DNA of 64,000 nucleotides, taken from assembly GCA_004379165.1 (NCBI GenBank), contig NKXK01000020.1, positions 62,001 through 126,000 on the forward strand, written 5' to 3'. A program made the translations under genes and the position numbers. This stretch comes from Rhodocyclaceae bacterium (GTDB lineage Bacteria > Pseudomonadota > Gammaproteobacteria > Burkholderiales > Rhodocyclaceae). Below the pieces are notes generated by a model. It saw nothing but the letters and a program-made list of their open reading frames with translations. It was not told the origin of the DNA and searched no databases. Position 1 is the first letter of the stretch. Each line of letters opens with the position of its first letter. Shown here piece after piece: positions 1 through 64,000 of the stretch.

Positions 1-2
1 CC

Positions 3-947
3 GACCCCGAGCGCGTCGGCGTCGCCATCGGTTCCGGCATCGGCGGCTTGCCGCTGATCGAGGAAACCAAGGCCGAGTACGATGCAGCGGGCATCCGCAA
101 GGTATCCCCGTTCTTTGTTCCGGGTTCAATCATCAACATGATCTCCGGCAACCTGTCGATCGAATTCGGCTTCAAGGGCCCGAACATCTCCATCGTCACG
201 GCTTGTACCACCGGCACGCACTCGATCGGCGAAGCTGCGCGGATCATCGAATACGGTGATGCTGACGTGATGGTCGCCGGCGGTGCCGAATCGACCGTTT
301 CGCCGCTGGGCATGGGTGGTTTTTGTGCCGCCCGTGCGCTGTCGACCCGCAACGATGACCCGGCAACGGCCAGCCGTCCTTGGGACAAGGACCGCGATGG
401 ATTCGTGCTGGGTGAGGGCGCAGGCGTCCTGGTGCTGGAAGAATACGAACACGCCAAGGCGCGCGGTGCAAAAATCTACGCCGAAGTGGCCGGTTACGGC
501 ATGAGCGCGGATGCTTATCACATCACCGCACCGAATATGGATGGCCCCCGCCGCTCGATGGTCAATGCGCTGAAGAACGCTGGTGTCACGCCGGCCGACG
601 TTCAGTACGTCAATGCCCATGGCACGTCGACGCCGCTTGGCGACAAGAACGAGTCGGACGCCATCAATGCGGCCTTTGGTGACGCTGCAAAGAGCATCGT
701 CGTCAATTCGACCAAGTCGATGACCGGCCACCTGCTGGGTGGTGCCGGTGGCGTTGAATCGTTGTTCACCGTGCTGGCAATCCATCACCAGATCTCGCCA
801 CCGACCATCAACATCATCAACCAGGATCCGGAGTGCGATCTGGATTACTGCGCGAACAAGGCGCGGCCGATGAAGATTGATGTGGCACTGAAGAACAACT
901 TCGGCTTCGGCGGAACGAACGGCTCGCTGGTCTTCAAGCGCGTCTGA
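3..947 (+). CDS. fabF: 3-oxoacyl-ACP synthase II (FabF), 5' truncated by window edge
   Basis: This is the C-terminal ~314 residues of FabF (family length about 410); the start lies before the window. It elongates acyl-ACP by decarboxylative Claisen condensation with malonyl-ACP in type II fatty acid synthesis, in the cytoplasm. The thiolase-fold triad is visible: nucleophile Cys in [10 protein letters not shown], first His in [11 protein letters not shown] and second His in [10 protein letters not shown]. The C-terminal FGFGGTNGS loop is present. It makes a useful in-window comparator for the divergent ketosynthases near 59-60 kb. The reading frame runs from base 3 to a TGA, with the ygfX-like gene just downstream. 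Confidence 0.95.
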
Positions 948-966
948 TCGTTTTCCCGCTCAGGGA

Positions 967-1010
967 GCGAACGGTGCAGTTTCCGATCATGATCGGACTG
1001 CACCGTTCGC
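967..1010. repeat. 44-base near-perfect palindrome over the ygfX start
   Basis: Bases 967-980 (GCGAACGGTGCAGT) are the exact reverse complement of 997-1010. Between them, 983-996 (CCGATCATGATCGG) is itself a perfect palindrome, leaving only TT at 981-982 unpaired: 21 base pairs in 44 bases. It begins 20 bases after the fabF stop and covers the GTG (974-976) proposed as the start of the next gene. No T-run follows, so it is not a textbook intrinsic terminator. It may be a fabF transcript-end hairpin, an operator, or a structure hiding the start codon. Confidence 0.85.
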
Positions 1011-1411
1011 GCATTCTGGCGGGCCTCGTCGCGATCAGCGCCATGGTTGCAGCAGCCGGCTTGAGCCTGCTACCACGGTCAACCCAAAATTTGCCCGTAT
1101 TTTGGCTACTCTGGCTATTCGCCTGCCTGTTGGCAATTCATGGCCTGCGCCCGGTGCGCTACATCATCCGTCTTGAACGCAGCGGATCGGTATCGATTCA
1201 GAGCAAACCGGATGCCTCATGGGAAGAGGCGAAATTGGGCGCCACCCTGTTCGTTCATCCGTGGTTGACGGTCTTCAGGCTGCAAACAACCGGCGGAACA
1301 GCCAGATCGATTGTCGTTACCGCCGACAGCCTGCCAGCAGGGGATTTTCGGCGCCTGCGCATTTTCCTGCGCTGGCGGCTAAGCATCAGCGCACCGGACG
1401 ACGGCGCTTGA
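974..1411 (+). CDS. YgfX-like small membrane protein
   Basis: A 145-residue protein with two closely spaced hydrophobic segments near the N-terminus (about residues 14-33 and 42-57), followed by a basic, soluble C-terminal half. Size, topology and position between fabF/nadB and rpoE match the YgfX (CptA-like) family often found beside nadB and the rpoE locus; the assignment rests on these rather than on a diagnostic motif. Function in this family is poorly settled. The start is taken as GTG 974, preceded by AGGGAG at a good distance, but an in-frame ATG at 989 is possible. The 3' end overlaps the convergent nadB end by 26 bases. Confidence 0.6.
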
Positions 1412-2963
1412 GGATGGTATTGCGCAATCTGGGTGACAGCTGAGGGTAGTCGCGGGAGAAATGCAGGCCGCGACTTTCACGCCGTTGCATCGCGCAGCGC
1501 ACGATCAGATCGGCGGTAACTACGAGATTACGCAGTTCGATCAGGTCGTGATTGACACGGAAATTGGCGTAGAACTCGTCAATTTCACGCTTGAGCAACT
1601 GAATGCGGTGACGCGCCCGCTTTAGACGCTTGTTGGTGCGGACAATGCCAACATAATCCCACATGAAGCGGCGCAGTTCATCCCAGTTGTGGGAAATCAC
1701 CACTTCCTCGTCGGCATCGGTGACACGGCTCTCGTCCCAGGCCGGTAGTGTCGGGAAGCGACCAGGTTTTTGCGACAAAATGTCGTTTACCGCAGCTTCA
1801 GCAAAAACCAGACATTCGAGCAAGGAATTAGAGGCGAGACGGTTGGCGCCGTGCAGGCCCGTACATGAAGCTTCGCCGGCAACATACAAACCCTCGACAT
1901 CAGTCCGTCCGCGCTGATCACTGACGATGCCACCACAGGTGTAGTGGGCGGCTGGCACGACCGGAATCGGTTCGCGGGCAATATCGATTCCCAATTCCAG
2001 GCATCGCGCATGAATGTTTGGGAAGTGTGCCTTGATGAAGGCTTCGCCCTTGTGGCTGATATCCAGATACACACAGTCCAGACCGCGTTTCTTCATCTCG
2101 AAGTCAATGGCGCGGGCGACGATATCACGCGGCGCCAGTTCCTCGCGGGCATCGTGCTCCGGCATGAAACGGCTGCCATCCGGCAGTTTCAGCAAGCCAC
2201 CTTCGCCCCGCACGGCTTCGGAAATCAGGAAGGATTTCGCCTGCGGATGGTAGAGGCAGGTGGGATGGAACTGAATGAATTCCATGTTCGCAACCCGGCA
2301 ACCCGCACGGTAGGCCATGGCGATCCCGTCACCGGTCGAGGTGTCCGGGTTGGTGGTGTAGAGGTAGACCTTGCCCGCGCCCCCGGTCGCCAGAAGCGTA
2401 CTCGGCGCGCCGATGGTCAGCACTTCGCCGGAACGCGAATCCAGGACATAGGCCCCGTAGCAACGATTGGCCGTCGCCCCGAGTTTGTCGCCGGTAATCA
2501 GGTCGACGGCAATGTGATGCTCGAAAATGGTGATATTCGGATGATTGCGCACCTTGCGCGTCAGTGTCTCCTGAACGGCTTGTCCGGTGGCATCGGCGAC
2601 ATGGATTACTCGCCGCGCACTGTGGCCGCCTTCGCGGGTCAGGTGATAGCCGGATTCATCCTTGGTGAAGGGCACGCCCTGTTCGATCAGCCACTCAATG
2701 GCCCGGCGACCGTTTTCGACGACAAATCGGGTTGCCGCCTCGTCGTTCAGCCAGGCGCCCGCCACCAGCGTGTCCTGAATGTGCGCCTCGATCGAATCGC
2801 GATTATCCAGCACTGCGGCAATGCCGCCCTGAGCCCATCCCGACGCGGAATCCTCAAGGGTTCGCTTGCTGACCATCGCGACGCGACAGCTTGACGCCAG
2901 GCGCAAGGCCGCCGACTGCCCGGCCAATCCGCTACCGATGATCAGGACATCAAATTTCTTCAC
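1386..2963 (-). CDS. nadB: L-aspartate oxidase
   Basis: NadB oxidises L-aspartate to iminoaspartate with FAD, the first step of de novo NAD synthesis; with NadA it yields quinolinate. The protein shows the N-terminal dinucleotide fold [18 protein letters not shown], the flavin-contact motif [13 protein letters not shown], the capping-domain RGEGG stretch, and the succinate-dehydrogenase/fumarate-reductase-like [18 protein letters not shown] segment. The C-terminal helical domain ends at about residue 525, normal for the family. A GTG at 3005 would extend the frame by 14 codons but lies inside a probable -10 element, so GTG 2963, directly before the FAD fold, is preferred. Divergent from rpoE. 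Confidence 0.93.
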
Positions 2964-2995
2964 TGCTGTACTCGTGGGGGTGATGTTTTGGGCCG

Positions 2996-3004
2996 AATAT
3001 AGCA
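2996..3004 (-). promoter_or_regulatory. Probable extended -10 of nadB
   Basis: Reading the minus strand gives TGCTATATT, an extended -10 hexamer (TG-n-TATATT), about 30 bases before the preferred nadB start. No convincing -35 is seen, as expected for an extended -10 promoter. It argues against the upstream GTG as start codon. Confidence 0.4.
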
Positions 3005-3082
3005 CGCAAGAAACGATTCATCCCGTTACAGTCAGTCACAAGAATTGATATTCCCGACTACGTTAGTCAATTTCTGCTGCGT

Positions 3083-3088
3083 TATACT
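3083..3088 (+). promoter_or_regulatory. Possible -10 element of rpoE
   Basis: TATACT lies 42 bases before the rpoE ATG in the nadB-rpoE divergent gap. The -35 region is not clearly recognisable, so this is a weak call. No obvious sigma-E autoregulatory GAACTT/TCTGA pair was identified by eye. Confidence 0.3.
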
Positions 3089-3130
3089 CCGCCAAACAAA
3101 GCAACAACCATCCACAGGGAAGCGACAGCC

Positions 3131-3730
3131 ATGAGTGAGCGCGAAGTCGATCAGGTGCTGGTCGAAAGGGCGCAAGGCGGTGATCAGCGCGCCTTCGACC
3201 AATTGGTCAGCAAGTACCAGCGCAAGCTGGGTCGCCTGCTGTCGCGCTTCATTCGCGACCCGGCTGAAGTGGAGGATGTCGCCCAGGAAGCCTTCATCAA
3301 AGCCTATCGCGCCCTCCCTTCGTTCCGCTGCGAAAGTGCCTTTTACACCTGGCTTTATCGCATCGGCATCAACACGGCTAAGAATTACCTCGTCTCGCAG
3401 GGGCGTCGCGCGCCGACCTCCACTGAATTTGACAGCGAAGAAGCCGAGAGCTTCGAGGATGCCTCGCAATTGCGTGACATCAACACGCCTGAAAGCCTGC
3501 TCCTTTCCAAGCAAATCGGGCAGACGGTGAATGCCGCGATGGATGCGCTGCCAGAAGAGTTGCGGACCGCCATCGTGTTGCGTGAGATCGAAGGGCTGTC
3601 CTACGAGGAGATTGCTGGAATCATGGATTGCCCCATCGGCACCGTCCGTTCCCGTATTTTTCGGGCCCGCGAGGCAGTGGCAGCGAAACTGCGCCCCTTG
3701 CTCGATACGGCGCCTGATCGTCGGTGGTAG
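3131..3730 (+). CDS. rpoE: RNA polymerase sigma-E factor (ECF group, RpoE/AlgU)
   Basis: A 199-residue ECF sigma factor of the RpoE/AlgU type directing the envelope-stress response. Region 2 is visible as FDQLVSKYQRKLGRL, the -10 reading segment as DPAEVEDVAQEAFIKAYRAL, and region 4 as LPEELRTAIVLREIEGLSYEE with the helix-turn-helix IAGIMDCPIGTVRSRIFRAR. The next genes are rseC and a DegP/MucD protease, so the locus is the sigma-E operon. The anti-sigma genes rseA/mucA and rseB/mucB that usually lie between rpoE and rseC are not here: rseC starts within a few bases of the rpoE stop. Confidence 0.95.
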   Translation: MSEREVDQVLVERAQGGDQRAFDQLVSKYQRKLGRLLSRFIRDPAEVEDVAQEAFIKAYRALPSFRCESAFYTWLYRIGINTAKNYLVSQGRRAPTSTEFDSEEAESFEDASQLRDINTPESLLLSKQIGQTVNAAMDALPEELRTAIVLREIEGLSYEEIAGIMDCPIGTVRSRIFRAREAVAAKLRPLLDTAPDRRW

Positions 3731-3732
3731 GC

Positions 3733-4167
3733 ATGCAACGCGAAGCCAGCACGATCAAGGGCGTCATCCGCTCTCTGGAAGGCCCGCAGGCTGTGGTCGA
3801 AGTTGAACACGGTGGCTGCGGTCGTTGTCATGAGCCGGGCGGCTGTGGCGGGCAGCAATTGACCCAGATTTTCTGCAGCGGCCCGAAAACCTACCTGGTT
3901 GAAAACACCTGTGGCGCTGCGGTTGGTGAACGGGTCACCATAGCCATTGCCGCTGGCACGGTAGCACGAACAGCCAATCTGGCCTACGGTACGCCACTGC
4001 TCGGCGCCATTGCCGGCGCGGTGGCCGGTACGGCCGTAGGTGGCGACCTGGGCGGAATGGTCGGTGCTGCTGCTGGACTTATAGCCGCCTATGTTTTTAT
4101 CCGCCGACATGGCGATCGAAACGCTGGAAATTCTGCCAGTCACCCCCATATCGTTTCGCGTTCCTAG
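3733..4167 (+). CDS. rseC: RseC/MucC-family SoxR-reducing membrane protein
   Basis: An approximately 144-residue RseC-family protein. It has an N-terminal beta-rich segment, a cysteine cluster GGCGRCHEPGGCGG that may bind a metal or Fe-S centre, and a Gly/Ala-rich double transmembrane hairpin (about residues 75-120). Family members act in the inner membrane in reduction of SoxR or modulation of sigma-E signalling. A GTG at 3724 inside the rpoE 3' end is an alternative start; the ATG at 3733 is chosen because homologues begin near this point. It directly follows rpoE and precedes mucD. Confidence 0.85.
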   Translation: MQREASTIKGVIRSLEGPQAVVEVEHGGCGRCHEPGGCGGQQLTQIFCSGPKTYLVENTCGAAVGERVTIAIAAGTVARTANLAYGTPLLGAIAGAVAGTAVGGDLGGMVGAAAGLIAAYVFIRRHGDRNAGNSASHPHIVSRS

Positions 4168-4190
4168 CAGATTCAGGAGGTTAACTACCC

Positions 4191-5615
4191 ATGAAACGTT
4201 TCGCGGCTGTTTTGTCGTTCTGGTTCATTTCAACGCTGGCCGTCGCCCAGACGCGCGGACTGCCGGACTTTACAGAGTTGGCTGAAAAGCAGGGGCCGGC
4301 GGTGGTCAACATCAGCACGACGCAGGTCGTGCGCAATCAGACGCAGGCCATGCCGTTCCCGTTTGATGAAAACGATCCGGCCTTCGAGTTTTTCAAGCGT
4401 TTCATGCCGCGTGTACCTGGTGGCAACGCGCCGCCGCGGGATTTTGAGAACAAGTCGCTGGGTTCCGGTTTCATCATCAGTTCCGATGGTTACATCCTGA
4501 CCAATGCCCACGTTGTCGATGGCGCTGACGAGGTCACTGTTCGTCTGACCGACAAGCGCGAGTACAAGGCCAAGACCATCGGGGCGGACAAGCGTACCGA
4601 TGTTGCGCTGATCAAGATCGAGGCCAGCGGCCTGCCTGCCGTCAAACTGGCCGATATCTCGCAACTGAAGGTGGGCGAATGGGTCGTTGCCATCGGCTCG
4701 CCTTTTGGTTTTGATAACTCCGTAACGGCCGGTATTGTCTCGGCCAAAGGGCGCTCATTGCCGCAGGAAAACTACGTTCCCTTCATTCAGACCGACGTTG
4801 CGATCAACCCCGGCAATTCCGGCGGTCCCTTGTTCAACATGCGCGGCGAAGTGGTTGGCATCAACTCCCAGATCTACAGCCGCAGCGGGGGCTACATGGG
4901 CGTTTCCTTCGCCATCCCCATCGATGTTGCCATGGAAATCCAGCAGCAACTCCGCGCCAGCGGCAAGGTCAGCCGCGGTCGCCTCGGGGTGGTCATTCAG
5001 GAAGTCAGCAAGGAACTCGCCGATTCGCTTGGGCTGAGCAAGCCGATGGGCGCGGTGGTCAATGCGGTCGAAAAGGGCGGACCGGCGGACAAGGCCGGGA
5101 TCGAGCCGGGCGATGTCATCCTCAAATTCGATGGCAAGGCGATCAATAGTTCCGGTGATCTGCCACGTCTGGTCGGCGCTACTCGCCCGGGTACCCGCTC
5201 GGTACTGCATATCTGGCGTAAGGGCGCCAATCGCGATATGCCGATTACAGTCGGCGAAATCGTCGATGACAAGCAGGCCAGCGCTCGCCAGCCACGGAGC
5301 GGCAAGCCGACCGAGCAGGCGGCCAATCGCCTTGGCCTGGTGGTGAGTGAGCTGACTGCCGACCAGCGAAAGGAATTGAAGATCTCCGGGGGCCTGCTGA
5401 TCGAAGACGTCCGCGGCACCGGTAGCCGCACCGATCTGCGAAGCGGCGACATCATTCTCGCCCTAATCAGTAAGGGGGCGACGACCGAAATCAAGACCGT
5501 CGAACAGTTCAATCGCCTGCTGTCCCAGTTCGAAAAGGGCAGCAATGTCACCTTGCTGGTCCGGCGCGGCGAAATGCAGACTTTTGTGACGATCAAGGGT
5601 CTGAATGGCAATTGA
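4191..5615 (+). CDS. mucD: DegP/MucD-type periplasmic serine protease (Do family)
   Basis: A 474-residue HtrA-family protease and chaperone of the periplasm. It has a Sec signal peptide (MKRFAAVLSFWFISTLAVAQ), a trypsin-like domain with catalytic His in TNAHVVDG, Asp in DKRTDVALIKI and Ser in NPGNSGGPLF, then two PDZ domains (about residues 265-350 and 380-470). A strong AGGAGG (4175-4180) lies ten bases before the ATG. Its place after rpoE and rseC fits quality control within the sigma-E response. Start and length are normal for the family. Confidence 0.95.
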   Translation: MKRFAAVLSFWFISTLAVAQTRGLPDFTELAEKQGPAVVNISTTQVVRNQTQAMPFPFDENDPAFEFFKRFMPRVPGGNAPPRDFENKSLGSGFIISSDGYILTNAHVVDGADEVTVRLTDKREYKAKTIGADKRTDVALIKIEASGLPAVKLADISQLKVGEWVVAIGSPFGFDNSVTAGIVSAKGRSLPQENYVPFIQTDVAINPGNSGGPLFNMRGEVVGINSQIYSRSGGYMGVSFAIPIDVAMEIQQQLRASGKVSRGRLGVVIQEVSKELADSLGLSKPMGAVVNAVEKGGPADKAGIEPGDVILKFDGKAINSSGDLPRLVGATRPGTRSVLHIWRKGANRDMPITVGEIVDDKQASARQPRSGKPTEQAANRLGLVVSELTADQRKELKISGGLLIEDVRGTGSRTDLRSGDIILALISKGATTEIKTVEQFNRLLSQFEKGSNVTLLVRRGEMQTFVTIKGLNGN

Positions 5616-5850
5616 ACTGACACTGATCAGTCGCAGCTATTGCCACCTCTGTCACGACATGGAGGTGGCTCTGGCGCCACTTGCAAACGAGTTCGGCGTG
5701 ATGGTGACGGTCGTCGATGTCGATGCCGATCCGGCCCTCGATGCCCGCTACGACGAACTGGTGCCAGTGCTGCTCCATGGCGAAACCGAGCTCTGCCACT
5801 ACTTCCTTGACGAGGCCAAAACCCGTGAATATTTGGCCGGAATCCGCTAG
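5605..5850 (+). CDS. Glutaredoxin-like thiol-disulfide protein
   Basis: An 81-residue protein of the glutaredoxin-like DUF836 type. It has an N-terminal beta strand followed by the redox motif CHLC (SYCHLCHDM), a thioredoxin-fold VVDVDADPAL segment and the cis-proline loop region ELVPVLLHG. It overlaps the mucD 3' end by 11 bases, suggesting coupled translation and a possible envelope-stress role. The substrate is unknown. An intrinsic terminator follows 23 bases after the stop. Confidence 0.85.
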   Translation: MAIELTLISRSYCHLCHDMEVALAPLANEFGVMVTVVDVDADPALDARYDELVPVLLHGETELCHYFLDEAKTREYLAGIR

Positions 5851-5873
5851 AATTCAGGGTCTTCCGAATCGCT

Positions 5874-5898
5874 AAGGGCGCCGTTAGCGCCCTTTTTT
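5874..5898 (+). terminator. Intrinsic terminator after the rpoE-mucD-grx operon
   Basis: AAGGGCGC, loop CGTTA, then GCGCCCTT: an eight-base-pair perfect stem running directly into a T-run. It lies between the glutaredoxin-like gene and lepA, ending ten bases before the lepA start, so lepA transcription needs readthrough or a promoter overlapping this region. Confidence 0.9.
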
Positions 5899-5908
5899 AC
5901 TGCCCGCA

Positions 5909-7699
5909 ATGGACCACATCAGAAACTTCAGCATCATCGCCCACATCGACCACGGCAAATCGACCCTGGCCGATCGAATCATCCATCTCTGCGGCGGCCT
6001 GTCCGATCGCGAAATGGAGGCGCAGGTGCTCGATTCGATGGATATCGAGCGCGAGCGTGGCATTACCATCAAGGCCCAGACTGCTGCCCTGAGTTACAAG
6101 GCGCGTGACGGCAAGGTCTACAATCTGAACCTGATCGATACTCCGGGACACGTCGACTTTTCCTACGAAGTCTCACGCTCCCTGTCCGCCTGCGAGGGCG
6201 CATTGCTCGTCGTCGATGCGTCTCAGGGCGTCGAGGCACAAACGGTGGCCAACTGCTACACCGCCATCGAACTGGATGTCGAAGTCGTGCCGGTGCTCAA
6301 CAAGATCGACTTGCCCTCGGCCGATCCCGACAATGCGCGTCAGGAAATCGAGGATGTCATCGGTATCGACGCCACCGACGCCGTGCTAGCCTCTGCCAAA
6401 ACCGGCTTGGGTGTTGAGGATATCCTCGAAGCCGTGGTCGCCAAGGTGCCGCCACCGAAGGGCGATCCCGATGCGCCGCTGAAGGCACTGATCATCGACT
6501 CCTGGTTCGACAACTATGTGGGCGTGGTGATGCTGGTACGCGTGGTCGATGGGGCAATGCGTCCGAAGGACAAGCTGTTCTTCATGGCGACCGAAGCAAC
6601 CCAGCTTTGCGAGCAGGTTGGCGTGTTTTCCCCCAAGTCTGTGCAGCGCAGCGAATTACGCGCCGGCGAAGTCGGTTTCGTCATTTCCGGCATCAAGGAA
6701 CTGAAAGCAGCCAAGGTCGGCGATACGATCACCAAGGCCGACGCCAAGGCCACAGAGCCTTTGCCCGGCTTCAAGGAAATCAAGCCGCAGGTGTTCGCCG
6801 GGCTCTACCCCGTTGAATCAAATCAGTACGACTCGCTGCGCGAATCGCTGGAGAAACTCAAACTCAACGACGCCTCGCTTCAGTATGAGCCGGAAGTGTC
6901 GCAAGCACTTGGTTTCGGCTTCCGCTGTGGCTTCCTCGGCCTGCTGCACATGGAGATTGTTCAGGAGCGCCTGGAACGCGAATTTGACCAGGATCTGATC
7001 ACCACGGCACCCACCGTCGTTTACGAAGTGGTGCAGCGTGACGGCAGCGTGATCCAGGTCGAAAACCCGGCGAAACTACCGGAAATCTCGAAGATCGAGG
7101 AAGTGCGCGAACCGATCATCACCGCCACCATCTTCGTGCCGCAGGATTACCTGGGTAACGTAATCACCCTTTGTAACCAGAAACGGGGCAATCAGGTCGA
7201 TATGCACTACCACGGCCGGCAAGTGAAGCTGGTTTACGAAATGCCGATGGCCGAAGTGGTGATGGATTTCTTCGACAAGCTTAAATCCTGCTCCAAGGGT
7301 TATGCTTCCCTCGACTACGATTTCAAGGAATACCGCGCTGCCGATGTCGTCAAGCTCGACATCCTGATCAACAGCGAAAAAGTCGATGCGCTGTCGCTGA
7401 TCGTTCATCGCTCGAATTCGCAGTATCGCGGTCGCGAACTGGCCTCCAAGATGCGTGAACTGATCCCGCGTCAGATGTACGACGTGGCCATTCAGGCAGC
7501 CATCGGTTCGCACATTATCGCCCGTGAAAACGTCAAGGCCATGCGCAAGGACGTGCTGGCCAAGTGCTATGGTGGCGACATCTCCCGTAAGAAAAAGCTG
7601 CTGGAAAAGCAGAAGGCCGGCAAGAAGCGCATGAAGCAGGTCGGTAGCGTCGAAATTCCGCAGGAGGCTTTCCTCGCCGTGTTGCGCGTCGACAACTGA
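5909..7699 (+). CDS. lepA: Elongation factor 4 (LepA), ribosome-associated GTPase
   Basis: LepA/EF4, 596 residues, is a translational GTPase implicated in back-translocation and ribosome biogenesis. GTPase motifs are visible: G1 [10 protein letters not shown]2 around [12 protein letters not shown]3 DTPGHVDF and G4 NKIDLPSA. The EF-G-like domains and the LepA-specific C-terminal basic domain (ending near [18 protein letters not shown]) follow. It is the first gene of a co-directional run extending through nagZ, and lepA-lepB order is widely conserved. Confidence 0.97.
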
Positions 7700-7718
7700 G
7701 ACAGGACCGTTAACCCCG

Positions 7719-8507
7719 ATGAATTTCGCACTGATTCTTTTTGCTCTGCTGGTCATCACCGGCGTGCTTTATGCGCTCGATGTCCTCAAGTTCCGCAAAT
7801 TGCGCGCCAAGGATGCCAAGGAGCCATTGTGGGTAGAGTGGGGCGCCGGTTTCTTCCCGGTCATCCTGATCGTTTTCGTCCTCCGCTCCTTCCTTTTCGA
7901 GCCGTTCAAAATTCCATCGGGCTCGATGATTCCGACCCTGCTGGTCGGCGACTTCATCCTCGTCAACAAATTCACCTACGGCATCCGTCTGCCGGTAATC
8001 AACAAAAAGATCATCAGCCTGAACGACCCGCAACGCGGCGACGTCATGGTTTTCCGCTATCCGGAAGATCCATCGCTGGACTACATCAAGCGGGTAATCG
8101 GCGTTCCCGGCGATACCGTGGCCTACCAGAACAAGAAGCTAAGCATCAACGGTCAACCTGTGGAAATGACCAAAATGGCCGACTATCTGCACCCAGAGCG
8201 TCTGTATTACTCGGAGCAGTACACCGCCAAAATCGGCAACGTTGAACACCGCCTGCTCAACGATACGGATGCACCGGCCTTTATTCCCGATGCCGGGCGC
8301 TTCCCGCACCGTGAAAATTGCACTTACAATGCCATAGGCGTTATCTGCAAGGTGCCGCCCGGTCACTATTTCATGATGGGCGACAATCGCGATAACAGCC
8401 GTGACAGTCGTGCCTGGGGTTTCGTGCCGGAGGAGAATATTGTCGGCAAGGCATTCTTCATCTGGTTGAACTTCAGTGATCTCGGTCGCATTGGCTCGTT
8501 CAGGTAA
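7719..8507 (+). CDS. lepB: Signal peptidase I
   Basis: A 262-residue type I signal peptidase that cleaves Sec and Tat signal peptides at the periplasmic face of the inner membrane. Two N-terminal transmembrane segments are seen (about residues 2-20 and 45-63). The catalytic Ser is in SGSMIPTLLVGD and the general-base Lys in DYIKRVIGVPGD. The C-terminal conserved box GDNRDNSRDSR is intact. It lies 19 bases after lepA with a DUF4845 gene directly behind, an order repeated in many betaproteobacteria. Confidence 0.97.
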   Translation: MNFALILFALLVITGVLYALDVLKFRKLRAKDAKEPLWVEWGAGFFPVILIVFVLRSFLFEPFKIPSGSMIPTLLVGDFILVNKFTYGIRLPVINKKIISLNDPQRGDVMVFRYPEDPSLDYIKRVIGVPGDTVAYQNKKLSINGQPVEMTKMADYLHPERLYYSEQYTAKIGNVEHRLLNDTDAPAFIPDAGRFPHRENCTYNAIGVICKVPPGHYFMMGDNRDNSRDSRAWGFVPEENIVGKAFFIWLNFSDLGRIGSFR

Positions 8508-8517
8508 GGGGATGGAT

Positions 8518-8874
8518 ATGATCAAGCATCAACGTGGCATAGCACTTTCCGGGCTGATTTTCTGGGGCATCGTCATCGCGCTGGTTGCCGTGCTCGGCAT
8601 GAAGGTCGCGCCGACGGCCATCGAGTATTACAAGATCGTCAAGGACATCAAGGCCGTTGCCGCCCAGGCCGGTCCGGAATCTACCGTGGCCGATATCCGT
8701 AAATCCTTCGACAAATTCGCCGAGGTCGATCACCTGACCGATTTCAACTCGTCACAGCTGGAAATTTCCAAGGACGGTGGCAAGGTTGTGATCGAATTTG
8801 CCTACGAAAAGCGCATTCCGCTGTTCGCCAACATCAGCCTCCTGATCGACTACCAGGGATCATCGGCTAAGTAG
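8518..8874 (+). CDS. DUF4845 membrane-anchored protein
   Basis: A 118-residue protein with one N-terminal transmembrane segment (about residues 8-26, resembling a class III pilin-like anchor GIALSGLIFWG) and a small soluble domain. It belongs to the DUF4845 family found between lepB and rnc in betaproteobacteria; function is unknown. The ATG at 8518 is chosen because AAGGGG (8506-8511) sits at good spacing; ATG 8512 would overlap that site. Constant linkage to signal peptidase I hints at a role in secretion or membrane protein maturation, but this is inference. Confidence 0.85.
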   Translation: MIKHQRGIALSGLIFWGIVIALVAVLGMKVAPTAIEYYKIVKDIKAVAAQAGPESTVADIRKSFDKFAEVDHLTDFNSSQLEISKDGGKVVIEFAYEKRIPLFANISLLIDYQGSSAK

Positions 8875-8876
8875 GC

Positions 8877-9545
8877 ATGGCGGAGCCGTCCATCGCCGAC
8901 CGCCTGGGGTATCGATTCGCTGATCCGGCATTGCTGCGAAACGCGCTGACGCATCGCAGCTTTGGCACGCCCAACAACGAGCGACTGGAGTTTCTCGGCG
9001 ACGGGATACTTGATTTTGTCATTGCCTCGCTGCTTTACCAGCGCTTTCCTGAGCTTCCCGAGGGCGACCTGTCGCGCCTGCGTGCCAACCTCGTCCGGCA
9101 GGACACCCTGCACCAACTGGCGAAATCACTCGACCTCGGGCAATCCTTGCGTCTGGGTGAAGGGGAATTGCGTAGCGGTGGCGCTGAGCGTCCGTCTATA
9201 CTGGCAGATGCCCTTGAGGCCATTCTTGGTGCCATCTATCTCGATGGCGGCTTCGAAAAAGCCGCCGGCTTCATCGAGCGGCTCTACACGCAGGAAATTG
9301 CCGCCCTGAAACCGGGTAGCCCGAAAAAAGACCCGAAGACCAGCCTTCAGGAATGGCTGCAGGGCCGCAAGAAGGCCCTGCCGCAATATGAATTGCTGGA
9401 AACCAGCGGCGCCTCACATGAACAGCATTTCACCGTTGCCTGCCATATCCAGAACCCGACCTTGCGCACCGTCGGCCAGGGAAGCAGCCGCCGTATCGCC
9501 GAGCAGGCTGCCGCCGAACTCGCCCTGAAAGCATTGAATCCATGA
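8877..9545 (+). CDS. rnc: Ribonuclease III
   Basis: RNase III, 222 residues, cleaves double-stranded RNA in rRNA and mRNA maturation. The catalytic signature [16 protein letters not shown] is at about residues 38-53, a second acidic cluster lies at [15 protein letters not shown], and a dsRNA-binding domain occupies about residues 153-220 ([11 protein letters not shown] to [13 protein letters not shown]). The start codon lies just after the DUF4845 stop and the end overlaps era by four bases (ATGA), so rnc and era are translationally coupled. Confidence 0.97.
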
Positions 9546-10426
9546 AAATGATCCGTTCCGGCTATCTGGCCATCGTTGGCCGGCCCAACGTCGGCAAGTC
9601 GACCCTGCTCAACCGGCTGGTAGGTGAAAAAATCAGCATCGTCTCGCGCAAGGCGCAGACGACGCGTCACCGCATTACCGGCATCCTGACCAACGACGAT
9701 GCGCAGTTCGTGTTTGTCGACACTCCTGGCTTTCAGACCAAGTTTTCCAATGCCCTGAATCGCGCCATGAACCGTGGCGTGACCCAGACGCTGAACGATG
9801 TCGACGTCGTGCTCTTCGTTATTGAAGCCGGTCGTTACGATGCGAAGGATAAGGCGGTGGTTCGCCTGTTGCCGAAAGACCGGCCGGTCATCCTGGTAGT
9901 CAACAAGACTGACCAGTTGAAGAGTCGCGAGGCGCTGCTGCCGTTTCTCGCCGAAGTATCTGCCGACCACGACTACGCTGCAGTGGTACCCATAAGCGCC
10001 GCCAAGGGGCGCCAGACTGACAATCTCCTAAGCGAGGCGCGCAAGCATCTGCCCAACGACGGCTTGATGTTCCCGGAAGATGACCTCACCGACAAGAGCG
10101 AGCGCTTTCTTGCCTCGGAATACATCCGCGAAAAGGTTTTTCGGCTGCTTGGTGACGAGTTGCCGTACGCCACCGCCGTGGAAATTGAGAAATTCGAAGT
10201 CGAAGGCAACCTGCGCCGGATTTTTGCCGCGATTGTCGTAGACCGCGAGAGCCACAAGGCCATCGTCATCGGCAAAGGAGGCGATTCGCTCAAGCGTATT
10301 GCCAGCGAGGCCCGCCAGGACATGGAGCGCCTGTTCGATGGCAAGGTCTATCTTGAAGTCTGGGTCAAGGTTAAATCCGGCTGGAACGACGACGAGCGCT
10401 TGCTGAAAAGCCTCGGCTACGAATAA
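9542..10426 (+). CDS. era: GTPase Era
   Basis: Era, 294 residues, is an essential GTPase binding 16S rRNA near its 3' end during 30S assembly. G1 [10 protein letters not shown]3 DTPGFQTKF and G4 NKTDQLKS are clear, and the C-terminal KH domain carries [18 protein letters not shown]. The start overlaps the rnc stop (ATGA), and a second in-frame ATG two codons later is an equally plausible start. recO follows after 16 bases. Confidence 0.97.
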
Positions 10427-10442
10427 AGCCCCCGGCGGTACG

Positions 10443-11171
10443 ATGAATCAGCGCAGCAAGGTGGATGCCCAGCCAGCCTATGTGCTGCACAGCATTCCTT
10501 TTCGCGAAACCAGCCTGATCGTCGAAGTCTTCACCCGCGATTTCGGACGCATGGCGCTGCTGGCACGCGGCGCGCGGCGGCCGAGGGCAGCCATCCGTGG
10601 CCTGCTGATGGGCTTTCAGCCTCTCGAAATCGGCTGGGCCGGCAAGGGCGAGGTGCTGACGCTGATGAAGGCCGAGTGGCAGGGCGGCCAGCCGCTCCTG
10701 GCCGGCGACGCACTGTTTTGCGGCTATTACCTCAACGAACTGCTGATGCACCTGCTACCTCGCGAGGATGCCCATCCGCTGCTGTTTCGCAAGTATGGCG
10801 AAATGCTGCAATCGCTCGCTGGAGGCAACAATGGCAAGGTTCAAGAGGCCGACCTTCGGTGCTTCGAGAAATCCCTGCTTCAAGAACTCGGCTATGGACT
10901 GATGCTGGACCACGATGCCAGGGGAGACGCGGTTGCTGCCGATGCGCTGTACACCTACCGCATGGAATACGGCCCCTTGCGCCTGAGTCATGCGGACGAA
11001 TCGGCGCAGGCGATTTCCGGAAAAACCCTGCTTGATCTTGCCGCCGAGAACTTTGATGACCCGCGCACGCGGATCGAGGCAAAATCGCTGATGCGAACCT
11101 TGATGAACTATTACCTGGCCGGCAGGGAACTCGAAACCCGAAAAATATTCAAGGAATTACAGGAGCTATGA
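10443..11171 (+). CDS. recO: DNA repair protein RecO
   Basis: RecO, 242 residues, helps RecR load RecA on SSB-coated single-stranded DNA and anneals complementary strands. The N-terminal OB-fold begins with PAYVLHSIPFRETSLIVEVF and contains the basic ARGARRPRAAIRG stretch; a helical C-terminal domain follows. The zinc-binding cysteines of some RecO proteins are not obvious, as is usual in betaproteobacteria. The stop overlaps the pdxJ start region. Confidence 0.93.
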   Translation: MNQRSKVDAQPAYVLHSIPFRETSLIVEVFTRDFGRMALLARGARRPRAAIRGLLMGFQPLEIGWAGKGEVLTLMKAEWQGGQPLLAGDALFCGYYLNELLMHLLPREDAHPLLFRKYGEMLQSLAGGNNGKVQEADLRCFEKSLLQELGYGLMLDHDARGDAVAADALYTYRMEYGPLRLSHADESAQAISGKTLLDLAAENFDDPRTRIEAKSLMRTLMNYYLAGRELETRKIFKELQEL

Positions 11172-11926
11172 TGATCGAACTCGGTGTCAATATCGACCAC
11201 GTCGCCACCGTCCGCCAGGCACGGCGCACTTATGAACCGGATCCACTGTGGGCGGCTGTTGAAGCACACCTTGGGGGTGCTGACGGGATTACCGTGCACC
11301 TGCGCGAGGACCGCCGGCATATTCAGGATGCCGACATCCGCCGCTTGAAGGAAAGCACGCAGATCAAGCTCAATTTCGAGATGGCCGCTACCGAGGAGAT
11401 GGTCGCTTTCGCCTGCGGTATCAAGCCGGAAATGGCCATGCTGGTACCGGAAGGGCGGCATGAGGTGACCACCGAAGGTGGACTGGACATTGTCAGGCAG
11501 GAAGCACGCCTGCGTGATGTCATCAGCCGTCTCGCCGACGCTGGCATCACCACCAGCGTCTTCATCGATGCAGAATTCCCACAAATCGAGGCTGCCGCCC
11601 GCATCGGCGCCCGTGTCTGCGAAATTCACACCGGCCCCTACGCCCACGCCTTTCACGCTCAGGGTCGGGATGCAGAAGCGCCAGCGGTACTCCGCGAGCT
11701 GGCGAAAATCCGCGATGCAGGCCATGCCATCCGTCAGTTGGGCATGCGCTTCAACGCCGGACATGCACTGAATTATTACAACGTGCAGCCGGTCGCCCGT
11801 CTGCCGGGCATTCGCGAGCTCCATATTGGTCATGCAATTGTCAGCCGCGCGATCTTTGTTGGTCTGCGCGAAGCCGTGCGCGAGATGAAGGCGCTGATGC
11901 GCGAGGCGGCCGGGCAGGGCGAATGA
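11171..11926 (+). CDS. pdxJ: Pyridoxine 5'-phosphate synthase
   Basis: PdxJ condenses 1-deoxyxylulose 5-phosphate with 3-amino-2-oxopropyl phosphate to make pyridoxine 5'-phosphate, the last ring-forming step of the DXP-dependent vitamin B6 route. Family signatures IELGVNIDHVATVRQARR, GITVHLREDRRHIQ and the C-terminal phosphate-binding ELHIGHAIVSRAI are present in 251 residues. Two ATGs are adjacent (11168 and 11171); the second is preferred because AGGAG (11161-11165) lies five bases before it. It overlaps acpS by four bases. Confidence 0.96.
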   Translation: MIELGVNIDHVATVRQARRTYEPDPLWAAVEAHLGGADGITVHLREDRRHIQDADIRRLKESTQIKLNFEMAATEEMVAFACGIKPEMAMLVPEGRHEVTTEGGLDIVRQEARLRDVISRLADAGITTSVFIDAEFPQIEAAARIGARVCEIHTGPYAHAFHAQGRDAEAPAVLRELAKIRDAGHAIRQLGMRFNAGHALNYYNVQPVARLPGIRELHIGHAIVSRAIFVGLREAVREMKALMREAAGQGE

Positions 11927-12300
11927 TCTACGGGATCGGCACCGATATTGTCGCCATCAAGCGCCTGCAGGCCTTTTGGGAGCGCCATGGCGACAAGGCG
12001 CGGGAACGCTTGCTGGCACCACAGGAATATGCGGCTTTCGACGCTGCAAGCGACAAAGGCCGCTTTCTCGCCAAGCGCTTTGCCGCCAAGGAAGCCTTTA
12101 GCAAGGCGCTCGGCACGGGTATCCGCCCGCCAGCGACACTGAACGCTATCGCAGTCACCCACGATGCGCTCGGCAAGCCCAGGATCAGCTGCTGCGGTGA
12201 ACTCGAAAAACTGCTTAAAAACCAGCGCCTGAGCGCCCAACTCTCGATCAGCGACGAAGCGGATTACGCTGTCGCATTCGTCATTCTGGAGCAAGCATGA
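11923..12300 (+). CDS. acpS: Holo-[acyl-carrier-protein] synthase
   Basis: AcpS, 125 residues, transfers 4'-phosphopantetheine from coenzyme A to a serine of acyl carrier proteins. The magnesium-binding motif GIGTDIVAIKR is at the N-terminus and the second signature FLAKRFAAKEAFSKALGTG at about residues 45-63. It is the likely activator of fatty-acid ACP and could also serve the specialised ACP at 58.7 kb, because no other phosphopantetheinyl transferase is seen here. It overlaps pdxJ and nagZ by four bases each. Confidence 0.96.
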   Translation: MIYGIGTDIVAIKRLQAFWERHGDKARERLLAPQEYAAFDAASDKGRFLAKRFAAKEAFSKALGTGIRPPATLNAIAVTHDALGKPRISCCGELEKLLKNQRLSAQLSISDEADYAVAFVILEQA

Positions 12301-13322
12301 CTCATTTACCCCTCGGTCCCTTGATGATCGATATCGCTGGCACAACGCTGACCGATCTCGATCGCGAGCGGCTCTGTCATCCGCTGGTCGGCGGCATCAT
12401 TCTTTTCACGCGCAACTTTGCCGATTTGCGGCAACTTTCCGCGTTGACCGCAGAAATCCACGCGCTGCGCACGCCGCAGTTGCTGATCGCTGTCGATCAC
12501 GAAGGCGGCCGGGTGCAGCGTTTCCGAGAAGGTTTTACCCGGCTGCCGAGTATGTCCACCCTGGGCAAATGCTGGAACGAGGATCCGGAAGCAGGGCAGA
12601 TAGCGGCGGAGCAGGTGGGCTTTGTCCTTGCTGCCGAACTGCGTGCTCACGGCATCGATTACGCCTTCACGCCGGTGCTCGATCTCGATTACGGTCCGTC
12701 GCGCGTCATCGGTGATCGTGCCTTCCATCGTGATCCGGAGGTTGTCGCAACCCTCGCCGGTGCCCTCTCTGCCGGCCTGAGGGCAGGGGGAATGGGGAAC
12801 TGCGGCAAGCACTACCCTGGCCACGGCTACGTGATCCCGGACTCTCATGTTGAACTGCCGGTCGACGACCGACCGCTTGCTGCCATGCAGGATGACTTGT
12901 TGCCTTACCGTCGCCTGAAGCTGGATGGGGTCATGGCCGCGCATGTCATCTATGAATGCTTCGACTGCAATACTGCCGTATTTTCAAATAAATGGATTGA
13001 CTATCTAAGAAACGACATTAATTTTAACGGTGTCGTTTTTACTGACGATCTATCGATGGCGGGTGCTGGTGTCGTCGGCGACATGGTTGCCCGCGTCACT
13101 ACCGCTTACGCCGCAGGATGCGACATGCTGCTCGTCTGCAACAGCCCAGAGGCGGTTGGTGATGTGCTGACCCGCTGGCAGCCCATCGTCGATCCGCAGC
13201 GCACCCAGCGTATCGAATCACTGGCTGGCGCTAAACAGCAACCCCCCTCACGCGCGCAGCTTCAGGATATGCCTCGCTACCAGGCCGCGCTGGCGACGAT
13301 CGCCACACTGAGCGCGACCTGA
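12297..13322 (+). CDS. nagZ: Beta-N-acetylhexosaminidase
   Basis: NagZ, 341 residues, family GH3, removes N-acetylglucosamine from anhydromuropeptides during cytoplasmic peptidoglycan recycling. The substrate motif AVDHEGGRVQRFR, the GH3 signature KHYPGHGYVIPDSH (with the catalytic His/Asp dyad) and the nucleophile segment VVFTDDLSMAGAG are all present. It is the last gene of the lepA operon; a perfect hairpin follows within five bases of its stop. Confidence 0.96.
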   Translation: MTHLPLGPLMIDIAGTTLTDLDRERLCHPLVGGIILFTRNFADLRQLSALTAEIHALRTPQLLIAVDHEGGRVQRFREGFTRLPSMSTLGKCWNEDPEAGQIAAEQVGFVLAAELRAHGIDYAFTPVLDLDYGPSRVIGDRAFHRDPEVVATLAGALSAGLRAGGMGNCGKHYPGHGYVIPDSHVELPVDDRPLAAMQDDLLPYRRLKLDGVMAAHVIYECFDCNTAVFSNKWIDYLRNDINFNGVVFTDDLSMAGAGVVGDMVARVTTAYAAGCDMLLVCNSPEAVGDVLTRWQPIVDPQRTQRIESLAGAKQQPPSRAQLQDMPRYQAALATIATLSAT

Positions 13323-13326
13323 AAAG

Positions 13327-13354
13327 CAATCGGGCAGCCGAAGCTGCCCGATTG
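13327..13354. terminator. Bidirectional hairpin between nagZ and efp
   Basis: CAATCGGGCAG, loop CCGAAG, CTGCCCGATTG: an 11-base-pair perfect stem placed between convergent nagZ and efp. The T-runs are weak on both sides, so it is called as a shared, possibly factor-assisted, terminator. Confidence 0.75.
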
Positions 13355-13376
13355 AATACTGCCGGAAACGCGAAGA

Positions 13377-13934
13377 TTACTTGACGCGGTTCTTGTACTC
13401 GTCGGTACGGGTGTCGATTTCGATCTTGTCGCCAATGCTGACGAAGGCCGGAACCGGCAGCTCGAAGCCAGTGGCAAGCTTGGCCGGCTTCATGACCTTG
13501 CCAGAGGTATCGCCCTTGACGGCCGGCTCGGTGTAAACGACTTCACGGACAACGCTGTTCGGCAATTCCACGGAAATGGCCTTGCCGTTGTAGAAAACAA
13601 CTTCGCAAGCCAGACCGTCTTCCAGATACTTCAGGGCGTCGACCATGTTTTCCGCCTCAACTTCGTACTGGTTGTACTCGGCGTCCATGAAAACGTACAT
13701 CGGGTCGGCGAAGTAGGAGTAGGTCACTTCCTTCTTGTCGAGGATGATCTGTTCAAACTTGTCGTCGGCCTTGTAAACCGCTTCGGATGCAGCGCCCGAC
13801 AGCAGGTTCTTGAGCTTCATCTTGACGACGGCGGCGTTGCGGCCAGACTTGTTGTACTCGGTCTTCTGGACGACGAGCGGGTCGGCACCAACCATAATGA
13901 CGTTGCCGGAGCGGAGTTCCATTGCGGTCTTCAT
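13377..13934 (-). CDS. efp: Elongation factor P (arginine-32 type)
   Basis: EF-P, 185 residues, rescues ribosomes stalled on polyproline. The three beta-barrel domains are complete. The modification loop reads [10 protein letters not shown], placing arginine at position 32, the residue rhamnosylated by EarP. Its maturase earP lies 37 bases upstream on the same strand, so factor and modifier are linked. A TATAAT on the minus strand in that gap suggests efp also has its own promoter. Confidence 0.97.
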
Positions 13935-13970
13935 TCGGGATTCTCTAAGTCAGAAAAAGAAAAACGTTAA

Positions 13971-13976
13971 ATTATA
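13971..13976 (-). promoter_or_regulatory. Probable -10 of efp
   Basis: The minus strand reads TATAAT in the 37-base gap between earP and efp, 36 bases before the efp ATG. The -35 would lie in the earP coding end and is a weak match. Confidence 0.5.
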
Positions 13977-15072
13977 CGCTTGAAGCACAGAATTTGACGA
14001 GACCGCTGGCGAGATCATCCTGTGCCAACAAAGTCAGCAACCACCGCCGATGGTGGCGCGCCACAGCAGAATATGCTGCGGCAAAGTCAGCCCACGCCTC
14101 ACCCACACTTCCTTCGCGATTCCACGCCAGGAACATCTGCCGGATCACGGCAACCGCCTCCGGCGAGGCATCAGCACAATAAAGATCAAGAAATGCATTC
14201 AGCTTCGGCAGATGCGCGTCATCATCCTGCCGGTAGATTTGCCAGACAAAAGGTTTTCCAGCCCATTGGGCACGCAGAAAAGAATCCTCGCCCCGCACAA
14301 AATTGAGATCGCAGCGACGGAGCAGGGCGTCGAAATCGTCCTGCGCCAGAAATGGAATCGGCTCGACAGTCAGTTGCCCGCGCTGCCACGGCCCATCGCC
14401 CCCCAGCACCTCCGACACCGCCGTCAGCGGCTTGCCCGGTGGCACCAGGCAACGTACCGGCTGACCGCCCTGCGCAAAGGCCACCAGCAATTCGCCCACC
14501 GGTGCTGTCTCGTAGCAGAACAGACTGACCGTCAGCGTTTGATTGGCGGCAAGCGCCTGATCAGCCTCGGCAAGGGTGTCCAGCGGCGCAACACAATCGC
14601 GCTCGCGCAGCAGCCCGCCCGTTCCGGCGACGAAACCCGGAAAATAAAAATGCTTTACCAACGGCAGCGTCGGGTGGGGCGATGCCAGACCATGGCAGGA
14701 CTGCGCCCAGGATTCCGCCGTCAGGTATTCCAGGTTGATCCAGCACGGACGCGGCTGCGTGGCTGCCATTTGGGCAATATAGTCCGCCGGCAATTCGCAG
14801 GCGAAGGCTTCGATAATCACGTCAAAAACCGGGTTCACCGCAGATGATGCCTGCCAGTGATGAATCTCGACCCCGGCGACGCGCTGCACCGATTTTTTAC
14901 CATCCAGCGTTGGACAGATCGCATGCAAAGCCGACAGATCATCGACCCACAGTCGAACCTGCCGGCCATGCTCGGCAACCAGTTGGCGTGAAAGGCGCCA
15001 ACACACGCCGATGTCGCCAAAATTATCGACGACACGACAAAAGATGTCCCAATGAAGCTGCATGGACGCCAT
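13972..15072 (-). CDS. earP: EF-P arginine rhamnosyltransferase
   Basis: EarP transfers rhamnose from dTDP-beta-L-rhamnose to Arg32 of EF-P. The N-terminal WDIFCRVVDNFGDIGVCWRL motif, holding the catalytic Asp of the family, and the C-terminal nucleotide-sugar-binding CDLNFVRGEDSFLRAQWAGK are both present in 366 residues. The open frame extends far upstream, but the start is MASMQLHWDIF at 15072 or MQLHWDIF at 15063. The start lies only 15-25 bases from that of the divergent glycosylase gene, so both promoters must overlap coding sequence. Confidence 0.95.
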   Translation of the reverse strand: MASMQLHWDIFCRVVDNFGDIGVCWRLSRQLVAEHGRQVRLWVDDLSALHAICPTLDGKKSVQRVAGVEIHHWQASSAVNPVFDVIIEAFACELPADYIAQMAATQPRPCWINLEYLTAESWAQSCHGLASPHPTLPLVKHFYFPGFVAGTGGLLRERDCVAPLDTLAEADQALAANQTLTVSLFCYETAPVGELLVAFAQGGQPVRCLVPPGKPLTAVSEVLGGDGPWQRGQLTVEPIPFLAQDDFDALLRRCDLNFVRGEDSFLRAQWAGKPFVWQIYRQDDDAHLPKLNAFLDLYCADASPEAVAVIRQMFLAWNREGSVGEAWADFAAAYSAVARHHRRWLLTLLAQDDLASGLVKFCASSV

Positions 15073-15087
15073 GCTAACATCCCAGCC

Positions 15088-15735
15088 ATGTCTGCCTTCG
15101 AAGACCCGATTTCCTGCACTGCCTGCCCTCGGCTGGCGGCCCATCTGAGCAGTATTCGCCAACGTGATCCGGACTGGCATGCCCTGCCGGTGCCTGCCTT
15201 CGGATCGCTGGATGCCGAACTTCTCGTCGTCGGGCTGGGTCCGGGGGAACGTGGCGCTAACCGGACCGGCCGCCCCTTTACCGGCGATGTAGCTGGAGAG
15301 TTGCTGTACCCGGCACTGCACCGATACGGCTTTGCCAGCGTTGCAGAGCCCCTGGGCAGCGACCAATGGGCCAATCCAGCAATGACACTGAGCAATTGCC
15401 GGATCACCAATGCCGTCCGCTGCCTGCCGCCCGCCAACAAACCAACGACGGCCGAGATTCGCCAGTGCAACCAGCACCTGCAGAACGAACTGGCTGCCAT
15501 GCAGTGCCTGAAGGTGATTGTTGCGCTGGGCGCAATCGCTCATCAGGCGCTCCTGCAGGCCTACGGCCTCAAACTGAAGGCGCTTGCCTTCGGACACAAC
15601 GTGCTCCACGAGCTGCCGGATGGCCGTGTCCTGATCGACAGCTACCACTGCAGTGGTTACAACTGGCGCACTGGCCGCCTGAGTCGCGAAAGCTTCGAAG
15701 CTGTCTTCGCCGGCGTCCGTCAGATCATCAAGTAA
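15088..15735 (+). CDS. Uracil-DNA glycosylase, family 5-like (Fe-S)
   Basis: A 215-residue uracil-DNA glycosylase of the iron-sulfur class, probably UDGb/family 5. Visible are the N-terminal Fe-S cysteines in CTACPRL, the active-site motif VGLGPGERGANRTGRPFTGD, the later cysteine in ITNAVRCLPP, and the C-terminal DSYHCSGYNWRTGRL that matches the HPSxxN-type loop. It excises uracil and related deaminated bases. The ATG at 15088 is chosen over an upstream in-frame ATG at 15052 that would overlap the earP start. Confidence 0.87.
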   Translation: MSAFEDPISCTACPRLAAHLSSIRQRDPDWHALPVPAFGSLDAELLVVGLGPGERGANRTGRPFTGDVAGELLYPALHRYGFASVAEPLGSDQWANPAMTLSNCRITNAVRCLPPANKPTTAEIRQCNQHLQNELAAMQCLKVIVALGAIAHQALLQAYGLKLKALAFGHNVLHELPDGRVLIDSYHCSGYNWRTGRLSRESFEAVFAGVRQIIK

Positions 15736-15747
15736 AATAGTATTGCC

Positions 15748-17559
15748 ATGGCCTTTGATGCCAAAGCCTTTCTGGCGACCTTGACCGAACTGCCTGGCGT
15801 TTACCGCATGCTCGATGCGGCGGGCGCGCTACTTTACGTTGGTAAGGCCAAGAATCTGAAGAAGCGTGTCAGCTCGTATTTTCGCGAGAACCTCGCCAGT
15901 CCGCGCATCGCGCACATGGTGAGCCAGATTGCGCAGATCGAGACCACAGCCACCCGCACCGAAGCGGAAGCGCTGCTTCTTGAAAACAACCTGATCAAGT
16001 CGCTGTCGCCGCGCTACAACATCCTCTTTCGCGACGACAAATCCTACCCGTACATCCTCCTCACGCGCGGCGACTTTCCGCGTCTGGGATTCTTTCGGGG
16101 CAATCCCGATCGCAAGGCCGACTATTTCGGCCCGTATCCATCGACCTGGGCGGTTCGTGACAGCATTCATCTGTTGCAAAAAATGTTTCGGCTGCGCACC
16201 TGTGAAGATAGCGTCTTCGCCAACCGCTCGCGCCCCTGCCTGCTTTACCAGATCAAGCGTTGCAGCGGCCCCTGCGTCGGGCTGATCGCACCGGAGGACT
16301 ACGCCGCCGATGTCCAGCTCGCGGCGATGTTCCTGCTCGGCAAGCAGCAGGAGGTCATCAAGCGCCTCACTTCCGCCATGGAAGCCGCCAGCCTGGCGCT
16401 GGCCTTCGAGCAGGCAGCGATCTATCGCGACCAGATTCAGTCCCTGCATCAGGTTCAGGAAAAGCAGTTTGTTTCCAGCAGCAAGGGCGAGGACTGCGAC
16501 ATCGTGGTCGCTGTCGCCGAAGCAGGGCAGCTCTGTGTCAATCTCGCTATGGTCCGCGGCGGCCGGCACTTGGGTGACCGCCCGCTGTTCTCCAGCCAGG
16601 CCGGCGATTCCAGCGCGGAGGAGGGCCTCAGCGCCTTCCTGCGCCAGCACTACGCCACCCATCCCTTGCCCGGTCGCCTGCTGGCCCATCCATCGCCAAG
16701 CGGTGATGAGCGCGCGGAAGACGAGACTGCACTCTCCGAACTCACCGGACGACCGATCGTGATTCAGGATGCACGTAGCCTGATGCACAAGGCCTGGGTC
16801 GATATGGCGCTGCAAAATGCCCACTTGGCAATCCTCGCCCGTAATCAGGCATCAGCCCAGCAGGAGCAGCGCCTGACATCGTTGCAGCAAGCCCTGGGCC
16901 TGAATGACAGCCTTGCCAGGATCGAATGTTTTGACATCAGCCACACCCTCGGTGAGGCGACCGTCGCTTCTTGCGTTGTCTACGATGGCAACCAGATGAA
17001 AAAATCCGATTACCGGCGCTTCAATATCCGCGACATCACGCCCGGTGATGACTACGCCGCCATTCGGCAGGCCGTGCTCCGCCGTTACGAGCGCGTGGCA
17101 GGCGGGGAGGGCGTTGCGCCGGACCTGATCCTGATCGACGGCGGCAAAGGGCAGGTGGCTTCCGCCTTTTCAGCACTGGCAGATCTTGGCCTTGCCGAAT
17201 TGCCCATGCTGGGCGTCGCCAAGGGTGAAGCCCGCAAGCCCGGACTCGAAACGCTCATCTTTCCCGATGGCCGCGAGCCGCTCAATCTCTCCGCGAACAG
17301 CCCGGCGCTGCACCTGATTCAGGAAATCCGCGACGAAGCGCACCGCTTTGCCATTACCGGCCACCGTGCCAAACGCGCCAAACCGCGCAAAACCTCGACG
17401 CTGGACAGTCTGCCTGGAATCGGCCCGGCGCGCCGCAAGTCGCTGATCGCCCGTTTCGGCGGCCTCGCCGGTGTCCGCGAAGCCACAGTTGACCAGCTTG
17501 CCGAAGTGCCAGGCATCAGCCACGATCTGGCCGAAAAGATCTATTCCGCTTTACACTGA
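15748..17559 (+). CDS. uvrC: Excinuclease ABC subunit C
   Basis: UvrC, 603 residues, makes both incisions of nucleotide excision repair. The GIY-YIG nuclease domain is at the N-terminus (LPGVYRMLDAAGALLYVGKA), the UvrB-interacting UVR motif at about residues 205-240, the RNase H-like nuclease with IECFDISHTLGEATVASCVV, and a C-terminal helix-hairpin-helix pair (LDSLPGIGPARRKSLIARFG). The uvrC-pgsA gene pair, four bases apart, is common in proteobacteria. Confidence 0.97.
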   Translation: MAFDAKAFLATLTELPGVYRMLDAAGALLYVGKAKNLKKRVSSYFRENLASPRIAHMVSQIAQIETTATRTEAEALLLENNLIKSLSPRYNILFRDDKSYPYILLTRGDFPRLGFFRGNPDRKADYFGPYPSTWAVRDSIHLLQKMFRLRTCEDSVFANRSRPCLLYQIKRCSGPCVGLIAPEDYAADVQLAAMFLLGKQQEVIKRLTSAMEAASLALAFEQAAIYRDQIQSLHQVQEKQFVSSSKGEDCDIVVAVAEAGQLCVNLAMVRGGRHLGDRPLFSSQAGDSSAEEGLSAFLRQHYATHPLPGRLLAHPSPSGDERAEDETALSELTGRPIVIQDARSLMHKAWVDMALQNAHLAILARNQASAQQEQRLTSLQQALGLNDSLARIECFDISHTLGEATVASCVVYDGNQMKKSDYRRFNIRDITPGDDYAAIRQAVLRRYERVAGGEGVAPDLILIDGGKGQVASAFSALADLGLAELPMLGVAKGEARKPGLETLIFPDGREPLNLSANSPALHLIQEIRDEAHRFAITGHRAKRAKPRKTSTLDSLPGIGPARRKSLIARFGGLAGVREATVDQLAEVPGISHDLAEKIYSALH

Positions 17560-17562
17560 GAC

Positions 17563-18141
17563 ATGCCGTACAACCTGCCCATTCTATTGACCTGGCTGCG
17601 GATCGTCGCGATACCGCTGCTCATCGCCATTTATTACGTTCCTGACAGCTGGGCGACGCCGCATGAGCGCGACCTGACGGCGACGCTGATTTTCATGGCG
17701 GCCGGCATTACCGACTGGGCAGACGGCTACCTTGCCCGCAAACTAAACCAGACCTCTGCCTTTGGCGCCTTTCTTGATCCGGTAGCCGACAAACTGATGG
17801 TCGCCGCCGCGCTGATCGTACTCGTGCAATTGGGACGCACCGACGCCATCATCGCCACCATCATCATTGGCCGCGAAATCACCATCTCCGCCCTGCGCGA
17901 GTGGATGGCAAAAATCGGTGCGGCCAAGAGTGTTGCCGTGTCAATGCTCGGCAAGATCAAAACAACCGCGCAGATGGTGGCTATTCCGATGCTGCTCTAC
18001 AAACTGCCGCTTTTCGGTTTCGACATGCTGCAACTCGGTCACTGGTTGATCTGGATCGCCGCGTTGTTGACGCTCTGGTCGATGGGTTACTACCTGCGCA
18101 TGGCCTGGCCCGAGATCCTCAAAAGAACAGCAGAAAAATAA
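17563..18141 (+). CDS. pgsA: CDP-diacylglycerol--glycerol-3-phosphate 3-phosphatidyltransferase
   Basis: PgsA, 192 residues, is an inner-membrane enzyme making phosphatidylglycerol phosphate. The CDP-alcohol phosphotransferase signature is complete (DWADGYLARKLNQ then GAFLDPVADK), and four or more hydrophobic segments are visible. It starts three bases after uvrC and is followed by the tRNA operon promoter. Confidence 0.96.
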   Translation: MPYNLPILLTWLRIVAIPLLIAIYYVPDSWATPHERDLTATLIFMAAGITDWADGYLARKLNQTSAFGAFLDPVADKLMVAAALIVLVQLGRTDAIIATIIIGREITISALREWMAKIGAAKSVAVSMLGKIKTTAQMVAIPMLLYKLPLFGFDMLQLGHWLIWIAALLTLWSMGYYLRMAWPEILKRTAEK

Positions 18142-18151
18142 GATGCGAATG

Positions 18152-18179
18152 TTGACAAATCCCACCGCTGGCCTATAAT
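18152..18179 (+). promoter_or_regulatory. Near-consensus sigma-70 promoter of the tRNA operon
   Basis: TTGACA (18152-18157), a 16-base spacer and TATAAT (18174-18179), followed by a GC-rich GCGCGC discriminator typical of stringently controlled stable-RNA promoters. The first tRNA starts 17 bases beyond the -10. It is the strongest promoter seen in the window. Confidence 0.9.
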
Positions 18180-18195
18180 GCGCGCTCTGTTCGAC

Positions 18196-18271
18196 GCGGG
18201 AGTAGCTCAGTTGGTAGAGCGCAACCTTGCCAAGGTTGAGGTCGCGAGTTCGAGACTCGTCTCCCGCTCCA
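18196..18271 (+). tRNA. tRNA-Gly (GCC), first copy
   Basis: 76 bases including an encoded CCA. Acceptor GCGGGAG pairs with CTCCCGC, the anticodon loop is CTTGCCAAG (GCC), and the T-arm is GAGTTCGAGACTC. It is identical to the copy at 18411-18486. Confidence 0.97.
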
Positions 18272-18328
18272 GTTAATACTGGCGGAGCAAGTTGAAACAG
18301 TTGGCAGTACGCAAGAGATTGTAGGCGG

Positions 18329-18402
18329 GGCGCGGTAGCAAAGCGGTTATGCACCGGATTGCAAATCCGTGTAGGTCGGTTCGACTCCGGCCCGCGCCTC
18401 CA
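18329..18402 (+). tRNA. tRNA-Cys (GCA)
   Basis: 74 bases with encoded CCA. Acceptor GGCGCGG pairs with CCGCGCC, the anticodon loop is ATTGCAAAT (GCA), and the sequence is close to the E. coli tRNA-Cys pattern. It lies between the two tRNA-Gly copies. Confidence 0.97.
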
Positions 18403-18410
18403 GAGATTCT

Positions 18411-18486
18411 GCGGGAGTAGCTCAGTTGGTAGAGCGCAACCTTGCCAAGGTTGAGGTCGCGAGTTCGAGACTCGTCTCCCGCTCCA
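18411..18486 (+). tRNA. tRNA-Gly (GCC), second copy
   Basis: Identical in sequence to the first tRNA-Gly, with anticodon GCC and encoded CCA. It is the last gene before the operon terminator. The Gly-Cys-Gly order suggests a local duplication maintained for dosage. Confidence 0.97.
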
Positions 18487-18490
18487 AATA

Positions 18491-18523
18491 AAAAGGGAAA
18501 GCGATGATCGCTTTCCCTTTTTT
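18491..18523 (+). terminator. Terminator of the Gly-Cys-Gly tRNA operon
   Basis: AAAAGGGAAAGCGA, loop TGA, TCGCTTTCCCTTTT followed by more T residues: a 14-base-pair stem with a T-run. It separates the first three tRNAs from tRNA-Leu. Confidence 0.92.
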
Positions 18524-18556
18524 GTATCGGCTTGCCGTAGTATCAGCGGCAAACCA

Positions 18557-18642
18557 GCCCGGATGGTGAAATTGGTAGACACAAGAGACTTAAAATCTCT
18601 CGCTCATTGAGCGTACCGGTTCGATTCCGGTTCCGGGCACCA
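18557..18642 (+). tRNA. tRNA-Leu (TAA)
   Basis: 86 bases with a long variable arm typical of type II tRNAs. Acceptor GCCCGGA pairs with TCCGGGC, anticodon TAA, encoded CCA. It lies 11 bases before the DUF1178 gene, so the two may share a transcript. Confidence 0.96.
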
Positions 18643-18653
18643 AGGCGAATTCA

Positions 18654-19115
18654 ATGATCATTTACGACCTGTGCTGTAACAATGGCCATCGTTTCGAAGG
18701 CTGGTTCCGCAGCGCTGAGGATTTTCAGCAGCAGAGCGACCGGCACCTAGTGAGTTGTCCGCAATGCGATAGCCATGATGTGCGTCGGGTACCGTCTGCA
18801 GTTGCCATTGGCAGCGCAAACAACACTGAACCGGCCACTTCAGTCACCAAAGCAGGTAGCAGTCACAGCAGCACAGCGTTGATGCCCGCGGGCGACGAAG
18901 TGATGGCGCTATATCGCCAACTCGTCCAGGCCATCGCCAACAGCAGTGAAGATGTTGGCGCGTCCTTCGCGGACGAGGCAAGAAAGATTCACTACAACGA
19001 AGCACCAGAGCGGCCGATTCGCGGCCAGGCTTCACAGGACGAGTGTGAAGCCTTGCGGGACGAGGGCATACACGTTCTTCACTTGCCGGCACTCAAGGAA
19101 GAGGATCTGAACTGA
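18654..19115 (+). CDS. DUF1178 family protein
   Basis: A 153-residue protein with N-terminal MIIYDLCCNNGHRFEGWF and a CPQCDSH pair suggesting a zinc-ribbon-like fold, a low-complexity linker and the conserved C-terminal FADEARKIHYNEAPERPIRG box of DUF1178. No function is established for the family. It is transcribed immediately after tRNA-Leu, and its stop codon is inside the loop of its own terminator hairpin. Confidence 0.88.
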   Translation: MIIYDLCCNNGHRFEGWFRSAEDFQQQSDRHLVSCPQCDSHDVRRVPSAVAIGSANNTEPATSVTKAGSSHSSTALMPAGDEVMALYRQLVQAIANSSEDVGASFADEARKIHYNEAPERPIRGQASQDECEALRDEGIHVLHLPALKEEDLN

Positions 19116-19127
19116 TCCTCTTTTTTT
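19100..19127 (+). terminator. Terminator overlapping the DUF1178 stop codon
   Basis: AGAGGATC, loop TGAACT, GATCCTCT and a seven-base T-run. The upstream arm and loop are coding, and the TGA stop (19113-19115) spans the base of the downstream arm. Confidence 0.9.
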
Positions 19128-19320
19128 ACCCTGTACATAACTTTACATAATACAAATTATGCGTATTTCCGGAGCCTAAAAAGGCCACCATGCGCGGCCT
19201 GTCGGCGGTGTACAAAATGTTAGGGAAAGTTGGGACAAGATTTTGGTGAAATCAACAAAATTGTGGTTAAAGTTCAACATAAAAATTCAAATACATAGTG
19301 ATAATTCAACTTAGCGTTCC
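19128..19320. other. AT-rich spacer between DUF1178 and the IS element
   Basis: About 190 bases clearly lower in GC than the flanking core genes, with no supportable reading frame. It includes a TGTACATAACTTTACATAAT stretch. Joining its end to the base after the IS restores the original 3' end of the KfrA-like gene, so it is the old downstream region of that gene. Confidence 0.5.
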
Positions 19321-19350
19321 TCAAGAGCCGGCCCCGTTCCTTTGGACAGG
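19321..19350 (+). repeat. Left terminal inverted repeat of the IS
   Basis: Starts TCAAGAGCCGGCCCCG, with GGACAG about eight bases further in. It matches the reverse complement of 20650-20679 at 13 consecutive bases and in the GGACAG block. Confidence 0.85.
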
Positions 19351-19457
19351 ATTTCCACGGCGATAAGTGGAGCCCTGCGGGGTAGCGTTATCCACGGTGG
19401 CGACAGCCGAAGGTCGGTCTGGACCGTAGGCTGACGACGCGGTGGGTAACGCGGTGC

Positions 19458-20288
19458 TCATGCCGCGAGTTTCTCCTGTGGCAAGCCGGCGAAGTAAATC
19501 TCATCGGGCGTCTGGCCGTCAAGCGACTGGTGGGGCCGGTGGGTGTTGTAGAAGTTGAAATAGATTCGCAGACTGGTCTTGGCAGCCGAGACCGAGTCGT
19601 AGGCTTTCAGATAAACCTCCTCGTACTTCACGCTGCGCCACAGGCGCTCGACGAAGACGTTGTCGCGCCAGCAACCCTTGCCATCCATGCTGATCGCGAT
19701 CTGGTGGTCCTTGAGCACCTGCGTGAAGTCCAGGCTGGTGAACTGGCTACCCTGATCGGTGTTGAAGATTTCCGGCTTGCCGTAGCGGGTGATGGCTTCC
19801 TGAAGCGCATCGACGCAGAAATCCGTGGTCAGTGTATTGGAGAGCCGCCTGGCGAGCACGCGGCGGCTGGTCCAATCGACGATCGCCACGAGATAGACGA
19901 AACCCCGGCGCATCGGGATGTAGGTGATATCCGTGGCCAAGACTTGATTGGGCCGGTCGATCTTCAGATTCCTGAGCAGGTACGGATAGACAGGATGGGC
20001 CGCATGGCGCCGGCTGGTATTGGGCTTCCGGTACAACGCCTCGATACCCATCTTCTTCATCAGCGTGCTGACGTGCTTGCGGCCAATCACATGGCCTTGC
20101 CGCCTGAGCATGTCGCGCAGCATCCGGCTGCCGGCAAAGGGATACTCCAGGTGCAGTTCGTCGATCCGGCGCATCAGCGCCAGATCTGACGGCGAGGTTG
20201 GCACCGGCGTGTAGTACGCCGTCGAGCGGGCAACCTGAAGGAGTTCGCATTGCCGGACAACCGGCAGATCGTGGGTGCGGTCGATCAT
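19458..20288 (-). CDS. IS3-family transposase OrfB (DDE integrase domain)
   Basis: A 276-residue catalytic part of an IS3 transposase. It has an N-terminal HTH-like segment (RQCELLQVARSTAYY), the conserved YPFAGSRMLRDMLRRQG region, then the DDE triad: Asp in LATDITYIPM, Asp in FNTDQGSQF and Glu in NVFVERLWRSVKYEE. The C-terminal FNFYNTHRPHQSLDGQTPDE is typical of the family. The ATG overlaps the orfA stop (ATGA), but the active protein is expected from frameshifting in orfA. Confidence 0.95.
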   Translation of the reverse strand: MIDRTHDLPVVRQCELLQVARSTAYYTPVPTSPSDLALMRRIDELHLEYPFAGSRMLRDMLRRQGHVIGRKHVSTLMKKMGIEALYRKPNTSRRHAAHPVYPYLLRNLKIDRPNQVLATDITYIPMRRGFVYLVAIVDWTSRRVLARRLSNTLTTDFCVDALQEAITRYGKPEIFNTDQGSQFTSLDFTQVLKDHQIAISMDGKGCWRDNVFVERLWRSVKYEEVYLKAYDSVSAAKTSLRIYFNFYNTHRPHQSLDGQTPDEIYFAGLPQEKLAA

Positions 20289-20587
20289 CTTCTTGCGCTC
20301 AGCAGGCCCGCCTTGGTGAGCGCCTTTTCTAAAAAATCGTTCTCCAGCGTCAGTTGCCCGATCTTAGCCTGCATGGTCTGGAGGTCCGGCCCCTTCTCAT
20401 TGGCCGGCCTGTCCCCGAAAGCCGCAGCCGAGTGTTCCACCAACTGGCTCTTCCAGTCGGTGATCTGGTTCGGATGGACATCAAACTGCTGCGCCAGTTC
20501 GGCAAGCGTCTTGTCGCCTTTCAGCGCAGCAATCGCCACCTTAGCCTTGAATTCCGGCGAGTGATTCCGCCGCTTCCTTCTCGTCAT
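20285..20587 (-). CDS. IS3-family transposase OrfA
   Basis: A 100-residue helix-turn-helix protein (HTH_Tnp_1): RRNHSPEFKAKVAIAALKG, LAELAQQFDVHPNQITDWK, then a leucine-zipper-like LQTMQAKIGQLTLENDFLEK. It binds the inverted repeats. Codons 84-86 hold a T TTTTTA slippery heptamer in the correct phase; a -1 shift there gives OrfAB with a linker containing AERKKMIDRTH, a conserved OrfAB junction sequence in this family. Confidence 0.94.
   Translation of the reverse strand: MTRRKRRNHSPEFKAKVAIAALKGDKTLAELAQQFDVHPNQITDWKSQLVEHSAAAFGDRPANEKGPDLQTMQAKIGQLTLENDFLEKALTKAGLLSARR
20330..20336 (-). promoter_or_regulatory. Programmed -1 frameshift site (T TTT TTA) in orfA
   Basis: The minus strand reads GAT TTT TTA at orfA codons 84-86, which is the X XXY YYZ form T-TTT-TTA. 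Shifting -1 continues as AGA AAA GGC.. in the orfB frame through ATG ATC GAC. The heptamer is the same type as the HIV-1 gag-pol site. No stimulatory hairpin was worked out. Confidence 0.75.
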
Positions 20588-20649
20588 GCTCTTGCTCCAT
20601 TTCTTGGCCGCTACGCAGCCCTCGGTTGGGCAAGGCTATCACTTATCAA

Positions 20650-20679
20650 TCTGTCCGAATTTCCGGGGCCGGCTCTTCA
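20650..20679 (-). repeat. Right terminal inverted repeat of the IS
   Basis: On the minus strand it starts TGAAGAGCCGGCCCCG, with GGACAG further in, pairing with the left repeat. The outer TGA also serves as the present stop codon of the KfrA-like gene. Confidence 0.85.
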
Positions 20680-21699
20680 TTCCTCAATTTTCTGAACATC
20701 AGCCGATTTTATAAGGTTCAGTTCAACACGAAGGCCCGCGGCTTCTGCTCTAGTAATCTCAAGCTCCCTTTTCGCGATTCCTTCTTGGGTCCGCGCAACT
20801 TCAGCCGACGAACGAGCTGATAGAAGCTGCTCTTCCAGCCTCAAATTTCGCGATCGCATTTCTTGAACGATACCTTCCGATGAGCCGAGCTTAAGCTTTG
20901 CCTCACCCAACTCAGATTGAAGTTGTGCTATTTCTCTGGCGTGTTTTTCATGGATTCCTTGAAGAAGCTCCTGGCTCGCCTTGAGGTCTTTTTGTAGTCG
21001 CAGTCCGTTTGTTCGCTCACGATCAATTTCAAGCAGCGCACGCTTTTCGTCGGCCTCACAACGTGCTTCAGATTTCTGTAGTGCCAAGCGTGTCTTTTCG
21101 AGTTCATTGCTGAAGTCTCTACGTGCCTCAGCTAGGGCTGCTTCATTCTGCTGGATTTTTTTATCCGCTGCTTCTATTTGCTGTCGCATGCTATCTAGGC
21201 GAGCTTTGTCGGCCGAGATCTCGCTTTGAAGACTTTGTCGAATACATTCCAGCTCTGAAAGCCGCTCCTGAGACCGTGAATATTCCTTCTGTAGGATCTC
21301 TAGTTCTTGCTTAGCTGCTACGGCCAGTTCGTTAGCGGCCATTGCTGATGCTTCTATTTCTCGCCTAGCCTCAGCAAAACCGAGTTCCGATGCTGCTTGT
21401 GCCTCATGCCAAAGCTTTGCGACTAGCTCGCCAGCAGCTGCTTTGATTTCTTCCGGAAGGTCTGCGCGCTCTACCCGAATCCTGCTTTTATCCCTCACTT
21501 CATCCCAAAATCTGGAAAGCGCTTCGGCCGGTGCTGACATGCTGCCTTTGCGGACGTACTGGTAGAGTTTGTTGGCAGTTGGTGTAATGCCATACCTGAA
21601 AAACAGCAAAGCGCAGGTTTCACGATACAAGTCCGGGGTGTCGGTAAAACGATCCCGTAAATTGTCGATATCGGCTTGAATTTGGGCTTCAGTGGTCAT
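20677..21699 (-). CDS. KfrA-like DNA-binding coiled-coil protein
   Basis: A 340-residue protein. The N-terminal ~110 residues resemble the KfrA DNA-binding domain (DLYRETCALLFFRYGITPTANKLYQYVRKGS), followed by about 220 residues of near-continuous coiled coil rich in Glu, Gln, Arg and Ala. KfrA proteins of plasmids bind palindromes at their own promoters and form filaments that support partition. Start MTTEAQIQADID at 21699 is chosen; the open frame upstream is not protein-like. The IS element abuts its 3' end. Without the IS the frame would end ..EER with TAA, or at the same TGA, so at most one residue was lost. Confidence 0.82.
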   Translation of the reverse strand: MTTEAQIQADIDNLRDRFTDTPDLYRETCALLFFRYGITPTANKLYQYVRKGSMSAPAEALSRFWDEVRDKSRIRVERADLPEEIKAAAGELVAKLWHEAQAASELGFAEARREIEASAMAANELAVAAKQELEILQKEYSRSQERLSELECIRQSLQSEISADKARLDSMRQQIEAADKKIQQNEAALAEARRDFSNELEKTRLALQKSEARCEADEKRALLEIDRERTNGLRLQKDLKASQELLQGIHEKHAREIAQLQSELGEAKLKLGSSEGIVQEMRSRNLRLEEQLLSARSSAEVARTQEGIAKRELEITRAEAAGLRVELNLIKSADVQKIEE

Positions 21700-21780
21700 C
21701 TGTTCTTTGATTTCTGATTCGATTTCAATAAATAATATAACGTATAACGTAATGAATTTGACTTTTGCTGAATATAATTT

Positions 21781-21800
21781 GACATTACGACTATAATGTC
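21781..21800. promoter_or_regulatory. Palindrome upstream of the KfrA-like gene, possible operator
   Basis: GACATTACGACTATAATGTC: seven-base arms GACATTA/TAATGTC around a six-base centre, 82 bases before the KfrA-like start in a locally AT-rich stretch that also carries a tandem ATAACGT ATAACGT. Plasmid KfrA autoregulates through palindromic operators, so an operator role is plausible but unproven. Confidence 0.45.
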
Positions 21801-22241
21801 GGCATACGGTGTCAATATCATGAATGCCCAAGCCATATTGGCTATGGGGCCGGTAGCAAGGCATTTTTGTCGCGAGGTGGCCGTTTTCCCACTCAGAGCT
21901 GTCCATAGTGAGTGGGGAATTGACGCGTTGTCAGTGGTCCGCTTATGGCCGACAGGTTGAGTTTACCAACAACCGCTATGTAGATGGCTGATCGATCAAA
22001 ACGGGTCGGAGATGCTTCTGCAGTGACAACAACCTGAACGTCTCTTCCCAGTCTTTAGCTGCCGTAGGGTTTGACGGTCGCTACGTCCGCTGACTGGCCG
22101 GACTCGGACCTAGAGTATCAACCCAATTTGATTATTGGCATGCCACCATAAGTTCCTTACACTTTCCTCCGCCATCTATGTAAATCAAATAGGTAACTTG
22201 GCTCACTTGACAGGAACATTTGGTCAGAGTGCGGTCTCGGC
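21801..22241. other. Non-coding stretch of the accessory patch
   Basis: About 440 bases with no supportable gene. A possible hairpin CCCACTCA...TGAGTGGG lies at 21888-21916. Short frames here are neither preceded by ribosome sites nor protein-like. It may contain the promoter for the KfrA-like gene and degraded remains of older insertions. Confidence 0.4.
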
Positions 22242-23012
22242 TTACTCTCCGTCTGCCCCGTACGTCGCCTTTGCAACGAGCAACGCCTTTGCCGCCGCGA
22301 TACGTTCAGAAAGCGTGACCTGGGATGAGTTCATTACCAGCAACAGGAATTCGCGGGGATCATTGAAACTGGTTGAGGGAAATGCCGTGGCTTGTATTGG
22401 GCTCGCCGTGCATGACGGTTGCGCTGCAACTCTATCGCTGGCCTCATCAACAATACGCCGGAACATTTGCGACGATATGCTTTTCACTGACATCAGCAAA
22501 TCTGCCTGACGTTCCGGATTAGGCGCAATATCGAGTCCCGGCTCGTCGATGAACATGCTTCCCATACCCGGATCGATGAAAGCGGCCCACTTTTGCTTTT
22601 CAGGATCAAAGTTCGGAATGACCGGCAGTTCGGACACACCGCTCGCCGTATCTGGTAGCAACGCAACGCGCCCTGCGGGCAACGCCGCCAGATATTTCGC
22701 TTGCAGATGCATGAGAAATTTTCGCGCCTCTACGAAACTCACCGGGTTGGCCAGCGAGAGCCACAGTTGGTAGCCACTCGGCGTTACCGCGATTGCCAGT
22801 GCGGGCAACTCCTCGTCGGTCTGGAGGCTCTCGTAAAAACTGCCAAGCACCGGCCAATCACTGGTACGAGTAAATTCGATGACCAGGCTACGCACGTTCG
22901 ATTCTGCGGACAGCAGGCGGCAATTTCGCACGGCGTCATCGGCATCCGGCCAACGTTCGTCAGGCAGCAGGTACAGTCGCCGCCACTCTGCGGCAAGGCG
23001 CTCATTCGTCAT
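22242..23012 (-). CDS. Hypothetical protein, possible primase-like fold
   Basis: A 256-residue protein I do not recognise with certainty. It begins MTNERLAAEWRRLYLLPDE seven bases after the hemerythrin stop. A central stretch, VTPSGYQLWLSLANPVSF, with a later ALLPDTASGV, faintly recalls RepB/primase-like domains, but catalytic residues cannot be assigned. The C-terminus is Ser/Ala-rich. It appears to be the last gene of the minus-strand run that includes hemerythrin. A longer frame upstream overlaps hemerythrin and is not preferred. Confidence 0.55.
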   Translation of the reverse strand: MTNERLAAEWRRLYLLPDERWPDADDAVRNCRLLSAESNVRSLVIEFTRTSDWPVLGSFYESLQTDEELPALAIAVTPSGYQLWLSLANPVSFVEARKFLMHLQAKYLAALPAGRVALLPDTASGVSELPVIPNFDPEKQKWAAFIDPGMGSMFIDEPGLDIAPNPERQADLLMSVKSISSQMFRRIVDEASDRVAAQPSCTASPIQATAFPSTSFNDPREFLLLVMNSSQVTLSERIAAAKALLVAKATYGADGE

Positions 23013-23019
23013 CACGGCG

Positions 23020-23415
23020 TCATGAATCACCAAGCGCTTTGGCGAGATGCTTGTCCTCATCCAAAATGTGGCGCTCAAACCAGTAATCAACGTAGCGAAT
23101 GAGACTGAAAACATCCAGACGCTCGTGCAGCACCTCGTTGATCATTTTGCGTATCCCGGTGAGCATCGCCTGGTGCTTTTTATTGTGCGCGGTGAAGTCA
23201 ACGCCTGCGGCCGTTGCCAGCGCCGCCTCGCTGTCGCAGTGCTCGACCAGCGTCTGATAAAGCGCTTCCGCCTCCGATTGGGGTAACGCATTCTGGGCAA
23301 TGCAGAGTTCTTTCAGGGCTTCGAGCTGGGCAAATAGATGAGCATGCTGATCGTCCATCAATCGCACGTTGACGAGCAGTTGTTCCGGCAGGAATTGTCT
23401 ATGCGGGTCCGACAC
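23020..23415 (-). CDS. Bacteriohemerythrin domain protein
   Basis: A 131-residue four-helix-bundle protein with the di-iron ligand pattern: H in DDQHAHLFAQLEAL, H and E in LVEHCDSEAAL, HNKKHQAM and YWFERHILDEDKH. Such proteins bind oxygen reversibly and may buffer or sense O2. The GTG start at 23415 is chosen because GGAGG sits four bases upstream; the longer frame lacks such a site. It lies about 80 bases after the ankyrin gene and is followed closely by the unknown gene. Confidence 0.85.
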   Translation of the reverse strand: MSDPHRQFLPEQLLVNVRLMDDQHAHLFAQLEALKELCIAQNALPQSEAEALYQTLVEHCDSEAALATAAGVDFTAHNKKHQAMLTGIRKMINEVLHERLDVFSLIRYVDYWFERHILDEDKHLAKALGDS

Positions 23416-23496
23416 GCGTCCTCCCTGCGAGCAGGTAGTTATCCGAACAATCAATATAGGTAGCTGCGCCCAACTTGCCAAGCGCCCCACTGTATG

Positions 23497-24159
23497 TCAG
23501 CGAACCTCGATCGTAACGCTGCGTCCGGATCGACCACCGGCTTTACGCACCAGATCGGCGATATCGGTATTCTGGAACTTGAGGGCAACGTCGATGGCGG
23601 TTTCGCCGGTATCGAGTGCCTTTGCCGTATCCGCCTTGTTGGCCAACAAGGCCTTCGCGATCTCGAGATGCCCTCCCCGTGCGGCGGCAATCAACGGGGT
23701 CGTTCCATTCTCGCTGGCGGCATTGACGTCTGCCCCGGCCTTGATCAGGTACTGGGCAACCTCGGTCTGCCCGTTGAATGCTGCGTAGGCCAGCGGCGTC
23801 CAGCCTGGGGTGTTGACTGCGGCACCGCCTGTAACCAATGCCTCGACCACCTTGAGGTGGCCGCGAAACGCCGCCAGGCGCAAGGCAGTATCGCCGGCAG
23901 AGTTTCGTGCATTGACCTTGGCGCGGGCCTTGATCAGAAAACTAACCGTCTCAACGTGGCCATCGCGCGCGGCAAGCATCAGCAAGGTATTGCCCTCGAT
24001 GTCGGTGCTATCCACCGATGCTCCCTTGCTGACAATCTCGGCAACCTCGCGGGTATCACCCATCTTGGCAGAGTTAATCAGGTCGTCATAGGTGGCAGCA
24101 AATGCGCTGAATGGCAGCCACAAGGCGACTGCTGCGGTGAACGTGAATTTCTTGATCAT
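23497..24159 (-). CDS. Secreted ankyrin-repeat protein
   Basis: A 220-residue protein with a clear Sec signal peptide (MIKKFTFTAAVALWLPFSAFA), hence periplasmic. Five or so ankyrin repeats follow, with recurring cores such as GNTLLMLAARDGHVETVSFL, GDTALRLAAFRGHLKVVEAL and GTTPLIAAARGGHLEIAKAL. Ankyrin repeats mediate protein binding; the partner is unknown. It overlaps the tatD stop by four bases (ATGA), so the genes are co-translated. Confidence 0.92.
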   Translation of the reverse strand: MIKKFTFTAAVALWLPFSAFAATYDDLINSAKMGDTREVAEIVSKGASVDSTDIEGNTLLMLAARDGHVETVSFLIKARAKVNARNSAGDTALRLAAFRGHLKVVEALVTGGAAVNTPGWTPLAYAAFNGQTEVAQYLIKAGADVNAASENGTTPLIAAARGGHLEIAKALLANKADTAKALDTGETAIDVALKFQNTDIADLVRKAGGRSGRSVTIEVR

Positions 24160-24935
24160 TTCGGGAGTGCCTGAGCGTATTTGAACAGGGTGAAGAAATT
24201 TTCGGTGGTTGCCGCTGTGACATCTTCAAAAGAGAGATCGCGCAACCTGGCGATTTCTTCGGCGACATGACGGACATAGGCCGGCTGATTCTGTTTACCG
24301 CGATATGGCATTGGCGCCAGGTACGGCGAGTCGGTTTCGACCAGAATACGGTTCAGCGGACATTTCTGCGCCACGTCCTTGACGATGGCCGCATTCTTGA
24401 AGGTGACGATGCCGGAAAACGAGATGTAGAAACCCAGGTCCAGCGCCCGCCGGGCAACCTCCCAGTTTTCGGTGAAGCAGTGCATGACGCCACCCACCGC
24501 ATCAGCGCCCTCCTCTGCCAGCACGTTCAAGGTATCTTCGGCGGATTCTCGGGTATGCACCACCAGCGGCTTGCCGCAACGGCGGGCAGCACGGATGTGC
24601 GTCCGGAAACGCGCCCGCTGCCACTCCGGTTTGTCCTTCTGCCAGTAATAATCCAGCCCGGTTTCTCCGATGGCGATCACTTTCGGGTGGTTCGCCAGTG
24701 CCAACAGCTCATTCTCGTCGGGTTCCCGGACATCGGTATATTCCGGGTGCACGCCGACGGTCGCCCAAAGCTGCGGATGCGCCTCGGCCAGCGCCAGTAC
24801 GCGCGGAAAATCCTCGAGATTGACACCGATGCACACCGCCAGGCCGACGGCGTTCTCTTCCATGCGCTGCAGCAATTCCGGGAGCCGGTTGGCGAGATCA
24901 GGAAAATCCAGGTGGCAATGCGAATCGACCAGCAT
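24156..24935 (-). CDS. tatD: TatD-family metal-dependent hydrolase
   Basis: A 259-residue TIM-barrel amidohydrolase of the TatD DNase family. Metal ligands are visible in VDSHCHLDF (HxH), the Glu of IGETGLDYYW, His of LVVHTRESAEDT, His of GVMHCFTENW and Asp of LVETDSPYLAP. It probably acts on DNA ends or D-aminoacyl substrates. Its position after holB and pilZ is typical for betaproteobacteria. Confidence 0.93.
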   Translation of the reverse strand: MLVDSHCHLDFPDLANRLPELLQRMEENAVGLAVCIGVNLEDFPRVLALAEAHPQLWATVGVHPEYTDVREPDENELLALANHPKVIAIGETGLDYYWQKDKPEWQRARFRTHIRAARRCGKPLVVHTRESAEDTLNVLAEEGADAVGGVMHCFTENWEVARRALDLGFYISFSGIVTFKNAAIVKDVAQKCPLNRILVETDSPYLAPMPYRGKQNQPAYVRHVAEEIARLRDLSFEDVTAATTENFFTLFKYAQALPK

Positions 24936-24944
24936 GCTGATCGA

Positions 24945-25307
24945 TCAGAGTGTGTGGGTCGGGCGGGTGGACTGCATCACACCGCCGAGCAGGCCTTCGA
25001 TTTTACGGCGTGCTTCCTGGCCGCTTTCATCGCTGTTGAAATGTACGCCAATACCTTGCGCGCGGCCGTTCTGTGCCCCGGGAGGCGTAATCCAGACCAC
25101 CGTACCGGCAATCGGCAGCTTGGCCGGGTCATCCATCAGCGATAGCAACATGAAGACCTCGTCGCCGATGTTGTAGCTGCGGGTTGTCGGGATGAAGATG
25201 CCGCCGCTGCGCAAATGCGGCATGAATGCCGCGTAAAGCGCCGACTTCGAGTTGATGTTCAGCGACAGGACGCTGGGACGCTGGGGAGCAGGCTTTGCTT
25301 CACTCAT
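24945..25307 (-). CDS. pilZ: PilZ-domain protein (type IV pilus PilZ family)
   Basis: A 120-residue single PilZ domain of the kind encoded beside holB and needed for type IV pilus biogenesis. It has the beta-barrel core (SGGIFIPTTRSYNIGDEVFM, GTVVWITPPGAQ and GIGVHF) but lacks the RxxxR and DxSxxG pair, so it probably does not bind cyclic di-GMP directly. It overlaps holB by four bases. Confidence 0.92.
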   Translation of the reverse strand: MSEAKPAPQRPSVLSLNINSKSALYAAFMPHLRSGGIFIPTTRSYNIGDEVFMLLSLMDDPAKLPIAGTVVWITPPGAQNGRAQGIGVHFNSDESGQEARRKIEGLLGGVMQSTRPTHTL

Positions 25308-26341
25308 TGTCGGTCTTTGGCGAACAGGGCTCGATAATCCAGAAAAACGCCCTCAAGGAAAAGGCGTGGGTTCAACGGCTGCTCCGCCGCCTGACGTTGC
25401 CTGAGTGAGGTCCGGTAGGACTGAATCAGACGAGCCAGCGGGATGGCGTCAGCCAATGCCGCGATTGTAGCCTGATGCGGCAGGAAATAGCGCACTGGCA
25501 AGCCATTCTTGGCCAGGTTCAGATCGACCAGCCATTTTTGCTGCGCCTCGACCAGGTGCTTCAGCAGCACCCTGCCCTTGCTTTCCTTGACCGATTTCTC
25601 GAGTTCCGCCGCAGCCGTAAGCGGATCAATCTTTTGGCCATCCGAAAGCTTGCCGATCATCGATGCCAGCCAGGCGCCCTGCCCGCCGCCGGCACCCGTC
25701 GCCACCTCGACCGCCAACAGCGGTGAGCCACCCGCCAGGGCCAGCCAGCGGTCGGCATCCTGGACACCGGCATCGGCCAGTACGCGCGCCGCCAGCGCCG
25801 GCGCCGGCACCGGAACAGGCACCAGTTGGCATCGACTGCGTATCGTGGCCAACAAGCGCGTTGGCTCGTTTGTAATCATTAAAAACAATGTACTTGGCGC
25901 TGGTTCTTCAAGTGTTTTAAGAAGTGCATTGGCGGTGCTTCGATTCATCGCCTCGGTCGGATTGACGACGATGATGCGCAAACCACCGCGATGCGTACCG
26001 ACGCTCAGGAAATCATCAAGGCCGCGCACCTGGTCGATGGTGATTTGTTGGCTGGCCTTCTTTTTTCCCTCCTCCGACTCCCCCTCGTCCACCATGGCCT
26101 CGGGTTGCAGCAAACGGAAATCGGGATGATTACCCTGGGCAAACCAGTTGCAGGCGAGACACTTGCCGCAGGCCGCACCATCGGCAGTGGGCGTTTCACA
26201 GAGCAAGGCGGCAGCAAACTGGCGGGCGAGATCGAATTTTCCCAAGCCTTTCTGCCCGGCAAGCAAGAGTGCATGCGGCAGACGTTCACGACGCTGCTGC
26301 AGACTGAGCCAGACCTTGGCGTGAAGTTCAATAACGTTCAT
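25304..26341 (-). CDS. holB: DNA polymerase III delta' subunit
   Basis: HolB, 345 residues, is the clamp-loader stator. The P-loop-like [19 protein letters not shown], zinc-module cysteines ([10 protein letters not shown]), the sensor segment [15 protein letters not shown] and the SRC motif in [10 protein letters not shown] identify it as an AAA+ clamp-loader subunit. A charged insertion ([14 protein letters not shown]) follows the zinc module. It overlaps tmk and pilZ by four bases, forming tmk-holB-pilZ-tatD. Confidence 0.95.
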
Positions 26342-26952
26342 AAACCGATACTTGAAACAATATTCTCAAGTACTTTACGAATATCTTCGAGAGGCTGATT
26401 GGCGTCGATTACCCGCATTCGGTTGCCATGATGCTGCGCCCGGTCGAGATAGGCCTGACGAACCCGGTCGTGAAAATCGACACGCTCCTGCTCGAAGCGG
26501 TCAAGCACACGGTTGGCCAGCACGATACGTTCGCGGGCAATGTCGAGCGGCAGATCGAACAAGAGTGTGAGATCGGGTTGCAGATGCGCGTGAACCCAGT
26601 GCTCCAGCGTCGCAAACTTGGCGCGATCCAGACCGCGGCCACCGCCCTGATAAGCGTAGGTGGCATCGCTGAAACGATCACAGATCACCCATTCGCCACG
26701 CGCCAGTGCCGGCTCGATCACCTGCGCCAGATGCTCCCGGCGGGCTGCGAACATGAGCAGCGTTTCGGTCTCCAGGTGCATCGGCTCATTGAGCAGCAGT
26801 TCGCGCAGGCGCTCGCCCAGTGCCGTGCCACCCGGCTCCCGGGTCACGACCACGGTTTTGCCGTGATCGCGCAGCCATTGGGACAACCACTCGACATGAC
26901 TGCTCTTGCCGGCACCGTCGATGCCCTCAAAGGTAATGAATTTTCCGCTCAC
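26338..26952 (-). CDS. tmk: Thymidylate kinase
   Basis: Tmk, 204 residues, phosphorylates dTMP to dTDP. The P-loop [16 protein letters not shown], the DR(Y/F) motif in [20 protein letters not shown] and the LID region are clear. It overlaps both mltG and holB by four bases. Confidence 0.97.
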
Positions 26953-27944
26953 TTCTGTCCCCTTTGGTAGCGATTGACCGCCTGATTGTGCTCGTCGAGC
27001 GTCCGCGAAAACTGGCTGCTGCCATCCCCGCGCGCGACGAAATACAAGGCGTCACTGGCCGGCGGATTGAGTGCCGCCCGCAACGACGCCGATCCCGGCA
27101 TGGAAATCGGTGTCGGCGGCAGGCCGGCCCGTGTGTAGGTATTGTAGGGCGTATCAGTCTGCAGGTCGCGCTTGCGCAAATTGCCGTCAAACTGCTCTTC
27201 AAGCCCATAAATCACCGTCGGGTCGGTCTGCAGCAGCATGCCCTTGCGCAGGCGATTGACAAACACGGCAGCCACCTGGCCGCGATCGGCATCGCGCCCC
27301 GTTTCTTTTTCGACAATCGACGCCATCACCAGCGCCTCCTCCAGGTTACGGTACGGCAGCCCTGAGGCACGCGCCGCCCATTCGGCTGCCAGACGACCCT
27401 GCATGGCCCGATGCGCCCGTGCCAGCAAATCCAGGTCGCTGGACTGTTTGTCGAAAAGATAGGTATCCGGGAACAGCCAGCCTTCAAGTTTCGGCAGCTT
27501 CAGCCCCAGCCGCTTGATGATCTCCTGCTCGCTCAGCCCGACGGTGTCGTGGCGCAGATCGGGGTGCTTGTCGAGACGCGCCCGCCACTGGCGGAAGGTC
27601 CAGCCCTCGACCAGGGTTGCCTCACCCTGCGTCACCTTTCCCTGAACCAGCTTTTCGAGCAGCGCCGCTGGTGTAATGCCTTGCGCAACCGAATAACTCC
27701 CGGCCTTGATCGCGGCCTCCGCCCGGCCAAGCCTTGCCAGCAGCAGCAACGCGTTGGCATTGACCTCGACACCGGCCGCCTGAATCTGGCCGATGGCGCT
27801 GCGCAGGCCGCTGCCCGGGGGAATCCGGAAATCGACCGGTGTCGTCTTCAGCGTCAGGGCTTGTTGTGACCACCACCAGCCATAGCCGGCGACGGCACCG
27901 ATAGCGACGCAAAATAGAACGAAAAGCTTGATAATGGGGCGCAC
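26949..27944 (-). CDS. mltG: Endolytic murein transglycosylase (YceG-like)
   Basis: MltG is an inner-membrane lytic transglycosylase that ends nascent glycan strands. It has an N-terminal transmembrane helix ([20 protein letters not shown]) and the YceG domain with the catalytic Glu in [18 protein letters not shown] and the [11 protein letters not shown] motif. The open frame begins at a TTG at 27998, but that lies next to a probable -10 on this strand; GTG 27944, just before the membrane helix, is preferred (331 residues). It is the first gene of mltG-tmk-holB-pilZ-tatD-ankyrin and is divergent from ygfZ. Confidence 0.93.
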
Positions 27945-28005
27945 GGGAACTCGCAGGCGGCAAGCAGGTCTTGCTCGTCTGAAACGAGCATCAATCAACG
28001 GGCGA

Positions 28006-28012
28006 TATAATA
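28006..28012. promoter_or_regulatory. AT-rich -10-like core between mltG and ygfZ
   Basis: GATATAATATC is nearly palindromic and offers TATAAT on the plus strand and TATTAT on the minus strand, so it may serve both divergent genes. -35 elements are not clear. Confidence 0.35.
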
Positions 28013-28036
28013 TCCCAAACCCCCTCAGGAGCCCCC

Positions 28037-29053
28037 ATGAACCCCAACTGGCGCAGCTTTCTCGAATCCACTGAAGCCGCTTTCGACGGCGACACCAATG
28101 AACTCACCACCTTCGGCGATGCCGCCGGCGAACTGAAGGCCGCTGGATCACAAACGGTCCTGGTTCCTCTCACGCACCTGTCGCTGCTTGAGGCGGCCGG
28201 CGAAGATGCCAAGAGCTTCCTGCACAGCCAGTTTACCAGCGATGTGAATCACCTCAAGGAAGGCGAGGCACAACACGCCGGCTGGTGCTCAGCCAAGGGC
28301 CGGATGCAGGCGAGCTTTCTGGTCTGGCGCCAGAATGATGCCTACCGGATGCTGCTGGCCGCCGATTTGCAGGAAGCCACGCAAAAACGCCTGCAGATGT
28401 TCATCCTGCGCGCCAAGGTCAAATTGCAATCGCTGACCGACAGCCTGTTGCTGCTCGGCATTTCCGGCCCGCAAGCGGCCGAGTCGCTGGGAGATGCCGG
28501 CCTTGCCATCCCCGAAGAAGCGATGAATGCTGCAGTCAGCGGCGAACAGGTGGTCATCCGCATTGACAGCCAGCGCTTCATTGTCGCCGTGCCCGAAGCT
28601 ACTGTCGCCGCCTTGTGGCAGAAACTCTCGGTCAAGGCGCGTCCGGCCGGCTTGCCCGTCTGGCGCTGGCTCGACATTCAGGCGGGTTACCCCTTGGTCA
28701 CCCTCGCCACCAAGGAAGAATTTGTGCCTCAAATGGCCGACTTCGAGAAAATTGGCGGCGTCAGTTTCCACAAGGGTTGCTATCCGGGGCAGGAAATCGT
28801 CGCCCGGACGCAGTACCTCGGCAAGGTGAAGCGCCATCTGTTCCGCCTGCGCAGCAATAGCCCGCTCAGTGCCGGCCAGCATTTGCACTCGCCGGATAAC
28901 CCGGACCAGTCCTGCGGTACGGTCATGACCGTTGCCCCGTCGCCGGCAGGTGGTTTTGAAGCGCTGGCTGTGGTTCAGTCCAATTTCGCCGGCAATGTTC
29001 GTCTCGGGTCGCTTGAAGGTCCGGTGGTTGAAGCTGCTGCGGTCAACCCGTAA
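28037..29053 (+). CDS. ygfZ: YgfZ/GcvT-domain folate-binding protein
   Basis: A 338-residue tetrahydrofolate-binding protein assisting maturation or repair of certain Fe-S enzymes such as MiaB. The defining motif KGCYPGQEIVART is at about residues 249-261, in a GcvT-like fold. Divergent from mltG; a small NRDE-family gene follows after 12 bases. Confidence 0.94.
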   Translation: MNPNWRSFLESTEAAFDGDTNELTTFGDAAGELKAAGSQTVLVPLTHLSLLEAAGEDAKSFLHSQFTSDVNHLKEGEAQHAGWCSAKGRMQASFLVWRQNDAYRMLLAADLQEATQKRLQMFILRAKVKLQSLTDSLLLLGISGPQAAESLGDAGLAIPEEAMNAAVSGEQVVIRIDSQRFIVAVPEATVAALWQKLSVKARPAGLPVWRWLDIQAGYPLVTLATKEEFVPQMADFEKIGGVSFHKGCYPGQEIVARTQYLGKVKRHLFRLRSNSPLSAGQHLHSPDNPDQSCGTVMTVAPSPAGGFEALAVVQSNFAGNVRLGSLEGPVVEAAAVNP

Positions 29054-29781
29054 AAACGGCCAAAAATGTGCCTGATCATCGTCGGCTGGCGGGCGCACCC
29101 GGAGTACCCGCTGGTCGTCGCCGCCAACCGCGATGAGTTTTTTGCCAGGCCAACCGCCTTTGCCAGGCGCTGGCCGGACGCTCCGTCGGTGATCGGCGGG
29201 CTGGATCTGGAGGCTGGTGGTACCTGGCTGGGAGTGACCGACAGCGGACGTTTCGCCGCCGTCACCAACGTTCGGGAGCCGGGAATGGCCAAGGGCAGGC
29301 GCTCTCGTGGCAATCTGACCCGGCACTATCTGACCGGCATGGCGTCTGCCGCAGAGTTTGCCGGGGCCATCGATCACGATGCCTATTCCGGTTTCAACCT
29401 GCTGCTCGGCGATGGCGACAGCCTGTACTACGTGTCCAACCGGGATGGCGAACCTCGCCCGCTCGCCCCGGGAGTTTATGGCCTCTCCAATCACTTGCTC
29501 GACAGCCCGTGGCCGAAGCTGGTGAAGGCAAGGACAGCGCTCTCCGATGCGTTGCCGGACCTGCCGGATACCACTGGTTTATTCGAATTGCTGGCAGATG
29601 ATGCGATCGTTGCCGACGACCGCTTGCCGGATACCGGCGTGCCATTGGCCTGGGAGCGTTTATTGTCGGCGGTGTTCGTCCGCTCGCCCGATTACGGCAC
29701 CCGCGCCTCCACCGTGCTCTGGCTGCACCGCAGTGGCGAGACTTATTTTTGCGAGCGCAGCTTCGACGCCGCCGGCCCGAT

Positions 29782-32377
<2,596 letters not shown>

Positions 32378-32397
32378 GGGCTGAACCTTGAAAGAAT

Positions 32398-32422
32398 AAG
32401 GGCGGCTACCGGAGCCGCCCTT
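32398..32422 (-). terminator. Hairpin between guaB and guaA
   Basis: On the minus strand AAGGGCGGCT, loop CCGGT, AGCCGCCCTT, then TTATTCTTTC: a 10-base-pair perfect stem with a T-rich tail. It could partly terminate guaB transcription and set the guaB:guaA ratio, leaving guaA about 20 bases further on. Confidence 0.75.
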
Positions 32423-32438
32423 CGGGACACTGAAACGA

Positions 32439-34444
<2,006 letters not shown>

Positions 34445-34460
34445 GCTGGCCCTAAGGCAA

Positions 34461-34790
34461 TCAGGCGTCGGCCGCTTCGTTGTCGCCGGCGCCTTTTTTC
34501 ATGACCTTGCCCTCGGCGGCGCGTTGCTTGCGCACCTCCTTGGGGTCAGCAATCAAAGGCCGGTAAATTTCGACACGATCACGGTCGCGCAACGCGCTAT
34601 CCGGCTTGGACAGCTTGTTCCAGATGCCGAACTTGTTCTTCTTGACGTCGATTTCGGGGTATTTTTCGAGTAGACCGCAGGCTTCAAGCGCAGCAAGCAC
34701 CGTGGCCCCCACCGGCAGCCTGACATTGACGACTTCCTGCTTGTCAGCCCGCGCATAGCAGACCTCGACGTTAATGGTTTCATCAACCAT
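34461..34790 (-). CDS. rnfH: RnfH-family ubiquitin-like protein
   Basis: A 109-residue beta-grasp protein of the RnfH (UPF0125, RatB) family: NVEVCYARADKQEVVNVRLP, AALEACGLLEKYPEID, GIWNKL and DRVEIYRPLIADPKE are diagnostic. Start [10 protein letters not shown] at 34790, eight bases inside the ratA end. Its biochemical role is unclear; it nearly always accompanies ratA and smpB. Confidence 0.92.
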   Translation of the reverse strand: MVDETINVEVCYARADKQEVVNVRLPVGATVLAALEACGLLEKYPEIDVKKNKFGIWNKLSKPDSALRDRDRVEIYRPLIADPKEVRKQRAAEGKVMKKGAGDNEAADA

Positions 34791-35226
34791 GGCTGACTCC
34801 GTAAATCTGGTTGGCACGACGGACAAATGCGTCCACAAAGGTATTGGCGATATGACTGAACACGGGCCCGATTACCTTCTCGAAGAGTTTGCTGGAAAAC
34901 TCGTAGTGCAGCCGGAATTCAATCTTGCAGGCGTGCTCGGCCAGCGGCTTGAAGTGCCAGGAGCCCTCAAGGCGACGGAACGGGCCGTCCACAAGCCGAA
35001 TCAGCATCGAGGTCGGGAAAACCTTGTCATTTTCCGTCGTGAAGCAGGACTTCACCGAATGGTAATTGATGTGCAGCGTCGCAACGGTGCGCACCGCATC
35101 GCGGAACTTGACCTCGGTCTGGCTGCACCACGGCAGAAACGCGGGATAGTCCTCGCAACCATCGACAAGCTCGAACATTCGCTCCGCTGAATGTTCGATC
35201 AAGACTGTCTTTTCAACCAGAGCCAT
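34783..35226 (-). CDS. ratA: RatA-family START-domain protein (CoQ10-like)
   Basis: A 147-residue START/polyketide-cyclase fold protein: [33 protein letters not shown], and a long amphipathic C-terminal helix. E. coli RatA was reported to block 70S assembly, whereas Coq10 homologues bind quinone; which applies here is unknown. It is divergent from smpB, and rnfH overlaps its end. Confidence 0.92.
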
Positions 35227-35286
35227 GCCTCGGCAGCGTTCCTGTATCCTTGTAGAATCGCGAATTTTAATGGATCACTCGGCAGC

Positions 35287-35736
35287 ATGAGCATCACCGT
35301 CAACAAAAAAGCCTTCCACGATTACTTCATCGAGGAAAAATACGAGGCTGGGCTCGCCCTCGAGGGCTGGGAAGTGAAGGCGATCCGTGCCGGGCAGATG
35401 AACATCAAGGAATCCTACGTCATCATCAAGGGCGGTGAGATTTTCCTGATCGGTATGCACATCACGCCGCTGCCGACGGCTTCGACCCATATCCATCCCG
35501 ATCCTACCCGGACCCGCAAGCTGCTGCTGCACGCCAAGGAAATCAACAAGCTCATCGGCAAGGTCGAGCGCGCCGGCTATGCGCTGATTCCGCTCGATCT
35601 GCATTATGTGCGCGGCCGTATCAAGCTCGATGTCGGTCTCGCCAAGGGCAAGAAGCAGCATGACAAGCGCGCCGACCAGCAGGAGAAGGAAGGCAAGCGT
35701 GAAGCGCAGCGGGCGATGAAGGAACGCCTGCGCTGA
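35287..35736 (+). CDS. smpB: SsrA-binding protein SmpB
   Basis: SmpB, 149 residues, delivers tmRNA to stalled ribosomes. The OB-barrel motifs [38 protein letters not shown] and the basic C-terminal tail ([20 protein letters not shown]) that threads the mRNA channel are present. Start [10 protein letters not shown] at 35287. No ssrA gene was recognised in the window. Confidence 0.97.
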
Positions 35737-35737
35737 A

Positions 35738-36370
35738 GTGAGCATCGACGCCCTGCTCTACTGGGTCGGACTGGCGGCGGTCGCCGTAAATGCGCTGACC
35801 GGAGTACTCGATGCCGGCCGCAAGCAGATGGACTTGATTGGTGCGTTGCTGGTCGCGGTGGCCACCGCGCTCGGTGGCGGCACGGTCCGTGACCTGTTGC
35901 TGGATCGCAATGTTTTCTGGGTCGTTGACCAGACCTATTTGATGGCGGCGCTGGCCACCGGGCTGGTGACTTTTTTTGTCGCCCGGTCACTGGCTGTACC
36001 GCCGCGGCTGTTTCTCATTCCCGACGCCATTGGCCTCGCGCTGTTCACCATCGTCGGTACCCAGATCGCGCTGCAATGGCACACCCCGTGGCTGGTCGCT
36101 AGCCTGATGGGGATGATCACCGGCGTCATTGGCGGTGTCATCCGCGACATTCTCTGCAACGATGTACCGATGGTCTTTCTCAAAGGCGAGCTCTATGCCA
36201 GTGCCGCCTGGGCAGGGACGCTAGCCATGATTGGCATGCAGGCTGCAGGCATGCCCTCTGTCACCGCCAGCTGGCTGGCGATGGCCCTGGTGCTCATCCT
36301 GCGCCTGGCCGCCATCCGCTACCATCTGACCTTGCCCGCATTCAGCCCGCAACGCGACGCCAACTCCTGA
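35738..36370 (+). CDS. Trimeric intracellular cation channel (TRIC/UPF0126)
   Basis: A 210-residue membrane protein with about seven hydrophobic helices in two repeated halves, each with a glycine-rich motif: GALLVAVATALGGGTVRDLLL and GMITGVIGGVIRDILCNDVP. These match the bacterial TRIC/UPF0126 family of monovalent cation channels. GTG start one base after the smpB stop, implying coupled expression. Confidence 0.92.
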   Translation: MSIDALLYWVGLAAVAVNALTGVLDAGRKQMDLIGALLVAVATALGGGTVRDLLLDRNVFWVVDQTYLMAALATGLVTFFVARSLAVPPRLFLIPDAIGLALFTIVGTQIALQWHTPWLVASLMGMITGVIGGVIRDILCNDVPMVFLKGELYASAAWAGTLAMIGMQAAGMPSVTASWLAMALVLILRLAAIRYHLTLPAFSPQRDANS

Positions 36371-36383
36371 AAGGACGCCGCCT

Positions 36384-37022
36384 ATGTTCAGCATCAGCAT
36401 CGTTTCCGACGTCGTCTGTCCCTGGTGCTTCATCGGCACCCGGCGCCTGGCGGCTGCCGTCGAAATGGTCCGTGCTCAACATCCGGATTTTCGTCATGCC
36501 ACCTGTTGGCGGCCGTTTTTCCTGAATCCCGATACGCCGCCCGATGGCGAACCCTACTTGCCATTTCTTGAACACAAGTTCGGCAGCCAGGCACGTGTCG
36601 AGGAAATTTTCGCGCTTGTCCGAAAAGCGGGCGCCGCCTACGGCCTAGAATATGCCTTCGAGAAAATCCGTCTTCGCGCCAATACGCTGATGGCGCATCG
36701 ACTGATCTTCCGTGCCCAGCAATCCGGGCGGGGTGATGCCGTCGCCGAGCGTTTGTTTCAGGCGCAGTTCCAGCGTGGCGAGCATGTCGGCGACCTCGAT
36801 GTACTCTGTGCCATTGCGCAAGCCTGCGCTCTGCCGGCGGACACGCGAGAATATCTCGCCTCGGATGCCGACAGCGAGACCGTACGCGAAGACGCCCGGC
36901 AACTGCGCGCACTGGGTATCAGCATGGTGCCGACCTTCATCCTGCCCGATGGCCGGAGCATTGTCGGTGCCGAAGACCCAACTGTCCTTGCTAACGCGAT
37001 TCTACAGGCACTGCCGAGATGA
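36384..37022 (+). CDS. DsbA-family oxidoreductase (FrnE-like)
   Basis: A 212-residue cytoplasmic DsbA-fold protein with the redox motif CPWC (SDVVCPWCFIGTRRL) at the N-terminus and the cis-proline loop GISMVPTFILPDGRSIVGA. It matches the FrnE-like/2-hydroxychromene-2-carboxylate isomerase branch. No signal peptide. It overlaps the next gene by four bases. Confidence 0.9.
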   Translation: MFSISIVSDVVCPWCFIGTRRLAAAVEMVRAQHPDFRHATCWRPFFLNPDTPPDGEPYLPFLEHKFGSQARVEEIFALVRKAGAAYGLEYAFEKIRLRANTLMAHRLIFRAQQSGRGDAVAERLFQAQFQRGEHVGDLDVLCAIAQACALPADTREYLASDADSETVREDARQLRALGISMVPTFILPDGRSIVGAEDPTVLANAILQALPR

Positions 37023-38128
37023 GGCGGCACCTTGCCGCCGGCCTGATGACCGCGCTGCTGATCGCCGCCTGTGGCTCGATCAACGCTCACTACGACCGCA
37101 GCAAGACGCACCATCGGCCGGATGGCTTCAGCAACAGCGACGCTTCCGTCCGCATCGGCCAGTTTCCCTGGTACGAAATTCTCTGGCGCCGGACGCGCGG
37201 GGATTTTCGCCCCAGCGAGGAACCGCCCGGCGGTTACGCCCGTTTTGCCGCCGAATGGACGACTGCGGTGAACCTGGAAAAGCTGCAAAATCCGGGAACG
37301 GACCCGCAGATCACCTGGCTCGGTCACGCCGGCATACTGCTGCAAGTCGCCGGGCAGAACCTGCTGATCGACCCGCAACTCTCCGACCATGCCGGCCCGC
37401 TGCGCCTGCTATCGGCGAAGCGCCGTGTCCCGGCGCCGCTGACGGCAGCGCAATTGCCGAAGATCGACCGGGTGCTGATCTCGCACAACCATTACGATCA
37501 TCTCGACGAAGACACGCTACTCGCGCTCAAGGCCGCCGGCCAGCAACCGATCTACATGGTGCCGCTCGGCCTCAAGGCATGGTTCGACGCCCGCGGCCTC
37601 GGCCCGGTGATCGAAATGGACTGGTGGGATCGCCAACAGCTCGGTCCACTCACCTTCACGCTCACGCCCGCACAACACTGGAGCAAGCGGACGCTGTTCG
37701 ACACCAACACCAGCCTGTGGGGCGGATTTCATGTCGAAGTACAAGGACAACCGCAGCCTGCCTGGCGCTTCCTTTACACCGGTGACACCGGCTATTCAGG
37801 GGATTTCAAGGATATCCGGCGCCGCCTCGGGCCGGTCGACCTGCTGGCGGTGCCGGTCGGTGCCTACGAACCCCGCGATTTCATGGCGCCACAGCACACC
37901 AATCCGGTCGATGCCGTGCAGATATTGCTCGATCTGGAAGCGGCGCAGGCCATTGGCGTACATTGGGGCACGTTTGAACTGACCCAGGAGCGATTCGACC
38001 GGCCACCCGTTGATGTCCGCGCGGCGCTGGCTGCGAAAAACCTGCCTGAAACCCGCCTTTGGATGTTCAAGCATGGGGAAACCCGCAGCCTGTGCGAGCA
38101 GACCGAAGTCCGTAGCAACCCAAAATAA
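37019..38128 (+). CDS. Metallo-beta-lactamase-fold lipoprotein (NAPE-PLD-like)
   Basis: A 369-residue hydrolase with an apparent lipoprotein signal (MTALLIAACGS, lipobox Cys about residue 19), so probably membrane-anchored. The metal-binding motif HNHYDHLD is at about residues 158-165, with further ligands around ALTPAQHWS, YTGDTGYS and GVHWGTFEL. The pattern resembles the UlaG/N-acyl-phosphatidylethanolamine phospholipase D group. Substrate unknown. Confidence 0.88.
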   Translation: MRRHLAAGLMTALLIAACGSINAHYDRSKTHHRPDGFSNSDASVRIGQFPWYEILWRRTRGDFRPSEEPPGGYARFAAEWTTAVNLEKLQNPGTDPQITWLGHAGILLQVAGQNLLIDPQLSDHAGPLRLLSAKRRVPAPLTAAQLPKIDRVLISHNHYDHLDEDTLLALKAAGQQPIYMVPLGLKAWFDARGLGPVIEMDWWDRQQLGPLTFTLTPAQHWSKRTLFDTNTSLWGGFHVEVQGQPQPAWRFLYTGDTGYSGDFKDIRRRLGPVDLLAVPVGAYEPRDFMAPQHTNPVDAVQILLDLEAAQAIGVHWGTFELTQERFDRPPVDVRAALAAKNLPETRLWMFKHGETRSLCEQTEVRSNPK

Positions 38129-38244
38129 TGCTACCCAAACGTCAAACTGGATAAAAATGTCATCCGGTTGACTTAAATCAGAAGCCCATTAACTCGCCGG
38201 AGCCATACTGGTTCGCAACAACACCAACAATCGCGAGCCTCATC
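38129..38244. other. Intergenic region before the response-regulator stub
   Basis: About 115 bases with no gene. A TTGACT...TTAACT arrangement at about 38168-38195 might be the remains of the promoter for the truncated response regulator. Confidence 0.3.
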
Positions 38245-38307
38245 ATGCCGACCTCAAGAATTGTTCTTGCCGATGATCAGGTACTCGTCCGTGCGGGCAT
38301 CATGTAA
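38245..38307 (+). pseudogene. 5' stub of a NarL/FixJ-type response regulator
   Basis: The 20 codons MPTSRIVLADDQVLVRAGIM then TAA match the start of a LuxR/NarL-family receiver domain, including the acidic pair DD before a regular helix. The remaining ~190 residues are missing. The stub ends about 40 bases before the relict tRNA-Asp terminator. A deletion beside the integrated element is the likely cause. It is too short for standard gene callers. Confidence 0.75.
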
Positions 38308-38347
38308 AACCCAAGCGGGGATGACTGGAAGGGAAGGTAGCTGCTTA

Positions 38348-38380
38348 GAAAAAGAAAAAGCCACCGATAAGCAGTGGCTT
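38348..38380 (-). terminator. Original tRNA-Asp terminator, now stranded
   Basis: On the minus strand AAGCCAC, loop TGCTTATCG, GTGGCTT then TTTTCTTTTTC: a seven-base-pair stem with a strong T-run, lying just beyond the duplicated tRNA-Asp 3' fragment. It was probably the native terminator of tRNA-Asp before the element inserted. Confidence 0.85.
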
Positions 38381-38391
38381 GATCTAATGGT

Positions 38392-38445
38392 GTTGGCGGA
38401 GTGGACGGGACTCGAACCCGCGACCCCCGGCGTGACAGGCCGGTA
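38392..38445. repeat. Left attachment-site repeat (tRNA-Asp 3' fragment)
   Basis: 54 bases identical to 40486-40539, covering the tRNA-Asp 3' end from the encoded CCA through the T-arm and variable loop to the anticodon region. Beyond 38445 the similarity ends abruptly (CTGCAAAC instead of TTCTAACC), so this copy is a tRNA fragment, not a gene. Confidence 0.93.
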
Positions 38446-38471
38446 CTGCAAACGGTGCATTTTCAGGTGTT

Positions 38472-38496
38472 ACGTGTGGTAAATGTGTGTGGTAAA
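38472..38496 (+). repeat. Left subterminal repeat, possible integrase arm site
   Basis: Two GTGTGGTAAA units in tandem with a 13-base period, within a 25-base stretch matching 40402-40426 at 24 of 25 positions in direct orientation. Placement just inside each att repeat suggests arm-type recombinase binding sites. Confidence 0.6.
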
Positions 38497-38531
38497 GTCG
38501 ATTCCTCTCGAACCCACTTGCCACCCATTCC

Positions 38532-39872
38532 ATGGCCTATATCGAACGCCGCCGAAACCTCTGGTATGCCCTACTGACAGTCCCTGCTGATGTTCGTGGG
38601 AAGCTGGGAAAACTCCGCTTCGTCCAGTCCTTGGGTACCCCCGACAAGACACAGGCCAGTATCCTTGCTGCCCCTCTGTTGGCACGATGGAAGGCAGAGA
38701 TCAGGGAAGCGCGAGGTACCACCAATGCTGTTCTTGAAGAGGCCGGCCGTTGGAGGAAGCATCTGTCAGAACAAGCCATCATTGATCGCCAAATGGGTGA
38801 CCCTTATGGGACCGGCAGCTTGGAGTTGCATGACCAATTGCGTGAGCGCATTGAACTCATTGCGCAGACCAAAGGTGCAGACGAGGCCGAAACCCTACAT
38901 GGCATCATCACCGGGCGTTTGATCCCCACTGGTGTCAAAGAGGCCGAGTGGAAGGAACAGCTTCAGGTTGTGCCCAAGACCAAAGATCAGATGATCAAAG
39001 ACCTTCCCCTGTTGGTCGCACGGTTTCCCACCCTAGACCAGATCACCAAGAGTTCAGTCAAGAAATGGCTGGACGATATGCGGGTCAAAGGCAAATCACC
39101 GGCCACCCTTGATCGGATATTGACCGCAGCCCGTAACTACTGGAAATACCTTCAGTCTCACGATGTTGTCCCGGTTGAGGCTGCACCATTCAAGGGTGTG
39201 CTGGACTTGTCCAAGGTGGGAGAAGCCAAAGCCAAGAAGCGCGGCAAGGTGACCAACCTCCCGTATGAACCCAAGGATGTTGTCAGCCTGTACAACGCCG
39301 CCAAGGATGGCAGGGGTTCAAGACCCACGCCTGACCATGAGTTGGCCGCTCTGATCAAACTGGGTGCCTACACTGGGGCGCGGATCGAAGAACTGTGTTC
39401 CCTGAAGGTCTCCAACATCAAGAAGGATGCCTTTTACATCGGGGACTCGAAGACAGCAGCCGGTATCCGTGAGGTGCCTATCCATGGTGCCATCAAGGAG
39501 TTGGTTAAGTGGCTGATGAAGAAGCCAACCGAGGACGGAAACTCGCTGAAGGACAAGGCGAAGGATGACTACCTGTTGTCTGACCTGACGTTCAACAAGT
39601 ACGGGGACAGGTCCAACGCCATCGGGAAACGCTTCGGGCGACTCAAGGAGGCTCTGGGGTTTGACGGTAGCCATAAAGGACACCACAAGGTTTCAAAATT
39701 ATCGTGCAACTTTGACGGTCCTGAAACAAGACGTAATTCAAAAAGAATGGCTGGAAGACTTGGTCCAAGGGATTGCACCAAGTCAGAGCAGTTATTGCCC
39801 AGTAGCCTGGTCAAAATGGATATCGACAGGCATCTACTCACCGCTAGTATGTGTTCGAAAACGAGAACCTAG
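38532..39872 (+). pseudogene. Truncated tyrosine-recombinase integrase
   Basis: The N-terminal ~375 residues look like a phage/island integrase: MAYIERRRNLWYALLTVPAD at the start, a SAM-like core-binding region (about 145-230), and the first catalytic Arg in GAYTGARIEELCSLKV with the beta-hairpin Lys in IGDSKTAAGIREVPIH. After LKEALGFDGSH the sequence stops resembling the family: the HxxR box, the second His and the nucleophile Tyr are missing, and the frame runs out of phase through nuclease-derived DNA to 39872. The deletion junction lies near 39680-39700. It should be inactive. Confidence 0.88.
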
Positions 39873-40377
39873 GGACAGGGATAACCAATTGCCAAAGAGC
39901 CTCGTAGAAATTGCCGTTTTAGACCGTATTACAAACGAACTAACAGACCGAGAGTTCGAATATGCCGCCGTTGAGATTGCTCAATTGATGGACAACCGAT
40001 TCTGTGAATTTCAAGTTACCCAACGCTCTCGTGATGGAGGGCGTGATGCGATCGGCAAATATCGTGTCGGTCACAACGATCATCAAATACATCTGACAGC
40101 ACTGATTGAAGCAAAACTTTGGAAAGAGAGTTCTGATATCGGTGTCAAACCAATGTCACGCTTAATTTCCCGAATCAAGCATCGCGACATCGGAGTGTTT
40201 GTGACCACCAGTTGCTTTAACAAGCAGGTTCAACAGGAACTCATCGAAGACAATCATCCGATTATCTTGGTGTCTGGCGGTGATATTGCAAGAGTTCTGG
40301 TCGCAAACGAACTGAACGTTCCTACAAAGATGGATGCTTGGCTCGAGTCTATAAAGCAGCACGCATCAGCGAAATGA
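39661..40377 (+). pseudogene. C-terminal half of a Mrr/AspBHI-like restriction endonuclease
   Basis: An open frame whose first dozen or so codons are out-of-phase integrase DNA and whose remainder resembles the catalytic domain of Mrr-type, AspBHI-like modification-dependent endonucleases. The PD-(D/E)xK core is visible: Asp in RSRDGGRDAIGKYRV and LIEAKLW, then MSRLISRIKHRDIGVFVTTS and IILVSGGDIARVL. The N-terminal DNA-recognition half (SRA-like in AspBHI) is missing, removed by the deletion that also cut the integrase. The core residues remain, but without recognition domain or proper start it is probably non-functional. Confidence 0.78.
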
Positions 40378-40401
40378 ACCTAAACATTTCCCGCCGGCCA
40401 A

Positions 40402-40426
40402 ACGTGTGGTAAATGCGTGTGGTAAA
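40402..40426 (+). repeat. Right subterminal repeat, possible integrase arm site
   Basis: Matches the left copy at 38472-38496 with one mismatch (C for T) and holds the same tandem GTGTGGTAAA units. Confidence 0.6.
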
Positions 40427-40485
40427 AACAAAATACCTGACTTCGTAACCTATTGTTTAGATTAAGAAATCAGGCATCCTGAATG

Positions 40486-40539
40486 GTTGGCGGAGTGGAC
40501 GGGACTCGAACCCGCGACCCCCGGCGTGACAGGCCGGTA
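40486..40539. repeat. Right attachment-site repeat within tRNA-Asp
   Basis: The 54-base partner of 38392-38445. It lies inside the intact tRNA-Asp gene, so integration left a functional tRNA at this end. Confidence 0.93.
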
Positions 40540-40564
40540 TTCTAACCGACTGAACTACCACTCC
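40488..40564 (-). tRNA. tRNA-Asp (GTC)
   Basis: 77 bases including encoded CCA. Acceptor GGAGTGG pairs with CCACTCC, discriminator G, anticodon loop CCTGTCACG (GTC), T-arm GCGGGTTCGAGTCCCGT. It is intact although its 3' portion is duplicated as an att repeat 2.1 kb away. Its current downstream sequence is the element interior; the old terminator is now beyond the element. Confidence 0.97.
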
Positions 40565-40680
40565 GCGTCGGCTCGCACCGTTTGGTGCAGAACGGCGCGC
40601 ATCATATCACAGGCTTTTGCAAAGCTTGCGAAGAAATTCAATTCACCGGATGATCGCCTCCCTTCACAGGCTGACTTTTC

Positions 40681-42282
40681 ATGGACACCGGAACCCTTAA
40701 CTATTGCTGGTCGCAAGCACTCGTCGCCGGTTTGCATTCGGCTGGGGTGAGGCAGGTGGTGATCTCGCCAGGATCGCGGTCGACGCCACTGACGCTCGCC
40801 CTGTTGCGCCAGCCGGGCATGACCAGCACCGTCATTGTCGATGAGCGCTGCGCCGCATTTTTCGCGCTCGGCATCGCCAAGGTCAGCCGGACGCCGGTCG
40901 TTGTCGTCGCCACCTCGGGCAGTGCCCTGGCGAACTGGCTGCCGGCGGTAATCGAAGCCGACCAGGCAGGCGTGCCGTTGATCCTGATCTCCGCCGACCG
41001 CCCTCCCGAATTGCAATCCGTTGGTGCCAACCAGACCATCGACCAGAGTCGGCTGTTTGCCAGCCAGGCACGCGCCACGCATCTGCTGGCGCCTCCCCAC
41101 ACCGACTTTAACCCCGCCAGCCTGAATCATCTCGCCAGTCAGGTCGTCGAAAGTGCTTGCTGGCCGCATCCGGGGCCGGTTCACATCAACCAGCCCTTCC
41201 GCGAACCGCTGCTACCTACTGAGTCTCCCGCGATTCCTCAACTGCCGCCGATTGCCGTTAGCCGCAGCGCGCTCCAGCCAGACGCCCGAGCATGCCAGGC
41301 GCTGCTCAATGACCTGCGCGGCCGGCGCGGTCTCATCGTCTGTGGCGAGTTACCGGGAGACGATGCCGAGATTGCAGCAATCCGCCGCCTCGCTGACCAT
41401 CTGGGTTGCGCCATCCTGGCCGAGCCCTTATCGAACCTGCGCTACGGGCCACCGCAAGACGCTGCCATCTGCGCCAACTACCTGAGCTGGCTACCCGGCG
41501 AACCGGCTGCCGAACCCTTCCGGATCGACTGGGTGCTGCGCTTTGGCAGCTTTCCGGTCACCCGCAAGTTGCAAAACTTCCTCGCCGGCGTTCGGCAACA
41601 GTTCTGGGTCGATCCGTGGCCACGGATGAGCGACCCGCAGCATCGTCTGACGCACCTCTTTCGCGCGACGCCGGCACAATTTGTTGCGGCAGCCATCGGC
41701 GACTCGATGCCGCACCCTAACCTCGATTTACGTGACCTCTGCCTGCAACTGGATAGACAAACGCCGGCTGCCAGCTTCTGGCCGGTGACCACCCTGATCG
41801 ATGCCGCGCCAGCGGGCAGTGCGCTGTTTATCGGTAACTCACTGGTCATCCGCCAGCTTGATACTGCTTCCGGCCGCGGTGAAAAACCCCTGCGCTTCTT
41901 TGGCAATCGCGGCGCAAGCGGCATTGACGGAAATCTGTCGACCGCGCTCGGCATCGCCCGGGTTCATGGTTCGGTGATCGCCCTCGTTGGCGACCTTACC
42001 TGCCAGCATGACATCGGCGCCCTCGCCAGCAGCCACGGCCTGAATACGATCATCGTCGTACTGAACAACGGCGGCGGCGGTATTTTCGATACGCTGCCGC
42101 AAGCCGTCCTGCCCGAATTTGAAACCGGCTGGCGGACGCCACAAACGCTGGATTTTGCGCTCGTCGCCCAAGCGTTTGGCCTCAGCTATCAGCGTTCGGA
42201 TTCGGCAGAAAGCCTGGCTGCCGCCCTGAAATTGGCCATTTTTTCAGTTGGACCGCAGATGATCGAAGTTCGCGGGTTTTAG
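40681..42282 (+). CDS. menD: MenD-type SEPHCHC synthase
   Basis: A 533-residue ThDP-dependent enzyme matching MenD, which condenses 2-oxoglutarate with isochorismate to 2-succinyl-5-enolpyruvyl-6-hydroxy-3-cyclohexene-1-carboxylate in menaquinone synthesis. Family segments [47 protein letters not shown] and the ThDP/Mg motif [12 protein letters not shown]...NNGGGGIF are all present. No other men gene is nearby, unusual because men genes often cluster. An acetolactate-synthase-like enzyme is less likely given the RGASGIDG signature. Confidence 0.93.
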
Positions 42283-42800
42283 TTGAGCTCGTGAAACAGG
42301 ACTTCGGTGAAGCCAAAGCGGCGAAAATCGCGCACCCGCATCGGGTAAAGCACGCCGCTCAGGTGGTCGCACTCGTGCTGAACCACACGCGCATGAAAAC
42401 CGGACACCTCGCGCTCGATGGCCACGCCATCCGGATCGAACCCGGAATAGCGAATGTGATCCGGACGCCACACCTCGCCACGCAGCCCGGGCACCGAGAG
42501 ACAACCCTCCCAGCCAGCCACTTCGGCATCGCCCAGCGGCACGAAATTCGGATTGATCAGCACCGTCAGCGGCACGGGCGGCGCCTCCGGGTAACGCTCG
42601 CTGCGCTCGAAGCCAAATATCACCACCTGCAGGGACACGCCAATCTGCGGCGCCGCCAGGCCCACGCCCCCAGCCGCGCACATGGTGTCGAACATGTCAT
42701 CGATCAATTCGCGTAATGCCGGTGAGCCAAAGTCGGTAACGGTATCGGCGACCTGCAACAGACGCGGATCACCCATGCGAAGAATTTCCCTGACCGCCAT
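42279..42800 (-). CDS. def: Peptide deformylase
   Basis: A 173-residue deformylase removing formyl from nascent N-termini. The three motifs [18 protein letters not shown] and QHECDHLSG supply the metal ligands and catalytic Glu. It converges on menD with a four-base overlap and is divergent from mutS. It is not beside fmt, so it may be a second deformylase. Confidence 0.95.
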
Positions 42801-42869
42801 ACGTCACATTGTAATGTCGAAAAGGCCTAGTCTAGCGCGATGACAGGTATTGGCGCTTGATGGGACAAT

Positions 42870-45482
42870 ATGCCCCCATCGATGTCAGCCCTGCCCGTAA
42901 TGACCACTGCTCCAGATCTGTCGAAGCACACCCCGATGATGCGCCAGTACCTGGCGCTCAAGGCCAAGCATCCGAACACCTTGCTCTTTTACCGGATGGG
43001 CGACTTTTACGAGTTGTTCTACGAAGATGCTGAAAAGGCATCCCGCCTGCTCGACATCACGCTGACCACGCGCGGGCAGTCGGCCGGGGTGCCGATCAAG
43101 ATGTGCGGCGTGCCTTTTCATTCGCTGGAGCCCTATCTGGCGCGGCTGGTGAAGCTGGGCGAATCGGCGGTGATCTGCGAGCAGATCGGCGATCCGGCAA
43201 CCAGCAAGGGGCCGGTTGAGCGGGCTGTGGCGCGGATCGTCACGCCGGGCACGCTGACTGATGCGGCGTTGATCGACGACAATCAGGACATCTGGCTGCT
43301 CTCGGTGACGACACTGCGCAACACCGCCGGCATCGCCCGACTGAATCTGGCCAGCGGCGATTTCATCCTGATCGAGGTTGCGGCCGAGCAGATTCCGGCG
43401 ACGCTGGAACGCATCCGTCCTGCCGAAATCCTCTATCCGGAAAGCTGGACGCCGAATTTCGGCATCGACGTGGCGCGCACGCGCCAGCCGGACTGGTATT
43501 TTGATTTCGATTCGGCCAAACGCCTGCTCTGCGACCAGTTTGAGGTCGCCTCGCTCGCCGGTTTCGGCGCCGAAGGACTGAAACCAGCGATCGCTGCCGC
43601 CGGCGCCCTGCTCCAGTACGCGCAGGCAACGCAGTCGGGGAAATTGCCGCATTTACGCGGCTTGACCGTGGAGATCGAGGGCGCATACCTCGGTCTCGAT
43701 CTCGCCACCCGCCGCAATCTGGAACTCACCGAAACGCTGCGCGGGCAGCCGTCGCCGACGCTGTTTTCGCTGCTCGACAACTGCGTGACCAGCATGGGCT
43801 CGCGCCTGCTGCGCCATACGCTGCATCACCCGCTACGCGATCGGGCGATCCCGTCCGCCCGCCACGGCGCCGTCGAAGCCCTGCTCGACGATTACGGTCG
43901 ACTTGCCGGCGAGACGAGAAAAGCCCTGCGCGGCATTGCCGACATCGAGCGCATTGCAGGCCGTATCGCACTGCGCAATGCGCGCCCACGCGACCTGGCG
44001 GCCTTGCGCGAATCGCTCGCCCGCCTGCTGGAACTGCGTGCGCCGCTGGCCGGGACAACCTCCGACTTGCTCGACCGCGCCTATACCGAACTCGAAACAC
44101 CGGCTGAATCGCTCGACCTGCTGGTACGTGCCATTGCCGCTGAGCCGAGCGCTCAGGTACGCGACGGTGGCGTCATCGCCCCCGAATACGACGCCGACCT
44201 GGATGAACTGCGCTCGCTCAACGACAACTGCGGCGCCTTTCTGGTCGACATGGAAGTGCGCGAGCGCGAGCGTACTGGCATCAGTAGCCTCAAGGTTGAA
44301 TACAACAAGGTGCATGGTTTCTACATTGAGGTTACACACGCCAACGTTGACAAGATTCCCGACGATTACCGGCGCCGCCAGACGCTGAAAAACGCCGAGC
44401 GCTACATCACGCCAGAACTGAAGGCCTTCGAGGACAAGGCGCTGTCGGCGCAGGAGCGCTCGCTGGCCCGCGAAAAACTGCTCTACGAGGGCATTCTCGA
44501 CGCGTTGCTGCCGGTCGTGCCGACGCTGCAAACCATCGCCCGCGCCGTTGCCCATCTCGATCTGCTCGCGGGGTTCGCCGAGTCGGCGCTGAAGCGCAAC
44601 TGGTGCAAACCCGATTTTTGCGAAGAAATCCGGTTAACCGTGGAAGGCGGCCGCCATCCGGTCGTCGAGAACGAACTGGCGCAGAGCGCCGAAACCTTCA
44701 TCGCCAACGACTGCCGGCTGGCCGACGAGCGCCGCCTTCTGCTAATCACCGGACCGAACATGGGCGGTAAATCAACCTACATGCGCCAGGTGGCGCTGAT
44801 CGCGCTGCTCGCCCATATCGGCAGCTATGTGCCCGCGGATCGCTGCGTGCTCGGCCCGCTCGACCGCATTTTTACCCGTATCGGCGCCTCCGACGACCTC
44901 GCCTCCGGCCGCTCGACCTTCATGGTCGAGATGACAGAAGCCGCCGCCATCCTGCACCACGCCACGAACCAGAGCCTGGTGCTCATGGACGAGATCGGGC
45001 GCGGCACCTCAACTTTTGACGGCATGGCGCTGGCCTTTGCCATCCTGCGCCACCTGATCGAAAAGAACCGCAGCCTGACGCTGTTCGCTACCCACTATTT
45101 CGAGCTGACGCGGCTGTCGCACGAATATTCCGAACTGGCCAACGTACACCTCGGCGCCGTCGAACACGCGCATCGAATTGTATTCATGCACGCCGTCGAG
45201 GAAGGCCCGGCCAACCAGAGTTACGGGATTCAGGTGGCCGCGCTGGCGGGCATTCCGTCCGCCGTCGTGCGCGCTGCGCGCAAGCAGTTACGGGAGTTCG
45301 AGCAGCGTGCGGCCGTCGATCCACTGCAGCCAGACCTGTTCGCGCAGGTTCCCGACGCGCCGGAACTGGAACCGGTCGAGCCACATCCGGCGCTCAGCCA
45401 ACTAGCAGCCATCGATCCGGACAGCCTGACACCGCGCGAAGCGCTGGATGCACTCTACGCGCTCAAAGGCTTGATGCGATGA
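42870..45482 (+). CDS. mutS: DNA mismatch repair protein MutS
   Basis: MutS, 870 residues, recognises mismatches and starts methyl-directed repair. The mismatch-reading region [15 protein letters not shown], connector, lever and clamp domains are present. The ATPase has the P-loop [17 protein letters not shown] and Walker [16 protein letters not shown]. The start is either ATG 42870 or one of two nearby in-frame ATGs (42882, 42900). The stop overlaps the next gene by four bases. Confidence 0.96.
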
Positions 45483-46441
45483 CGGCGCTGCGCTGGCCAA
45501 CTGCGGTGAACCTGAAATTTTGGCAACAATCGGCGTGCACCGCAGTTTGCCTCTGGCTGTGCTGCGCCGTGGCCCATGCCGAGGTCTGGCGCTTTGCACT
45601 GATTGGCGACACGCCCTACTCCAGCTTTGAGCGCGCCGAACTGCCGCTGATGCTGGATCAAATTGCCGCCAGCGGCAACGCACTGGTCGTCCATGTCGGC
45701 GATATAAAGCATGGCAAGGATCGCTGTGACGATGCGCTGTTCGATGACCGGCTGGCAGTGTTCGACAACGCCGCCTTGCCCTTCATTTTCGTGCCTGGCG
45801 ACAATGAATGGAGCGATTGTGACCGGCTGAGCAATGGCGCTTACGACCCGCTGGAGCGACTGAATGCCCTGCGCCAGCGCTTCTGGGCAACCGACAGCAG
45901 TCTGGGCCGGCAGCGCCTGCCGCTTACACGCCAGGGGGACGGCTGGCCGGAACACAGCCGTTTCCGCCTCGGACCGGTGCTTTTTTTCACCCTTAACCTG
46001 CCCGGCGGGAACAATAACTGGGGCCCGGCCGACCTGCCATCGGCGGAATATCGCCAGCGCCAGCCGCAGGTCACCCGCTGGCTGCGTGACAGTTTTGCGC
46101 TGGCCCGACGCGAAGGTTTACGTGGTGTCGCGCTGCTCTTCCAGGCCAACCCGGGCTTCCGGCATTTCAATCAGGGGCTCGGACACCGCGGCTATCGGGA
46201 GTTTCTGGAGGTACTGCGCGAAGAAGTGCAGAACTTCGAGGGGCAGGTGCTGGTCGTCCATGGAGACACCCACACCAGCCGCATCGACCAGCCACTACGC
46301 GATGCGCAGGGTAAACCGATAAGCAAGCTGACGCGGATCGAAACCTTTGGCTACCCGGTCATGGGCTGGACGCAGGGGCGAATCGACAGCAACGATCCGA
46401 AACTGTTCAGTTTCGAACCCCACCCCTGGCCAGGAAAATAG
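45479..46441 (+). CDS. Exported calcineurin-like metallophosphoesterase
   Basis: A 320-residue protein with a probable signal peptide ([16 protein letters not shown]). The metallophosphoesterase ligand pattern is visible: [36 protein letters not shown] and [12 protein letters not shown]. It is likely periplasmic. Substrate unknown. It overlaps mutS (ATGA), so it is probably co-transcribed with it, though a functional link is not evident. Confidence 0.88.
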
Positions 46442-46477
46442 CGGCAAGGCGTCGCCACGCAACGCCTTGCCCGGGCA

Positions 46478-47218
46478 TCAGCCCATGTAGTTGCCGCCGT
46501 TGCAGGCAAAATTGGCACCGGTAGTGAAACCGGCCTTGTCCGAAGCCAGCCAACTGACGATGGAAGCAATTTCCTCCGGCTCGCCCAGACGCTTGACCGG
46601 AATCGTCGCCACGATCTTTTCCAGCACATCTTCGCGAATGGCACGCACCATGTCGGTACCGATGTAACCCGGCGACACGGTATTCACCGTTACGCCCTTG
46701 CTAGCCACTTCCTGCGCCAGCGCCATCGAGAAGCCGTGCATGCCCGCCTTGGCGGTCGAGTAGTTGGTCTGGCCGAACTGCCCGCGCTGACCGTTCATCG
46801 ACGAAATATTGATGATGCGGCCCCAGCCACGATCCATCATGCCGTCGACCACCTGCTTGGTGACGAAAAACAGCGAGTTCAGGTTGGTGTCGATCACCGC
46901 CATCCAGTCCTGGACGCTCATCTTGCGGAATACGCCATCCTTGGTGATACCGGCGTTGTTCACCAGCACTGAAACCTCGCCCACTTCCGCCCTGACCTTG
47001 TCAAAGGCTGCCTTGGTGCTATCCCAGTCCGACACGTTGCCTTCGGAAGCGATGAAATCGAAACCAAGCGCCTTCTGCTCGGCCAGCCACTTGTCCTTGC
47101 GCGGAGAGTTCGGCCCGCAACCAGCAACCACGGTATAGCCATCCTTGGCCAGTTGCTGGCAAATCGCGGTTCCGATGCCGCCCATGCCCCCGGTTACGTA
47201 GGCAACTTTCTTGCTCAT
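46478..47218 (-). CDS. phaB: Acetoacetyl-CoA reductase (PhaB)
   Basis: A 246-residue NADPH-dependent short-chain reductase making (R)-3-hydroxybutyryl-CoA for polyhydroxybutyrate. The cofactor motif TGGMGGIG, NNAG in VLVNNAGITKDGVFRKMS, catalytic Ser in INISSMNGQRGQFGQ and YxxxK in TNYSTAKAG are present, and GQFGQTNYS is characteristic of PhaB rather than FabG. Start MSKKVAYVTGG at 47218 is preferred because AAGGAG lies eight bases upstream. A terminator-like hairpin sits in its leader. No phaC or phaA is adjacent. Confidence 0.93.
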   Translation of the reverse strand: MSKKVAYVTGGMGGIGTAICQQLAKDGYTVVAGCGPNSPRKDKWLAEQKALGFDFIASEGNVSDWDSTKAAFDKVRAEVGEVSVLVNNAGITKDGVFRKMSVQDWMAVIDTNLNSLFFVTKQVVDGMMDRGWGRIINISSMNGQRGQFGQTNYSTAKAGMHGFSMALAQEVASKGVTVNTVSPGYIGTDMVRAIREDVLEKIVATIPVKRLGEPEEIASIVSWLASDKAGFTTGANFACNGGNYMG

Positions 47219-47260
47219 GGTCATAACTCCTTATCAATAATTATTAATTACGTCAGGGTC

Positions 47261-47293
47261 AAAAAAATCGGCGCGAACTTTCTACGCCGATTT
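47261..47293 (-). terminator. Terminator-like hairpin in the phaB leader (possible attenuator)
   Basis: On the minus strand AAATCGGCG, an 11-base loop, CGCCGATTT then more T residues: a nine-base-pair stem with a T-run. It lies 43 bases before the phaB start and downstream of a -10-like TATAGT (plus 47314-47319), so it falls inside the expected phaB leader rather than after a gene. Confidence 0.7.
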
Positions 47294-47313
47294 GAACGCC
47301 AAAACGAGAATTA

Positions 47314-47319
47314 ACTATA
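47314..47319 (-). promoter_or_regulatory. Possible -10 of phaB
   Basis: The minus strand reads TATAGT about 95 bases before the phaB start, with a TTGCGT 19 bases upstream as a poor -35. It would put the terminator-like hairpin in the 5' leader. Confidence 0.4.
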
Positions 47320-47385
47320 CCGCAATCTGTTATTCATTACGCAATAAAATTCGCCCAATCGGACAATACGGCTCAAATTGCAGGC

Positions 47386-47412
47386 AAAAAAAAGCCCGCA
47401 TCGCTGCGGGCT
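47386..47412 (-). terminator. Terminator after slyD
   Basis: AGCCCGCA, loop GCGA, TGCGGGCT on the minus strand followed by eight T residues, 22 bases beyond the slyD stop. Confidence 0.92.
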
Positions 47413-47433
47413 GGTCGCTTCAATCCCAGGTGC

Positions 47434-47934
47434 TCAGTGGCAAGTCTCTTCGTCGTCATCCGGATGATGGACATGACCGTGCTCGACCTCTTCCGCACTC
47501 GCCGGGCGAATGGCCGTCACCGTGCAGGTAAAGACCAAGGCCATGCCGGCCAGGGGGTGATTGCCGTCGAGAACGACCTTGTCGTCAGCGATATCGGTGA
47601 CACGATAGATGACGAAATCGTCCTCGCCCCCATCCTCCGGACCGCCTTCGAACTGCATGCCAACCTGCAACTCCTTCGGGAAATCCTTGCGCGGCTCGAT
47701 CTGCACCATTTCTGAATCGTACTCGCCGAAGGCCTCATCCGGCTGCAGCTTGACCTGGATCGACTCGCCAACCTTCTTGCCCTGCAGTGCTTCCTCGATC
47801 TTCGGGAAGATATCATCGTAGCCGCCGTGGAGATAAACCAGCGGCTCACGGCCTTCGTCCACGACCTCGCCATCGGGATCGGTGACGTGATAGTCGAGGG
47901 TGATGACGGTGTTGCGGACGACTTGCGTATTCAT
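47434..47934 (-). CDS. slyD: FKBP-type peptidyl-prolyl isomerase (SlyD-like)
   Basis: A 166-residue SlyD-type chaperone and prolyl isomerase: FKBP domain with VITLDYHVTDPDGEVVDE and PLVYLHGGYDDIFPKIEEAL, an inserted-in-flap domain, and NHPLAGMALVFTCTV at the domain end. A short His/Asp/Glu-rich tail (HGHVHHPDDDEETCH) could bind metal as in SlyD. The frame extends far upstream inside the peroxiredoxin gene; MNTQVVRNTVITLDY at 47934 is the start, overlapping the bcp stop by four bases. Confidence 0.93.
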   Translation of the reverse strand: MNTQVVRNTVITLDYHVTDPDGEVVDEGREPLVYLHGGYDDIFPKIEEALQGKKVGESIQVKLQPDEAFGEYDSEMVQIEPRKDFPKELQVGMQFEGGPEDGGEDDFVIYRVTDIADDKVVLDGNHPLAGMALVFTCTVTAIRPASAEEVEHGHVHHPDDDEETCH

Positions 47935-48404
47935 GAATTCATTTCCTTGACCAGGCGCAGCACTTCCAGTGCATGGCCCTTGTAATTGACGTTGTAGAGC
48001 GCGTGACGAATGATACCCCCGCGATCGATGATGAAGGTTGAGCGAACGATGCCGAACTTGCGATGGCCATCGATTTCGCGTGCCTGCCAGACCCCGTATT
48101 GCTTGCAGACAGCGCCTTCGGCATCGGACAGCAATTCGATCCCGATGCCCTCCTTGTCGCGGAACTCCGCGTGTTTGAGGCAATCGTCACGGCTGATGCC
48201 AAAAAGCAGGCAATCGTGGTGTTTGAAATCGTTTTCGTGATCCGAGAAATCCGTAGCTTCCCGAGTACAGCACGGGGTGCCATCCTTGGGATAAAAGAAC
48301 AGAACCAGACTGTTTTTTCCCTGATAGCGCGCCAGATCAATGGTTTCCATGTCCGCATCCGGCAATGAAAACACCGGTGCTTTTTCTCCAGCCTTGAGCA
48401 GCAT
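47931..48404 (-). CDS. bcp: Peroxiredoxin (BCP/PrxQ family)
   Basis: A 157-residue thiol peroxidase. The active-site region is YPKDGTPCCTREATDF; the second Cys aligns with the peroxidatic Cys of the usual TPGCTxEA, so the preceding Gly is replaced by an extra Cys. A possible resolving Cys lies in GISRDDCLKHAEF. It detoxifies H2O2 and organic peroxides using thioredoxin. Coupled to slyD by an ATGA overlap. Confidence 0.93.
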   Translation of the reverse strand: MLLKAGEKAPVFSLPDADMETIDLARYQGKNSLVLFFYPKDGTPCCTREATDFSDHENDFKHHDCLLFGISRDDCLKHAEFRDKEGIGIELLSDAEGAVCKQYGVWQAREIDGHRKFGIVRSTFIIDRGGIIRHALYNVNYKGHALEVLRLVKEMNS

Positions 48405-48500
48405 GTTGGTCTCCTTGAATGCTCTCTTGGGGGACTTCAGAGGCCTATTCTATCGGAGCAAAACACAGGTGGCTACCGGGTTTTTTTGCTTTTTTGCCGC

Positions 48501-48785
48501 TTATTTTCCGGGAATTTTTTCCGGAATCTGCACGAAGGTTTCGTCCTGCTTGACCATGCCCAACTCAAAACGCGCACGTTCCTCGATGGCGTCATAGCCC
48601 TGCTTCAGATCGCGAACCTCGGCATCAAGGCCCGCGTTCCGGATTTCCAGCTTGCGGGTGACTTCCTTCTGCTGCTGCACCTGACGGTCGTATTCCCATA
48701 CCTTGAGCCATCCTCCCTTGCCCAGCCACAGCGGGTACTGGAGGAGTGCGATCAGGGCGAGAAGACTGACCGTCAGCCAGCGCAT
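48501..48785 (-). CDS. ftsB: Cell division protein FtsB
   Basis: A 94-residue bitopic protein: N-terminal transmembrane helix ([20 protein letters not shown]), then a periplasmic coiled coil ([20 protein letters not shown]) and the short conserved [20 protein letters not shown] region. It bridges FtsL and FtsQ in the divisome. It lies six bases after eno, the usual eno-ftsB pair. Confidence 0.93.
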
Positions 48786-48791
48786 CGCGCG

Positions 48792-50084
<1,293 letters not shown>

Positions 50085-50087
50085 TTA

Positions 50088-50105
50088 TTTTCAACAGGTT
50101 GAAAA
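50088..50105. repeat. Small palindrome before eno
   Basis: TTTTCAAC, AG, GTTGAAAA in the 36-base gap between DUF1330 and eno. The loop is too short for a good hairpin, so a protein-binding site is possible. No role is established. Confidence 0.5.
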
Positions 50106-50111
50106 GACAAA

Positions 50112-50416
50112 CTAAAGTGGATTATCAATACCGGAGATGACCAGCATATTCATTTCGGCAGCCCCCAGTCGCGCCTCGCGCGCTGCCTGATACTCTGGGG
50201 AATGATAAAAGCATTTCGCCTGATCGACCGTGTCGAATTCCACGATGACCAGACGGGGTATGTTCTTCCAAGAGCCTTCGAGCATCTCAACCGCACCGCC
50301 GCGCACCAGATAGCGGCCGCCATACTGCGCGATGGCACGTTCCGACAACAGCTTGTAGCCTTCATAGGCCGCCGGATCTGAAACCTTCGCCTCGGCAATG
50401 AGGTAGCCCTTTTGGC

Positions 50417-50420
<4 letters not shown>
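50112..50420 (-). CDS. DUF1330 family protein
   Basis: A 102-residue ferredoxin-like alpha/beta-barrel protein: [37 protein letters not shown] and [20 protein letters not shown] match DUF1330. No catalytic role is established. It overlaps kdsA by four bases, a fixed position in many betaproteobacteria. Confidence 0.92.
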
Positions 50421-53036
<2,616 letters not shown>

Positions 53037-53978
53037 TTGAAAAACGTTCTCGTCATCACCTATTCGCAGAGCGGCCAACTGGCGGAAATCGCTGCGCGCA
53101 TCGTCGCGCCGCTGGAATCGGCCGGTCACCGGGTGCATGTCGAGACGCTGCTGCCTGAGACGCCTTATCCCTGGCCCTGGCCTGTGATTGACTTCATTGA
53201 CGCCTTTCCCGAGTGCGTCCAGCTTGATCCGCCGCCGTTGAAACCACTGGTCATTCCTGTGGGGATCGATTGGGATCTAGTGATCATCACCTATCAGGTC
53301 TGGTATTTATCCCCCGCCCTGCCGGTCACCGCCTTCCTGCAAAGTCCGCACGCGGCGCTGCTCAGGGACAAGCCGGTGGTCACCGTGGTGGCCTGCCGCA
53401 ATATGTGGCTATCCGCCCAGCAGACGCTCAAGCGCCTCATCACCGATTTAGGTGGCCAGCTGCGCGATCACATTGCCTTCACTGACTCCGGTCATCCGCT
53501 GGCGACGTTCATTACTACACCGCGCTGGGTGCTGACCGGGAAGCGTGACCGCTTCTTTGGCCTGCCACCCGCCGGTGTTGCTGCGCCTGAGATCGAAGGT
53601 GCCCGGCGCTTCGGCAGCGCCCTCGCCCGCGCCCTGCATGCGGATGAAGAACGGAGCGGCCGGCCAATGCTGACCGGGCTGCGCGCGGTTACTGTCATCC
53701 CGCGTCTGGCGATGAGCGAGCGCGCCGGCTTCAGGGCCTTCAAGGTCTGGTCGAAGCTGATCCGTGCCTTCGGACAAAGGGGACAATGGCGCAGGCGCCC
53801 GTTGCTGCTGGTTTTTGCCGTCTATCTGGTGACGCTCATCATCACCGTCGTTCCGCTGAGCCTGTTGGTACAATGGCTGCTTTCGCCCATTCTCAAAGGC
53901 CGCATGGCAGCGCTCAAAGCCGAGCTGGAGCAGCCTTCCGGGTCCGCAGATCACCTCATTGAACCTCATGCACCGTAG
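53037..53978 (+). CDS. DarA-like dialkylresorcinol aromatase/condensing enzyme
   Basis: A 313-residue flavodoxin-fold protein. The N-terminus VLVITYSQSGQLAEIAARIV is a flavodoxin-like FMN-phosphate loop, followed by LLPETPYPWPWPVIDFIDAF, VIITYQVWYLSPALPVTAF and VVACRNMWLSAQQT, which match the dialkylresorcinol condensing/aromatising enzyme DarA. A single C-terminal hydrophobic helix (about 260-285) may tether it to the membrane. In dar pathways DarA oxidises the cyclohexanedione made by DarB to a resorcinol. No ATG is available; TTG 53037 is the probable start. It heads a tightly coupled operon. Confidence 0.82.
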   Translation: MKNVLVITYSQSGQLAEIAARIVAPLESAGHRVHVETLLPETPYPWPWPVIDFIDAFPECVQLDPPPLKPLVIPVGIDWDLVIITYQVWYLSPALPVTAFLQSPHAALLRDKPVVTVVACRNMWLSAQQTLKRLITDLGGQLRDHIAFTDSGHPLATFITTPRWVLTGKRDRFFGLPPAGVAAPEIEGARRFGSALARALHADEERSGRPMLTGLRAVTVIPRLAMSERAGFRAFKVWSKLIRAFGQRGQWRRRPLLLVFAVYLVTLIITVVPLSLLVQWLLSPILKGRMAALKAELEQPSGSADHLIEPHAP

Positions 53979-55140
53979 CGGCGCAGTTTTCATCACCGGC
54001 ACCTCCGCCTTCCTGCCCAACGCCCCGGTCGGCAACGACGACATCGAATCCGTCCTCGGCATGGTCGGCGGCAAGCCTTCGCGCGCGCGCCGCGTCGTGC
54101 TGCGTAGCAACGGCATCCGCCAGCGCCATTACGCCATCGACCCGACCAGCGGAGGCTTCACCCACTCCAACGCGCAACTGACCGCTGAGGCCATTCGCCT
54201 GCTGCAATCAGGCGGGCTCGACACCGCCAGAATCGACCTGCTGGCCTGCGGCACCTCCTGCGCGGACCAGCTGATGCCCAACCATGGCGTCATGGTTCAT
54301 GGCGAACTCGGCAATCCGCCGTGTGAAGTCATCGCTACTGGCGGCATCTGCGTCTCCGGCCTGACCGCGCTCAAATACGCCTGGTTGTCAGTGCTGGTCG
54401 GCGAGGCTCGGTGCGCTGTCGCCACCGGCTCGGAACGCGCCTCCGGCGGCCTGCTGGCGCGCAACTTCGAAGCCGAATCGGCGGCCAAGCTGGCTGCGCT
54501 GGAAACCAACCCGGAAATTGCCTTCGAGAAGGATTTTCTGCGCTGGATGCTTTCCGACGGCGCCGGCGCCTGCCTGCTGGAAGCGCAGCCGCTCGCCGAC
54601 GGCGCGTCGCTGCGCATCGACTGGATCGACATCTTGTCGCAAGCCAACAGCAACGAAACCTGCATGTACGCGGGCGGCGAAAAGGCCGCGGATGGCCAGC
54701 TGAAAGGCTGGCAGGAGTTTACGCAGGACGAATGGGCGCGGCACTCGGTCTTTGCGGTCAAGCAGGACGTCCGACTGCTCAACGAGGCCGTCGTCGAACA
54801 GACGCTGGGCAAAACCATTGCCCAAGTCGTACCGCGCCGCGGGCTTCGTGCCGACCAGATCGACTGGTTCCTGCCGCACATGTCGTCGGAGTTTTTCCGG
54901 CAGCCGATGATCGACTGCATGCGGACCGCCGGCTTCACCATCCCTCAAGACAAGTGGTTTACCAACCTGCACAGCAAGGGCAACACCGGTTCGGCGTCGA
55001 TCTACATCATGCTCGATGAACTCTTCCGCAGCGGCCAGCTTGGTGACGGCCAGCGCATCCTTTGCTTCGTGCCGGAAAGCGGCCGTTTCACCGGCGCCTT
55101 CATGCACCTGACCGTTGTCGGTGCCAGCCGCCATGCGTGA
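53968..55140 (+). CDS. DarB-like ketosynthase III
   Basis: A 390-residue KAS III-type thiolase-fold enzyme. The catalytic triad is Cys128 (ATGGICVSGL), His304 (WFLPHMSSEFF) and Asn339 (SKGNTGSASIY), all retained. The LPHMSSEFF and GNTGSASIYIMLDEL signatures fit DarB, which fuses a beta-ketoacyl thioester with a second acyl unit and cyclises to a 1,3-cyclohexanedione. ATG 53968 overlaps the previous gene by 11 bases. Chain donors cannot be read from sequence. Confidence 0.87.
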   Translation: MHRSGAVFITGTSAFLPNAPVGNDDIESVLGMVGGKPSRARRVVLRSNGIRQRHYAIDPTSGGFTHSNAQLTAEAIRLLQSGGLDTARIDLLACGTSCADQLMPNHGVMVHGELGNPPCEVIATGGICVSGLTALKYAWLSVLVGEARCAVATGSERASGGLLARNFEAESAAKLAALETNPEIAFEKDFLRWMLSDGAGACLLEAQPLADGASLRIDWIDILSQANSNETCMYAGGEKAADGQLKGWQEFTQDEWARHSVFAVKQDVRLLNEAVVEQTLGKTIAQVVPRRGLRADQIDWFLPHMSSEFFRQPMIDCMRTAGFTIPQDKWFTNLHSKGNTGSASIYIMLDELFRSGQLGDGQRILCFVPESGRFTGAFMHLTVVGASRHA

Positions 55141-55528
55141 CCAGGACGTCCCCCAAGAAGGCAACCGGACACTGGGCGGCCATCGCAAGGCGGTCTATGC
55201 CCGTGGCGACGATGGCCGACTGCACATGGTCGCTTCTGCCGGCTGGGAGGTCGAGGAAATCGTCACCAGCCAGGCGGTGGCCGATCTTGAACGCCTTGCG
55301 GCTGACGCGTTGCAGCGCTTCCGGGCCGGACTGACCGCACCGCTGGAGGTGCACATGCACCGCGCGCGGATGGACATCCCTTTGCTGGCTCAAGCCACCG
55401 GACTCTGGCAGTGGCGCGTGCGTCGCCATCTGCGTCCGGAGATTTTCCAGCGACTTTCCCCCGCATTGCTTCAACGCTATGCCGAAGCGCTCGGACTGAG
55501 CGTAGTGCAACTCAAGGACGTCGCGTGA
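55133..55528 (+). CDS. Small unknown protein with HTH-like C-terminus
   Basis: A 131-residue protein. The C-terminal half (DIPLLAQATGLWQWRVRRHL, then FQRLSPALLQRYAEALGLSV) has the spacing of a Cro/C1-like helix-turn-helix; the N-terminal half is unassigned (KAVYARGDDGRLHMVASAGW). It starts at ATG 55133, eight bases inside the ketosynthase gene, and its stop overlaps the next GTG. A pathway-specific regulator or an adaptor are both possible; neither is shown. Confidence 0.6.
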   Translation: MRDQDVPQEGNRTLGGHRKAVYARGDDGRLHMVASAGWEVEEIVTSQAVADLERLAADALQRFRAGLTAPLEVHMHRARMDIPLLAQATGLWQWRVRRHLRPEIFQRLSPALLQRYAEALGLSVVQLKDVA

Positions 55529-56517
55529 GTGAATTACAGCACGCGCAGGCATCACACTGCGAAAGTGGCGTCATGTCGACCATGCTCCGTCATCACGGAC
55601 TGGCGATCAGTGAACCGATGGCCTTCGGGTTGTCCTCGGCGATTTCATTTGCCTACCTGCCGATTGTCCGCATCAACGGCCTGCCGCTGGTCGCCTACCG
55701 CATGCCGCCCAAATGGATCATCAAGGGTCTGCAAAAACCGCTGGCGCTGAAGATGCGCTTCGAGACCTTTCGCCGGCCCGAAGACGGCGTCCGCCGCCTC
55801 GATCAATTGCTGGCCGATGGCCAGGTCGTTGGCCTGCAGACCTCGGTCTATTGGCTGCCCTACCTGCCAGAAGACCTGCGTTTTCATTTCAACGCCCACA
55901 ATATCCTCGCCTTCGGCAAGGCAGATGATGGCAGCTACCGGATTTCCGACCCGGTTGCCGAAATGACGGTCACCTGCCCGCCCGACGCGCTGCAGCGGGC
56001 ACGTTTTGCCAAGGGTGTACTGGCGCCCAAGGGGCTGATCTACTACCCGCTGGGTCGCCCGCAGGAACCGGCCTGGGAAAAGGTGGTGCCCAAGGCCATC
56101 GTCAAGACCGCCCGCATCATGCTTGACTCGCCACTGCCGATCATCGGCGTGCGCGGCATCCGCCGACTGGCTGCGGCCATCGAGCGCCTCGAAACCGGTA
56201 CCGATGCCCAACACAGCAAGCTCTTCATCGGCCAGGTCGTGCGCATGCAGGAAGAAATCGGTACCGGCGGCGGTGGCTTCCGCTTCATTTACGCCAGCTT
56301 CCTGCAGGAAGCCGCCGACCGACTGGCCCGCCCGGTCCTCAACGAACTGGCCGACACGCTGATCGACATTGGCGACGAGTGGCGCGAATTCGCGCTGGCC
56401 ACGGCGCGCATGATCCGCGACCGCGATCCGCTTGATCCGCCGCGTCTGGCTGACAAGCTGCGTACCATCGCCCACCGGGAACAGACTTTCTTCCGCGACC
56501 TGCGCCGCGCTGCATGA
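55525..56517 (+). CDS. BtrH N-terminal domain (DUF4872-type) protein
   Basis: A 330-residue cytoplasmic protein. The N-terminal HCESGVMSTMLRHHGLAISE, then FGLSSAISFAYLP, match the BtrH_N domain, a papain-like fold with the Cys-His core; BtrH in butirosin synthesis moves an acyl chain from its ACP onto an aminoglycoside. The DUF4872-like C-terminal part follows. Here a carrier protein is encoded three genes downstream, so acyl transfer from that ACP is a reasonable inference. GTG start at 55525 overlaps the preceding stop. Confidence 0.78.
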   Translation: MSELQHAQASHCESGVMSTMLRHHGLAISEPMAFGLSSAISFAYLPIVRINGLPLVAYRMPPKWIIKGLQKPLALKMRFETFRRPEDGVRRLDQLLADGQVVGLQTSVYWLPYLPEDLRFHFNAHNILAFGKADDGSYRISDPVAEMTVTCPPDALQRARFAKGVLAPKGLIYYPLGRPQEPAWEKVVPKAIVKTARIMLDSPLPIIGVRGIRRLAAAIERLETGTDAQHSKLFIGQVVRMQEEIGTGGGGFRFIYASFLQEAADRLARPVLNELADTLIDIGDEWREFALATARMIRDRDPLDPPRLADKLRTIAHREQTFFRDLRRAA

Positions 56518-57428
56518 CACTGAGCATCAGCGCTGTTTCTCACACCTATCGCGGCGCCCGCGAGGCGGCGCTCGACAGCGTTTCGCTGAACATTCCGGCC
56601 GGTGGCGTTTTCGGACTGCTCGGCCCCAATGGCGCGGGCAAAACGACGCTGATTTCGCTGATCTGCGGTCTGCTCGAATCCGATCAGGGTCTCATCACGC
56701 TCGACGACGAACCGCTGGCCCTGGTTCGTGCCGCTGACCCGGCGCGCGTCGCGCTGGTGCCGCAGGATTACGCCTTCTACCCGATGCTCAGCGTCGTCGA
56801 GAACCTGCGTTTTTTCGGTGGCGCACTCGGTCTATCTGGGGCACTGTTGCGCCAGCGCTGCGACGCCGCGATCGCGTTCGCCCGACTGGAACAGGTCACC
56901 GGCAAGCTCGCCGAAACCCTCTCCGGCGGCCTGCGCCGGCGCCTCAATCTTGCCATCGGCCTGCTCGGCGAGCCGCGACTGCTGCTACTCGACGAACCGA
57001 CGGTCGGCGTCGATCCGCAGTCCCGCCATTTCCTGCTCGACGCCATTGCCGGCCTGCCGGCCAGCGGCACGACGGTAATCTATACCAGTCACTACATGGA
57101 GGAAGTCGAGGCGATCTGCCAGCGGCTGGCCATTCTCGATCAAGGCAAGGTCCTGGCTGCCGGGACACTGGGCGAATTGCTCGACAGCGACGAACAGACG
57201 CTGGAACTTCGCCTCGACCGCCCCCTGCCAGAGAGCCTGCTCAGCAAATACCACGCCGTTCCCAGCGGTGCGCTCGATTTTGGCCTGTTTTTGCCGTCGA
57301 CCGCAGCACTGCCCGAACTGCTTGCCGAACTCGCCGCCGCCGGTTGCGAAATCTGCTATCTGTCGCTTGGCCGGCAGAATCTGGAACAGGTTTTCATGCG
57401 GCTGACCCGTCGTTCCCTGAGGGACTGA
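56514..57428 (+). CDS. ABC transporter ATP-binding protein
   Basis: A 304-residue ATPase of the ABC-2 exporter class: Walker A LLGPNGAGKTTLISL, signature TLSGGLRRRLNLAIGL, Walker B LLLLDEPTVGVDPQ, and the H-loop TSHYMEEVEAICQRLA. The C-terminal ~70 residues resemble the regulatory extension of drug and lipid exporters. It overlaps the BtrH-like gene by four bases and pairs with the permease seven bases downstream, presumably exporting the pathway product. Confidence 0.93.
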   Translation: MTLSISAVSHTYRGAREAALDSVSLNIPAGGVFGLLGPNGAGKTTLISLICGLLESDQGLITLDDEPLALVRAADPARVALVPQDYAFYPMLSVVENLRFFGGALGLSGALLRQRCDAAIAFARLEQVTGKLAETLSGGLRRRLNLAIGLLGEPRLLLLDEPTVGVDPQSRHFLLDAIAGLPASGTTVIYTSHYMEEVEAICQRLAILDQGKVLAAGTLGELLDSDEQTLELRLDRPLPESLLSKYHAVPSGALDFGLFLPSTAALPELLAELAAAGCEICYLSLGRQNLEQVFMRLTRRSLRD

Positions 57429-57434
57429 TCTGTC

Positions 57435-58658
57435 ATGTCGAGTTTGCTTCCGCGTCTGCACGCCCTCTGGACCAAGGAAACGCTGGCCCTGCTGCGCGAC
57501 CGTCACGGCTTGGCGGCGCTGTTCGTCATGCCGGTGATCTTCATCCTGGTCATGACGATGGCCCTGCACGACGCCTTTATGCCCGGCGCCTCGATCGACG
57601 TTGCCTACGCCGTCGTCGATCTCGATAACAGTCCGCAATCGCAGGCGCTGGTGCGCCGTCTGGACAAGTCCGGGAGTTTCAGACGGATTGCCGTCGGGCA
57701 GGATCTCGATGCTGCCCGCCAGGGCATCCGCGAAAACCAGTACGCGCTGGTGCTGGGGCTGCCGGCTAAATTCGGCGAACGCCTGCTCGCCCCCGCGGGT
57801 GCCGACGGCCAACCGACCGAGCCTTTGACCCTGCTCGTCGATCCCACCCTCAACCCCGCGCTGCAGCTCGCCTTCCGCAACCAGACCGCGGCGGCACTCG
57901 GGACCATCCGTGCCGACGAACTAACGCGACGCGCCGGCAAGCTCTTCGGCCTGCCAGTTTCGCCCGCCGCCGAACGCGACTGGCCGGACGAAATCGTCAG
58001 CATCGCCGTCCAGAACCAGCGCAGCATCCGGCCACCCTCATCGGTGCAACAGAACGTCCCGGCATGGCTGGTGTTTGCGATGTTCTTCGTCGTCATCCCG
58101 ATTGCCTCCATCTTCATCATCGAGCGCCAGGAAGGCACGCTGCAGCGCCTGCGCGCCATCGGCCTGCCCTTCGGGCATATCCTCGCCGGCAAGCTGCTGC
58201 CTTTTTTTGTCGTCAATCAGCTGCAAGCGGTGTTGATGGTTCTGGTTGGCATGTTCATTGTCCCCATGCTCGGCGGCGAGGCCCTGCACATGCCCGCCGG
58301 CCGCTCGCTCATTCACTGGTGGCTGGTCGCGGCCTCGGTCAGCCTTGCCGCCGTCGCCTTCGCGCTGCTGGTCGCCAGCCTGACGCGCACCTCGCAGCAG
58401 GCCGTGGTCGTCGGTGGCGTCGGCAACATCCTGATGGGCGCCGTCGGCGGCATCATGGTCCCCAAATTCATGATGCCCGCCGCCATGCAGCGCCTTGCCG
58501 AATGGTCGCCAATGGCCTGGGGGCTGGATGGTTTCCACACGGTGATGCTCCGTCAGGGCGGTTTCGACGCCATCCTCCCCGACCTGCTCAAACTGCTGAC
58601 CTTCGCCGCGCTGTCGCTGACCGCTGCCGTCTGGCTCAATCGCTCAAGCCAACCATGA
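57435..58658 (+). CDS. ABC-2 type transporter permease
   Basis: A 407-residue permease of the ABC-2/YhhJ type: one N-terminal transmembrane helix (ALFVMPVIFILVMTMAL), a large extracytoplasmic loop (about 50-225), then five more helices including LVFAMFFVVIPIASIFII, the coupling region ERQEGTLQRLRAIGLP, and a final hydrophobic segment near the C-terminus. It partners the ATPase just upstream. The large loop is common in exporters of lipids or hydrophobic compounds. The stop overlaps the ACP start (ATGA). Confidence 0.92.
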   Translation: MSSLLPRLHALWTKETLALLRDRHGLAALFVMPVIFILVMTMALHDAFMPGASIDVAYAVVDLDNSPQSQALVRRLDKSGSFRRIAVGQDLDAARQGIRENQYALVLGLPAKFGERLLAPAGADGQPTEPLTLLVDPTLNPALQLAFRNQTAAALGTIRADELTRRAGKLFGLPVSPAAERDWPDEIVSIAVQNQRSIRPPSSVQQNVPAWLVFAMFFVVIPIASIFIIERQEGTLQRLRAIGLPFGHILAGKLLPFFVVNQLQAVLMVLVGMFIVPMLGGEALHMPAGRSLIHWWLVAASVSLAAVAFALLVASLTRTSQQAVVVGGVGNILMGAVGGIMVPKFMMPAAMQRLAEWSPMAWGLDGFHTVMLRQGGFDAILPDLLKLLTFAALSLTAAVWLNRSSQP

Positions 58659-58924
58659 CCACCGACCTCCGCCTCGCCCTGAAAACCCTGATCATCGAAG
58701 CCTGCGACAAGGATTGCGAGCCATCGGCGATTACTGATGACGAGGTTCTGTTCGGGCCCGAGGCACCGCTGCAACTCGACTCGCTCGACGCGCTGCAGAT
58801 TTCGATGGCAATCAAGAAGCAGTACGGCCTGCGCCTGCCGGACAGCAAGGAAACCCGGCGGATTCTGTCCAACGTGGCGAACATGGCCGAGCATCTTAAA
58901 AGCTGGCTGGCGCAGCGGACTTGA
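58655..58924 (+). CDS. Acyl carrier protein of the resorcinol-lipid cluster
   Basis: An 89-residue carrier protein. The phosphopantetheine attachment site reads LQLDSLDALQISMAI, with Ser about residue 46, in the normal DSL context. The N-terminal helix is typical (LALKTLIIEACDKDCEPSAI). Being separate from primary fatty acid genes, it corresponds to DarC in role. AcpS at 11.9 kb could activate it. Confidence 0.9.
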   Translation: MTTDLRLALKTLIIEACDKDCEPSAITDDEVLFGPEAPLQLDSLDALQISMAIKKQYGLRLPDSKETRRILSNVANMAEHLKSWLAQRT

Positions 58925-58925
58925 G

Positions 58926-60008
58926 ATGCGTGGCAAGCGGCCGGTTTTCTTCCACGACAGCGCGCTGCTCTGCGCCCGCGGGCTGACGCCAGCCACCGCC
59001 GCCGCTGCACTCTGGCGCGGCGAGTGCAGCGCCAAGCAGCGCCGGGTTGCCCCGCACTGCCTGCCTTATCAGTCGCTGCCCTTGCCCGAGTCCGACTGGT
59101 GGTCGCGGGCGGAAACCGCCCTCCGGCAACTTGCAGCCCAGTTATCCGACCTGCCGCCCGAAACGCCACTCTTCGTTGCCTCGTCATCCTTTCAAATGGG
59201 AGGATTCGAAGCGACGGGCGCCCCCTTCGATCTTCCGGCAGCAAGCGCCTCGTTCGCTCCCCGTCTGGCAGACTGGCTGGGTCTGACCGGGCCGCGCTAC
59301 AGCTTCTCCAATGCCTGTATTTCCGGGTTTTCGGCAATCGACGCCGCGGCCACCCTGATCGCCGACGGATTGCTCGATGAGGCGCTGGTGATTGGCGTCG
59401 AACTGGCCAACAACACGACGCTGGCCGGCTTCGCCGCCATGGAATTGCTTTCTTCCACCGCCAGCCGGCCGCTCGACCGCGACCGCGACGGATTGGTGCT
59501 GGGCGAAGGCATCGCCGCCATCCGGCTCTCTGCCCAGCCGACCAACTGGCGTCTGGCGGCAGTGCGAACCGGACTCGACGCCCACTCGCTAACCGGCCCC
59601 GACCCGAGTGGGCGCCCCTTGGCCGAAGTGCTTGCCCAAACGCTCTCCGCCGCCGAAATGACGCCCGCCGAGATCGACCTGATCAAACTTCAGGCTGCCG
59701 GCGCACCGATCACCGATCTGGCGGAGGCCCGCGCCATCGAGCAGGTTTTTGGCGCCCCCCGCCCGCCGCTGATGTCGATCAAACCGGCGCTCGGCCACAC
59801 CCTGGGCGCCTCAGGGGTTGTCGAACTGGTCACGCTGCTGGCCTGTCTCGAACACGACCAGATACCCGCCACAGCGGGCTTCCGTACGCCCGATCCCGAA
59901 TTTTCGACGGTTTTTCCGGTTCACCGCAGCACGCTCCCGGTACGCCGGGCGCTGCTCAATCTGGTCGGTTTTGGCGGTGGGCTGGCGGCGATGGTCATCG
60001 AACGCTGA
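58926..60008 (+). CDS. Divergent beta-ketoacyl synthase lacking the first catalytic His
   Basis: A 360-residue KAS I/II-like protein. The nucleophile Cys131 is present (FSNACISGFSA) and so is the second His, His291 (PALGHTLGASG). The segment that should read NAHGTS, as in the window's own FabF, is QAAGAP, so the first His is replaced by Ala258. The LVGFGGGLAAMV end is intact. Without that His, decarboxylative elongation should be impaired; a priming, transfer or heterodimer role is possible. The start is one base after the ACP stop; the stop overlaps the next start. Confidence 0.85.
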   Translation: MRGKRPVFFHDSALLCARGLTPATAAAALWRGECSAKQRRVAPHCLPYQSLPLPESDWWSRAETALRQLAAQLSDLPPETPLFVASSSFQMGGFEATGAPFDLPAASASFAPRLADWLGLTGPRYSFSNACISGFSAIDAAATLIADGLLDEALVIGVELANNTTLAGFAAMELLSSTASRPLDRDRDGLVLGEGIAAIRLSAQPTNWRLAAVRTGLDAHSLTGPDPSGRPLAEVLAQTLSAAEMTPAEIDLIKLQAAGAPITDLAEARAIEQVFGAPRPPLMSIKPALGHTLGASGVVELVTLLACLEHDQIPATAGFRTPDPEFSTVFPVHRSTLPVRRALLNLVGFGGGLAAMVIER

Positions 60009-60688
60009 TGAAAATCACGCTGAATCATCTTCTGACACAGCGCCTGCCCGTCGCCGACCTGGGCAACGAGGTCCGCCAGCGGCTCGGCAAGCCACTACGC
60101 CGCGCCTCCCCGCTGACCCAACTGGCAGTCAGCGGCGCCCTTGCCTGCCTGCCCGACCCAGCTGCAACGCAGCCGCTAGCCTTGCTCTGGCAATCGACCT
60201 ACGGCCCGCGAGCGGAAACGCTGGCGCTGCTTGACGAAGTCTGCTGCGGCGCGGGTGAGCCGCTGCCCTTCGATTTCCTCGCCAGTCAGCCGGCCATCGC
60301 CGCCGCCCAGCTCAAGCCCTGGCTGCCCTGCTTGCAGACGGCACACCACCTGCCGCTCGACGACGAAGCGCAGACCCAATGGACGCTGATGCTCGCTCTC
60401 GCCCACGCCTGGCTGAGCGAAGGCCGTTATGCACAGGTGCTGTGCGCCCATCTCGACATCGCCGACGGCCAGGCAAGCGGCGACTGGCTGCTGCTGCGCT
60501 GCCATTCCGAACACCCGCCGCTGGCCGAACTCAGCCTGGCCAGCGCAGCGCCGGCCACACAGGCCCGCGACGACAGGGATTTCCCAGCACACCTCGCAAC
60601 CTTGCTTGCCCAGCCTTCCGGCAGGGACCGACGGCTGCGCCTGCAATCTCCCGCGTTGCCCAAGCTGGCGGTAGAATTCGCCCGCTAA
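60008..60688 (+). CDS. Ketoacyl-synthase-like chain-length-factor protein
   Basis: A 226-residue protein resembling the ketoacyl-synt_2 family (chain-length-factor-like) seen in aryl polyene and resorcinol clusters: LRRASPLTQLAVSGALACLP, LLWQSTYGPRAETLALLDEV and PLPFDFLASQPAIAAAQL. It has only the N-terminal half of a ketosynthase fold and no nucleophile Cys in the usual place. It is likely to pair with the degenerate synthase encoded directly upstream, with overlapping stop and start. Confidence 0.78.
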   Translation: MKITLNHLLTQRLPVADLGNEVRQRLGKPLRRASPLTQLAVSGALACLPDPAATQPLALLWQSTYGPRAETLALLDEVCCGAGEPLPFDFLASQPAIAAAQLKPWLPCLQTAHHLPLDDEAQTQWTLMLALAHAWLSEGRYAQVLCAHLDIADGQASGDWLLLRCHSEHPPLAELSLASAAPATQARDDRDFPAHLATLLAQPSGRDRRLRLQSPALPKLAVEFAR

Positions 60689-60710
60689 TCATCTCCACAG
60701 GTTCCCCGAC

Positions 60711-61568
60711 ATGTCCGAATTTGCTTTTGACGTTTCCATCGAGAATTTCGAGGCGCAGGTCTTGATCCCCGCCGATACCGTGCCCGTTGTCGTCGATTTC
60801 TGGGCGCCGTGGTGCCAGCCCTGCCAGACGCTGAAGCCGATGCTGGAAAAGCTTGCCGAGGAATACAAGGGCCGTTTCCTGCTCGCCAAGGTCAATTCCG
60901 ACGAAAACCCGGAACTGGCGCAACACTTTGGCGTGCGCAGCATCCCTTCCGTCAAGGTGCTCTTCCAGGGCCAACTGGTCGATGAATTCAATGGCGCCCT
61001 GCCGGAATCCCAGGTTCGCGAATTTCTTGACCGCATTGCCCTGCCCGCCGGCCCGGAACACGCCGACCTGCGTCAGGTCGCTGCCGGCCTCGTCGCCGAA
61101 GGGAAACTGGAAGAAGCCCTGGCCACGCTGGTACAAGCCAGCCAGGCCAACCCGCAGGATCAGGCGATCCAGCTCGACGCCGTCGAAGTGCTGATGCAAC
61201 TCGGCCGCAACGATGAAGCCAAGCAACTGCTCGGCGGCGACTACGCCAACGAAGCCGAGCGCGCCAATGCCCTGCGCGCCCGTCTGGCGCTGCTCGACGG
61301 CGCTGCCGACATCGCCCCGCTGGAAGCCAAACTGGCCGCTAACGCCGACGACCACGCCACCCGCCTCGAACTCTCCAAGGCCTATGCCGCACAAGGGCGT
61401 TTCCGTGAAGCGCTGGAAGCGGCTCTGGAAGTCGTCCGCCGCGACCGCTTCTTCGATCAGGGTGCCGGCCGTGCCGCCATTCTGTCGCTGTTCGAGGCGC
61501 TGAACGGCGAGCAGTACGACGACCTCGTGCGCGAATTCCGCCGCAAGCTCTCGGCCACCCTCAACTAA
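60711..61568 (+). CDS. ybbN: Thioredoxin-TPR co-chaperone (YbbN/CnoX)
   Basis: A 285-residue protein: an N-terminal thioredoxin domain (residues about 5-110) with WAPWCQPCQTLKPMLEKLA, so a CQPC redox motif rather than CGPC, and a C-terminal TPR-like region (QVAAGLVAEGKLEEALATLV and later helices). CnoX proteins hold oxidised substrates and pass them to GroEL/DnaK. It follows the lipid operon by 22 bases and might be co-transcribed, but the gene is widely conserved independently. Confidence 0.93.
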   Translation: MSEFAFDVSIENFEAQVLIPADTVPVVVDFWAPWCQPCQTLKPMLEKLAEEYKGRFLLAKVNSDENPELAQHFGVRSIPSVKVLFQGQLVDEFNGALPESQVREFLDRIALPAGPEHADLRQVAAGLVAEGKLEEALATLVQASQANPQDQAIQLDAVEVLMQLGRNDEAKQLLGGDYANEAERANALRARLALLDGAADIAPLEAKLAANADDHATRLELSKAYAAQGRFREALEAALEVVRRDRFFDQGAGRAAILSLFEALNGEQYDDLVREFRRKLSATLN

Positions 61569-61586
61569 TCCGCAGCGACGTCGGTC

Positions 61587-62486
61587 GTGAAGCTGTTTTA
61601 CACCGACGTCTTCGTCCTGCCGCTGCCGGCAGGACACCGCTTCCCGATGGAAAAGTACGCCCGTCTGCGGGCGGCGCTGCTCGCCAGCGGCGTCTTCTCC
61701 GAAAGCGACTTCCACCTGCCCCCGGCGGCCAGCGACGAAGAACTGGCCCGCGCCCACGATCCTGCGTACATCGCCGCCGTCAGCTGCGGTGAACTCGAAA
61801 TTTCGGCCCAAAAAGCCATCGGCTTCCCGTGGTCGCCGGGCATGGTCGAACGCTCCCGCCGATCAGCCGGCGCCACCCTCGCCGCCTGCCGCACAGCCTT
61901 TGTCGACGGCATCTCGGCCAACCTCGCCGGTGGTACCCACCACGCCTTTCGTGACCGCGGCGAAGGCTTCTGCGTCTTCAACGATGCCGCCGTCGCCGCC
62001 CGCGCCATGCAGGCCGAGGGCCGGGCGCAGCGCGTCCTGATCGTCGATTGCGATGTCCATCAAGGCAACGGTACCGCCAGCATCCTGCGCGGCGACGACA
62101 GCATTTTTACCTTCTCCATCCACGGCGCCCGCAATTTCCCCTTCGAGAAGGAAACCAGCGATCTCGACATCGAACTGCCAGACGGCTGCAACGACGACGC
62201 CTACCTGCTGCAACTCGACCACGGCCTCGACACCGCCTTCGACCTCGCTCGCCCCGACCTCGTCATCTATCTGGCCGGTGCCGACCCCTACCACGACGAC
62301 CGCCTCGGCCGGCTGGCGCTGAGCTTCGCCGGCCTCGCCGAACGCGACCGCCGCGTCTTCATCCGCTGTCAGGCACTTGGCCTGCCCGTCGCCGTCGCCA
62401 TGGCTGGCGGCTACGCACGGCAGATTGACGACACCGTCGCCATCCACGCCACAAGCATTCGCCTTGCCCGGCAGATCCTTGGCTAA
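61587..62486 (+). CDS. Histone-deacetylase-family hydrolase
   Basis: A 299-residue class of zinc deacetylase fold related to acetoin-utilisation and polyamine deacetylases. Metal and catalytic motifs are present: GGTHHAFRDRGEGFCVFND, VDCDVHQGNGT and AGADPYHDDRLGRL. GTG start at 61587. The substrate is probably a small acetylated amine or a protein lysine, not histones. It has no known tie to the lipid cluster. Confidence 0.92.
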   Translation: MKLFYTDVFVLPLPAGHRFPMEKYARLRAALLASGVFSESDFHLPPAASDEELARAHDPAYIAAVSCGELEISAQKAIGFPWSPGMVERSRRSAGATLAACRTAFVDGISANLAGGTHHAFRDRGEGFCVFNDAAVAARAMQAEGRAQRVLIVDCDVHQGNGTASILRGDDSIFTFSIHGARNFPFEKETSDLDIELPDGCNDDAYLLQLDHGLDTAFDLARPDLVIYLAGADPYHDDRLGRLALSFAGLAERDRRVFIRCQALGLPVAVAMAGGYARQIDDTVAIHATSIRLARQILG

Positions 62487-62496
62487 AATCAGTTGC

Positions 62497-63981
62497 ATGA
62501 ACACTGCCCTCTACCTCAGCCCGACTCTGCGCCGCATCGAAGCCGAGCATGCCCACCTGCCGCTGATGCAGCGCGCTGGGCGGGCGGCAGCCGAATTTGC
62601 GGCCCAAATCGCCGTTGACCGCAACAGCCCCATCCTCATCCTGGCCGGCCCGGGCAACAACGGTGGCGATGCCTTCGAGGCGGCGCGACTGTTGCGTGAG
62701 CGCTTTTTCGACATCCGTCTGGTCTTCACCGGCGATCCAGAGAAATTGCCGGCAGATGCCCGCGCTGCCCGGCAGCGTTTTGTGGACGCCGGTGGCGTCA
62801 GCCTGGCCGAAATTCCCGATGAACCCCGCTGGGCGCTGATCATTGACGGCCTGTTCGGCATCGGCCTCACCCGTGCGCCGGAGGGTATCCACGCGCAATG
62901 GATACACACCGCCAATCGCCTGCGCGACCGTGATGACTGCCCGCTGCTGGCACTCGACTGCCCGTCAGGCCTGAATGCCGACACCGGCCGCAGCTTTGCT
63001 CCGTGCATCCGCGCGACCCACACGCTGACCTTCATCGGCGGCAAGGCGGGGCTGCTGACGGCGGATGGCCCCGACCATTGCGGCGAGGTGTCGGTTGCCG
63101 ATCTCGACCTGCTCCTTGGCGACGAACTGCCGCCCGACGGCCATCAGCTTTCACCCGCCGATTTCGCCAGCCGCCTGCGGCCGCGCCTGCGCAATACCCA
63201 CAAGGGCAGCTTTGGCGGGGCCGGCATCATCGGCGGCAGCAAGTCGATGACCGGTGCGGCGCTGCTCGCAGCCCGTGCTGCGCTCAAGCTCGGCGCCGGC
63301 CGCGTTTATCTCGGCATGATCGACCCGGATGCGCCGGCGGTCGATCTGGTTCAGCCGGAGCTGATGCTGCGCCGCGTGGATACGCTGTTTCAGGCCGATT
63401 TGCAGGCGCTGGCCTGCGGCCCAGGTCTCGGCAAATCCAGCGAAGCGATCCAGCTGGTTGAGCAGGCGCTGAAATGCCCGCTGCCGGTGGTGCTGGATGC
63501 CGATGCATTGAACATCCTCGCCAGCGACGGCCGGCTTGAAGGCAATCTCTACAACCGTGTCGCGCCCGCCATCCTTACCCCGCACCCGGCTGAAGCCGCA
63601 CGCCTGCTCGGCGCCTCGGTACGCGAGGTGCAGGCCGACAGGATGACCGCAGCCCGCGAACTGGCCCGCCGCTACGCCTGCCATGTGGCGCTGAAAGGCT
63701 GCGGCACGGTGGTGGCCACGGTCGAAGGCGCATGGTGGATCAACACCACCGGCAACCCCGGCATGGCAACGGCCGGCATGGGCGACGTACTCAGCGGCCT
63801 GATCGTCGCCTTGCTCGCCCAGGGCTGGCCGGCGGACAAGGCGCTACTGGCGGCGGTTCACCTGCACGGTGCCGCGGCCGATCACCTCGTTGCTCAGGGC
63901 ATCGGCCCGGTCGGCCTGACTGCGGGTGAAGTCATTGATGCCGCCCGGACGGTTTTCAATGGCTGGCTAATCGCAGACTGA
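62497..63981 (+). CDS. nnr: Bifunctional NAD(P)H-hydrate epimerase/dehydratase
   Basis: A 494-residue fusion repairing hydrated NAD(P)H. The N-terminal epimerase (YjeF_N) has ILAGPGNNGGDAFEAARLL and LLALDCPSGLNADTG. The C-terminal ADP-dependent dehydratase has GSFGGAGIIGGSKSMTGAAL, ILTPHPAEAARLL and the catalytic NTTGNPGMATAGMGDVLSG. Start MNTALYLSPTLRRIEAEHA at 62497 is chosen over an earlier frame start inside the upstream gene. It ends 19 bases before the window edge. Confidence 0.95.
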   Translation: MNTALYLSPTLRRIEAEHAHLPLMQRAGRAAAEFAAQIAVDRNSPILILAGPGNNGGDAFEAARLLRERFFDIRLVFTGDPEKLPADARAARQRFVDAGGVSLAEIPDEPRWALIIDGLFGIGLTRAPEGIHAQWIHTANRLRDRDDCPLLALDCPSGLNADTGRSFAPCIRATHTLTFIGGKAGLLTADGPDHCGEVSVADLDLLLGDELPPDGHQLSPADFASRLRPRLRNTHKGSFGGAGIIGGSKSMTGAALLAARAALKLGAGRVYLGMIDPDAPAVDLVQPELMLRRVDTLFQADLQALACGPGLGKSSEAIQLVEQALKCPLPVVLDADALNILASDGRLEGNLYNRVAPAILTPHPAEAARLLGASVREVQADRMTAARELARRYACHVALKGCGTVVATVEGAWWINTTGNPGMATAGMGDVLSGLIVALLAQGWPADKALLAAVHLHGAAADHLVAQGIGPVGLTAGEVIDAARTVFNGWLIAD

Positions 63982-64000
63982 TGCGGCCGACGAAGACGGC

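Follow-up and report, generated by a model that had tools for sequence, protein, structure and literature searches.

Gene content and layout of the locus

Nine co-directional genes lie at positions 53037-60688 (strand +) of the window, the whole 64,000-nt stretch of DNA that was analysed, and follow the order darA-B-D-E-F-I-C-J-K between pyrG and ybbN. All nine reading frames are open, as the initial annotation had described. On the left, pyrG (51250..52890, strand -, start at MTKYVF) is divergent from darA and, on the right, ybbN (60711..61568, strand +), whose product holds Thioredoxin and TPR_20 domains, begins 22 bp past darK. The eight gene junctions comprise six overlaps (20, 8, 4, 4, 4, and 1 bp) and two gaps (6 and 1 bp). 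Since only three of the eight overlap by 4 bp (GTGA at darD/E, ATGA at darE/F and darI/C), the earlier description of most genes as joined by ATGA-type overlaps was too strong.

The arrangement is conserved. In all 17 same-genus loci compared, which were chosen from the 42 other DarE-carrying genomes of the genus among those with long contigs, pyrG and ybbN enclose the nine genes with their order unchanged, which rules out a chance grouping and agrees with the conserved neighborhood that had been predicted for this interval. An extended -10 promoter element, TTTGCTAGAAT (52999..53009, strand +), is located upstream of darA, 36 nt before its start, and the motif TGnTARAAT is present 37-39 nt before the darA start in 17/17 of these loci. 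The element of the window is not among the matches of the consensus scan, which requires a -35 box. The gene darA begins with TTG in 15 of the 17 loci, and a TAGAAT block inside the 3' end of darK may be the -10 element of ybbN.

The encoded proteins

The first gene, darA (53037..53978, strand +, TTG start), encodes an aromatase-like protein without any family above cut-off in profile searches of Pfam and NCBIfam. PurT_C (E 0.063) and NF002645 (17.4 bits at E 0.002, cut-off 389) were taken as chance matches. A flavodoxin-type profile matches weakly (E 0.0018), and a homologue is present in 71 of 80 DarE loci (the best 80 of at least 561); for the DarA row set, 17 sequences were used of 22 tried. 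Its position, its conservation, and the flavodoxin-type match together support the assignment of the protein as a putative DarA. The ketosynthase encoded by darB (53959..55140, strand +, with a possible alternative ATG start at 53968) passes the StlD/DarB family model NF005293 (602.9 bits, cut-off 450) and stays below the stricter DarB model NF053539 (497.2 bits against 550). It matches the StlD structure (PDB 5gk0) with 504 bits, and its Cys/His/Asn residues, aligned with those of StlD and conserved in 72/72 rows, confirm the intact triad reported for a DarB-like ketosynthase III. Thus, of the two proteins on whose family membership the initial annotation had staked its reading, DarB falls within the StlD/DarB family, whereas DarA matches no family.

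The product of darD (55133..55528, strand +) is named DarG in NCBIfam and passes NF053536, 'DarG family dialkylresorcinol biosynthesis protein' (164.2 bits against 70; row set of 34 used of 81). It holds a C-terminal Cro/C1-type HTH fold, in line with the HTH-like protein first described.

The gene darE (55525..56517, strand +, GTG start) encodes a protein that passes the NCBIfam model NF053550, 'BtrH-related acyltransferase DarH' (465 bits against 300), and carries the Pfam domains BtrH_N (PF14399) and DUF4872 (PF16169), as its recognition as a BtrH-domain protein implied. This 'BtrH-like' gene is the published darE, and NCBIfam families exist for both darE and darD. The putative catalytic residues Cys12, His125, and Asp142 are invariant in 80/80 rows (a further DarE row set held 9 rows), and a profile search found no relative of DarE with a solved structure. 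BtrH, from butirosin biosynthesis, carries an acyl group from an acyl carrier protein (ACP) to a small molecule. DarE resembles it by family profile in both domains, and its own Cys, His, and Asp never vary, but it forms a separate NCBIfam equivalog.

An ABC-2 exporter and an ACP, both present in the initial annotation, follow. The ATPase DarF (56514..57428, strand +) matches PF00005 (3.9e-29), its top NCBIfam matches, drrA and NodI, being under cut-off, and the permease DarI (57435..58658, strand +) matches PF12698 (5.6e-35). The ACP, DarC (58655..58924, strand +), passes PF00550 (22.1 bits, cut-off 20.8) and resembles PRK09184 at a score below threshold (44.8 bits, cut-off 70).

The last two genes encode a ketosynthase, DarJ (58926..60008, strand +; PF00109/PF02801), and a thiolase-fold protein, DarK (60008..60688, strand +). 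Decarboxylating beta-ketoacyl synthases use a catalytic C-H-H set of one Cys and two His. DarJ retains Cys131 and His291, but the first His, that of the HGT motif, is replaced by Gln256 (alignment A4, of 20 DarJ rows and one arc ketosynthase), so that DarJ lacks the full C-H-H set and the term degenerate ketosynthase was apt. Gln occupies this site in 31/68 DarJ rows, mainly from Betaproteobacteria, a count that, like those for DarB and DarE, excludes ORFs outside the length range and in which some rows (e.g., L106 and L142) may be other ketosynthases. The loss of the first His in most betaproteobacterial DarJ rows raises a concrete enzyme question.

DarK has no family match up to E 0.1 (row set of 17 used of 19, with L073 and L127 excluded). 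It models as a thiolase/CLF-like fold, consistent with the chain-length-factor-like protein proposed initially, and its fold matches include ApeC and the ishigamide CLF, with ordinary FabF proteins scoring nearly as high. DarJ and DarK resemble the ketosynthase and CLF of the aryl polyene pair ApeO-ApeC (PDB 6qsp) and of the ishigamide pair (6kxd), from which they differ in the missing first HGT-motif His of DarJ and in the size of DarK, of just 226 aa.

Polyene genes and the match to arcuflavin

The same genome holds, on contig C23 and unlinked to the operon, an arc-type aryl-polyene cluster with ketosynthases, a CLF-like protein, a ketoreductase, an AMP-ligase, ACPs, LolA, and an MMPL exporter; a dehydratase is suggested in this cluster by position only. 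A chorismatase of XanB2/ArcB type is encoded on contig C38 (PF21168, 130.6 bits against a cut-off of 27). PF21168 also covers FkbO and Hyg5 types. The arc contigs additionally carry two further acyltransferases and a glycosyltransferase. Given the arc-type cluster and the chorismatase, an aryl-polyene acid is the most likely identity of the conjugated acyl group; fatty-acid metabolism, the published origin of DAR chains, may still supply the alkyl chains of the dialkylresorcinol (DAR). Of the product first put forward, the 'conjugated resorcinol' is judged likely, but its acyl chains had been attributed to primary fatty acid synthesis for want of a reductase, dehydratase, ligase, or thioesterase, and this part fails because just the operon was considered, with the partner genes sitting on other contigs. 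An operon read alone can thus mislead on its product.

The best match is the arcuflavin DAR cluster of Azoarcus sp. BH72, azo0283-0293, listed as darA-B-D-E-F-I-C-J-K in Table 1 of PMC3949708. The available text of that paper describes arcuflavin as a polyene-DAR pigment with an ester bond predicted from MS, its DAR fragment lying at m/z 293, free DAR as undetectable in the extracts, and mutants of arcK and arcT but of no dar gene. As matched by annotation and families rather than by alignment, and with darA outside any family, the set of nine genes and their order are the same in both organisms, and in both the polyene genes are separate from the dar genes. As far as the published table goes, they differ in a Phd/PilT toxin-antitoxin pair between darF and darI of Azoarcus, absent from the window operon, and in the location of the latter between pyrG and ybbN. 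The BtrH partner and the exporter, first taken as distinguishing features, already belong to that published set (PMC3949708).

The flexirubin clusters of Chitinophaga pinensis and Flavobacterium johnsoniae, in the portion of PMC3992019 available, share DarA/DarB, LolA, and exporter genes with this system and probably also a polyene-DAR ester, but their polyene starts from tyrosine, whereas a chorismatase is present here. The flexirubin DarG equivalog NF053545 also matches DarD, with 112.7 bits, below its cut-off of 170. By its gene families, the window operon is a further copy of the published arcuflavin/flexirubin kind of DAR gene set, which serves the resorcinol part of a yellow pigment, and the gene set is not new.

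The HPR genes darABC of Pseudomonas chlororaphis/aurantiaca encode DarA, DarB, and an ACP. These three are common to both systems by known gene content, DarA being putative in the window operon, and HPR darABC is not known to include DarE, DarF, DarI, or a polyene partner.

Distribution, proposed role, and alternatives

Among 80 DarE loci (the best 80 of at least 561), most also carry homologues of darA-B-D-E and of darF-I-C-J, and 14 have an arcK-type match within the flanks that were fetched. In a class sample of 370 genomes, our own included, 24 carry DarB and 346 do not; DarE was searched for in the 24 and in 4 others, and 18 of the 24 have it. A polyene ketosynthase is found in 18/18 genomes with DarB and DarE against 85/370 overall, NF006618 being a marker of aryl polyenes generally and not of arcuflavin specifically; the Fisher values of this co-occurrence overstate independence because the genomes share ancestry. 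Within the genus, 39 of 43 DarE-carrying genomes have the polyene ketosynthase (one, G225, as a partial match under cut-off) and ArcT is present in three of the four lacking it, which gives 42/43 with a polyene marker; in G216 (83% complete) neither was found. The link is one-way, since 21 of 33 DarE-negative genus genomes also carry the ketosynthase.

Judged from sequence, the operon very probably serves an arcuflavin-like pigment, an aryl-polyene-DAR ester, by making its dialkylresorcinol half and joining it on. DarC, with the ketosynthase-like pair DarJ/DarK, would supply or load an acyl unit; DarB would join two fatty-acid-derived units into a cyclohexanedione, and DarA would oxidise it to a 2,5-dialkylresorcinol, both as published for homologues. 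DarE would then form the ester by transferring the ACP-borne aryl-polyene chain onto a hydroxyl of the resorcinol, and DarF/DarI would act in export or membrane placement. The gene content of C23 and C38 is as described above; the cluster on the former would provide the polyene, and the chorismatase on the latter its hydroxybenzoate starter. A joint proposal with chances somewhat below even is that DarE is a BtrH-type cysteine acyltransferase that, in arcuflavin/flexirubin-type pigments, esterifies a resorcinol hydroxyl with an aryl polyene carried on an ACP and that, in addition, betaproteobacterial DarJ/DarK form a KS-CLF-like couple without decarboxylative condensation (His to Gln), acting as an acyl-loading transferase for DarC. 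In the open-access literature the joining of the two halves is only proposed, and no report was found of DarE performing it; the one-way co-occurrence points to DarE. The gene set is ordinary, and its value lies in making this open joining step testable.

The ester might instead be formed, between a DAR and a polyene both made, by another enzyme, with DarE loading DarC or serving another acceptor. The ligase-like FlxW has been proposed as the joining enzyme of C. pinensis flexirubin (PMC3992019, in the text available). The two further acyltransferases and the glycosyltransferase of the arc contigs also fit this alternative, as do two genomes with DarB and a polyene ketosynthase but without DarE, G449 with a full and G612 with a weaker DarB. 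It is nonetheless rather unlikely, given that DarE adjoins darB in 76/80 loci (the best 80 of at least 561) and co-occurs with polyene genes, and given the ACP-to-small-molecule transfer of BtrH. The view of the initial annotation, of an exported or conjugated resorcinol or cyclohexanedione lipid with primary fatty-acid chains only, independent of any polyene, fits an operon that itself lacks a reductase, dehydratase, and ligase, has its own ABC-2 exporter, and lies on a different contig from the polyene cluster. The polyene genes and starter chorismatase of the genome, the marker counts in class and genus, and the Azoarcus strain, which has a matching gene set and, in the available text, a hybrid pigment with free DAR undetectable (PMC3949708), make this view improbable.

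A silent or decaying operon, repeatedly lost in the genus and without present function here, would be in keeping with the replaced His of DarJ and with the patchy distribution: DarE was not found in 33/76 genus genomes, or in 19/51 at >=90% completeness and <=5% contamination, and G256 retains darF-I-C-J-K without darA-B-D-E. Empty sites were sought in 20 of the 33 DarE-negative genomes, with ybbN found in 19, and an apparent darK scar was seen at 3/16 empty sites, with a profile built from 14 of 18 dar-positive sequences (four being without the anchor) and shuffles of single bases. Decay is nevertheless highly improbable for the window operon: none of its nine reading frames is broken, DarB keeps its catalytic residues and DarE its putative ones, and the promoter element ahead of darA is conserved in 17 of 17 loci.

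A conserved arcuflavin-type operon

The window's dar operon (53037..60688, forward strand) is real and conserved, and adds one more example to the arcuflavin-type dialkylresorcinol (DAR) clusters already published. The analysis shows which genes it contains, their order, what they co-occur with and the state of their active sites; its product would presumably be of the same type. Table 1 of PMC3949708 gives the Azoarcus sp. BH72 cluster as darK-J-C-I-(PilT, Phd)-F-E-D-B-A, with darE annotated as a "BtrH-like peptidase". The nine genes of the window keep the identical order, whereas the tabulated Azoarcus cluster has an extra toxin-antitoxin pair (PilT, Phd) inserted among them. We use that paper's gene names: NCBIfam DarG is its DarD and NCBIfam DarH its DarE, a clash with the paper's own DarG/DarH, which denote the toxin-antitoxin pair.

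DarE occurs in 43/76 genus genomes and in 5/200 sampled from the order (own genome counted; four exceed the cut-off). In all 17 same-genus loci read, out of 42 other DarE-positive genus genomes, kdsA-pyrG is followed by the nine dar genes in order and then by ybbN. All 17 carry an extended -10 element, TGnTARAAT, 37-39 nt upstream of darA, which starts with TTG in 15. Three other loci were read: genome G143 has all nine genes in order, with the kdsA-pyrG and ybbN flanks absent from 20 kb, and the G024 locus has six. In G152, a weak DarE-like protein (L052, 9281-10024; 61 bits against a cut-off of 300) lies where darA, darB and darD matches are all absent from the 20 kb read.

The best 80 of 561 DarE loci from named genomes were searched for neighbors by tblastn, with contig ends truncating some loci. 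Matches were found for darD at 80, darB at 76, darF at 74 (part of which may be other ATPases), darI at 74, darC and darA at 71 each, darJ at 63, and darK at 15. Among these best 80 of 561, two opposed blocks, darF-I-C-J versus darA-B-D-E, occur at 24 loci (such as L111, L120, L131, L139, and L146), including all 12 titled Pseudomonas. Vibrio and Photobacterium loci are in single file, as are most betaproteobacterial ones.

DarB Cys131, His307 and Asn342 align with StlD and are unchanged in 72/72 rows; in DarE, the putative joining enzyme, Cys12, His125 and Asp142 are unchanged in 80/80. DarJ, which with DarK has a predicted role, keeps Cys131, Lys286 and His291 in 68/68 rows, but in 31 of these, the window copy among them, Gln replaces the first HGT-motif His. 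Loss of this ketosynthase His is expected to impair decarboxylative condensation, not acyl transfer. The other 30 Gln rows comprise 27 whose record titles name betaproteobacterial groups and three (L077, L079, L097) titled just Proteobacteria; L081 (Pseudothauera) is one betaproteobacterial row retaining His.

Polyene genes elsewhere in the genome

The initial annotation proposed acyl chains from primary fatty acid synthesis. This is not borne out, because the genome (3.06 Mb, 44 contigs) holds polyene-making genes at separate places. By profile matches to ORFs, contig C23 bears an aryl-polyene set: two ACPs, a FabF-like ketosynthase (KS), an AMP-ligase, a lipid-A-type acyltransferase, LolA, an MMPL exporter, a polysaccharide deacetylase, a PRK09185 KS (542.1 bits against a cut-off of 407), a CLF-like Ketoacyl-synt_2 protein, and a ketoreductase. 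Position suggests a candidate dehydratase, an ORF without a Pfam match at 1e-5. Contig C38 encodes an FkbO/Hyg5-type chorismatase (PF21168, 130.6 bits), a halogenase truncated at the contig end, MipA, an acyltransferase, a glycosyltransferase, a methyltransferase, and a Na/H antiporter. This run closely resembles the Azoarcus arcA-G order, except that the methyltransferase occupies the arcF place; there too, the polyene-making genes are reported at separate genome places. PMC3949708 also reports that Dechloromonas aromatica RCB, three Variovorax paradoxus strains, and Sideroxydans lithotrophicus carry DAR clusters alongside polyene genes. A further PRK09184-type ACP (L008/L012, G000:C1:80992-81255; 77.9 bits, cut-off 70) lies on another contig.

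Among 370 class genomes, each at least 90% complete, 85 have the polyene KS and 24 have DarB (19 above the cut-off). DarE, sought among those 24, is present in 18. The polyene KS accompanies all 18 DarB+DarE+ genomes (own genome counted; Fisher p = 7e-13 versus the rest) and 2/6 with DarB only (p = 0.0014 for DarE-polyene KS within DarB+ genomes), both values ignoring shared ancestry. G449 and G612, with DarB and the polyene KS and without DarE, are counter-cases; DarB is below cut-off in five of the six DarB+ DarE-negative genomes. Within the genus, the KS occurs in 39/43 DarE+ versus 21/33 DarE- genomes (Fisher p 0.005). The AMP-ligase ArcT is present in three of the four DarE+ genomes lacking a KS match; neither was found in G216 (DarE+, 83% complete).

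History of the pyrG-ybbN site

Of the 19 DarE-negative genus genomes with ybbN located, 15 have pyrG-ybbN spacings of 104-167 bp, and in three the pyrG match is missing from the stretch read. G214 is DarE-positive yet has an empty site, and therefore its dar genes lie elsewhere. The darK 3' end is matched in three of 16 empty gaps (L160, L161, and L163, in G221, G255, and G264), each match outscoring 500/500 single-base shuffles. These stretches look like scars, which suggests operon loss by deletion. Alternatively, the TAGAAT block that they share with the darK 3' end may be the ybbN promoter. The darA element TGnTARAAT was not found in that form in any of 16 empty sites. G256 (L162), the remaining one of the 19, retains darF-I-C-J-K beside ybbN and is missing darA-B-D-E, an arrangement reflecting partial loss, rearrangement or an assembly effect. 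An ORF resembling a sigma-54 activator, named from its translation, adjoins these five genes.

The window also contains four consecutive tRNA genes (Gly, Cys, Gly, Leu; 18196-18642) and, on the opposite strand to these, a tRNA-Asp (40488-40564).
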